Shown here: positions 1-46,031 of the stretch, piece by piece
Numbering within the stretch: the first letter of the stretch is position 1
Layout: every line of letters starts with the position of its first letter
The notes under the pieces: generated by a model
The model's input: only the letters and a program-made list of their open reading frames with translations
Databases searched by the model: none
Told to the model about the DNA's origin: nothing
Program-made: the position numbers and the translations under genes
Source: Propionivibrio limicola
Lineage (GTDB): Bacteria > Pseudomonadota > Gammaproteobacteria > Burkholderiales > Rhodocyclaceae
NCBI RefSeq assembly: GCF_009469695.1
Contig: NZ_SSSR01000023.1
Span: 1 to 46,031, forward strand
DNA length: 46,031 nucleotides
Direction: 5' to 3'

Positions 1-141
1 GCGCTGATCGCGCCGCCTTCCGGTCGGGCCTTCGCCCCTCCCTCTCGGCAACGCGATCAGCGCAAATGAAGTGTCCGGGGTGTGTCAGTTTTGAATCGCT
101 GCCCAACAAAAATCTGTATCAGTTTTGAATCGCCGTTGACA
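1..141. mobile_element. IS21-like element terminus (left copy, interior lies outside the window)
   Basis: This is the outer 141 bases of an insertion sequence whose body lies to the left of the window. The same 141 bases occur inverted at 45891-46031. The end reads TGTCAACGGCG on the complementary strand, starting at 141. Two direct copies of TCAGTTTTGAATCGC at 85-99 and 119-133 resemble the multiple terminal transposase-binding repeats of the IS21 family. Bases 1-12 and 52-63 (GCGCTGATCGCG and its complement) form a perfect 12-bp stem. The IS21 assignment rests on end structure only, because no istA/istB is inside the window. Confidence 0.7.
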
Positions 142-766
142 CCTGCTCTGGGCCATTGAGCACCTGCATCATGATGAGCATATCGATGCCGCAACCCTGT
201 CAGGTGTTCTCAACTACGCTTTCTGTATCCAGTTGAGCGACAGCGGGGGCAATCCGTCCGTTGAGGGGCAAGCTTACGATGCCGATCGGCAGGCGCGATG
301 GCCCCAACCGCCGATTCTTTCGCCTCCACGCCGACCGATGACGTATGAGGATCCCGAAAATCACATTTTTGTGATCTCCCACGACTGCGCTATCGGCTGC
401 GCTCGGAAGCCGCACAACGACGATTGTGTCGTCGAGCACGGAAATATGGTCATCGAGTCGATTTATCTCGATGACCAACTGGCTCGCGGGGCCGAGATGT
501 CACGGTGTGTCGGCATCGACCATCTCGAATCGCAACCCTACATCCTGGATATTGATCTGGATGCTTTCCACAGCAGACAGGCGATCGATCCGGCCGACCG
601 GACTACCTTTTACCGCCTGATCAGAAATGCGGCGGCAATCACCGTCGCCACCGAGGCCGAGTGCGTGGATGATCTGAAGTTTGACGGTGAGGCAATTGAC
701 GTCGATTTCTTGCTGGCTAGGGTGGTGGAACATATCAAGGCGGCACAAACACTCGTTCCGGGGTGA
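142..766 (+). pseudogene. UPF0489 / peptide-arginase-like protein, 5' end removed by IS insertion
   Basis: The reading frame is open from the IS boundary to a TGA at 764-766, giving about 207 residues without a native start. A TTG at 233 is the first in-frame start-like codon, but sensible sequence extends upstream of it (HLLWAIEHLHHDEHID), so the true N-terminus was cut off by the IS at 141. The middle contains YILDIDLDAFHSRQAIDP followed by TTFYRLIRNA, which resembles the acidic metal-binding core of UPF0489 proteins, a family related to peptide arginases. Assignment is by motif resemblance only. The remnant is probably not expressed as a functional protein. Confidence 0.5.
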
Positions 767-1123
767 GTGATGTATCGGAGATATGGGAGTAAGGCAATTC
801 CAGTTCGGGGGATGTTCGCGGAATCGAACTCGGGCATTTCGCTATACTGATTTGCGGCACGGTGCATGGGCGGGGGTGGTAGAGGAACGAAAAACTCCCT
901 CCGAAGCACCCGGTGGCTTCAATCCTTCCTAAAATTTCCGAAATGCTTTAAGATACAAGTTCTTTCGGTGGTTGTAGTCCACCACTAGATTTTCAAGCAC
1001 TTACGCCAATCCTGTTGGGTTGGCGTTTTGCTTTACGGCATTCACGTAGCCAAAATCGGCGGGGGAACGTCTCTCTCACGATCCGGGCTTGGGCCGTTGA
1101 AGTAAGCGCAAGTATTAATCGGG
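767..1123. other. Non-coding stretch upstream of the initiator tRNA
   Basis: No convincing gene is present. It holds a short hairpin (GGTGG/CCACC at 969-985), a strong terminator at 1005-1031, and the presumed promoter region of the downstream tRNA. A TATTAA at 1113-1118 could be its -10 box, but the -35 is weak. Confidence 0.5.
1005..1031 (+). terminator. Rho-independent terminator
   Basis: CGCCAA at 1005-1010 pairs with TTGGCG at 1021-1026, with a 10-base loop, followed by TTTT. What it terminates is unclear. The only upstream gene is the UPF0489 remnant ending at 766. Confidence 0.7.
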
Positions 1124-1199
1124 CGCGGGGTGGAGCAGTTGGCAGCTCGTCGGGCTCATAACCCGAAGGTCGCAGGTTCAAGTCCTGCCCCCGCAACCA
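1124..1199 (+). tRNA. Initiator tRNA-fMet (CAU)
   Basis: A 76-base cloverleaf with CCA encoded. The anticodon loop CTCATAA carries CAU. Two initiator hallmarks are visible: position 1 is C facing A at 72, so the first acceptor pair is unpaired, and the anticodon stem has three consecutive G-C pairs (GGG/CCC). The sequence closely resembles the E. coli initiator tRNA apart from the D loop and the T stem. Confidence 0.96.
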
Positions 1200-1214
1200 A
1201 GCAGCAGATATGCA

Positions 1215-1239
1215 GCCCATTCTTCGGAGTGGGCTTTTT
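1215..1239 (+). terminator. Terminator of the tRNA-fMet transcript
   Basis: GCCCAT at 1215-1220 pairs with GTGGGC at 1229-1234 around a TTCGG-containing loop, followed by TTTTT. It lies 15 bases after the CCA end. Confidence 0.8.
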
Positions 1240-1574
1240 GCTATCTGGCGTTCGTTATGGGCTGAGACAGCGCGGAATCCCAAGGTTGTTTGTGAAGCGC
1301 CTCCCTTCGCAAAATCGGGGCTGGCCAAGGTTCGGGCTGGCCTTTTTATGGTTCATCGCGCTTTGCCGGGGAAGGCGGCCTTTGTCTTCGGAAAGAAATA
1401 GTGGTGTGGGCTGAGGTGGCGGATTCGGGATTGGTCGATTGATGGTCGCCAAGCGTGTCAATCATCCAAAGTGCTACTGACAGAAGGCGTTTTGGCAATG
1501 GATGCCACTGGACCCCGATTCGGTGTGATCGTTGCCGTGCCGAATTTGTACTGAATGGCTGATTTTGTACCGGT
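1240..1574. other. Intergenic stretch with no recognisable gene
   Basis: Short open frames exist on both strands but none has a convincing start, ribosome site or family resemblance. A second weak hairpin with GGCCA/TGGCC arms at 1323-1345, followed by TTTTT, may be a backup terminator. The rest could be decayed coding DNA. Confidence 0.4.
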
Positions 1575-1613
1575 AAAAAGAAAAAGGCACCGAGGACGAG
1601 GTCCTGGGTGCCT
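1575..1613 (-). terminator. Ancestral terminator of the tRNA-Lys operon, now separated from it
   Basis: On the minus strand AGGCACC and AGGAC pair with GTCCT and GGTGCCT, with a CTC loop, followed by TTTTTCTTTTT. It lies directly downstream (minus sense) of the detached tRNA-Lys 3' half at 1623-1676. It was therefore most likely the original terminator of the tRNA-Lys genes before the 8.2-kb element was inserted between them. Confidence 0.75.
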
Positions 1614-1622
1614 AATTTCTTC

Positions 1623-1676
1623 AGAATTCGTGGTAGGGCGTGAGGGGATCGAACCTTCGACAAACGGATTAAGAGT
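1623..1676. repeat. attL: 54-bp direct repeat, detached 3' half of tRNA-Lys(CUU)
   Basis: All 54 bases match 9772-9825. The copy contains 8 bases beyond the tRNA 3' end (AGAATTCG), then, on the minus strand, the CCA end, T arm and variable loop back to the anticodon loop. Identity stops just past the anticodon loop, the usual crossover region for tyrosine recombinases that use tRNA genes. This marks the left border of the integrated element. Confidence 0.9.
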
Positions 1677-1807
1677 TCTTTCGGAAAGCTATTTTTGGCT
1701 CGCCAGCCTTTCAGAAAAACACTTGTTTTTCAAAGGCGTACCCTCTCTCGCAGTACATTAACTCGCCTTTTTCTCAGTACAGATGGCGTACAGATGTTGC
1801 ACGAAAA

Positions 1808-1821
1808 ACCAGAAATGGACC
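1808..1821 (+). repeat. Short recurrent motif ACCRGAAATGGACC, copy 1
   Basis: The sequence is ACCAGAAATGGACC, 131 bases inside attL. Copies in the same orientation lie at 6043-6056 and 9692-9705. It may be an accessory recombinase-binding or replication site of the element (inference). Confidence 0.45.
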
Positions 1822-1839
1822 GTAACCAGCGGGGGTGAT

Positions 1840-2409
1840 TCAGAATGCAACTTCCCACTGCCTCAGTTGGCCGACCGTCTCTGGAAGACCTTGCTGAAGC
1901 AGCGTATCTAGGTATTCGGCAGTAGTTTTCGGTGGGTTCTTGAGGGTGCGACGGTGCGCTGCAACAGCCGACAGCACTCGAGCAGTGTCGAGGTCGATTA
2001 GATCGGAGATGAACTCGTCCGGGTGGAGCGCTTCGACCTCATATTTGCTCAACTCTTCTTTCGGAAAATCCTTCAGGTTAAACGTCAGAATAACGCTCGA
2101 CTGACTACGTATCGCTGTCGCGAGTACGTGTCGATCATCCTCATCCGGCAGTTGCAGCGAAGGGATCAAGTACTCGTAGCCTCTGACCAGACAATCACGA
2201 ACGCTGGCGTCCATAAGCTGACGGGTACGCTCCAGCCGCTCCCTAGTCAGGTCCTCCCGAGATTTCAGTACATTCCGCATCCATTCTTCGTGGATGCGAG
2301 CCGACCACTTGGCTCGGTACAGGTCCGTCAGTGCCAAGTGCATCAGCAAGTCTCGCAGTGGTGCCGGATACAGCACACACGCGTCGTACACCACTGAGAA
2401 GCTGGTCAT
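1840..2409 (-). CDS. PIN-domain toxin (VapC-like ribonuclease)
   Basis: A 189-residue protein predicted to be the RNase toxin of a type II toxin-antitoxin pair. The N-terminus has a hydrophobic strand ending in Asp9 (VVYDACVLYP), followed by Glu41/Glu42 and the acidic cluster PDEDDRH around residues 89-94. ILTFNLKDFP at 107-116 is a typical PIN-domain C-terminal signature. These acidic residues would bind the catalytic metal. Its ATG overlaps the stop of the upstream antitoxin gene in an ATGA junction (2406-2409), so the two are translationally coupled and the antitoxin is made first. A C-terminal extension of about 60 residues beyond the PIN core is unassigned. It is likely maintenance cargo of the tRNA-Lys element. 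Confidence 0.8.
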   Translation of the reverse strand: MTSFSVVYDACVLYPAPLRDLLMHLALTDLYRAKWSARIHEEWMRNVLKSREDLTRERLERTRQLMDASVRDCLVRGYEYLIPSLQLPDEDDRHVLATAIRSQSSVILTFNLKDFPKEELSKYEVEALHPDEFISDLIDLDTARVLSAVAAHRRTLKNPPKTTAEYLDTLLQQGLPETVGQLRQWEVAF

Positions 2410-2870
2410 TCGTAGTAGCCCATATTCAGTTCTTGTGCCTCCGCTGCGAGAGCTTCCAGCGCTTTATTACGTTCGCCATCGATTCGTGCCTTGTATTCCA
2501 CCAAATCGCGGTAGTAGACGCGGCGATGGCTGCCGACCTTGTGGTACGGCATATCACCCGTGTCGAGTAGCTTGACCAGATAAGGGCGGGATACGTTGAG
2601 CATGTCGGCCGCTTCCTGCGTCGTCAGTTCAGCATGAACCGGGATCATGCTGACAGCGTTACCCTGTGCCATTTCGGACAGAATATCGATGAGCAGCCTG
2701 AATGCAGCAGTCGGCACCTTGATAGCCTCATGCTCACCGGCTTGGTCGATCACCCGGATCGACTGAGATTCTTCCTTCGTGCTTAGGTATAGAGAGAGTA
2801 GGCGGCTACTCTCTCTCGCCATCGACGCTTCTGCGTTGGTGGGTAGTTCGGTCTTCACCTTCGTGTTCAT
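2406..2870 (-). CDS. HTH (excisionase-family) DNA-binding protein, probable antitoxin
   Basis: A 154-residue protein with a MerR/excisionase-type helix-turn-helix at about residues 82-128 (ELTTQEAADMLNVSRPYLVK, then DMPYHKVGSHRRVYYRDL). The N-terminal 80 residues have no recognised domain. An AGGTGA ribosome site lies a few bases before the ATG at 2870. Its position directly upstream of, and overlapping, the PIN gene makes it the probable antitoxin and autoregulator. This domain type also occurs in recombination directionality factors, so a second role in excision of the element cannot be excluded. The unusually long N-terminal part argues for the antitoxin role. Confidence 0.75.
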   Translation of the reverse strand: MNTKVKTELPTNAEASMARESSRLLSLYLSTKEESQSIRVIDQAGEHEAIKVPTAAFRLLIDILSEMAQGNAVSMIPVHAELTTQEAADMLNVSRPYLVKLLDTGDMPYHKVGSHRRVYYRDLVEYKARIDGERNKALEALAAEAQELNMGYYE

Positions 2871-3026
2871 GGTTTCACCTGCCTGTGTCAGTCGTCTAAT
2901 TATCTGTACGTTGTCGTCGTGTCTAAGCTTTAGTAGCTGTCGAATTTGTTACGTGTAGGGAAGGGGTAGACAGTGTACTTAAACGAAATATCCGAAACAA
3001 GCGAAATAATCGAATTGTTTTCGGTC

Positions 3027-3265
3027 TGGTCAACCTCATTGGAATTGCACTTGCCGGCGAGGAGTCATGACCCTCCTCCATGAAACGAAAAATCCAGAGG
3101 TAGCGAGCCCCGTATCTCCTTCGCCTTCCTAGAAGGCGAAGCACGATCGATGACCGGTGGTGTCAATTCATTGATTCTATCTACCCCTTTGGAGTAATTG
3201 ACACCACCTGCCAGCCCGCATGGATGCGCTGCTAATGTGAGCCTACCAAAAAGCGATCAACTTCC
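3027..3265. repeat. 240-bp element repeat, left copy (contains a polymerase 3'-end relic)
   Basis: An imperfect direct repeat of 6171-6413. Similarity is highest over 3137-3265, where only a few bases differ. It ends abruptly at the codons matching the polymerase C-terminus, after which the copies diverge completely. It includes the 13-bp dyad at 3156-3208. Confidence 0.85.
3156..3208. repeat. 13-bp perfect dyad GGTGGTGTCAATT, left copy
   Basis: GGTGGTGTCAATT at 3156-3168 is exactly complementary to AATTGACACCACC at 3196-3208, across a 27-base spacer. Both arms and nearly all of the spacer are conserved in the second copy at 6304-6356. There is no T-tract, so it is not an ordinary terminator. 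A protein-binding or origin role is possible. Confidence 0.7.
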
Positions 3266-3575
3266 TAGCAACGCTAGTTCAAGTCGTACAGTGTTGGGAG
3301 CGCGAGGATTTGGTTCGCCGTCGGTACTCTTGCGATCTACTCCGGAGAGTCGTAGGTCACGGTATTGCGCAAGACCAAAGACCCGCATGAGATAATTTCT
3401 ACGTCATTCATAGACCTTGGGAGTGAACAAGTGCTGATCCGAAAATTCGAGCATCAGCAAATCAATGGGTTGCATTTATGCATAATTAACTCCAAGTTCC
3501 GACTGGCCAATATAAATTGTTATGTTACCCCAGCATTCTCGCAAACACTGTTAGGCAAGCAATAGGGCTTTCAAA

Positions 3576-3965
3576 ATGAAGATTAACAAGACACCCAAGG
3601 CTTTTTTCACCGAACTCACAATGGGCTCAGAGCGTTACGAGTGTGATTCTATGTCTGGTAAATTGCGTGTAAAAGGGGAGTATGGAATAGGATTATGGCT
3701 ACGTAAAGATCAACAGCCGCCGTATAAATCCACACTACTTTTCCAAGTAAACCAGCAATTTCAAGAAGTATTTGTACAGCTTTCTGACAAAAAGTACAGC
3801 CTTGAGCATGAAAGCGAAGGGCATAGTGCATACTTGGTGATGGACTCCTGCCCGAGTGTTAAAGAATTCATCGAAACAGCTCTTGAAGCTCTTGCTGTCC
3901 TTGATAAGGCGGTGATGATAAGAAGAATGGCGATTTCTTGCGACACTTCGAGCAGTGAGGATTAA
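3576..3965 (+). CDS. Hypothetical protein, orphan cargo gene
   Basis: A 129-residue frame from ATG at 3576 to TAA. I do not recognise a family. The protein is soluble-looking and mixed in charge, with no signal peptide or membrane segment, a helical C-terminal third (CPSVKEFIETALEALAVLDK) and an acidic serine-rich tail (CDTSSSED). The gene is clearly more AT-rich than the surrounding chromosome, suggesting a different origin. It is the only plus-strand gene of the element apart from the transposase. No strong Shine-Dalgarno is seen; AGGG lies about 9 bases upstream. A 16-bp perfect hairpin follows the stop. It could be a defence or anti-defence accessory gene, but nothing in the sequence shows that. 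Confidence 0.6.
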   Translation: MKINKTPKAFFTELTMGSERYECDSMSGKLRVKGEYGIGLWLRKDQQPPYKSTLLFQVNQQFQEVFVQLSDKKYSLEHESEGHSAYLVMDSCPSVKEFIETALEALAVLDKAVMIRRMAISCDTSSSED

Positions 3966-3975
3966 TCCTGTAGTC

Positions 3976-4016
3976 CACAGAGGCGCTGCGCAAAATAGAA
4001 GCGCAGCGCCTCTGTG
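3976..4016. repeat. Perfect 16-bp inverted repeat after the orphan gene
   Basis: CACAGAGGCGCTGCGC (3976-3991) and its exact complement (4001-4016) surround a 9-base AT-rich loop. There is no T-run, so it is either a bidirectional transcription block between the convergent orphan and UDG-like genes or a structured element boundary. Confidence 0.7.
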
Positions 4017-4129
4017 CTGTGCTTGGACGTTGAAGGTCCGCTTTCGAAAATCCTGACCGTCGCCTTCGGGGCGTGACCTGTCGAAAAGCGACGCTTGACC
4101 TCTGCTCAAAACAATGGCTGCTTCACCGC

Positions 4130-4336
4130 TTAGCGGACTGAATCCTTCGATTTAAGGGCTACGTATCGATCAATAAAATCGACGAATACCTGTTTGCCAT
4201 TCCTGCCGCCATACTTCTTCGTAACCCGATTCCACCACGGCATGCCAGGGTGTGGAGCGTGCTCATAAAGGATATTTTGCCCCTTCAGGAACGTCTTTAC
4301 TCCTGAACTGCTAGCGCATCGATACGCGAGAGAACT
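4130..4336 (-). pseudogene. UDG-like protein, C-terminal part separated by the IS insertion
   Basis: The last 68 codons and stop of the gene whose 5' part is at 5372-5893. Removing the IS (4345-5371) and one 8-bp target copy joins the two parts in frame: the codon for Cys174 is followed directly by SSLAYRC. This part carries HPGMPWWNR at reconstructed residues 203-211, which resembles the HP-containing C-terminal motif of uracil-DNA-glycosylase superfamily proteins. It has no start of its own and is presumably untranslated now. Confidence 0.75.
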
Positions 4337-4344
4337 GCAGAAAA

Positions 4345-5371
4345 GGCGTTGTTGCATAAAAGCCGAATCCTGTAGTCTGACGAGATGAACAAACCGCCGA
4401 GAGCAAAGTACAAGACGCAGAACTGGAAGGCCTACAACGCGGCGTTGAAGAGACGCGGCGGGCTGATGATCTGGTTGGACAAAAATTTGAAATGGCAGGC
4501 GAACCCGAACGGTAAGCCGGGTCGTCCGGCGATCTTCAGCGAGGGGGCCATCCAGTTCTGTCTGACGATCAAAACCCTGTTCGGTCTGGCGTTGAGGCAA
4601 TCGATAGGCTTCGTTGAAAGCCTGCTCAAGCTGGCGGGTTTGGATTGGCAAGTACCCGATTTCAGCACCGTGTGCCGGCGACAAAAACGTCTTGTCGTCG
4701 AGATTCCTGCCCGGGTCAATCCCGCAGGGCTGCACCTTCTGGTTGATAGCACGGGCATCAAGATCATGGGCGAAGGCGAGTGGAAAACGAAGAAGCACGG
4801 TGCGGAGTATCGCCGCCAGTGGCGGAAGGTGCATCTGGGCATCGACGCCGACACACTGGAAATTCGGGCGATTGAAGTCACCGGTAGCAAAGTCGGGGAC
4901 GCCGAAATGCTCCCAGAGCTGCTCGATCAGATTCCGCAGAACGAGCCCTTGCTCTCGGTGAGCGGGGACGGCATCTACGACACCAAGGTCTGCCATGAAG
5001 CGATTGCCGGACGGAAGGCGGTAGCGATTATTCCCACTCGGAAAAACGCCCGGCGTTGGAAAGAGACCGGCCCTGGCGCTCGGGCGCGCAACGAGATTCT
5101 ACGGACGACGCAGCGATTGGGGCGTTCAATCTGGAAGACGTGGAGCGGTTATCATCGACGCAGCCTCGTCGAAACCAAGATGAGGTGCTTCAAACTTCTC
5201 GGCGAACGGGTGATGGCGCGTGACTTTTATCGGCAGGTCGTCGAGTTACAGGTGCGTGCCGCTATTCTGAATCGGTTCACCTATCTTGGCACGCCGGACA
5301 CGGTGCGCGTGCCATAAATCCGTCCAGGGTTGGGGGAGGCTCAGCCTTGCGGCGATTTATGCAACAACGCC
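4345..5371 (+). mobile_element. IS5-family (IS903-group) insertion sequence, complete
   Basis: A 1,027-bp element with inverted ends beginning GGCGTTGTTGCATAAA at both termini (4345-4360 and complement of 5356-5371). It is flanked by an 8-bp target duplication GCAGAAAA at 4337-4344 and 5372-5379. It carries one intact transposase gene and interrupts the UDG-like gene. The exact duplication shows it arrived by simple transposition after the element was assembled. Confidence 0.93.
4385..5317 (+). CDS. IS5-family transposase (IS903 group)
   Basis: A 310-residue DDE transposase that cuts and joins the ends of the surrounding IS. The start NWKAYNAALKRRGGLMIWLD and the pattern HLLVDSTGIK, GEGEWK, VSGDGIYDT match the IS903 transposase layout. 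The predicted catalytic residues are Asp121, Asp195 and Glu263. Glu263 lies in a perfect Y-2-R-3-E-6-K signature (Tyr256, Arg259, Glu263, Lys270). The length is normal for the group and no frameshift is seen, so it should be active. The gene lies inside the IS, 40 bases from its left end. Confidence 0.95.
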   Translation: MNKPPRAKYKTQNWKAYNAALKRRGGLMIWLDKNLKWQANPNGKPGRPAIFSEGAIQFCLTIKTLFGLALRQSIGFVESLLKLAGLDWQVPDFSTVCRRQKRLVVEIPARVNPAGLHLLVDSTGIKIMGEGEWKTKKHGAEYRRQWRKVHLGIDADTLEIRAIEVTGSKVGDAEMLPELLDQIPQNEPLLSVSGDGIYDTKVCHEAIAGRKAVAIIPTRKNARRWKETGPGARARNEILRTTQRLGRSIWKTWSGYHRRSLVETKMRCFKLLGERVMARDFYRQVVELQVRAAILNRFTYLGTPDTVRVP

Positions 5372-5893
5372 GCAGAAAATAACTGCATCTGGACGGATCG
5401 CGCAGACAACTTCTCGGAAAACCTGGCTCGCCACAAGCGCATCCTGTTTGCTGACCTTGATGGATTTCCCGCTTATTTCTGCAGGCCGCTGGAAGTAGTT
5501 CATGAATGCCACTTCTGTAAAGGCATTGGTCGGGCAGGTGTAAAACAACCGGCTGGAACGTAAAGCGCTATCCATGTTTCGGTAGAGTACTGCCGATTTT
5601 TCGCGCCACTTGTTTTTGATCCCTTCGGCAATGATGGTGCGCGTCCAAAAACCTTTTGACTTAACTCCTTTTGAGTCATCTGTACCCACTCCGTCGTACC
5701 ACTTCTCTGGATCTCGGTGAAACTCAAATTGTTTCCCAACATAGTGGCTCTCAGCTACCAACAACACCTTGTGACTCTGGAGTGGGTAGCCCTTGCCAAT
5801 CCAAGGACGCATTTGATGATAGATTCCATAATGAGGAATCTTATCTAAAAATTGGTCGTATTCGAGAGTGAGAAAATCGGTATTAACGCTCAT
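5372..5893 (-). pseudogene. UDG-like superfamily protein, N-terminal part, disrupted by IS
   Basis: The first 174 codons of an originally 242-residue protein. I chose the ATG at 5893 (MSVNTDFLTLEYDQF) over upstream start codons because the conserved-looking sequence begins there. The core VLLVAESHYVGKQF near residue 43 and the segment FMNYFQRP, then PDAVIFC, resemble ESHY-type members of the uracil-DNA-glycosylase superfamily; the matching C-terminal motif is at 4130-4336. UDG-like genes are standard companions of primer-independent PolB in pipolins, possibly to deal with uracil in element DNA. Translation now runs about 5 codons into the IS and stops near 5357, so the C-terminal motif is lost. 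Confidence 0.65.
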
Positions 5894-6042
5894 ACAGCCA
5901 CCGTCAAGTTGAGATGTGATTGCACTATCGGTACAAGTTTTTTGTACTGCTCGATCGAATACGATTAGCATCAACAGTTTTTTGCAATGGGTCAAGAGTC
6001 GTGGTAGTCCTTGGTGCGCCTAGATCGTGACAAGACGCAAAG

Positions 6043-6056
6043 ACCGGAAATGGACC
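6043..6056 (+). repeat. Short recurrent motif ACCRGAAATGGACC, copy 2
   Basis: The sequence is ACCGGAAATGGACC, between the UDG-like gene and the polymerase gene, in the same orientation as the copies near both att sites. Confidence 0.45.
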
Positions 6057-6170
6057 AGACCAATGCACCCAAGTGCCACAGACCAACGGCTGTTAAGACC
6101 TACCCGCTGTCCGCGAGCAGGCGGTCTCTGAGCGTCGGCTCGACTCAGTTACCTATCGCAAAGCGACGCT

Positions 6171-6413
6171 TGGTCAATCTCGTTGGAATTGCGCTTACCG
6201 GCGCGGAGTCCTGAGCCCCCCCTTCCAGGAACTGAAAAATCCAAAGACAGCGAGCCCCCGTATTCCCTTATCTCTCCGAGAAGGCGAAGCACGATCGATG
6301 GCCGGTGGTGTCAATTCATTGATTCTATCTACCCCTTTGAAGTAATTGACACCACCTGCCAGGCCGCATGGATGCGCTGCTAATGTGAGACTACCAAAAA
6401 GCGATCAACTTCC
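6171..6413. repeat. 240-bp element repeat, right copy (overlaps polymerase 3' end)
   Basis: The partner of 3027-3265. Here it runs from the non-coding region into the last codons of the functional polymerase gene (stop at 6382-6380), so this is probably the parental copy. The two copies bracket the orphan and UDG-like genes, so recombination between them would delete that 3-kb module. Confidence 0.85.
6304..6356. repeat. 13-bp perfect dyad GGTGGTGTCAATT, right copy
   Basis: The arms at 6304-6316 and 6344-6356 are identical to those at 3156-3208, and the 27-base spacer differs at only one position. It lies 24 bases beyond the polymerase stop codon. Conservation of both arms and spacer suggests a function. 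Confidence 0.7.
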
Positions 6414-9400
6414 AGGCTCGGGAAACGCTCTTTCACAACCGAGAGAAACTTCGTCACTTCGGGAGTGGATGGAACGACGTGCTCGTAGAGTTGAGTTCGG
6501 CCTGCATTTTTCACATTGTAGGTCGCCGTCTTGTACCCTGCGGTGGTCAACCACTGTGCCAATCCAGCCTGGGATAGATCGACATCCTGCAAGCCCCATG
6601 CACGCTGCACGTAAGCCACAAGGAAGGTCCTGATGGCAATGCCGAGATATGGCTTGTCCCCTCGCGCATAAAGCATTCCAGTCACCCCGCGCGTGACGCG
6701 TGTAACGCTCGGTGTAGGCAGTACGGCGGCGCCTGTTCCCGATGGATTGGATGATTGCGCACCCTTTCGAAGTTGGCGCGTAACCGAAGATTGTTCTGGC
6801 TGCGCTAAATACTGTCGTACACGACGTCGATTGCCTGCGTATAGTCCTTGAAACGCCTGCCAATCGTTCCAGTCCTCCAAGGCCTTGAGGCAACGGGGTG
6901 GGGACCCTTCATCCCCCTTCTTGCCACGACGCCACTGGTCGAACAGAGTACGAACCAGCTCACCTTCCTCGGCGGATTCCCACGGAACCGTCCGGAAAGC
7001 GAGATGCTCAACGCCATGCGATTCGATTTTGACCATGCAAGGATCGACCGGCTTGCGCTTGAAATCGAATTCCATGTTCAATGTCATATCCCGGTCGAGC
7101 GTCTGCATATCCCAATCGTTGAGGAGAACGTCGCGCATCGACATCAGCGATGGCCGCTTGATCACCTGTCCCGGATAGCGGTCGACGAATAGATCCAAAA
7201 CGAACTTGTTCTGGTTAACAGGCTTCAGCAGCTCAAGTTCCTTGGCCTCGTCCCCTTCGGCCGAGTCCAGAAGGACCTTGATTCCGCCTTTTGCGACGAC
7301 TGGCTCCTGCCCCTCGACTGCTTTTCCCGTTAGCTGCAACCGGGTCTTGGCGGCAACCGCTTGCGCGATCAGGTGCTTGAGTTCGGTCATCGCGGTACCT
7401 GGCGCAACCCGATCGACCAAGGCTTGAAACCGCTGGCAAAGCGGGCCGGATAAGTTGAGCTTCTCTACATCTACCAGTAGCCCGTCAGTGGTCGCCGAAA
7501 CGACCAGCGTACCCTGCGGCAACTTCCAGAGAATTTCCCCCAGTACTGCACGGGCAAAGCCACTGGTCATCGCGGCTATAGCGGCTTCGGAGATCGCTGA
7601 CTTGCCGATTTTGACGGTGTCCATCTCCTTGGGGCTCATGCTGCGCTTTTCTTTGTACCCTTGCCCAGATTTGCCGTAGCAGGTGTTGCCAACGCCCTTC
7701 ATAAACTCGTTGGGTAGCGACTTCTTCTTGTACTTCAGCCGCTCTGTGCGGGTGTAAATCGAGAACGACTCGAAGGGGCGGTAACCAACATCGCCATGAG
7801 ATTCGGGAGGGAACTGCATTTCCGGGGCGGGGACGAGAACATCTCCGTCCCACTCCAGATCATTTTTTTTGGCCTTACCCACCTTCTTGCTACGCATGAT
7901 TTTCTGACTGCGTAGAAATACTTCTTCACGCGCCATCCACGGAATGACGACACCGAACTTGACCTTGACCTCTGCTCCCATCATCAGCGCGAGCTCAATT
8001 TCAGGCGCTGTCGCGATGGAAGTGCCGGAAAGCGGGAACCAGAGCCCATAATTTCCAACTATAACCGGCAGGCATGGGTATTCGGTGCTGGAGGGGAAAC
8101 TAAACTCTACCTGAGCAAATCCGGCAACGTGACCAACGAATGCTTGCGGGTCACGCACGATATTCATCCGCTCGTAATCAAGCGTCATTGCGCCAGCCAG
8201 GCTGACCACGTAGCAACCGGCCAGGTCATGGTCGTAGAGGCGGGAAGCTGGGCTCGCGATAGGGGTTGGGCCGAATCGATAGCATTCGTTTCGTCCGCCA
8301 ATGTAGGCATCGGCGAGGAATGCCTCCAGCCATTGTCGTAATTGTGTGGCTACGCGCTTCGTTTGGGAAAGAGGGCGATCATGGCGACCGCTCCACCGCC
8401 ATTCACGAACCTTGGTGAAATTCAGAGCCACATCGGGATGGATACCATCTTTACGCATGCAAAGCTGGGACAGCCGCACGCCAAGCCCGCTCAGCGTTGC
8501 GGACACACCCTTCAACCCCAGGCGACGATTGCAGAACCAGAGCACCCAAAGCACGTAGAGTACGGCAAGTTCGGCATCTCGCAAGCCGTAGGCCTTGAAG
8601 AAATCTGGCCGGTCACGCTGAAGCCTTGCCATGTCAGACTTCATGTACCCCTTCGGTAATGATAATTTTTCCAGACCCAACCATTCGCCGATCTTGTTTA
8701 GATTGGCCCCGGGGGGCGCAAGCCGAGCGGCATCAATCAGCCGAACCGAAATCAGCCGAGGATCGAAATTCTCACCGGCGATGAAGGAATACCGCGACTT
8801 GAGGCGATTGGCCTGGGCATCGCTAAGGGAGATTTTGAGTTCGGCGGGCCTGCCCACCGTTGCCAGAGAGCCATTGACCCCCTGCGTCTGGCGGATAAAG
8901 TTCTTGGCGTCGCGGAATATCGGTAGATCGGCCAGCGTGAAAAAACCACACAGGATGATTTCACAAGGCCATTCATCGAAGATGCAGTAGCTTTCCGCTT
9001 CGTCCAACATTTCGTTGAGTGCATCGGCGAGGCTCGGGCGGGCATCGAGACATTCACCATTTTCGACTTCGACGACCTTGTCGAGCCGTTCTCCGGTGGG
9101 GCCGACCATGTGAAATTGAACCGTTAACAAGCGGTTCCGCCCTTTTCGGTGATGCTGCCACTCCGCGTCAAAGCCGATGAAAACCGGCGCTCCCAGCCCA
9201 CGCAGGAGGTCCGGCTTGCCCCCCTTCATTGCTGCGGCTGTTGGCAGAGCTGCGGATATATCGACATGTCCTTGCCCCTGTCCGGCTAGAAACTCATCAC
9301 GTGCCCGAAGTTCTTCCTCGCTCGGTCCTGTCTTCATAAAGCCCGGCAGCCCAGCTTCACCAGAAGGGGGGCGGGGGGGCTGCTTAACCTTGGCCCCCTC

Positions 9401-9474
9401 CAGCAAAGGCTCGAAATGGGTACGCGCTTGGCGTGACGAAGAAGATCCGCGGCGGCTCGGAGAGAATCGGACAT
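6380..9474 (-). CDS. Family-B DNA polymerase with 3'-5' exonuclease, pipolin type (piPolB-like)
   Basis: A replicative-type polymerase of about 1,030 residues. Residue numbers here count from the first codon of the open frame (9736). The exonuclease domain shows Exo I FDAEW (189-193) and Exo III YGLRDAEL (383-390). The polymerase domain shows motif A YDHDLAGCY (501-509), motif B KGVGNTCYGK (680-689) and motif C as TTDG (749-752). All catalytic acids appear present. Roughly 230 C-terminal residues after position 890 match no domain I know. The frame is open back to 9736, but that part reads through a terminator and a dyad. The only start with a good ribosome site is ATG 9474 (MSDSLRAAADLLRHAKR), which is in a different frame and needs a -1 shift between 9474 and about 9350. 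The first in-frame ATG is at 9337. Primer independence is inferred from the element context. Confidence 0.8.
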
Positions 9475-9480
9475 GTGGTG

Positions 9481-9486
9481 TTCCTT
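9481..9486 (-). promoter_or_regulatory. Ribosome binding site supporting the polymerase start at 9474
   Basis: AAGGAA six bases before ATG 9474 (minus strand). It is the best Shine-Dalgarno in the region. It argues for MSDSLRAAADLL as the real N-terminus, even though that codon is out of frame with the rest of the polymerase. Confidence 0.6.
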
Positions 9487-9534
9487 GTTCGTGCGGTGCT
9501 GTTAGGAAGCGCGAGAAGGAATTTTTACATGCCG

Positions 9535-9579
9535 TCGTGACAGGTGGTGTCGTTTCGCTATCGAGCAAACCTGTCACGA
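9535..9579. promoter_or_regulatory. 11-bp perfect dyad upstream of the polymerase gene
   Basis: TCGTGACAGGT (9535-9545) is complementary to ACCTGTCACGA (9569-9579) with a 23-base spacer. It lies about 60 bases upstream of the likely polymerase start. The left arm overlaps CAGGTGGTGTC (9541-9551), an 11-base core that also occurs in both internal dyads of the element. It may be an operator or part of an origin (inference). Confidence 0.55.
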
Positions 9580-9691
9580 AAAGTGAAGAGCTCTTGCTTG
9601 TCGAGGGAGGTAGAGCTGCTTCGACTCTGTTCTTGCAATTGACGTCAAGCGCAGTCCTTGGATGGACGCGGATAAGCCTGACGTTGCTCGG

Positions 9692-9705
9692 ACCAGAAAT
9701 GGACC
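9692..9705 (+). repeat. Short recurrent motif ACCRGAAATGGACC, copy 3
   Basis: ACCAGAAATGGACC lies 66 bases inside attR. It sits in a local tandem in which GGACCAGAA occurs twice, 11 bases apart (9690-9709). The copy inside attL is identical over the 14 bases. Confidence 0.45.
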
Positions 9706-9720
9706 AGAAGCCGAATTTAG

Positions 9721-9751
9721 AAAACAAAAAAGCCAACCCGGGGGTTGGCTT
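9721..9751 (-). terminator. Element-supplied terminator for the tRNA-Lys operon
   Basis: On the minus strand AGCCAACC and GGTTGGCT form an 8-bp stem followed by TTTTTTG. It lies about 29 bases beyond the tRNA CCA end. It belongs to the inserted element and replaces the ancestral terminator now displaced to 1575-1613. Confidence 0.85.
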
Positions 9752-9771
9752 AAGTGCTTGTTACTACTGCA

Positions 9772-9825
9772 AGAATTCGTGGTAGGGCGTGAGGGGATCG
9801 AACCTTCGACAAACGGATTAAGAGT
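9772..9825. repeat. attR: 54-bp direct repeat within the intact tRNA-Lys(CUU)
   Basis: Identical to 1623-1676. It covers 8 bases beyond the tRNA and 46 bases from the CCA end to the anticodon loop. Because the intact tRNA remains on this side, integration preserved the host gene. Confidence 0.9.
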
Positions 9826-9855
9826 CCGCTGCTCTACCAACTGAGCTAACGCCCC
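9780..9855 (-). tRNA. tRNA-Lys (CUU)
   Basis: A 76-base cloverleaf on the minus strand with CCA encoded and anticodon loop CTCTTAA. The acceptor stem GGGGCGT pairs with ACGCCCT with one G-U. It is the distal gene of a two-tRNA-Lys operon and the integration target of the element. Confidence 0.96.
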
Positions 9856-9873
9856 GCAATTTCTGCTTTGCTT

Positions 9874-9949
9874 TGGTGGGTCGGGCGAGATTCGAACTCG
9901 CGACCAACGGATTAAAAGTCCGCTGCTCTACCGACTGAGCTACCGACCC
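9874..9949 (-). tRNA. tRNA-Lys (UUU)
   Basis: A 76-base cloverleaf on the minus strand with CCA encoded and anticodon loop CTTTTAA. The acceptor stem GGGTCGG pairs perfectly with CCGACCC. It lies 18 bases upstream of tRNA-Lys(CUU), with which it is surely co-transcribed. Confidence 0.97.
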
Positions 9950-9965
9950 GAAGCAAGGAGCGCGC

Positions 9966-9994
9966 ACTATACTGGTCTTCCAGATGTGTGTCAA
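9966..9994 (-). promoter_or_regulatory. Sigma-70 promoter of the tRNA-Lys operon
   Basis: On the minus strand TTGACA (9994-9989), a 17-base spacer, then TATAGT (9971-9966). A GC-rich discriminator GCGCGC follows, the usual mark of stringently controlled stable-RNA promoters. Confidence 0.88.
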
Positions 9995-10171
9995 CGAAAT
10001 TGAGTGAATTGAATTAAATCGTGCCATCGATCATCGTCTGGTAATTGCCACGCCTCATTCTTCGGTAAATGCGATTGCCTGATGCTGCCAGTAGCCAAGC
10101 CGCTGTGCCCGGCGGATTCGGTGCTAGAATCGGAACCCTTTTGAAATCCGCCCCTTAAGGGATTTGTTCCG

Positions 10172-12787
10172 ATGAAAAGCGCCGAAATCCGCGAGACATT
10201 CCTCAAGTTCTTCGAGTCGAAGGGCCACCAGATTGTGGCTTCCAGTTCGCTCGTGCCGCACGAAGATCCGACCCTGCTGTTTACCAATGCCGGGATGAAC
10301 CAGTTCAAGGACGTGTTCCTTGGTTTTGACAAGCGCCCCTACACGCGGGCGACGACGTCGCAGAAATGCGTACGGGCGGGCGGCAAGCATAACGATCTGG
10401 AAAACGTCGGCTACACGGCGCGCCACCACACCTTCTTCGAGATGCTCGGCAACTTCTCGTTCGGCGATTATTTCAAGCGCGACGCGATCAAGTACGCCTG
10501 GGAGCTGCTGACCGAGGTCTACAAGTTGCCGAAAGAGAAACTGACTGTCACTGTCTACGCCGAGGACGACGAGGCTTACGACATCTGGACCAAGGAAGTC
10601 GGCGTGCCGGTCGAGCGGGTCATCCGCATCGGCGACAATAAGGGCGCCCGTTACGCTTCCGACAACTTCTGGATGATGGGCGACACCGGCCCCTGCGGCC
10701 CGTGCACCGAGATTTTCTACGACCACGGTGACCACATCTGGGGTGGCCCTCCCGGATCGCCGGAGGAAGACGGCGACCGTTTCATCGAAATCTGGAACAA
10801 CGTCTTCATGCAGTTCAACCGCGACGAGGCGGGCGTCATGCATCCGCTGCCCAAGCCCTCGGTCGATACCGGCATGGGGCTGGAGCGCATCTCGGCCGTG
10901 TTGCAGCACGTGCATGCCAACTACGAGATCGATCTGTTCCAGAAACTGATCCAGGCCGCCGCCCGCGAAACGAGCGATGCCGACATGGCCAGTCCGTCGC
11001 TGAAGGTGCTGGCCGATCACATCCGTGCCTGTTCGTTCCTGATCGCCGACGGCGTCATTCCGGGCAACGAAGGGCGTGGCTATGTGCTGCGCCGCATCAT
11101 CCGCCGCGCCATTCGTCACGGCTACAAACTCGGCGCCCGCGCTGCCTTCTTCCACAAGATGGTGCCGGATCTCGTCGCCGAGATGGGCGTCGCCTATCCG
11201 GAACTGGCGCAGAGCCAGGCCAAGATCATGGCAACGCTCAAGCAGGAGGAAGACCGCTTCTTTGAAACGATCGAGCACGGCATGGCGATCCTCGAAGGCG
11301 AGCTGAAAGCGCTGTCCGAAGGCGGTGTCTTCAACGGCGAAACCGCTTTCAAGCTGCACGATACCTACGGCTTCCCGCTCGATTTGACGGCCGATATCTG
11401 CCGCGAGCGCAAGGTGACCGTCGATGGCGCCGCCTTTGACGCCGCGATGGCCCGCCAGAAGGAACAGGCACGCGCCGCCGGCAAGTTCAAGATGGCCGCT
11501 AATCTCGAATACGATGGCCCGGCGACCATGTTCCACGGCTACGACACGCTCGAATTCAAGGGCAACGTGCTGGCGCTGTACAAGGACGGAGCGGCCGTCA
11601 ATCAGCTGAACGAAGGTGAGATGGGTGTTGTCGTGCTCGACAACACGCCGTTCTATGCCGAATCGGGCGGTCAGGTCGGCGACTGTGGCGTGCTGCAGTC
11701 GGTGCACGGCATTTTCGCCGTTGAGGACACGCAGAAGATTCAGGCAACCGTTTTCGGCCACCATGGCGTCGTCAAGACCGGTACGCTGACCGTCGGCAAC
11801 GGCGTTACGGCCAAGGTCGATGTGCAGGCCCGCGCCCGCACGATGCGCAACCACTCGGCGACGCACCTCCTGCACAAAGCGCTGCGCGAAGTGCTCGGCG
11901 ACCACGTCCAGCAGAAGGGCTCGCAGGTCGATCCCGACAAGACGCGTTTCGACTTCGTGCACAACCAGCCGCTGACCGACGAGGAAATCCGCAAGGTCGA
12001 AACCTTGGTCAACGCCGAAGTGCTGGTCAACGCCGCCACCGAGTGCCGCGTGCTGCCGATCGCCGAAGCGCAAAAGCTCGGCGCGATGATGCTGTTCGGC
12101 GAAAAGTACGGCGACGAGGTGCGCGTGCTCGACATCGGCTCGTCGCGCGAACTGTGCGGCGGCACCCACGTGGCACGCACCGGCGACATCGGCCTCTTCA
12201 AGATCACGGGCGAAGCCGGCGTCGCGGCCGGAGTGCGACGGATCGAGGCGGTGACCGGCGACAACGCGCTCGCCCTCGTGCAGCAGCAACAGGCCATGCT
12301 CGACGCCGCCGCGTCCGCCTTCAAGGCGCCGGTGGTCGAGGTGCCGGGCAAGATTGCGCAGGTACTCGATAACGTGCGGGCGCTGGAGAAGGAACTGGCG
12401 CGCTTGAAATCGAAGCTGGCCGCCTCGCAGGGCGATGATCTGGTCAATCAGGCGGTTGAGGTCAAGGGCGCGAAAGTGCTCGCCGCGACGCTCGAAGGTG
12501 CCGACGTCACCGCCTTGCGCGAAACGATGGACAAGCTCAAGGACAAGCTCAAATCGGCCGCCATCGTGCTAGCTTCCGTTGTTGACGGCAAGGTGACGCT
12601 GATCGCCGGCGTGACGGCCGATCTGACCGGCAAGGTCAAGGCGGGCGAGCTCGTCAATATGGTCGCCCAGCAGGTCGGCGGCAAGGGCGGCGGCCGTCCG
12701 GACATGGCGCAGGCCGGCGGTACGCAGCCGGAAAACCTGCCGAAGGCGCTGGTGTCCGTACCGGCTTGGGTCGAGCAGAAGCTTTAA
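10172..12787 (+). CDS. alaS: Alanine-tRNA ligase
   Basis: Charges tRNA-Ala with alanine and hydrolyses mischarged Ser/Gly-tRNA in the cytoplasm. At 871 residues it has the full family length. The class II catalytic core includes [19 protein letters not shown] (63-81), [18 protein letters not shown] (85-102) and motif 3 GMGLER (234-239). The editing domain has HSATH (about 561-565) and CGGTH (about 662-666), giving the four zinc/editing ligands. The C-terminal DHHA1-type domain ends with [15 protein letters not shown] near 835. The ATG at 10172 is preceded by AAGGG. It stands alone with its own terminator at 12811-12843. Confidence 0.98.
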
Positions 12788-12810
12788 AGCCTGCTTTTCT
12801 GACAAGCGGC

Positions 12811-12843
12811 GCGGCTGTTTCCGGAAGGGGCAGCCGCTTTTTT
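12811..12843 (+). terminator. Terminator of alaS
   Basis: GCGGCTG and CAGCCGC form a 7-bp GC-rich stem across a 13-base loop, followed by TTTTTT, 24 bases after the stop codon. Confidence 0.9.
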
Positions 12844-13060
12844 ATGCATAACACTGCCGCCTGCTGAATATCGAAGGCGAAGACGTGTTAGCATCGCGCC
12901 TCCTCATAGCGCCACTCATCAGTCTTGGCGCTAGTCCGATCTGGCCAAGCCCCTTGCTTTGCCTTACCCACAATACCTGAGCGTTTGCCGAGACTGGTTC
13001 GTGCATAGGCGGTTGCATTGCTTTCCGCGCACGCATGGCAAATGCCTGGAGTTCTCTCGC

Positions 13061-14392
13061 TTGAAATTTACCGAACTTGGTCTCGTTCCCGAGATCCTTC
13101 GCGCCATTGCCGATCAAGGCTACGAAACACCCACGCCGATTCAGTCCCAAGCCATTCCCGTCGTCCTTTCCGGACGCGATCTGATGGCCTGTGCGCAAAC
13201 CGGCACCGGCAAGACTGCCGGATTTACCCTGCCGATTCTCAATCGCCTGAGCGAATCGAGAGCCGCTACCACCGGGCCGCGCAAGATTCGCGTGCTGATC
13301 CTGACGCCGACGCGCGAGCTGGCCGCCCAGGTCGGCGAAAGCGTCGCCACTTACGGTGCGCACCTGCCGTTCAAATCGCTCGTGATCTTTGGTGGGGTTA
13401 GCATGAACCCGCAGATTTCGGCGTTGCGCAAGGGCGTCGATATCCTCGTTGCTACCCCCGGCCGCCTGCTCGATCACGCGCAACAGCGCAACGTCGACCT
13501 CTCGGGCGTCGAGGTGCTGGTGCTCGATGAAGCCGACCGCATGCTCGACATGGGCTTCATCCACGACATCAAGCGCGTCATTGCGCTGGTGCCGAAAAAG
13601 CGTCAGACGCTGCTGTTTTCGGCGACGTTCTCGGATGAAATCCGGACGCTGGCCAGCAACTTCCTGACCGATCCCGGCTATGTCGAGTCGGAACGTCGCA
13701 ACACGGCATCCGAACTCGTCACGCAGTACGTCTACAAGGTTGACCGCGAGCGCAAGCGCGACCTGCTGGTCGAGCTGATCCGCGAAAAGGGCTGGTATCA
13801 GGTGCTGGTGTTTACGCGCACAAAATGGGGCGCCAACGGGCTTGCCGAGAAGCTGGTCAAGTCCGGCATCGAAGCCGATGCGATTCATGGCAACAAGAGC
13901 CAGAATGCGCGTACGCGGGCGCTGGCCAACTTCAAGAGCGGCAAGCTGCATGTGCTGGTCGCGACCGATATCGCGGCGCGTGGCATCGACATCAACGAAC
14001 TGCCGCACGTCGTTAACTTCGAGCTGCCGAACGTTGCCGAGGATTACGTCCATCGCATCGGGCGGACGGGCCGTGCCGGTTCTGAAGGTTCGGCAGTTTC
14101 TCTGGTCTGCGTTGATGAGCACAAACTGCTCAAGGACATCGAACGGCTGATCAAGAAGCCGATTGATGTGCTTGAGTATCCTGGCTATGCCCCGGACCCG
14201 TCGATTCGCGCCGAGCCGATCCAGATGCGTTCGGCCGGACCGCGTGGTGGTGGGCAGCGCTCGAATGGTGGGCGTTCTGGCGGTGGTGGTGCGTCACGCG
14301 GCAGTGCGCCGAAGGCGCCGGGGGGGGCTTCTGCCGGCAACGGCGGTAGGCCGGGCGGCGGTTCGCACCGCAGTGGCAGCCGCCATCGCTGA
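13061..14392 (+). CDS. rhlE: DEAD-box ATP-dependent RNA helicase, RhlE type
   Basis: An RNA helicase of 443 residues acting in ribosome assembly and RNA turnover. From the N-terminus: Q motif ending GYETPTPIQ (20-28), Walker A AQTGTGKT (45-52), PTRELA (83-88), GG (111-112), TPGR (132-135), DEAD (156-159) and SAT (187-189). The C-terminal RecA domain follows, with RGIDI and [10 protein letters not shown]. The last 70 residues are a Gly/Ser/Arg-rich tail. The open frame extends upstream to 12959, but RhlE proteins begin at the Q-motif phenylalanine. I chose TTG 13061 because a GGAG site lies 9 bases before it and the product starts KFTELGL as expected. Confidence 0.92.
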
Positions 14393-14448
14393 TTGAGTTC
14401 TGAACGCCTGCTTTTCAGGTGCCAGACAAGTAATACGTGGTTAATGAG

Positions 14449-14472
14449 ACCCCGGCTTCGCGCCGGGGTTTT
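14449..14472. terminator. Bidirectional terminator between rhlE and the nitroreductase gene
   Basis: ACCCCGGC (14449-14456) pairs with GCCGGGGT (14462-14469), followed by TTTT on the plus strand. It lies between convergent genes and could serve both. Confidence 0.85.
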
Positions 14473-14490
14473 ACTTTGAAGCGGGCGCTC

Positions 14491-15081
14491 TTACCCTGCC
14501 GGATAGGCGACGCTTTGGCCAAGGATGATGCGTTGCTGCGCGTCAAGGCCAAGCGCCTTGCCGAGCGCTTCGCGGTCGACCGAGCCGCGTGCGACCGTCG
14601 ACAGGCCGGCCGAGGTGCAGTAGAGGTAGGCGTTCTGCACGCAGAAGGCGGCATCGGTCGAGCCGTAGACCAGTTGCTGCTCGGTGTTGAGTTCCGGCAT
14701 CTTGCGGAAGTCGGCGACGAAGACAAGATTGACGGGAGCGGTCGGCACAAAGTCCTGCTTGCCGGCCAGAAGGCGGATGTCTTCGGCGAGTACGACGATC
14801 AGCGCGTGCCGGTCGATGTCGTATTTGTAGGTGGCTTCCGCCGTGATCACGAACACGTCGATTTCGCGCCGGCTGCGGCCGTTCGGTACGGTCAGCTTGC
14901 CGCTTTCGGGGCGGCTGATGCCGATGGCGGACCACAGCAGATTGGCGAGTACTTGCGTCGGGATCGGCGTTGCGCTGTATTCGCGCCGCGACTCGCGGGT
15001 TTTGAACGCTTCCATCAGCGGCATGCCGCCGGTCGTTTCGGGGGGGGGGGGGGGGATGGTGGTTCCGGGGGTGAGCGTCAT
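14491..15081 (-). CDS. Nitroreductase-family protein (SagB-type)
   Basis: A 196-residue protein of the FMN-dependent nitroreductase superfamily, substrate unknown. The family pattern is visible: FKTRESRREYSATPIP near the N-terminus (flavin-phosphate region), LLWSAIGISRPESGKLTVPN, and the C-terminal segment AAFCVQNAYLYCTSAGLSTV. The ATG at 15081 follows AAGGAA. The N-terminus includes five consecutive prolines encoded by an uninterrupted run of 16 G on the plus strand (15040-15055), so slippage could switch the gene off. It is the last gene of a leftward group after rfaE2 and ends at the bidirectional terminator. Confidence 0.82.
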   Translation of the reverse strand: MTLTPGTTIPPPPPETTGGMPLMEAFKTRESRREYSATPIPTQVLANLLWSAIGISRPESGKLTVPNGRSRREIDVFVITAEATYKYDIDRHALIVVLAEDIRLLAGKQDFVPTAPVNLVFVADFRKMPELNTEQQLVYGSTDAAFCVQNAYLYCTSAGLSTVARGSVDREALGKALGLDAQQRIILGQSVAYPAG

Positions 15082-15105
15082 GCTTATTCCTTAGGCGGGT
15101 GATGA

Positions 15106-15594
15106 TTAAAGCTGGCGGATTTTTTCCAGTAGCGCCGTCGTCGATTTCTGGTGGATGAACGGAATCGAAACGACTTTGCCGCCCCAGCCGGTGACTTCGC
15201 GGTTGCCGACGATTTTCTCGACCGGCCAATCGCCGCCCTTGACGAGAATGTCCGGCCGACATTCGAGGATGCGTTCGATTGGCGTGTTCTCGTCGAACCA
15301 GGTGACGAGCGAGACGCATTCGACGGCGGCCATCACCGCGAGGCGGTCGGCGAGGCTATTCACCGGTCGGTCGTCGCCCTTGCCGAGTCGTTTGACGGAG
15401 GCATCGGTATTGAGCGCGACGATCATTGACTGGCCAAGGGCGCGTGCCTGTGCGAGCAGGGTGACGTGGCCGCGATGCAGGATGTCGAAGCAGCCGTTGG
15501 TGAAGACGAGCGGGCGCGGTAGTGCCGCGAGGCGGTCGGCAAGATCGCCGGGGGCGACGATCTTGGATTCGAAGGCGGGGGGCGGGAAGTTCAT
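15106..15594 (-). CDS. rfaE2: D-glycero-beta-D-manno-heptose 1-phosphate adenylyltransferase
   Basis: Transfers AMP to heptose 1-phosphate in the ADP-heptose pathway for LPS inner core. The 162-residue protein corresponds to the C-terminal half of the bifunctional E. coli HldE; here the kinase half is a separate gene elsewhere, as in most Betaproteobacteria. The nucleotidyltransferase signature FTNGCFDILHRGH places HxGH at residues 40-43. The lysine-containing motif DILVKGGDWP and the ending STTALLEKIRQL are typical. It lies near diaA, whose family includes the first heptose-pathway enzyme. Confidence 0.93.
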   Translation of the reverse strand: MNFPPPAFESKIVAPGDLADRLAALPRPLVFTNGCFDILHRGHVTLLAQARALGQSMIVALNTDASVKRLGKGDDRPVNSLADRLAVMAAVECVSLVTWFDENTPIERILECRPDILVKGGDWPVEKIVGNREVTGWGGKVVSIPFIHQKSTTALLEKIRQL

Positions 15595-15634
15595 CGTTTC
15601 GTAATTCGGTTCGGAAAGAGGCTCGGCCGGGAGG

Positions 15635-16291
15635 TTATGGCGCTCTCGATTCGACGGGCACCGGCCCCGGCTTTTGGCCGCTCGACTGTGCGACGTCGAG
15701 TTCGCGGGCCTTGGCCGGAGAGATGGTTTCGATCAGATTCACTACCCGTCTGACGCCGGCCGTGGTGCGGGCGACGTTGATGGCCGAATCGGCTTCGGCC
15801 TGCGTCAGCAACCCGAGCAGGAAGGCGGTGCCGGCTTCGGTGACGACCTTAAGGTGTACCGGGTTGAACTTGCCGGAATCGACCGAGCGGCTCTTGATCT
15901 TTGAGGTGATGAACGCGTCGTTGCTGCGGTCGCTGAACGACGATGACGGCCCGACAACCAGTTCGTTGAAAACGCCGTGCACATTCGGAATTTCCGAGAC
16001 GATGCGCTCGGCCTCGGTCTTGATTTCCTCCGAGGCGACTTCACCGGTGATCAGAACCTTGCGGTTGTAGCTTGTAAAGTTGAAATGGCCGCGGTCTCTG
16101 AGTTTTTCGCTGACACGGGTGTCGGCTTTCCATTCGATGGATTCGTCTTCGGTCTGAGTGCCGAGCGAACGCCGATCGAAGGTGGCAAGGACGCCGCTCG
16201 TGACGCCGGCGGCGACCATCGTAACGCAGCCCTGCAGGGCCGGAAGAGCGGTGGCGCCAACAAGCAGCGCGGCAAGCAGGTGTTTTTTCAT
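15635..16291 (-). CDS. dolP: BON-domain outer-membrane lipoprotein (DolP/YraP-like)
   Basis: A periplasmic-facing lipoprotein of 218 residues that in E. coli supports outer-membrane integrity and binds anionic phospholipid. The signal peptide ends in lipobox LQGC, so Cys22 is the lipidated residue. Two BON domains follow at about 50-115 and 125-195, each with the typical glycine-containing beta-hairpin ([24 protein letters not shown]). The gene follows diaA with a 4-base overlap, the same order as yraN-diaA-yraP in E. coli, which supports the assignment. Confidence 0.92.
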
Positions 16292-16881
16292 TCTTCAACT
16301 CCTAATAGCAGGCAATCAATGCCGTCGCACAGGCAGTGAATCGTCAATAGGTGAATTTCCTGGATGCGCGCCGTGCGGTCAGCAGGTACGCAGATATGGA
16401 CATCGCTGTCGCGCAACATTTCGCCGATGGCGCCGCCGCCCTTGCCGGTCAACGCGACGACGCGCAGATCGTTGTCGTGTGCGGCGTGAATGGCTTCGAT
16501 GACGTTTTCCGAGTTGCCGGACGTGGAGATTGCCAACAGGATGTCGCCTGATTGGCCAAGGGCGCGCACCTGCCGTTCGAACGTCAGCGCGTAGCCGTAA
16601 TCGTTGCCGACCGCCGTCAGGATCGAGGAGTCGGTGGTCAGCGCGATGGCGGCGAGGCCGTGCCGCTCCATTTCGAAGCGACCGACGAGTTCGGCCGCGA
16701 AGTGTTGCGCATCGGCCGCCGAGCCGCCGTTGCCGCAGGCGAGAATCTTGCCGTTGCTGACGAGGCTGTGCACCATCAATTCGGTGGCGCCGGCGATCGG
16801 CGCGGCCAGCAGTTCGATGGCGTTGAGCTTGGTTTGGGCGCTGTCGGTGAATTGCTTGCTGATGCGGGAAATGAGATCCAT
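16288..16881 (-). CDS. diaA: SIS-domain protein, DiaA / phosphoheptose isomerase family
   Basis: A 197-residue protein with a single SIS domain. The sugar-phosphate binding loop [20 protein letters not shown] and the second loop [10 protein letters not shown] are intact. By neighbourhood (yraN upstream, dolP downstream) it is DiaA, the tetrameric DnaA-binding initiator-associating factor. By sequence alone it could equally be GmhA, sedoheptulose 7-phosphate isomerase, and rfaE2 nearby makes a heptose role plausible. I used ATG 16881 ([11 protein letters not shown]). A TTG 27 bases upstream would add MFFRPATHD, but the conserved start is MDLISRI. Confidence 0.85.
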
Positions 16882-16923
16882 GTCGTGGGTCGCGGGGCGG
16901 AAAAACAAGCGGCAAGTCTAACA

Positions 16924-17298
16924 TCAGAGGGCCAGATAGACCTCGAACTCGACGCGTTGCCATGGATCGGTGGCGTCGCGCAGCCCGGAGACGCGCGCTT
17001 CGAGTTTTTCTCCGGCGTCGAGCGCGCGGGCGACGGCCTTGTTCTCGGCGCGCGGCACGTAACCGAGCTTTTCGCCGTTCCACTCGATGCGCACGGCGTG
17101 GCGGTCATGGCGGTTGTCCGGTTCGCGCGTCAGCGTCAGGGCGTCGCCGACGCGGATCGCATCGCGCACGCGCGAAAGGGCGTGGTACTGACTTCCGGCT
17201 AGCGGCGAGCTCTGGATGAGGATCTTGATCGACTCCGCGGAAGCTGGATTCGTGACGAGGAGGGCGAATGCCAGCAGGCTAGTCCGCAGAAAAAGCAT
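16924..17298 (-). CDS. Exported HIRAN-domain protein
   Basis: A 124-residue protein with an N-terminal signal peptide (MLFLRTSLLAFALLV, cleavage after ASA near residue 21). A compact HIRAN domain follows, with LAGSQYHALSRVRDAIRVGD, then REPDNRHDRHAVRIEW and KLGYVPRAENKAVARAL. HIRAN domains are known as DNA-binding modules in eukaryotic helicases, whereas short secreted bacterial versions have no established role. The ATG at 17298 lies inside the end of yraN (20-base overlap), pointing to translational coupling. The longer upstream frame to 17367 lacks a better start and would bury the signal peptide. Confidence 0.8.
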   Translation of the reverse strand: MLFLRTSLLAFALLVTNPASAESIKILIQSSPLAGSQYHALSRVRDAIRVGDALTLTREPDNRHDRHAVRIEWNGEKLGYVPRAENKAVARALDAGEKLEARVSGLRDATDPWQRVEFEVYLAL

Positions 17299-17671
17299 TG
17301 CGCACCCAGTTGATCGATTGGTCGGATGTTCCGTCCAGCAGCACGCAATCAAAACGGCAATCGGCATCGGTTTTTGAGTGGGTGGCCAGATAATGCCGGG
17401 CGGCGAGAATGATGCGGCGCTGCTTGGTTAGTGTGATGCTCGCCGCCGCGCCACCGAAGGCGTTGCTCCGGCGCAGGCGTACTTCGACGAAAACGAGCGC
17501 GGCTCCGTCCTGGCAAATCAGATCGATCTCGCCGCCGCGGCAGCGGTAGTTGCGCGTCAGGATGCGCAAGCCGTGTCTTTGCAGGAAGTGGGCGGCCAGT
17601 TCCTCGCCGGCTTGTCCGCGCTGTTGGGTCGGCGATTGCCGGTTCGGGCTCGTGGTATCGTTGCGCCTCAT
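17279..17671 (-). CDS. yraN: UPF0102 endonuclease-fold protein YraN
   Basis: A 130-residue protein of the UPF0102 family, a small Holliday-junction-resolvase-like nuclease fold of unknown cellular role. The metal-binding pattern is complete: RGGEIDLICQDG, then VFVEVRLRRS, AFGGAAASIT and CRFDCVLL. I chose ATG 17671 (MRRNDTTSPN). An in-frame ATG at 17689 would add six residues and overlap the start codon of the divergent rsmI. It heads the leftward group yraN-HIRAN-diaA-dolP, and the neighbourhood rsmI/yraN/diaA/dolP mirrors the E. coli yraL-yraP region. Confidence 0.92.
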   Translation of the reverse strand: MRRNDTTSPNRQSPTQQRGQAGEELAAHFLQRHGLRILTRNYRCRGGEIDLICQDGAALVFVEVRLRRSNAFGGAAASITLTKQRRIILAARHYLATHSKTDADCRFDCVLLDGTSDQSINWVRNAFSAD

Positions 17672-17687
17672 TGATTGTGTGATCGCC

Positions 17688-18530
17688 ATGACAGAAGAAT
17701 TCCCCGCATTATATGTAGTCCCGACGCCGCTCGGAAATCTGGCCGACATGACGCAGCGCGCCATCGACGTCCTGCGCCAGGTGAAATGGGTGGCGGCTGA
17801 GGATACGCGCCACACCGCGCCGCTGCTCAAGCATTTCGGCTGTTCGGCGCGTCTGCTGCCGGCGCATGAGCACAACGAGGAAGCCGCGGCGCAGCAGGTG
17901 ATCGCCCGGTTGAACGACGGCGAATCGGTGGCGCTCGTTTCCGACGCCGGGACTCCGGCGGTGTCCGACCCCGGCGCGCGGCTGGTGGCGCGGGTGCGCG
18001 AGGCCGGGTTTCGCGTCGTGCCGTTGCCGGGGCCGTGCGCAGTCGTCACGGCGCTTTCGGCATCCGGGCTAGCGGAGCCGCATTTCCTGTTCTACGGTTT
18101 TTTGCCGGCCAGGAACAAACAGCGCGAAGATGCGCTACGCGAGGTGGCGGAGTTGCCTTACGCGCTAGTCTTTTATGAAGCGCCGCATCGCATTCTGGAA
18201 ACGGTCGAATCGCTGGTCAGCGTATTCGGGCCGGAGCGCACGCTGGTGCTGGCGCGCGAACTGACCAAGCTGTTCGAAACGATTCATTCTTGCCCGCTCG
18301 GCGAGGCGCTCCCTTGGTTGAACGCCGATGCCAACCGGCAGCGTGGCGAGTTCGTGTTGCTCGTTTCCGGGGCGCCGGCGGCGGGCGATGACGGCGAGGG
18401 TGAGCGGGTATTGAAACTGCTGCTTGACGAGGGGCTGCCGGTCAAACAGGCCGCCAGGCTGGCGCATGCGATCACCGGCGCGGGCAAGAATGCGATGTAC
18501 GAGCTGGCGCTGGCGTTGAAAGAATCATAG
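17688..18530 (+). CDS. rsmI: 16S rRNA (cytidine-2'-O)-methyltransferase
   Basis: A 280-residue tetrapyrrole-methylase-fold enzyme that 2'-O-methylates C1402 of 16S rRNA using SAM. Signature segments: [16 protein letters not shown] at the N-terminus, [48 protein letters not shown] and [12 protein letters not shown]. The ATG at 17688 lies inside the region where the divergent yraN may also start, so the two share one compact promoter/leader region. The open frame further upstream to 17550 runs through yraN and is not used. Confidence 0.96.
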
Positions 18531-18624
18531 CCGTGCCCTTTCGGCAGCGTCGAAGAGGCGCGCCATCATTGTCGTTGCCCGCTTTTCAACTAAAATCCGC
18601 CTATTCGAACGAGAGTATCAAATC

Positions 18625-19659
18625 ATGCAAATTACAATCACCCGGCCCGACGACTGGCACCTGCATCTGCGCGATGGCGACGCGCTGAAGACTGTTCTTC
18701 CCCATTCGGCACGGCAGTTCGCGCGCGCCATCATCATGCCCAACCTGCGCCCGCCCGTGACTACCGTCGCTGCTGCCGCCGAGTATCGGCAGCGCATCCT
18801 GGCGGCGGTGCCGGCCGGGCTGAGTTTCGATCCGCTGATGACGCTTTATCTGACCGATAACACGCCGGCCGACGAAATTCGGCGCGCGGCCGATAGCGGT
18901 TTCGTCAAGGCGGTCAAGCTGTATCCGGCGGGAGCGACGACGAATTCGGACGCCGGGGTAACGGATCTGGCCAAGTGCGATGCCGCTCTGGCCGAGATGG
19001 AAAAAGCCGGCATGCCGCTGCTGGTGCATGGCGAAGTGACCGATCCCGCCATCGATATTTTCGACCGCGAAAACGTTTTTATCGAAAAGGTGATGCAGCC
19101 CCTGCTGGCGCGCCGTCCCGGTCTGCGCGTCGTCTTCGAGCACATCACGACCAAGGATGCCGCCGATTTCGTGTTGTCCGCCGGCGATAACGTGGGGGCG
19201 ACGATCACGGCCCACCATCTGCTGTTCAACCGGAATGCGATTTTTGTCGGCGGTGTGCGCCCGCATTACTACTGCCTGCCGGTGCTGAAGCGCGAGATGC
19301 ACCGCAAGGCGCTGGTTCGTGTGGCGACATCGGGCAACAAGAAATTCTTCCTCGGCACCGATTCGGCGCCGCATGCGCGGCATACCAAGGAGGCGGCCTG
19401 TGGTTGTGCTGGCTGCTACACGGCGTTTTCCGCGCTGGAGCTTTATGCCGAGGCCTTCGAAGCGGCCGGGGCGCTCGATAAGCTGGAGGCGTTTGCCAGC
19501 TTCAACGGGCCGGAGTTCTACCGTCTGCCGCGCAATACCGGAACCGTGACGCTGGAGAGGCAGTCGTGGCCTGTGCCAGATGCCTTTGCGTATGGCGAAG
19601 GGGAGTCGTTGGTGCCGCTGCGTGCAGGCGAGTCTCTTGGCTGGAAAGTGCTTGGCTAA
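18625..19659 (+). CDS. pyrC: Dihydroorotase (class II)
   Basis: Cyclises carbamoyl aspartate to dihydroorotate in pyrimidine synthesis. At 344 residues it has the normal PyrC length. Zinc ligands: HLH at 12-14 in [10 protein letters not shown], the carbamylated lysine Lys98 in AVKLYPAG, the histidine of [12 protein letters not shown], and the catalytic aspartate in [14 protein letters not shown]. The start at 18625 gives the standard [11 protein letters not shown]. Confidence 0.97.
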
Positions 19660-19696
19660 TCCCTGTCTCGATGTCTTTTGCGTTGGGAGGTGTGCT

Positions 19697-20113
19697 GTGT
19701 TCCGAATGAGGCTTTTGCCGTTCCTGCTGCTGCCGTTGCTTGCGGCGTGTTCAGATTTGCGTGCCACCTATGAAATAGAGGGCAGCGCCCACGCGTTGAG
19801 TCTGATCCGGGTCACGGGCATGCCGTGGGAAAGCAAGGCCAAGTATTCGGTAGTGGCGGCGCGCATGCCCGATTGCATGCGGCGTCACCCGATGTCGGAG
19901 GCAGGGCTTCGTGCCAAGGTCGAGGTTTATGCGCCAGGCAACAATGCGTGGATTCTCAAGCAGAATGGTCGCATGTACGCGGTGGAAACCCGGACGTGCG
20001 AGGGCTTTGCCAAGCTTGATGCGATTCCGGAGGGGGGAACCGGACCGCTGCTGGGAGCCTTCCAGATGCAGGGCGAAAAACTGGTTTTCGTCGCCGCCCC
20101 TGAAGTGCCGTAA
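19697..20113 (+). CDS. Small predicted lipoprotein, hypothetical
   Basis: A 138-residue protein with an N-terminal hydrophobic segment and lipobox LAAC (around residue 18), so probably anchored in the envelope. The rest, with paired cysteines in RMPDCMRRHP and TRTCEGF, has no domain I recognise. I chose GTG 19697 because GGGAGG lies 6 bases upstream. The ATG at 19706 is too far from that site but would also keep the lipobox. It follows pyrC by 37 bases and may be co-transcribed with it. Confidence 0.75.
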   Translation: MFRMRLLPFLLLPLLAACSDLRATYEIEGSAHALSLIRVTGMPWESKAKYSVVAARMPDCMRRHPMSEAGLRAKVEVYAPGNNAWILKQNGRMYAVETRTCEGFAKLDAIPEGGTGPLLGAFQMQGEKLVFVAAPEVP

Positions 20114-20235
20114 TCGGCGGAATCGCCTCCCGCGCAGGGAGGGAGTCCAAGTGTCGAGCCGTATCTCGCTGCACGGGGGCCCGATGAGCCGCCGTCAAAC
20201 TGGCAGGGGGTTGACGGCCTGCGTATAATCAAAGC

Positions 20236-20613
20236 GGGAAGTCGGCCAGGCAACCGCCGGGCAAAGGGTGAAAACCCCGAGCCGGGAGGAAAGTCCGGGC
20301 TTCATAGAGCAGGATGCCGGCTAACGGCCGGGCGCTATAAGCCGCAAGGCGAAGGCGACGGAAAGTGCAACAGAGAATAGACCGCCTAAGACCGGGGAAA
20401 CCCGGGACGGTAAGGGTGAAACGGCGAGGTAAGAGCTCACCGCGGACGTGGTGACACGGACGGCACGGCAAACCCCATCCGAAGCAAGGCCAAATAGGGA
20501 AGCGCATGGCGTGGCTCGCGTTGCTTCCGGGTAGGCTGCTTGAGCGTACTGGTAACAGTACGCCTAGAGGAATGGTTGCCCACGACAGAACCCGGCTTAT
20601 CGACCGGCTTCCC
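20236..20613 (+). ncRNA. rnpB: RNase P RNA, bacterial type A
   Basis: The catalytic RNA that trims the 5' leader from tRNA precursors. About 378 nt. The 5' end GGGAAGTCGGCC pairs with the 3' end GACCGGCTTCCC (helix P1). The universal GAGGAAAGTCCGGGC (20285-20299), the ACAGAGAATAGACCGCC region, and AGAACCCGGCTTATC near the 3' end are all present. A perfect TATAAT at 20224-20229 sits just upstream; the TTGACG before it is too close to be its -35. Confidence 0.97.
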
Positions 20614-20636
20614 AATTTCCTTCTTGTTTCATGGCG

Positions 20637-21509
20637 TCAGAGACGGAGCGCAAGTGCGATCGGTACGAAAACGATCGCCATGGCGTTGCCCATCGCTACG
20701 ATTGAAGCGACTTTGTCCGGTTCCTGTTTGTAGCGCTCGGCGAAAATGAAGTTCGAGACGGCCGGCGGCAGGGCGCCGAAGACGAACAAGATATCCTGGT
20801 CGGCACGCGGAATATCGACGAATTCGCAGAAGAGCCACGCCATGATCATGCCGGTGATCGGGGTCAGGATGGCGCCGGTCAGGCCGATGCCCCAAGCGTT
20901 CAGTTTCGCCGAGGAAAGGCGGACGCCGAGCGAGAAGATCATCAGGCCGAGCGAAATGTCGCCGACGATTTTGCAGGCGGTCATGATCGGGGGCCAGACG
21001 GCAAAGCCGGTCAGACTGACCGTGACGCCCAGTGCCGCAGCGATGATGAAGGGCTCTTTTAGAACGGTGGTGAGCGGCGAGCCGCCTTTGATGAGCCACG
21101 GGCTGAGGGCGAATTGCAGCAGGGTGACGATCAGCATCAGCACGATGGCCGCGCCCAGCGCCTGTTCGCCGAAAGTGAGCAGCATCAGCGGCAGCCCCAT
21201 GTTGCCGACGTTGTTGAACATGATTGGTGGGATCAGGGTTTTCGTGTCGTAACCCAGCAGGCGCACGATCGGCCAGGCGATCAGGCCGGAGCCGAAGACG
21301 ATAACGAGGGCGCCCAAAATGCTCGGGATGTTGTCGGCCAGCTCAAAGGATTTTCCGGCCAGTGCCGTGAAAATAAGGGCGGGCAGGAAGACTTCCATGT
21401 TGAGCTTGTTGGCGGCCATCATCTCCGGGCGATGCTTGCGGCCGTAGAGAAAGCCGGCGAGCACGATGATGAAGATCGGGAAAACGATACTGATGATGCG
21501 GAGCAGCAT
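20637..21509 (-). CDS. AEC-family transporter (auxin efflux carrier-like permease)
   Basis: A 290-residue inner-membrane protein with about ten hydrophobic segments in two five-helix halves, typical of the AEC/bile-acid transporter superfamily. FNNVGNMGLPLMLLTFGEQAL is the conserved crossover region of the first half, and FGALPPAVSNFIFAERY the characteristic segment of the second. The substrate is not predictable; bacterial relatives export small carboxylates or amino acids. I used ATG 21509 (MLLRIISIVFPIF), since the upstream extension to 21704 is not membrane-like. Confidence 0.88.
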   Translation of the reverse strand: MLLRIISIVFPIFIIVLAGFLYGRKHRPEMMAANKLNMEVFLPALIFTALAGKSFELADNIPSILGALVIVFGSGLIAWPIVRLLGYDTKTLIPPIMFNNVGNMGLPLMLLTFGEQALGAAIVLMLIVTLLQFALSPWLIKGGSPLTTVLKEPFIIAAALGVTVSLTGFAVWPPIMTACKIVGDISLGLMIFSLGVRLSSAKLNAWGIGLTGAILTPITGMIMAWLFCEFVDIPRADQDILFVFGALPPAVSNFIFAERYKQEPDKVASIVAMGNAMAIVFVPIALALRL

Positions 21510-22055
21510 GGGGCGGTCTCGCAGAAGTTGAGTCTTGAGGACGGCCGTTGTCAGCGCGAATCCGGAGGGGGTATCCGTTGCCTGTGCCAACCGTGCGTGC
21601 CGGGGCGTGTCCAGGAACGCCCGTATTTTATCCGCTTCGTATTGACCTGTTTTGCCGCAGGAAGGCCGCCGCGGAAAAACAGTCTTTCCACTTCGTTGAT
21701 GCACTGTGTTTTCGGTGCTTTTTGCTGCTCTTACGTCAGCTCATTCGGCATGTTCGTGGCGGCAGTGTGGTTTTTTTTATGTCCTTGGTGTTTTTGGGGC
21801 TGTTACGGGCTGGTCATTCGCTTTGATGTCGCATTCGTTACAAACCACTTTAACTTGCGGTTTTTTGCGCCTTGTTTTTTAAGGGAATTTTTTTCTGCAA
21901 GTTTTTGTAAAATCGTTCGTAAGTTGTTGTAGTCATTGGAAAAAATCGTAAATGGGCGCTTGCAAAGCCAAAGTCTTTGTCTTAAAGTGGGGGCCGGTGG
22001 TAAAAAGTGGGAAGCCGAGCGGTTTCTCCGTCAAGAAGAAGAAAGCGGGGCCATT
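21510..22055. other. Regulatory region upstream of the dcw operon
   Basis: No gene. It holds the divergent promoter region for the AEC transporter and the dcw operon. The part at 21760-21950 is strikingly T-rich compared with the surroundings. A TAAAAT at 21908-21913 is a candidate -10 for mraZ, upstream of the MraZ boxes at 21987-22016. Confidence 0.6.
21987..22016 (+). promoter_or_regulatory. MraZ operator: three GTGG boxes with 10-bp spacing
   Basis: GTGGG, GTGGT and GTGGG start at 21987, 21997 and 22007, exactly 10 bases apart. This is the arrangement known for autoregulatory MraZ binding sites. They lie in the mraZ leader 40-70 bases before the start codon. Confidence 0.85.
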
Positions 22056-22505
22056 TTGGTTTTTCAGGGAGCAGCAGCGCTCAATCTCGACGCTAAAGGG
22101 CGGCTTGCCATTCCGGCACGCCACCGGGAGGCGCTCGTGGCTGCTTCCGAGGGGCAGCTGGTGCTGACCGCGCATCCCCATCGCTGTCTTCTTCTCTACC
22201 CGGCCGCCGCCTGGGAGCCCATCCGGGACAAGGTGCTGGCGGCTTCCAGCCTCAATCAGCAGTCGGCGGCCATCAAGCGTCTACTGGTCGGTAACGCACG
22301 CGACGAGTCGCTCGATTCCGCCGGCCGCCTTCTGGTTGCACCCGAGTTGCGCCAGTTCGCGCAGCTTGAAAAACAGGTGTGGCTTGTCGGTCAGGGCTCG
22401 CACTTCGAAATCTGGTCGGATGCCGGCTGGCAAAAACAGCAGGAAATGTTCTTCGGGATGGGAAATGAGATGTTGCCGCCAGGGCTTGAGGATTTGCCGC
22501 TGTGA
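22056..22505 (+). CDS. mraZ: Transcriptional regulator MraZ
   Basis: First gene of the dcw cluster, a 149-residue ring-forming AbrB-like repressor that binds its own promoter. Two DxxxR repeats are visible: [12 protein letters not shown] near residue 12 and [14 protein letters not shown] near residue 87. The open frame extends to 21936, but that would place the operator boxes inside the gene. The TTG at 22056 gives the expected [16 protein letters not shown] start and follows a GCGGGG stretch. A TTG start would keep expression low. It overlaps rsmH by 4 bases. Confidence 0.92.
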
Positions 22506-23455
22506 GTGCCGTGTCGCCGCATCAGACGGTTCTGCTGACGGAAGCGGTCGAGGCGCTGGAGGTCAAACCCTCCGGCGTTTATGTCGACGGTACTTTCGGT
22601 CGTGGCGGCCACAGCCGCGCCATTCTCGCGCATCTCGGTCCGGAAGGGCGCTTGCTGGCGCTGGATCGCGATCCGCAGGCGATTGCCGTGGCACGCGAGA
22701 TCAACGACCCGCGCCTGCAGGTGCTGCATCGCAGTTTTGCGGAGCTTGGCGAGGCGGTGCGCGAAGCGGGGTTGGCGCACGTGGATGGCGTCCTTCTCGA
22801 CATCGGCGTTTCCTCGCCGCAGATCGATGAAGGTGAAAGAGGGTTCAGTTTTCGCTTCGATGCGCCGCTCGATATGCGCATGGATACGACGCAGGGCGAA
22901 ACGGCTGCCGAATTTTTGGCAAATGCCGATCTTAAAGAAATAACGGAGGTCATCAGAAATTATGGCGAAGAACGGTTTGCTTTCCAGATTGCAAAGAAGA
23001 TTGTGGCTGCTCGGAGCGAGCGGCCTCTTGCAACCACAGGCGAACTCGCCACGCTCGTACGCGAAACCGTGCGGACCCGCGAGCTCGGCCAGGATCCGGC
23101 GACGCGTACCTTTCAAGCTTTACGGATTCACGTCAATCAAGAGCTCGAGCAACTCGCTCTAGTCTTGCCGCAGGCGGTTGATGTGCTGGCGCCGGGCGGG
23201 CGGCTGGTCGTGATCAGCTTCCATTCGCTGGAGGACCGTATCGTCAAGCGCTTCATGCGCGAGCAGGCGAGCGCCGATCGTTTGCCGAAGAATCTTCCCT
23301 TGCGCTCCGTGGATTTGCCGCAGCCGGTATTAAAGCTGATCGGCAAGGCGGTCAAGGCGAGCGAAGCCGAGGTGGCAGGAAATCCGAGGGCGCGCAGCGC
23401 GGTCATGCGTGTCGCGGAAAAGTTTGTCGGCACGAGCGGGCGGAGCAGCGACTGA
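22502..23455 (+). CDS. rsmH: 16S rRNA (cytosine-1402-N4)-methyltransferase
   Basis: A SAM-dependent enzyme methylating N4 of C1402 in 16S rRNA. It acts on the same nucleotide as RsmI, encoded at 17688. The 317-residue protein shows the SAM-binding [30 protein letters not shown] and the C-terminal [14 protein letters not shown]. The start is a GTG overlapping the mraZ stop by 4 bases. The end is followed after one base by the ftsL ATG. Confidence 0.97.
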
Positions 23456-23456
23456 A

Positions 23457-23732
23457 ATGCTGCGCTTCAATATCGTCCTGTTGCTGGCGCTCATGCTGTG
23501 TGCGTTGGGTTTGGTCAGTTCCCAGCACCGGGCGCGCAAGCTTTTTCAGGCGCTGGAGCATGAGCAGGAGCGTGCCAGGCAACTCGATGTCGAGTACGGC
23601 CAGTTGCAGCTCGAGTTGTCGACGTGGGCGACGTCGCCCCGTATCGAAAAAATCGCACGCGAGAAATTGAAGATGCGCACACCGGAGGCGGCGAAAGTCC
23701 TCTCCGCCACCGCCGGGGGGGCGGTGCGATGA
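23457..23732 (+). CDS. ftsL: Cell division protein FtsL
   Basis: A 91-residue bitopic membrane protein of the divisome that pairs with FtsB through a coiled coil and activates FtsWI. One membrane helix spans about residues 5-20. A charged coiled-coil region follows (RARKLFQALEHEQERARQLD), then RIEKIAREKLKMRTPE, the usual C-terminal motif. It starts one base after the rsmH stop and overlaps ftsI in an ATGA junction. Confidence 0.93.
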   Translation: MLRFNIVLLLALMLCALGLVSSQHRARKLFQALEHEQERARQLDVEYGQLQLELSTWATSPRIEKIAREKLKMRTPEAAKVLSATAGGAVR

Positions 23733-25474
23733 TGAACTTCAAGGGCGTGCGGGCGCACAAGTTTGCGGAAAGCCCTGTGCTGCAGTTGCGCCTTCCCGCC
23801 TGGCGGTCGCGTCTGATGGGGCTGCTGATCCTGTCCAGCTTTGTCGTGCTGGTCGGACGCTCGTTCTATCTGCAAGTGCTCAACGAGGACTTTTTGCAGG
23901 AGAAGGGTGAGTCGCGTTACCGGCGCGATCTTGAAATTTCCGCTTCGCGCGGCCGCATTTCCGATCGCAACGGCGATGTGCTGGCGATCTCGACGCCCAT
24001 GAAATCGGTCTGGGCGATGCCGGCCGATGCCCGTCTTACGCCGGAACAAACAACGCAGTTGGCCGGCTTGCTGGAGATGGATGCGCGGGAGTTGGCCGGC
24101 AAGCTGGCGAGCGAAAAATCGTTTGTGTTCCTGCGCCGCCAACTGCCGCCCGAAATCGGCGACAAGATTGCGGCGTTGAAGCTGCCCGGCATCGGTCAGG
24201 ACAAGGAGTACCGGCGTTATTACCCGAGCGGCGAGATGACGGCGCACGTTGTCGGATTTACCGGTATCGATGACAAAGGTCTGGAAGGCGTCGAGTTGGC
24301 GTTTCAGGATCAGTTGCGCGGCCATCCGGGAAGTCGCAGCGTGATCAAGGACCGGCGCGGCCAGATCGTCGAGGATGTCGGTTCGATCCGGCCGCCCCAG
24401 GATGGCAAGGATATCCGCCTGTCGATCGACTCGAAGCTGCAGTACCTCGCCTACAGCCAGTTGAAGCAGGGCGTGGCCGACAACAAGGCCAAGGCCGGCG
24501 GAGTCGTCGTTATCGATGTCAAGACCGGCGAAATTCTGGCGCTGGCCAACTGGCCGACGTACAACCCGAATAACCGCGGGCGTCTGTCCGGGGCGCAGCT
24601 GCGCAACCGGGCGGTGACCGACACCTTCGAGCCTGGCTCGACGATGAAACCATTTACCATCGCGCGGGCGCTCGAGAGCGACAAAGTCCGCTTCGACACC
24701 ATCATCAACTGCGCGCCGGGGCGCTTGACCATCGGCCGGGCGACAATTTCCGACGCGCACCCGCACGGGGCGTTGACCGTCGCGCAAGTGCTTCAGAAGT
24801 CGTCGAACGTCGGCACGGCCAAGATCGCCGCCATGCTGGCGCCGCAGCAGATGTGGGAAATGTTCGATTCGATCGGCTTCGGACAGGTGCCTCGTCTTGG
24901 TTTTCCGGGCGAAGTGCCGGGACGGGTGCGCCCCTGGAAGTCGTGGAAACCGATCGAGCAGGCGACGATGTCTTATGGCCACGGTATCTCGGTGTCGCTG
25001 ATGCAGTTGGCGCGCGCCTATACGGTTTTCGCCCGCGAAGGCGACGTTATTCCGTTGTCCCTGGCGCGGCGTGATGCGGCGCCGGATGGCGCGAAACCTG
25101 TGTTCAGCCAGCAGACGGCGCGCGAAGTGCGCGCCATGCTCGAAATGGCCGTGCAGCCGGGCGGTACGGCGCCGAAAGCGCAGATTCCAGGTTATCGCGT
25201 GGCGGGCAAGACGGGGACAGCATACAAGCTCGAAGGCGGGCAATATGCGCGCAAATACGTCGCCTCGTTCGTCGGTTTTGCGCCAGTATCCGATCCGCGC
25301 CTAGTCGTGGCCGTCATGATCGACGAGCCGAGCGCCGGATCACATTATGGCGGCGAAGTCGCCGGCCCGATTTTCTCGCGCACCATGGGTGGCGCGTTGC
25401 GCACGCTCGGCATCCAGCCGGACGCGCCGGTCGAGCTTGCGCAAAAGCCGGCAGCGCCGAAAGGACGGCTATGA
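23729..25474 (+). CDS. ftsI: Septal peptidoglycan transpeptidase FtsI (PBP3)
   Basis: A 581-residue class B penicillin-binding protein that cross-links septal peptidoglycan. It has a short cytoplasmic tail, a membrane helix at about 29-46, and the pedestal domain beginning with RRDLEISASRGRISDRNGDVLA. The transpeptidase motifs are complete: STMK with catalytic Ser304, SSN at 358-360, and KTGT at 494-497. The ATG at 23729 overlaps the ftsL stop. The longer frame from 23624 is inside ftsL. The C-terminus overlaps murE by 4 bases. Confidence 0.97.
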   Translation: MMNFKGVRAHKFAESPVLQLRLPAWRSRLMGLLILSSFVVLVGRSFYLQVLNEDFLQEKGESRYRRDLEISASRGRISDRNGDVLAISTPMKSVWAMPADARLTPEQTTQLAGLLEMDARELAGKLASEKSFVFLRRQLPPEIGDKIAALKLPGIGQDKEYRRYYPSGEMTAHVVGFTGIDDKGLEGVELAFQDQLRGHPGSRSVIKDRRGQIVEDVGSIRPPQDGKDIRLSIDSKLQYLAYSQLKQGVADNKAKAGGVVVIDVKTGEILALANWPTYNPNNRGRLSGAQLRNRAVTDTFEPGSTMKPFTIARALESDKVRFDTIINCAPGRLTIGRATISDAHPHGALTVAQVLQKSSNVGTAKIAAMLAPQQMWEMFDSIGFGQVPRLGFPGEVPGRVRPWKSWKPIEQATMSYGHGISVSLMQLARAYTVFAREGDVIPLSLARRDAAPDGAKPVFSQQTAREVRAMLEMAVQPGGTAPKAQIPGYRVAGKTGTAYKLEGGQYARKYVASFVGFAPVSDPRLVVAVMIDEPSAGSHYGGEVAGPIFSRTMGGALRTLGIQPDAPVELAQKPAAPKGRL

Positions 25475-26964
25475 AAAAGGTCAGCGCGCCTGCCTTCATG
25501 GATCCGGCTCCGCTCCTCGCGCAACTCGCCGCAGCCGGCGTTCAGCCGACCGGCGTCACCGAGGACAGCCGGTGCGTGCAGCCGGGCGACATCTTTCTGG
25601 CTTATCCCGGCGATTTCGCCGACGGCCGCCGCTATATCCCCGATGCCATGGCGCGCGGCGCCTGCGCTGTTCTCTGGCAGACCGGCGGTGGTTTCGAATG
25701 GAAAAACGAGTGGACGCTGCCCAATCTGCCGGCCGAGCAATTACGCGGCCTGTCCGGGCCGCTCTCGCATGCGATTTACGGTCATCCGAGCGAGCGTCTG
25801 TCGTTGATCGCGATCACCGGAACGAACGGCAAGACGACGATCAGTCAGTGGATCGCCCGCACGCATCCGCGCTGTTGCGCCATCATCGGCACGCTTGGCG
25901 CCGGTATGCCGGAGCGCCTGACCGAAACCGGCTTTACCACGCCGGAGGCCGCGACGCTGGCGCGTTATCTGAAGGAATTTGCCGACGACGGCGCGCAGGC
26001 CTGCGCGCTGGAGGCGAGTTCGATCGGTGTCGAGGAGCGGCGGCTCGATGGCGCACGTTTTGATGTGGCCGTGTTCACCAACCTGACGCGCGACCATCTC
26101 GATTATCACGGTTCGATGGACGACTATGCGGCGGCCAAGGAGAAACTCTTCGTCTGGCCGCGTTTGCGCCTGGCCGTGGTGAATCTCGACGATCCTTTCG
26201 GCGTCGAACTGGCCGCACGGACGAGCGCGGCCAAGGTGATCGGCTACACGCAACGGAACGCGGCCGGTGGTCTGCAGGCCGTAGTACGCGCCGAGAACGT
26301 GGAAGATACGGCGAGCGGGCTGCGCTTTACCCTATCTGCGCCGAATGGCAAGGCGACGGTACAGACCGGTTTGCTCGGTCGCTATAACGTTTCCAATCTG
26401 CTGGCTGTGGCGGCCGTGTTGATCGATGCCGGCCTGACGCCCGGGCAGATTGCCGAACGCTTCGCCGACCTGGCACCACCGCCCGGGCGGCTGGAAAAGC
26501 TGGGGGGCGAAGGTGAGCCGCTGGTCGTTGTCGACTACGCCCATACGCCGGATGCGCTGGAAAATGCCCTCGGCGCCCTGCGCGGTGCGGCGACAGCCAG
26601 GCAAGGGCAGCTGTGCGCCGTCTTCGGCTGCGGTGGCGACCGGGATCACGGAAAACGTCCGTTGATGGGCGAAATCGCGGCGCGCCTGGCCGACAAAGTC
26701 GTGCTGACGAGCGATAATCCGCGCCGCGAAAACCCGCAAACAATTATCGAAGAAATTTACGTGGCGGCGCCTGGCGCCGAAGTGATTGCCGATCGTGCCG
26801 AAGCCATTCGTGCGGCGGTACTGGGGGCGGAGGCTGGCGATGTCGTGTTGCTGGCGGGCAAGGGCCACGAACCCTATCAGGAAATTGCCGGCGTCCGTCG
26901 ACCGTTCTCGGACGCCGAAGAAGCTCGCGCGGCATTGGCTGCGCGCCAGGAGAACAAACAATGA
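25471..26964 (+). CDS. murE: UDP-MurNAc-L-Ala-D-Glu:meso-diaminopimelate ligase
   Basis: A 497-residue Mur ligase adding the third peptide residue to the peptidoglycan precursor. The ATP loop TGTNGKTT covers residues 116-123 with Lys121. DNPR at 415-418 is the signature for meso-diaminopimelate specificity, as expected for a Gram-negative wall. It overlaps ftsI and murF by 4 bases on each side. Confidence 0.97.
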   Translation: MKKVSAPAFMDPAPLLAQLAAAGVQPTGVTEDSRCVQPGDIFLAYPGDFADGRRYIPDAMARGACAVLWQTGGGFEWKNEWTLPNLPAEQLRGLSGPLSHAIYGHPSERLSLIAITGTNGKTTISQWIARTHPRCCAIIGTLGAGMPERLTETGFTTPEAATLARYLKEFADDGAQACALEASSIGVEERRLDGARFDVAVFTNLTRDHLDYHGSMDDYAAAKEKLFVWPRLRLAVVNLDDPFGVELAARTSAAKVIGYTQRNAAGGLQAVVRAENVEDTASGLRFTLSAPNGKATVQTGLLGRYNVSNLLAVAAVLIDAGLTPGQIAERFADLAPPPGRLEKLGGEGEPLVVVDYAHTPDALENALGALRGAATARQGQLCAVFGCGGDRDHGKRPLMGEIAARLADKVVLTSDNPRRENPQTIIEEIYVAAPGAEVIADRAEAIRAAVLGAEAGDVVLLAGKGHEPYQEIAGVRRPFSDAEEARAALAARQENKQ

Positions 26965-28343
26965 GTGTGAAGATGGATCTGCAGGAAGCGGCGAATGCCA
27001 TGTCCGGTACCGTGGCCGGCAAGAATGTCTGCTTTCTGGGCGTGACGACCGACAGCCGCAACGTGGCGGCCGGGCAGCTGTTCGTCGCCTTGCGCGGGGA
27101 GCGTTTCGACGGCCATGCCTTTGTCGGCGCGGCCAAGAAGCTGGGCGCGGCGGCCGCCGTGGTCGATGTCGAAGGCGCCGAGGTGCTTGGTGATGTCGGG
27201 CTGCCGCTGATCGTCGTTGCCGATACAAGGCTGGCGCTCGGTGCGTTGGCGGCGGCGTGGCGTGCACGCTTCTCGTTGCCGGTGATCGCCGTCACCGGCA
27301 GCAACGGCAAGACGACGAGCAAGGAAATGATCGCTAGCATCATGCAGGCCGCTTTTGGCGACGCCGTGCTGGCGACGCAGGGCAATTTCAACAACGACAT
27401 CGGCTTGCCGCTGACGCTGCTCAAGCTTGACGCCAGCCATCGCGCTGCCGTCATCGAAATGGGCATGAATCATCCGGGCGAAATCGCTTACCTCGCGGGC
27501 ATCGCCCGCCCGACCGTGGCGCTGGTGACCAACGCCCAGCGCGCGCATCTCGCCGGCATGGGGTCACTCGACTCGATCGCCGTCGAGAAAGGCAGCCTGT
27601 TTACCGGGCTGGCCGAGGATGGCGTGGCGGTGTTCAGCGCCGACGAGCCGTGGGGCGACGTCTGGCGCAGCCAAATTGGCACGCGCAAGGTGATGACTTT
27701 TGCCTGCGAGCGTCCGGCCGACGTGACAGGCAACTTCCGCACGCATGGTTTGGAAAATCATGTGGCGATCGCCTTTCAGGGCGCGGAAGTCGCCGTCGAT
27801 CTGGCGTTGCCCGGCGCGCACAACGCGCGCAATGCACTCGGGGCGGCGACCGCGGCATTGGCTGCCGGCGTTTCGTTGGCTGAAGTGCGTGACGGGCTGG
27901 CGGCGTTCCGCGGCATCAAGGGGCGCCTGCAGCGCAAAGCCGGCCTGAATGGCGCGGTGCTGCTCGACGATACCTACAACGCCAATCCCGATTCGGTCTG
28001 CGCCGCCATCGACGTGCTCGCATCGACGGTCGGCAAGCAAATCCTTGTCCTCGGCGACATGGGCGAAATTGGCGAGATGAGCGGCCAGTTCCATGACGAA
28101 GTTGGCGGCTACGCCAAGAGCCAGGGGATCGACCAGTTGTTGGCGTTCGGCGAGGCGAGTGCCATCGCCGCACACAATTTCGGCGCCGGTGGCCGGCATT
28201 TCAAGAAGCTCGAGGACCTGATCGAGACGCTCAAGGGTGAAATGACGCCGGAGACGATCGTGCTGGTCAAGGGCTCGCGCTTCATGCGCATGGAGCGCGT
28301 GGTGGACGCCGTCGCTGCAGCGCAAACCGAAGGGGGTAAATAA
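26961..28343 (+). CDS. murF: UDP-MurNAc-tripeptide:D-Ala-D-Ala ligase
   Basis: A 460-residue Mur ligase that adds D-Ala-D-Ala, completing the pentapeptide. ATP loop [12 protein letters not shown] at 112-123 with Lys117. [14 protein letters not shown] and [13 protein letters not shown] are typical MurF segments. It begins inside the last codons of murE and ends one base into the mraY start. Confidence 0.97.
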
Positions 28344-29437
28344 TGCTGCTGATGCTGGCGCAATGGCTGTCGCAGGATTTCGGAATCCGCGGCTTCAATG
28401 TCCTGAATTACATCACGCTACGCACCGTGCTGGCGGCGATGACGGCGCTGATCATTTCCTTCGTCGCCGGGCCGCACGTCATCCGCTGGCTGGCCGCCAA
28501 GAAGATCGGGCAGGCGGTGCGCACCGACGGGCCGCAGACGCACCTCGTCAAATCCGGCACGCCGACCATGGGCGGCATCCTGATCCTGATCGCCATCGGC
28601 GTCACCACCCTGCTTTGGGGCGACCTTTCCAACCGCTACGTCTGGGTCGTGCTGATCGTGACGCTTGGCTATGGCGGCATCGGCTGGTACGACGACTGGA
28701 AGAAGGTCGTCTATCGCGATCCGAAGGGGCTGGCCAGCCGCTGGAAATATTTCTGGCAATCGGTGATCGGCCTCGTCGTCGCCGTCTATCTCGGCCTGTC
28801 GGCCAACGTGCCGGCGCAGATGGAACTGATCGTGCCGTTCTTCAAGACGGTTTCGTATCCGCTCGGCGTCGTCGGTTTCATCGTGCTGACCTATCTGGTC
28901 ATCGTCGGTTCGAGCAACGCCGTCAATCTGACCGACGGCCTCGACGGGCTGGCGATCATGCCGACCGTGCTGGTTGCCTCGGCGCTGGCCATTTTCGCCT
29001 ACGTCGCCGGCAACGCCGTATTCGCCAAATACCTGTTCGTGCCCTACATCCCAGGTGCCGGCGAACTGGCCGTTTTCCTTGGTGCGATGGCCGGAGCCGG
29101 TCTCGGCTTCCTCTGGTTCAACGCTTATCCGGCCGAAGTGTTCATGGGCGACGTCGGCGCGCTGGCGCTCGGCGCGGCGCTCGGCACGGTCGCCGTCATC
29201 GTCCGTCAGGAAATCGTGCTGGCGATCATGGGCGGCGTCTTCGTCGTTGAAACGCTATCGGTGGCGATGCAGGTGCTCTACTTCAAGCATACCGGCGGCA
29301 AGCGGATTTTCCGCATGGCGCCGCTGCACCACCACTTCGAACTCGGTGGCTGGAAGGAAACGCAAGTCGTCGTCCGTTTCTGGATCATCACCATCATGTT
29401 GGTGCTGGTCGGTTTGTCCACCCTGAAGATTCGCTGA
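28343..29437 (+). CDS. mraY: Phospho-MurNAc-pentapeptide translocase MraY
   Basis: A 364-residue integral membrane enzyme with about ten helices. It transfers phospho-MurNAc-pentapeptide to undecaprenyl phosphate to make lipid I. Catalytic motifs are present: the aspartate pair in [21 protein letters not shown], and the cytoplasmic HHHFE loop ([14 protein letters not shown]). Its ATG overlaps the murF stop by one base (TAATG). Confidence 0.97.
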
Positions 29438-29443
29438 GCGGCC

Positions 29444-30826
29444 ATGGAACTCGAAGGTAAGCGCGTTTTAGTCATCGGGCTCGGCGAAACCGGGCTGGCC
29501 ATGGCCAAGTGGCTGGGCCGGCAAGGCGCGCGCGTGCGCGTGGCCGATTCCCGCCCGACGCCGCCCAACGTCGATGCCTTGCGTGCCGCCGTGCCGGCGG
29601 CCGAAGTTGTCGCCGGGCCGTTTGCCGAAGAAACCTTCGCCGACATCGACCTGGTCGCCATTTCGCCCGGCGTGCCGGTGCAGACGCCGCAAGTGCAGGC
29701 CGCCAAAGCGCGCGGCGTGCCGGTCGTTTCGGAAATCGAACTGTTTGCCTGGGGCATCCGTCAGGTAACGCCAGAGGCGAAGGTGATCGCGATTACCGGC
29801 AGCAATGGCAAGACGACTACCACCACGCTGACGGCGCATCTGCTCAACGCGGCCGGCGTGCCGGCTGTCGCGTGCGGCAATATTTCGCCCTCGGCGCTCG
29901 ATGCGCTGATGGGCGTCGTCGATGGCGCGGCCGGTTATCCTGCCGCGCCGGCCGTGTGGGTGCTCGAACTGTCGAGCTTCCAGCTCGAAACGACGCACAC
30001 GCTGAATGCCGATGCAGCGACCGTGCTCAACGTCAGCGAAGACCATCTCGACCGCTACACCGGCATGGACGACTACGCTGGAACCAAGGCACGCGTGTTT
30101 CAGGGTGACGGCGTCATGCTGCTCAATCGCGACGATGCGCGCTGCATGGCATGGTCACGGCCGGACCGCAAAACGGTCAGCTTCGGGCTGAATCCGGCGC
30201 CGTCGGTTGGAGACTACGGTTTTGTCGATGGCTGGATCGTGCGTGGCGATGAAAAGCTGGTTGCGCTCAATGCGCTCAAGCTGACTGGTCTGCACAATGC
30301 CGCCAACGCCATGGCGGCGCTGGCGCTGTGCGAAGCCGTCGGAGTTGCGCCGGCCACACTGTTGCCCGCCCTGCAGCAGTTTTCCGGCCTGTCGCACCGC
30401 GTCGAATTCGTCGCCGAGATCGATGGCGTCGGCTATTACGACGATTCAAAAGGTACCAACGTCGGGGCGACGCTTGCCGCCGTGCAGGGCATGGGCCGCA
30501 AGGTGGCCCTGATCCTCGGCGGCGACGGCAAGGCGCAGGATTTTTCGCCGCTCAAGCCGGTGCTTGCACGGCATGCACGCGCCGTCGCGCTGATCGGGCG
30601 TGATGCCGAGTTGATCGGCGCGGCGATCGACGGCTGCGGTGTGCCCGTTCAGCGGTGCGGCGACATGGAGGAGGCCGTATGCTGGTGCGCCGGGCAGGCG
30701 CAAGCCGGCGACACCGTGCTGCTTTCGCCGGCCTGCGCAAGCTTCGACATGTTCCGCAACTACGCGCACCGCGCCGAGGTGTTCATCGCGGCCGTGCAGG
30801 CCATGGCCAAGGAGGTGGGGCGATGA
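29444..30826 (+). CDS. murD: UDP-MurNAc-L-Ala:D-Glu ligase
   Basis: A 460-residue Mur ligase that adds D-glutamate as the second peptide residue. A Rossmann-like N-terminus ([17 protein letters not shown]) binds UDP. The ATP loop [11 protein letters not shown] has Lys123. [11 protein letters not shown] and [14 protein letters not shown] are family motifs. Six bases separate it from mraY, and it overlaps ftsW in an ATGA junction. Confidence 0.97.
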
Positions 30827-31983
30827 TGCCTGCGCTTGACGGTACGCGGCGCCTGCCATCGGAGATCGATCTGTCGCTCCTCTGGAGCGCATTGATCCTG
30901 CTGCTGCTCGGGCTCGTCATGGTCTATTCGGCGTCGATCGCGATCGCCGAGGCGGGGCGCTTTACCGGCAATCAGCCTGCCTACTATCTGATCCGCCATG
31001 CCGTTTTCCTAGCGATCGGTTTCGTCTTCGCCGGGTTGGCGTTTCAGGTGCCGCTGAACGTCTGGCAGGAGATTTCGCCGTGGCTGTTCGTCGCCGGCTT
31101 CGCGCTGCTGGCGCTGGTCCTGATTCCGGGGGTCGGGCGAGACGTCAACGGCGCGCGGCGCTGGCTGTCGCTTGGTGTGGTCAACCTGCAGCCATCGGAA
31201 CTGATGAAGATGTTCGCCGTGCTCTATGCCGCCGACTACACGGTGCGCAAGATGCCGCACATGCACGACCTGAAGAAGGCGTTTCTGCCGATGGCCGGGG
31301 CAATGGTCGCAGTTGGCGTGCTGCTGCTGAAAGAGCCCGATTTCGGCGCCTTCGTCGTCATCATTTCGGTGGCGATCGGCATTCTCTTCCTCGGCGGCAT
31401 GCGGGCTCGCCTGTTCGCCATCCTGATTCTCGTACTGGTGGCCGCGTTCGCCATCCTGATCATCGTTTCGCCTTACCGCCGCGACCGGATTTTCGGTTTC
31501 ATGGATCCGTGGTCGGATGCCTTCGGGCGCGGTTACCAACTCTCGCATGCGCTGATCGCCTTCGGGCGGGGCGAATTGTTCGGCGTTGGCCTCGGCGCCA
31601 GCGTCGAGAAGCTGTTCTATCTGCCGGAAGCGCACACCGACTTCCTGCTCGCCGTGATCGCCGAGGAGCTTGGTTTTACTGGCGTCGTGATCGTCATCCT
31701 TCTCTTCGGACTGCTCGTGCAGCGCGCCTTTGCCATCGGCCGGCAGGCCGTGGCGCTGGACCGCCTTTACCCGGCACTCGTCGCGCAGGGAATCGGGATC
31801 TGGATCGGCGTGCAGAGTTTCATCAACATGGGCGTGAACATGGGGCTGTTGCCGACGAAGGGGCTGACGCTGCCGCTGATGAGCTTCGGCGGTTCGGGCA
31901 TTGTCGCCAATTGCATGGCGTTGGCGATCCTGCTGCGGGTCGATTGGGAGAACCGGCAACTGATGCGGGGAGCGAAGTTGTGA
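30823..31983 (+). CDS. ftsW: Septal peptidoglycan glycosyltransferase FtsW
   Basis: A 386-residue SEDS-family membrane protein that polymerises lipid II together with FtsI. About ten membrane helices. Signature segments: [13 protein letters not shown] in the first helix, [20 protein letters not shown] before the catalytic loop, and [18 protein letters not shown] at the end. I chose ATG 30823, which overlaps the murD stop. A second ATG at 30826 is possible. The frame upstream to 30655 lies inside murD. Confidence 0.96.
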
Positions 31984-33095
31984 GCAAGACACTCCTCGTC
32001 ATGGCCGGCGGCACCGGTGGGCATGTTTTTCCGGGGCTGGCCGTCGCCGATTTGCTGAAAAGCCAAGGCTGGCGCGTCGTCTGGATGGGCAATCCGGACG
32101 GCATGGAGGCGCGGCTCGTTCCTTCGCGCGGCTACGAAATGGCGTGGGTGCGTTTTGCGGCCTTGCGCGGCAAAGGGCTGCTGCGCAAATTGCTGCTGCC
32201 GCTCAACCTGTTGTCCGGCTTCTGGCAGGCGCTGCGCGAGATTCGCCGCGTCAAGCCGGATGTCGTGCTCGGCATGGGCGGCTACATTACCTTTCCCGGC
32301 GGCATGATGGCCGCGCTGCTCGGGCGTCCGTTGGTGATCCACGAACAGAATTCGATCGCCGGCCTGACCAACCGCGTGTTGGCGAAAGTGGCTGACCGCG
32401 TGGTCTGCGGCTTTCCCGATGCGCTGCCCGGCAGCACGTGGGTCGGCAATCCGGTGCGGCAGGACATTGCGAATTTGCCACTGCCCGCCGAGCGGTTTGC
32501 AGAACGTTTGGCCGACGATGGCGATGCTTCGCCGCTCCGCCTGCTCGTCCTCGGTGGCAGTCTCGGTGCGGCGGCGATCAACGAAATGGTGCCGAAGGGG
32601 CTGGCGCTGATCGCGGAGGGCGAGCGGCCAGTCGTTGTGCATCAGGCGGGCGAAAAGCATCTGGCGACGGTCGAAGCCAACTACGCGGCGGCCGGCGTGC
32701 GCGCCAATTGTGTCCCTTTCATTCAGGACATGGCCGGCGCCTACGCGTGGGCCGATCTGGTGCTCTGCCGCTCCGGCGCGTTAACCGTGGCCGAGCTGGC
32801 GGCGGTGGGCGTGGCGAGCGTGCTCGTGCCGTTCCCGCATGCCGTCGACGACCACCAGACGGCGAACGCCAGATTCCTCGCTTCAGCCGGTGCGGCCATC
32901 CTGTTGCCGCAAAGCGAAATGACGCCGGAAGCGATCAGCCGGATCAGCCAATACACACGCGAACAATTGCAGCAGATGGCCGAAAAAGCGCGCGAGCTGT
33001 CCCGCCCCGAAGCGGCGGCGACAGTAGCGCGGATCTGCGAAGAAACCTGCAAGGGCGCGGTTAGCAAAAGCAAGGCAACAAGAGACACCCAATGA
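31980..33095 (+). CDS. murG: Lipid II synthase (UDP-GlcNAc transferase) MurG
   Basis: A 371-residue membrane-associated GT-B glycosyltransferase that adds GlcNAc to lipid I. The N-terminal glycine loop [42 protein letters not shown] and the UDP-GlcNAc-binding [15 protein letters not shown] are intact. The start is GTG 31980, overlapping the ftsW stop, with GGGGAG upstream. The long frame back to 31080 is an out-of-frame reading of ftsW. Confidence 0.96.
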
Positions 33096-34480
33096 AACAT
33101 AAAGTCAAAAACATCCATTTCGTCGGCATCGGGGGCGTGGGCATGAGCGGCATTGCCGAAGTGCTCGCCAACCTCGGTTTCGGCATCAGCGGCTCGGATC
33201 TGGCCGACAACGCGACGACACGCCGGCTGGCCAGCCTCGGCATCCGCATCGCGACCGGCCACGCCGAGGAGAACATCGGTCATGCCGACGCCGTCGTCGT
33301 ATCGACGGCGGTCAAGGACGACAATCCGGAGGTGCTGGCCGCGCGGGCGCGTCATGTGCCGATCGTGCCGCGTGCCCAGATGCTGGCCGAACTGATGCGC
33401 CTGAAGCGCGGCATCGCCGTTGCCGGCACGCACGGCAAGACGACGACGACCAGCCTCGTCGCCTCGATTCTTGCCGAAGGCGGCATGGACCCGACCTTCG
33501 TCATCGGCGGTCGCTTGAACGCCGCCGGTGCCAATGCCCGGCTCGGTTCCGGCGACTTCCTCGTCGCCGAGGCGGACGAGTCGGACGCGTCTTTCCTGTA
33601 CCTGACGCCGGTCATCTCGATCGTCACCAACATCGATGCCGACCACATGGAAACGTATGGCCATGACTTCGGCAGACTGCGTCAGACTTTTGTCGATTTC
33701 CTGCAGCGCCTGCCGTTTTACGGCGTGGCCGTGCTCTGTGCCGACGATCCCAACGTGCGCGAAATCATGCCGCTGGTGAGCAAGCAGATCGTCAGCTACG
33801 GCGTCAGCGAAACCGCCAACGTGCGCGCCGAAAACGTGGTGGCCGAGGATGGCCGCATGAAGTTCGACTGCGTGCGGGTGAATGGCACCGTCAGCCGTTT
33901 CCCGGTCACGCTCAACCTGCCGGGCATGCACAACGTCCTCAATGCGCTGGCGGCGATCGCTGTGGCGACCGAACTTGGCGTCTCTGACGCAGCGATCATC
34001 AAGGCGCTTGCCGAATTCAAGGGCGTCGGGCGCCGCTTCCAGCGTTACGGCGAAGTGGCTTTGCCGGATGGCGGCCAGTTCACGCTGATCGACGATTACG
34101 GCCACCATCCGGTGGAAATGAAGGCGACCATCGCCGCCGCGCGTGGCGCCTTTCCCGGCCGCCGTCTGCTGCTCGCCTTCCAGCCGCACCGCTACACGCG
34201 GACGCGCGATTGCTTCGAGGATTTCGTCAGTGTGTTGAATACCGTCGATGCACTCGTGCTGAGCGAAGTCTATGCCGCCGGCGAAGCGCCGATCGTCGCC
34301 GCCGACGGCCGCGCCCTGGCGCGCGCCCTGCGCGTCGGCGGCAAGATCGAACCGGTCTTCGTCGAAAACATCGTGGATGTTCCGCAAACAATTATGGATG
34401 TCGCCCGCGCCGGCGACGTAGTGATCACCATGGGCGCCGGCTCGATTGGCGGCGTTCCGGCCAAGCTGGCACAGGGTTGA
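33092..34480 (+). CDS. murC: UDP-MurNAc:L-alanine ligase
   Basis: A 462-residue Mur ligase that adds the first amino acid to UDP-MurNAc. UDP-binding [18 protein letters not shown] at the N-terminus, ATP loop [11 protein letters not shown] with Lys116, and the late motif [13 protein letters not shown]. It overlaps murG by 4 bases and is followed by the hairpin repeat that separates it from ddlB. Confidence 0.97.
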
Positions 34481-34498
34481 AATGAATAAAAACGCTTT

Positions 34499-34580
34499 CA
34501 ACGCAGAGTTCGCAGAGGCGCAGAGAACGCAGAGTTTTGATTTTCTCTGCGAGCTCTGTATCTCTGCGTTCTCCGCGTTG
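34499..34580. repeat. CGCAGAG-rich inverted repeat between murC and ddlB
   Basis: Four spaced CGCAGAG units, then a T-rich loop, then CTCTGCG/CTCTGCG and a closing CGCGTTG that pairs with CAACGC at the start. The hairpin occupies nearly the whole murC-ddlB gap. GAGAGAGGTTAAGG just after it may act as the ddlB ribosome site. A related copy precedes argJ at 43304-43400. It resembles a dispersed intergenic repeat. Confidence 0.8.
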
Positions 34581-34602
34581 AGAGAGGTTAAGGATTTTTA
34601 CA

Positions 34603-35508
34603 ATGTCTGATTTCGGAAAAGTAGCGGTTCTCTTCGGCGGCACGTCGGCCGAGCGGGAGATTTCTTTGAAGAGCGGTTCGCGCGTGCTGGCGGCGTTGCA
34701 GAGCCAGGGCGTCGATGCGCATGCCTTCGATCCGGCCGAGCGCAAGCTCGACGAGCTGGCCGGTTTTGACCGCGCCTTCATCGCCTTGCACGGTCGTCAC
34801 GGCGAGGATGGCACGATTCAGGGGGCGCTCGAGCTGATGGGGATTCCCTACACCGGGAGCGGTGTCATGGCGTCCGCGATCGGTATGGATAAATGGCGGA
34901 CCAAGCTTCTGTGGCGTTCGGTCGGTCTGCCGATCCCGGAATTCGTCATGCTGGATGCGTCGAGCGATTTCGACGCCGTCGAGAAGCAATTGGGCTTGCC
35001 GCTGTTCGTCAAACCGGCCTGCGAAGGCTCGTCGATTGGTGTGACCAAGGTGCGTCAGGCGGGCGAATTGCGCGCTGCCTATCTCGAGGCCGCCAAGCAT
35101 GATTCATTGGTGATCGCCGAGAAGGCCGTGCTCGGTGGCGAATACACCGCCTCGATCCTTGGCGACACCGCCTTGCCGATCATCAAGATCGAGCCGGCGA
35201 CCGATTTCTACGACTACGAAGCCAAATACTTCCGCGATGACACCGCCTACCGCTGTCCGTGCGGCCTGCCGGAAGCGCGCGAGCTTGAAATCCGCGCGCA
35301 GGCGCTCGAAGCCTTCCGCGTCCTCGGTTGCCGTGGCTGGGGGCGGGTCGATTTTCTGATGGACGAGCAGGGCAATGCTTACATGCTCGAAGTGAATACC
35401 TCACCGGGTATGACCGACCATTCGCTGGTGCCGATGGCGGCGCGCGAGGCGGGAATCTCCTACGAGCAACTCGTGGTGCGCGTGCTTGCGCTGGCCAGTT
35501 TAGGGTGA
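34603..35508 (+). CDS. ddlB: D-alanine:D-alanine ligase
   Basis: A 301-residue ATP-grasp enzyme making the dipeptide used by MurF. Typical segments: [19 protein letters not shown] at the N-terminus, [34 protein letters not shown] in the flexible loop, and [20 protein letters not shown] at the end. It is preceded by the CGCAGAG hairpin repeat and followed 14 bases later by ftsQ. Confidence 0.97.
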
Positions 35509-35522
35509 TTAAGGCTTAAGCG

Positions 35523-36278
35523 ATGTGGAACCGGCCGCAACTGATGACTGCTGTTTCCGACCTGCTCTATCTGGCAGGTGCGGCGGCATTGGTTGTCGCT
35601 GGCGTACTGTGGGTGGCGCGGCTGCCGTTGTTCCCCATTCGCGAAGTGGTGGTGACGAATACGTTGCGCGAAGTGCGGCGCGTCGAACTGGAACGCTTGA
35701 TGGCGACGCGACTGAGCGGAAACTTCTTCAGCGTCGATGTGGAGCGTGTGCGCAAGTCGCTCGAGGAACTGCCTTGGGTGCGCCGTGCGCAGGTGCGCCG
35801 GCAGTGGCCGTCACGCATCGAGGTCGGGATCGAGGAGCACGTGCCGGTGGCATTCTGGGGTTCGGCGACGGGCCAGTTGGTGAACTCGCACGGCGAGATC
35901 TTTGCGGCGGCCATGAGTGTGACGCCGGAAGAGGCGATGCCGGTGCTGACTGGGCCGACAGGGTTCGTGACCGAGATGCTCGATTTTTATCATCAGGCGC
36001 AGGGCGTCCTGAAACCGACCGGGCGGGTGCCGCGTGCCTTGAACGTCTCGCCGCGTCTGGCCGTGCAGCTGCGACTCGACGACGGCATGCTCGTCGAACT
36101 GGGCCGCGAACAGGCCAAGGTGCCTCTGCGCGGTCGGCTCGCGCGCTTTGTCGAGTACTACAACAGTGTGATGGCGGTCGCCAATGCGCGGCCGGCAACG
36201 GTGGATTTGCGGTATCCGAACGGATTTGCGCTGCACATCGCAGCGACGCAGGCAATTGAAGGAAAAGGGAAACCATGA
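35523..36278 (+). CDS. ftsQ: Cell division protein FtsQ
   Basis: A 251-residue bitopic divisome protein linking FtsBL to the early ring. A short cytoplasmic part, one membrane helix at about 11-33, a POTRA domain at about 37-105 (PIREVVVTNTLREVRRVELE, then LPWVRRAQVRRQWPSRIEV), and the periplasmic beta domain ending DLRYPNGFALHI. It overlaps ftsA by 4 bases. Confidence 0.95.
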   Translation: MWNRPQLMTAVSDLLYLAGAAALVVAGVLWVARLPLFPIREVVVTNTLREVRRVELERLMATRLSGNFFSVDVERVRKSLEELPWVRRAQVRRQWPSRIEVGIEEHVPVAFWGSATGQLVNSHGEIFAAAMSVTPEEAMPVLTGPTGFVTEMLDFYHQAQGVLKPTGRVPRALNVSPRLAVQLRLDDGMLVELGREQAKVPLRGRLARFVEYYNSVMAVANARPATVDLRYPNGFALHIAATQAIEGKGKP

Positions 36279-37504
36279 GCAGGGATAGCAAGGAACTCAT
36301 CGTCGGCCTCGATATCGGCACGACCAAGATCGTGGCGCTGGTCGCTGAAGTCACGCCCGAGGGGCGGCTTAACATCATCGGCATGGGGTCGCAGGATTCG
36401 CGCGGGCTGCGCAAGGGCGTCGTCGTCAATATCGAGGACACCGTGGCCGCCATTTCGCGCGTCATCCAGGAGGTCGAGCTGATGGCCGACTGTCAGGTCA
36501 AGGATGTCTATACGGGCATCGCCGGCAGCCACATCAAGAGCTTCAACTCGAACGGCATGGTGGCGATCAAGGACAAGGAAGTGACGCCGATGGACATTGA
36601 GCGCGTCGTCGAAACGGCGCGCGCCATGCCGATTCCGGCCGATCAGGAAATCCTGCACATCCTGACGCAGGAATTCATCATCGACGATCAGGACGGCATC
36701 CGCGAGCCGATCGGCATGAGCGGCTTCCGTCTCGAAGTGAAGGTGCATATCGTCACCGGCGCCGTTTCTGCCGCGCAGAATATCGTCAAGTGTGTGCGCC
36801 GCTGCGGGCTGGAGGTCAACGACCTCGTGCTGCAGCCGCTGGCCTCGAGTTTCGCCGTGCTGTCCGAGGACGAGAAGGATCTCGGCGTCTGTCTGATCGA
36901 CATCGGCGGTGGCACCACTGACATTGCCGTGTGGACGCAGGGCGCCATCCGCCATACCTCGGTGATTCCGATCGCCGGCGACCAGATCACCAACGATATC
37001 GCCATGGCGCTGCGCACGCCGACGCGCGAAGCCGAGGAGATTAAGTGCAAGTACGGCTATGCGCTCGCCGATCTGGCCGATCCCGAGGACGTGCTCGATG
37101 TGGCCGGCGTGGATGATCGTCCGTCGCGCAAGTTGTCGCGCCGGGCGCTGGCCGACGTGATCCAGCCACGTGTCGAGGAATTGTTCGAGCTGGTGCAGGC
37201 CGAACTGCGCCGTTCCGGCTTCGAGGAAGTCTTGTCGTCGGGCCTCGTGATTACCGGCGGCTCGGCGGTGATGCCGGGAATGATCGAACTGGGTGAGGAG
37301 GTTTTCCACATGCCGGTTCGCCTCGGCTGCCCCAAATACAACGGCGCGCTGGCCGACGTCGTGCAGGCCCCACGCTTTGCGGCGGCCTGCGGGCTGCTGC
37401 TCGAAGCGCAGACGCAGCGCAAGCGCGGCATGAAAGTGCGCGAGACGCGCGACGTCAAACAAGTTTTTGGACGTATGAAGTCCTGGTTTGAAAAGAATTT
37501 CTGA
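36275..37504 (+). CDS. ftsA: Cell division protein FtsA
   Basis: A 409-residue actin-like ATPase that tethers FtsZ to the membrane. The phosphate-1 loop VGLDIGTTKIVALVAE, the second phosphate loop CLIDIGGGTTDIAVWT and the adenosine motif VITGGSAVMPGM are intact. The last residues FGRMKSWFEKNF form the amphipathic membrane-binding helix. It overlaps ftsQ and precedes ftsZ by 45 bases. Confidence 0.97.
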   Translation: MSRDSKELIVGLDIGTTKIVALVAEVTPEGRLNIIGMGSQDSRGLRKGVVVNIEDTVAAISRVIQEVELMADCQVKDVYTGIAGSHIKSFNSNGMVAIKDKEVTPMDIERVVETARAMPIPADQEILHILTQEFIIDDQDGIREPIGMSGFRLEVKVHIVTGAVSAAQNIVKCVRRCGLEVNDLVLQPLASSFAVLSEDEKDLGVCLIDIGGGTTDIAVWTQGAIRHTSVIPIAGDQITNDIAMALRTPTREAEEIKCKYGYALADLADPEDVLDVAGVDDRPSRKLSRRALADVIQPRVEELFELVQAELRRSGFEEVLSSGLVITGGSAVMPGMIELGEEVFHMPVRLGCPKYNGALADVVQAPRFAAACGLLLEAQTQRKRGMKVRETRDVKQVFGRMKSWFEKNF

Positions 37505-37549
37505 ACATCATCGGAACACTACCAACAGTTTTTTGCGGAGGAGAAGGCC

Positions 37550-38734
37550 ATGTTTGAAATCATCGAGAAAGAAGAAACAAGCGATGTGGAAACCGTGATC
37601 AAGGTGATTGGCGTCGGCGGTGCCGGCGGCAATGCCGTCGATCACATGATTCGTGAGGGCGTCATGGGCGTCGAGTTCCTCGCCGCCAATACCGATGCGC
37701 AGGCGCTGGGCCGCAGCGTTGCGCACAAGAAGCTGCGCCTCGGCAAGTCCGGGCTCGGTGCCGGCGCCAAGCCGGAAGCTGGCCGTGGTGCCGCGCTGGA
37801 AGAGCGGGAGCTGATTGCGGAATCGCTCAAGGGCGCGCACATGGTCTTCATTACCGCCGGCATGGGCGGTGGCACGGGTACCGGTGCCGCGCCGATCGTC
37901 GCCGAAGTGGCGCGCGAACTGGGTATCCTGACCGTTGCCGTGGTCACCAAGCCGTTCGAATTCGAAGGCAAGCGCCTGAAGATCGCCGATGCCGGGATTG
38001 CCGAACTGCAGAAGAACGTCGACTCGCTGATCGTCATCCTCAATGACCGTCTGATGGACGTGCTCGGCGAAGACGTTTCGATGGACGAAGCCTTCAAGGC
38101 GGCCGACAACGTCCTGCGCAACGCCGTCGGCGGCATCGTCGAAATCATCAACTATCCGGGCCTCGTCAACGTCGACTTCGAAGACGTGCGCACGGTCATG
38201 GGCGAAATGGGCATGGCGATGATGGGGTCGGCGAGTGCTTCCGGCGTCGATCGCGCCCGCATTTCCGCCGAACAGGCGGTTGCTTCGCCGCTGCTCGAAG
38301 GCGTGCATCTCTCCGGCGCCAAGGGCGTCCTCGTCAACATCACGGCGACGCGCGGCCTGAAGATGAAGGAAGTGAATGAAGTGATGAGCACCATTCGCGA
38401 ATTCGCGGCCGAGGATGCGCACATCATTTTCGGTGCCGTCTACGACGAGTCGATGGGCGAGGAAATCCGCGTTACCGTCGTGGCCACCGGCCTTGGCCAG
38501 GCGCAGGCACGCCGCCAGGGCTTTACGGTCGTCGAAACGCCGACGATGCAGGCGACTGGCACGGACGGTCTGTTCGCCCAGTCGGCGCAAGGGATCGACT
38601 ACAGCCAGCTTGATGTGCCGGCGATTGTCCGCAATGGCCGCAGCAACCGTAACAGCTCGACCGTCGAAGCGCTGGCCAATAGCGGCATCGATCGCTATGA
38701 CATCCCGGCCTTCCTGAGAAAACAGGCCGACTAA
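37550..38734 (+). CDS. ftsZ: Cell division protein FtsZ
   Basis: A 394-residue tubulin-like GTPase that forms the Z ring. GVGGAGGNAVDHMI binds nucleotide near the N-terminus. The tubulin signature GGGTGTG lies at 106-112, and the T7-loop region NVDFEDVRTVM is present. A variable linker leads to the conserved C-terminal peptide YDIPAFLRKQ that binds FtsA and ZipA. A strong site GGAGGAGAAGG precedes the ATG, consistent with high expression. The terminator at 38741 ends the dcw operon. Confidence 0.98.
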   Translation: MFEIIEKEETSDVETVIKVIGVGGAGGNAVDHMIREGVMGVEFLAANTDAQALGRSVAHKKLRLGKSGLGAGAKPEAGRGAALEERELIAESLKGAHMVFITAGMGGGTGTGAAPIVAEVARELGILTVAVVTKPFEFEGKRLKIADAGIAELQKNVDSLIVILNDRLMDVLGEDVSMDEAFKAADNVLRNAVGGIVEIINYPGLVNVDFEDVRTVMGEMGMAMMGSASASGVDRARISAEQAVASPLLEGVHLSGAKGVLVNITATRGLKMKEVNEVMSTIREFAAEDAHIIFGAVYDESMGEEIRVTVVATGLGQAQARRQGFTVVETPTMQATGTDGLFAQSAQGIDYSQLDVPAIVRNGRSNRNSSTVEALANSGIDRYDIPAFLRKQAD

Positions 38735-38740
38735 AAAAGG

Positions 38741-38773
38741 AAACGCCCCGGCCTCCGCACCGGGGGGCGTTTA
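38741..38773 (+). terminator. Terminator of the dcw operon
   Basis: AAACGCCCCGG pairs with CCGGGGGGCGTTT across an 8-base loop, 7 bases after the ftsZ stop. The tail is a short TTTATAAA. Confidence 0.8.
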
Positions 38774-38878
38774 TAAACCTTTACTCCGCATGGTGGGAGT
38801 TGCCGTGGTCGCGACGCGTGGCGTGCATGCTACAATGCGTGTCCCGGTAATTCCCTGTTTTTTCAAGCAGATACAGCC

Positions 38879-39814
38879 ATGCTCAAGCAGCGTACCCTCA
38901 AGTCACTGATCCGCGCCTCCGGCGTCGGATTGCACTCCGGCATCAAGGTCAACATGACGCTGCGCCCGGCGGCGCCCGATACGGGCATCGTTTTCCGGCG
39001 CGTCGATCTCGATCCGATTGTCGATCTGCCCGCATCGGCGCTCGAAGTCGGCGATACGCGCATGTGTTCGTGCCTTGAACGCGGTCAAGCCAAGGTGGGG
39101 ACGATCGAGCATCTCATGTCGGCTCTGGCCGGTCTCGGCATCGATAACGCCTATGTCGACCTCGACGCGGCGGAAGTGCCGATTCTCGACGGATCCGCGT
39201 CACCCTTCGTGTTTCTCATCCAGTCGGCGGGTATCGAGGAGCAACCCGCGCCGAAGAAATTCATCCGCGTCAAACGGCTGATCGAAGTGCGCGAGAGCGA
39301 CAAAGCAGGCGAAAAGTGGGCGCGCTTCGAACCGTACAACGGCTACAAGCTGAATTTCTCCATCGTTTTCAATCATCCGGCTATCGACCGCACCGGGCAG
39401 CAGGTTACCTTCGATTTTTCCGATCACTCCTACGTGCGCGAAATCGCGCGCGCGCGCACCTTTGGCTTCATGCAGGAGGTCGAATGGCTGCGCGAGAACG
39501 GGCTGGCCCAGGGCGGCGGCCTCGATAACGCCGTTGTGCTCGACGAATACCGCGTGCTCAATGCCGATGGCTTGCGCTACAGCGACGAATTCGTGAAGCA
39601 CAAGGTGCTCGACGCCATCGGCGACCTGTATCTCCTCGGCCACCCGCTGCTGGCGTCGTTCACGGCGCACAAATCCGGCCATGCGTTGAACAACCTTCTA
39701 GCGCGCGAACTGCTGGCCAACCCCGATTCTTGGGAGTTCGTGACCTTCGAGGACGAGGCGCAGGCGCCGGCCAACGTGATGCGCTGGCTGGCGCAACCGG
39801 CTGCCGCGGCGTGA
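38879..39814 (+). CDS. lpxC: UDP-3-O-acyl-N-acetylglucosamine deacetylase
   Basis: A 311-residue zinc enzyme for the committed step of lipid A synthesis. Metal ligands are visible: His78 in TIEHLMSAL, and His241 and Asp245 in [10 protein letters not shown]. The catalytic histidine is His268 in HKSGHALN. The gene starts after the ftsZ terminator, with TACAATG at 38830 as a possible -10, and precedes a small membrane-protein gene. Confidence 0.97.
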
Positions 39815-39818
39815 CGCC

Positions 39819-40019
39819 ATGTGGCTGATGCGTTTGCTGGCCGTGCTGACGGCCATCGGCATTGCCGGCAGCGTTCTCTGCTACCTCTTTACCAACGACC
39901 GGCGTTATCTCCGTTTGGCGTCGCGGCTATTCCGCTTCACGCTGATTGCGGTGCTTCTGTTCTTCGGCCTGCTGATCCTGGAACGGGTCGCCGTTATTCC
40001 CCTTGTTATTCCTTTTTAG
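39819..40019 (+). CDS. Small two-helix membrane protein, hypothetical
   Basis: A 66-residue protein of two hydrophobic segments (about residues 3-24 and 39-64) joined by a basic loop TNDRRYLRLASRLFRF. I do not know a family. It begins 4 bases after the lpxC stop and is probably translated with it. Its 3' end overlaps that of the convergent DUF721 gene by 14 bases. Confidence 0.65.
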   Translation: MWLMRLLAVLTAIGIAGSVLCYLFTNDRRYLRLASRLFRFTLIAVLLFFGLLILERVAVIPLVIPF

Positions 40020-40443
40020 CGGCCCGATCGAGCAGGTGGGCGAGCGCGGTGCGCAACGGCGAGTCGCCGGGTAACGTTTCGCGCAAGCTGTCCAGTGTCC
40101 GGCTGGTGGCGGCACTCAACGGCTTCAGCGTGCACGTGTCCAGCGGCCGGTCGGTCAATGCTGTGTGCACCTTGACCTGCACGCCGTTGCACTCGATGCC
40201 CTTCTTGATGAACCCGGCCGTCAATGTTGGCGCCAACTGGCGCAACTTGGCGGCGACGGCTCCGCTGTTGGCGTGGATGACGATGGTTCCCGACTTGTAG
40301 TTGGCGAGCGAACTCGACTGGGCGAGGTGGGCCGGTGCCAATTGCTGGTAGAGATGCGCGAGCTTCATCAGCAAACGGGCGTGCGCGATCACCTTGGTGG
40401 CTCCATCCGGTGTGTCGAGATAATCGTCGAGGGTGTTTGGCAT
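40006..40443 (-). CDS. DUF721 / DciA-like protein
   Basis: A 145-residue protein resembling the DUF721 family, which includes DciA, the loader/regulator of the replicative helicase in bacteria lacking DnaC. The KH-like core is visible: [40 protein letters not shown] in outline, followed by a basic strand VQVKVH. I used ATG 40443 ([11 protein letters not shown]). The frame to 40614 would extend over the secA promoter. It is divergent from secA and convergent with the gene after lpxC. Confidence 0.8.
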
Positions 40444-40558
40444 GGGTGTGTCGGGGGCGAGAGGGGCGCTATTATCGCCCTGGAATCCCCATCGGGAAAG
40501 GCTGAGGCCGGGGCCGCGTGTTAGAATCGCGCCTTTCCATTCGCCTGAGTTATCCAGA

Positions 40559-43282
<2,724 letters not shown>

Positions 43283-43303
43283 CGTTTAATCATTAACCGC
43301 ATT

Positions 43304-43400
43304 CGACGCAGAGGGCGCAGAGATACGGAGAACGCAGAGTTCTTCCCGGTTTTCTCTGTGCCCTCTGCGTATCTATGTATTTCTGAGATCTCTGTGTTGA
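43304..43400. repeat. CGCAGAG-rich inverted repeat between secA and argJ
   Basis: Units CGCAGAGGGCGCAGAG and CGCAGAG face CTCTGTGCCCTCTGCG across a short loop, with further partly matching arms outside. It is followed by GAAAGAGGTAAG immediately before the argJ start. It belongs to the same family as 34499-34580. Confidence 0.8.
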
Positions 43401-43413
43401 AAGAGGTAAGAAC

Positions 43414-44652
43414 ATGACCGTCAATTACGCCACCCCCGCTCCCGAAGCTCTTTTCCCCGTTGCCGGCGTTGCGCTCGGCATTGCCGAGGCAGGTATCCGC
43501 AAGGCCGACCGCCGCGACCTGACGCTGATCGCGCTCGAACCCGGTTGCACCGTCGCCGGCGTGTTCACTGAAAACCGCTTCTGCGCGGCGCCGGTGCAGC
43601 TGTGCCGCAAGCATCTCGGCGCGGGCAGCGAAATCCGTGCCCTCGTCATCAACACCGGCATCGCCAACGCCGGCACTGGCGAGCCCGGCCTGCTGGCTGC
43701 ACAGGAAACGTGCGCCGCCGTCGGCCAGCTGATCGGTGTCAAGCCGGAGCAAGTGCTGCCGTTTTCCACCGGCGTCATTCTCGAACCGCTGCCCGTCGAT
43801 CGCCTGATCGCCGGGCTGCCGAAATGCAAGTCCGACCTCCAGGCCGACAACTGGCACAGCGCCGCGCACGGCATCATGACGACCGACACGGTGGCCAAAG
43901 CCGCCTCGCGCCGTATCGAAATCAACGGCAAAACGGTGACGATCACCGGCATCAGCAAGGGCGCCGGCATGATCAAGCCGAACATGGCGACCATGCTTGG
44001 CTTCGTCGCCACCGATGCCGGCATCGCCGCGCCGCTACTGCAACAACTCGTGCGCGAAGCCGCCGACGAATCGTTCAACTGCATCACCGTCGATGGCGAT
44101 ACCTCGACCAACGACTCCTTCATCCTGATCGCTTCCGGCCAATCGGGCGTCAGCTTCGCTGATGCCAGTGCGGCAGGCTACGCCGAACTGCGCGCCGCGA
44201 TCATCGCCCTCGCGCGCGAACTCGCCCAAGCCATCGTCCGTGACGGCGAAGGCGCCACCAAGTTCATCACCATCGCCGTCGAAGGCGGCAAGGACCGCGA
44301 CGAGTGCAAGAAAGTCGGCTACGCCGTCGGTCACTCGCCACTCGTCAAAACCGCCTTCTTCGCCTCCGACCCCAACCTCGGCCGCATCCTCGCCGCCATC
44401 GGCTACGCGCAGATCGACGCGCTCAACGTCGACACCATCCGCGTCTGGCTCGGCAGCGCCGGCGAAGAGGTGCTGGTTGCCGAAAAAGGCGGCCGTGCCG
44501 CTGCCTACCGCGAGGAAGACGGCGCCCGCATCATGCAGGCGCAGGAAATCACCATCCGCATCGACCTCGCGCGCGGCAACGCCCGCGGCAACGTCTACAC
44601 CTGCGATTTTTCGTACGACTACGTGAAAATCAACGCCGACTACCGGAGCTAG
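43414..44652 (+). CDS. argJ: Bifunctional ornithine acetyltransferase / N-acetylglutamate synthase
   Basis: A 412-residue enzyme that recycles acetyl groups in arginine synthesis. It is made as a precursor that cleaves itself at a threonine. The cleavage motif [16 protein letters not shown] places the nucleophile at Thr193. [17 protein letters not shown] and [15 protein letters not shown] are conserved segments. The upstream region is the CGCAGAG repeat, and an AGAGGTAAG ribosome site precedes the ATG. Confidence 0.97.
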
Positions 44653-44698
44653 GCCAACAGCGAATTCAACGAATTCAACGAAATCCAGCGAAGTACAC

Positions 44699-44724
44699 AA
44701 AGCCCGCGTAAAACCGGGCTTTTT
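44699..44724. terminator. Terminator after argJ
   Basis: AAAGCCCG and CGGGCTTTTT form an 8-bp stem with T-tracts in both directions. It can serve argJ and the converging DUF2339 gene. Confidence 0.88.
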
Positions 44725-44861
44725 CACATCAGCAGGCTCGACAGCTGCTCCCGGGGGATGCAGCGGTTGCGTGTCCGGGTCGAATGACCCAGAGCCCGCC
44801 GATTTTCCACCTCGCTAAGCTGATCTGTCGTGGGGCAGGGGAAGTTGTCTGGTTCGACCGA

Positions 44862-45890
44862 CTACCACCGGCCCGGCTCGCGCTTGCGTGGTTGTGGCAC
44901 CATCTGCAACGGACGTGCGACGTCCTCCAGTTCCCGCTGCCATGCGGCGCGCCGCACATCTTCCGCCACATGACGCTCCAGCCGTACTTGCCGCAGACGC
45001 AACTGTTTGTGCCAGATTGCCGCCGACAAGGCGATGATGATGGCGCCGCCAAGCAGCACCAGCCATAGCCCGTTGATTCCATCCGGCGCGGCCCGGCGGC
45101 GTGGCGCTGCCGGGCGCACCGGCTCCGACGCCGCCGCATCCTGACGCTCACTCGCCGCCCCGGCATCGGGCGCTGCTGCTGCCGCGCTGGCGGCCTCAGG
45201 CGATTTTTCCTTACCGGCCACCTCTGCCAGTTGGCCAGTCTCCTGGCTCTCGGAGTCACCGGCCGGCCGCACACCCCGTTCGCCGGAACGCTCCGCCGGC
45301 CCGCGTTCCGCCTTGGGCGGCATCGGTGCGAACCACGCCACCGCCATGAACACAAGGCCCGCCGCAATGAAGGCGAAAATATTGCCGAGCTGGCCAAGGG
45401 CGCCGAAGTCGAACAGCACCAGCTTCAGCGCTGCCGCCAGCAGAAGCACCGAGCCGATGCTCCACAGCGAACGCGAAGCGCGGCGCGTGCCCCACCACGC
45501 CAGCCCGGCGCCGAAGATCACCCACATCAGCGACGCCACGGCGGGCAGCTGCATCCGGTAGATATCCGACGCATCCATGACCGGGATATCCGGTCCGAAA
45601 ACGCGCAGGATCATCGCCTGCAGGTAAAAGGCGACGGCCATCACGAACAGCGCCCCCATGCCAAAGCCGATCTCGTCCTCCTCCCGGCTATAGCGATTGA
45701 AATAGACGATCAGGTAAGCCAGCGCCAGCGTCTCAAACAGCACCGGCCACACCCCGCGCTCGATATAAAAGAGCGTCACGCCAAGCAGCGCGAAGGCGAT
45801 GAAGCACACATGCATCGGCTGAATCCACTCGTTCCAGCGCGGGCTGGAACGCAACCAGAGCCGCGCCGCCAAACCACCGAGCGCCGCCCC
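44862..45890 (-). pseudogene. DUF2339 membrane protein, N-terminal part removed by IS
   Basis: The remaining 342 C-terminal codons of a large multi-pass inner-membrane protein. Several hydrophobic segments (CFIAFALLGVTLFYIERG, ALAYLIVYFNR, FVMAVAFYLQAMILRVFG) and the signature LWSIGSVLLLAAALKLVLFD, then FAPMPPK, match the DUF2339 C-terminus. An Ala/Pro/Glu-rich linker and one last helix (LWLVLLGGAIIIALSAAIW) follow. Intact family members are much longer. The frame enters IS sequence at 45891 and a chance start there would give a fusion, but the native N-terminus is lost. Confidence 0.82.
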
Positions 45891-46031
45891 TGTCAACGGC
45901 GATTCAAAACTGATACAGATTTTTGTTGGGCAGCGATTCAAAACTGACACACCCCGGACACTTCATTTGCGCTGATCGCGTTGCCGAGAGGGAGGGGCGA
46001 AGGCCCGACCGGAAGGCGGCGCGATCAGCGC
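45891..46031. mobile_element. IS21-like element terminus (right copy, inverted relative to the left)
   Basis: The exact reverse complement of 1-141, beginning TGTCAACGGCG at 45891 and ending in the same 12-bp hairpin (45969-45980 with 46020-46031). The element's body lies outside the window. It breaks the DUF2339 gene. Both copies present the same terminus inwards, so the two IS elements are in opposite orientation. Confidence 0.75.

Follow-up and report, generated by a model that had tools for sequence, protein, structure and literature searches.

A probable decayed pipolin at a tRNA-Lys(CUU) gene of Propionivibrio limicola

What kind of element sits at a tRNA-Lys gene of Propionivibrio limicola with a family-B DNA polymerase (PolB) of its own, and can it still move unaided? 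The window analysed here, 46,031 nucleotides of contig NZ_SSSR01000023.1, was initially annotated as holding a compact pipolin-like element with a 'giant' PolB and a UDG-like gene. The answer begins with the polymerase.

6380..9337, minus strand: piPolB body, 985 aa (open frame, tree, invariant catalytic columns)

The polymerase and its relatives

In a tree of 30 rows, with no E. coli piPolB among them, the window polymerase groups with the plasmid piPolBs of S. epidermidis and L. fermentum, separate from phi29, PRD1, Pol II and RB69 (100/99), and it belongs to a 100/99 clade with Vibrionaceae pipolins and tRNA-Leu-associated pipolins. Because the tree puts the polymerase on the piPolB side and in the pipolin clade, the element is a pipolin; clustering with protein-primed PolBs, which the initial annotation had named as grounds for giving up that idea, was not seen. 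The polymerase gave no usable match in Pfam, PHROGs, NCBIfam or PADLOC, nor by sequence in the PDB. Viral contigs yielded no match to the window protein or to A1 and three distant loci with A3, and a distant DNA search of E. coli genomes with the Vibrio gene found nothing.

The open frame as a whole runs over 6380-9736 (minus strand), with TTG as its first codon, beside the tRNA terminator. Homologues align only from 9415 on, and the body that starts at the ATG at 9337 fits the 866-1146 aa of full-length piPolB-side tree rows, so the label 'giant' is wrong; the enzyme is of normal size for its family. An ATG at 9474 with a ribosome-binding site (AAGGA) is in a different frame from the piPolB body.

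By the numbering of the 985-aa body, D57, E59, D137, Y250 and D254, which we take to be exonuclease residues, are invariant columns in all nine rows of alignment A4, as are G347 and G348 (presumably the GG of YxGG), D369 and D371 (assigned to motif A), K547, N551, Y554 and G555 (motif B) and T617, D618 and G619 (motif C). The PolB with exonuclease and motifs A, B and C first proposed is thus borne out. Motif C lacks its first Asp, the PolB catalytic residues being otherwise retained, and the same absence is described for piPolBs in PMC7544198. The nearest piPolB (65%) is that of L049 (contig JAHAYH010000092.1, a MAG deposited under Caryophanon). The two genes differ at 28, 20 and 62% of codon positions 1, 2 and 3 and, among 332 four-fold sites, at 241; the protein has thus been under constraint since their divergence. 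L049 has two recombinase genes and a small ORF ahead of its piPolB, unlike the window element, and neither repeats nor a tRNA were found on its contig.

Other relatives differ in how they are carried. S. epidermidis and L. fermentum are named pipolin hosts (PMC9710591), and the piPolBs of pSE-12228-03 and pLME300 are 26 and 20% identical, respectively, to that of the window and on the same side of the tree; unlike the window element, these are non-integrated circular plasmids with relaxase genes. From the phylogeny, we infer that the window polymerase would be able to start DNA without a primer.

Borders, target tRNA and arm-type sites

Pipolins of the integrated kinds end in att-like direct repeats, which often lie at a tRNA. 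The corresponding features of the window are as follows.

1585..1613, minus strand: hairpin terminator, read directly from the letters and considered the native terminator downstream of tRNA-Lys(CUU)
1623..1676, no strand: attL, displaced 3' part of tRNA-Lys(CUU), exact 54-nt repeat
1808..1821, plus strand: left arm-type site, ACCAGAAATGGACC (motif match)
6043..6056, plus strand: inner arm-type site, one mismatch (motif match)
9692..9705, plus strand: right arm-type site (motif match)
9772..9825, no strand: attR, exact 54-nt repeat within the intact tRNA-Lys(CUU)
9780..9855, minus strand: intact tRNA-Lys(CUU), Rfam 66 bits

No exact match between the two ends is longer than these 54 nt; the repeats enclose ~8.1 kb, and the left copy consists of the 3' part of the tRNA only, plus 8 nt. 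Both the claimed direct repeats, the right one in an intact tRNA-Lys, and the claim of a piPolB-bearing, pipolin-like element at tRNA-Lys rather than tRNA-Leu therefore hold. E. coli integrative pipolins are reported to have att repeats at a tRNA, namely tRNA-Leu (PMC7385651), and such repeats are seen in the window too. The pipolins L122, L125 and L126 lie beside tRNA-Leu(UAA) and have piPolBs in the same 100/99 clade. Against both groups, the window element has tRNA-Lys(CUU), a length of 8.1 kb, a split 'UDG-like' gene and no recombinase gene, whereas the L122, L125 and L126 stretches retain recombinase genes.

The left border is supported, by sequence comparison, by two congeners, G1051 (L075) and G1052 (L076), in which the same terminator and tRNA end adjoin a phosphomannomutase-like gene; left of 1548 the window diverges from both. 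To the right lies alaS, where most congeners scanned have a queC-like gene. In the genome comparison that the initial annotation had proposed, the left border recurs, but no searched genome had both window flanks without the insert. The G+C of the left flank is as low as that of the element. This low G+C, the missing both-flank empty site and the out-of-frame piPolB start are counted against the explanation preferred below.

Three arm-type sites in the element compare with 0.21 on average in shuffles, and a fourth match, with two mismatches, lies outside it at 15139. A larger pipolin of this genus (G530:C117, ~33889-60664), with a piPolB ~50% identical to that of the window, has the same sites inside both of its ends; an exact 19-mer is common to the window and one end of that pipolin, and further matches with 1 or 2 mismatches occur in that genome at 46966 and 33762. 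This relative differs in its length of ~26.7 kb, in splitting a tRNA-Ile gene and in carrying two recombinase genes and, by eye, type I restriction-like genes.

Gene content, decay and rival explanations

Between the borders, the remaining genes and repeats are arranged as follows.

1840..2409, minus strand: PIN-domain protein, likely toxin (Pfam PIN_3, 35.2 bits, cut-off 27)
2406..2870, minus strand: helix-turn-helix protein of excisionase type, likely antitoxin partner (HTH_17, 44.1 bits, cut-off 27)
3027..3265, minus strand: the 3' end of piPolB with the DNA past it, second copy (88%, repeat comparison)
3263..3372, minus strand: tyrosine integrase gene remnant, 110 nt (94.5% to L087:2998-3107)
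3576..3965, plus strand: ORF of 129 aa (open frame)
4130..4344, minus strand: C-terminal piece of the 'UDG-like' gene (matches the last part of an intact plasmid protein at 33%)
4345..5371, plus strand: insertion sequence, transposase 4385-5317 (DDE_Tnp_1_5, 142.7 bits; inverted ends)
5372..5893, minus strand: N-terminal piece of the 'UDG-like' gene (36.5% to a Pseudomonas nitroreducens plasmid protein)
6171..6413, minus strand: reference copy of the 243-nt repeat, the end of piPolB and DNA beyond (repeat comparison)

The helix-turn-helix gene overlaps the PIN gene by 4 nt; its product also matches TIGR01764 (55.2 bits, cut-off 28.8), while the PIN product reaches 134.9 bits against NF046100 of NCBIfam, under that model's cut-off of 170. 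The 129-aa ORF matched no family at E < 0.05 in Pfam, PHROGs or NCBIfam. A uracil-DNA glycosylase gene is frequent in E. coli pipolins. The 'UDG-like gene' of the initial annotation is in two pieces, split by an insertion sequence with an 8-nt target duplication (4337-4344 / 5372-5379). The N-terminal piece matched nothing in Pfam, PHROGs, PADLOC or NCBIfam, nor anything relevant in the PDB, and an alignment with the protein at the corresponding position in L126 fails to convince.

A tyrosine recombinase gene is common in pipolins, not universal. Open frames and Pfam revealed none between the two repeats; there is only the 110-nt remnant, whose counterpart falls inside an integrase (L087:2619-3770, Phage_integrase) adjoining the same tRNA in a congener. 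Together, the integrase remnant, the split gene and the out-of-frame start suggest decay. The 'compact relative' with another target tRNA first proposed is accordingly a pipolin relative at tRNA-Lys whose compactness is better read as decay.

We therefore favour, at roughly three chances in four, a decayed pipolin that was inserted into the 3' half of tRNA-Lys(CUU) by site-specific recombination through a tyrosine recombinase and later lost its autonomy, because identical att repeats accompany a restored tRNA, the same arm-type site lies inside both ends, the piPolB body is open and has its catalytic residues, and the recombinase is reduced to a fragment. The recombinase would have inserted the element and restored the tRNA; the element would now be unable to excise by itself. 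An internal rearrangement may have fused the second piPolB 3' end to the integrase remnant. The polymerase would initiate DNA without a primer, as reported for the family, perhaps copying an excised circle, and a recombinase could act in trans via the arm-type sites common to the larger pipolin of the same genus. The PIN and helix-turn-helix pair may aid retention.

Alternatively, two tandem elements at tRNA-Lys may have collapsed, of which the right-hand one was short and carried piPolB (~6041-9771) and the other lay to its left, so that only the outer att sites remain. This is possible, if unlikely. The inner arm-type site at 6043 lies ~320 nt past the piPolB stop, L051 likewise has an arm-like site directly past its piPolB stop (at its 2117), and a second piPolB 3' end is joined to the integrase piece. 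The best att-like place in the element besides the true copies, 5993-6007, suggests a middle att weakly, being just 16 nt and scored as highly by 38 of 2000 shuffles, and the same arm-type site at both outer ends is what one element would be expected to have. A pipolin that is still mobile, through a recombinase coded elsewhere in the genome or too diverged for detection, is a good deal less probable: its att repeats and arm-type sites are intact and plasmid pipolins are reported to lack the integrase often, through loss (PMC9710591), but the three signs of decay speak against it. A remnant of a protein-primed phage or plasmid, carrying an ordinary pPolB, would fit a mobile element whose B-family polymerase has exonuclease residues, but this is highly improbable given the tree placement away from phi29 and PRD1, a motif C of the piPolB type and no tblastn match of the polymerase in 50,697 phage records.

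A palindrome linked to pipolins

3159..3205, minus strand: palindrome GGTGTCAA-N-TTGACACC, copy 1 (motif match)
6307..6353, minus strand: the same palindrome, copy 2 (motif match)

The two copies flank 3206-6306 in the window; the two copies in L049 flank the stretch that begins where its first recombinase gene ends and reaches the start codon of piPolB. With the pattern defined only after the window and L049 had been seen, the exact palindrome occurs in 4 of 37 pipolin stretches, some of which share a contig or belong to related plasmids, and in 0 of 318 other proteobacterial genomes, at least one of which (G925) carries a pipolin; a control with the pattern reversed matched 5 of 319 genomes. 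The 33 stretches without it include G530, L050, and the Vibrionaceae and tRNA-Leu pipolins, and viral contigs held no exact palindrome with 10-nt arms. The copy in L010 falls within a coding sequence, and the form in its homologue L048 is imperfect. The long loops, and the overlap of one copy with a start codon and a ribosome-binding site, led us to set aside a simple terminator. Tentatively, GGTGTCAA-N(26 to 31)-TTGACACC might be a cis-acting pipolin site across phyla, either a hairpin from which copying is begun, by piPolB or by a partner, or a site of cargo exchange.

That the palindrome and the piPolB end each occur twice, and that there is an inner arm-type site, may point to more than one element, which also counts against the preferred reading.

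The window element is a pipolin, an already known kind of mobile element. With it, pipolins gain a firmly placed clade that uses tRNA-Lys and tRNA-Ile for integration, and a case of decay in which the polymerase body remains open. The arm-type sites and the pipolin-linked palindrome offer two handles on pipolin movement and on possible start points of piPolB.

The polymerase and its relatives

The polymerase of the element was not named by any profile library searched, and tblastn against phage records gave no match to it. Against plasmids, tblastn placed S. epidermidis pSE-12228-03 first (E 1e-32), followed by others including Fusobacterium and Pseudosulfitobacter. Scanning genome contigs with alignment A2 yielded 14 loci, the closest being L049, on contig JAHAYH010000092.1 (65%). 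With the own or centre genome always included, pipolin polymerases (piPolBs) occur in 1/399 genomes of the order, 2/28 of the genus and 3/398 of the phylum, and in 5/246 and 7/248 genomes of the families of G925 and G1040, respectively.

The initial annotation had called the element pipolin-like, and a PolB phylogeny of 30 rows agrees: the 26 rows on the piPolB side are split from phi29, PRD1, Pol II and RB69 with 100/99 support. On that side, the window copy nests with L049 (100/100), then with the congener G530 and locus L051 (100/100), then with Vibrionaceae and the G925 family (100/99). Long branches are common among the deep rows, and the tree does not settle the order of the deepest piPolB splits; the placement of the window copy is independent of these splits. 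tRNA-Leu(UAA) is present in three of the six stretches retrieved from the G925 family (L122, L125, L126), and PMC7385651 reports Leu-tRNA as the location of E. coli pipolins.

L049 is filed as Caryophanon (Bacillota), its polymerase nonetheless grouping with proteobacterial ones, and is possibly a mis-binned contig. A 34-kb viral contig, IMGVR_UViG_3300006674_000090 (L105, L106), has three long piPolB-like ORFs, and on Pseudosulfitobacter plasmids (L010, 9518-15062) a piPolB-like gene is split, IS66-type genes lying between its two parts.

Borders at tRNA-Lys

1623-1676, left repeat
9772-9825, right repeat
9780-9855, intact tRNA-Lys(CUU) (ARAGORN)
9874-9949, tRNA-Lys(UUU) (ARAGORN)

The longest exact match between the two ends is 54 nt; the positions first proposed for the repeats, the tRNA and the polymerase are all borne out. 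G+C is 53.6% between the repeats, 55.1% left of them and 62.6% on the right side, so the left border is not marked by composition. An identical 141-nt sequence occupies 1-141 and 45891-46031, and many contigs of this genome have it at their ends or close to them; given this recurrence, the window contig probably stops within a repeated element.

The best congener match to the left flank is G1051 (95% over 142-812). In it and in G1052, another congener, a hairpin terminator and then tRNA 3' sequence adjoin a phosphomannomutase-like gene, a stretch corresponding to window 1575-1677 and 1548-1676. This arrangement supports reading 1623-1676 as the displaced native tRNA end. Differing flanks count against a simple border picture: left of 1548 the window departs from both congeners, and on the right it has alaS versus a queC-like gene in most compared loci. 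Of 29 loci retrieved from relatives, 10 from congeners or the family were scanned for the tRNA-Lys pair and every one has it; a search for empty sites found none with both window flanks among the relatives' loci compared.

An intact tyrosine integrase (L087:2619-3770) lies after the tRNA itself in G1051, which thus has a different element at the same tRNA; at the other end of that element, a gene inside resembles a conjugation gene by eye. At tRNA-Lys(CUU), integrases of the same family adjoin the tRNA in G1051 and G451, and in G663 (L096) the genes are phage-like by eye. From loci L087, L015 and L096, tRNA-Lys(CUU) looks like an insertion hot spot. No paper on a pipolin in tRNA-Lys turned up in a search of open-licence literature that lacked the founding 2017 paper and a 2024 survey, and no priority is claimed.

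Short repeated sequences

1808 and 9692, arm-type site ACCAGAAATGGACC, exact
6043, the same, one mismatch
15139, ACCAGAAATGGACC outside the element, two mismatches

Shuffles gave a mean of 0.21 and a maximum of 2 for ACCAGAAATGGACC. With at most two mismatches, GGACCAGAAATGGACCAGA was found in 2 of the 28 genomes of the genus: its own (9690 and 6041) and G530. The latter has one exact copy, 94 nt from the 5' half of a tRNA-Ile; the 3' half is ~26.7 kb away, with piPolB between the halves, and a two-mismatch site lies 104 nt inside the 3' half. From their place and repetition, we infer that these candidate sites are recombinase arm sites. The G530 pipolin also has a tRNA-Ile gene with a ~245-nt insert near the anticodon (L102 13615-13945; G530:C117:60114-60444), scoring 32.6 bits against Rfam Intron_gpI, below the gathering score of 50.

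Palindrome GGTGTCAA-N-TTGACACC:
3159-3205 and 6307-6353, window
3003-3049 and 7113-7158, L049; one behind the first recombinase gene, one over the piPolB ribosome-binding site and ATG
446-487, L057, upstream of piPolB
9854-9898, L010, inside piPolB coding sequence

As single-stranded DNA, the window palindromes fold better than 200/200 shuffles. The six exact copies come from 4 of 37 pipolin stretches (526,840 bases in total). Among 319 proteobacterial genomes only its own has the palindrome, solely inside the element (others 0/318); it is pipolin-enriched, not universal. Other pipolin stretches have perfect inverted repeats that differ from this palindrome in sequence but resemble it in build (arms 10-13 bp, loops 22-32 nt): L045 6824-6925, L009 5442-5487, L054 4289-4340 and L055 476-527.

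Decay inside the element

6380-9337, minus strand, piPolB body, 985 aa
3263-3372, integrase-like piece
3027-3265, 88% copy of 6171-6413

The 1118-aa polymerase frame opens with TTG, adjoining the tRNA terminator; homology to relatives begins near 9415, and an AAGGA precedes the ATG at 9474, yet this ATG is in another frame than the body. The gene seems to be disrupted near its start, or translation may begin internally, for example at ATG 9337; a misassembly could also lie behind the out-of-frame start. The body has zero stops, and its changes relative to L049 are mostly at third codon positions (28, 20, 62%).

A recombinase gene was looked for between the repeats and none was found. The integrase-like piece is 94.5% identical to the G1051 integrase over 110 nt and adjoins the 88% copy, whose source spans the final piPolB codons and DNA past them. 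The gene initially annotated as UDG-like is there, but interrupted by an insertion sequence (inverted ends, 8-nt target duplication) that has DDE transposase domains by profile search and that we take to belong to the IS5 family. Both pieces align along a single 226-aa plasmid protein (38% and 33%), which has no convincing Pfam match; the UDG identity of the split gene is presumed from motifs. A small ORF preceding piPolB in L049, L050 and G530 was not found in the window element. Overall, the window element belongs to the known pipolin superfamily, in a decayed form.
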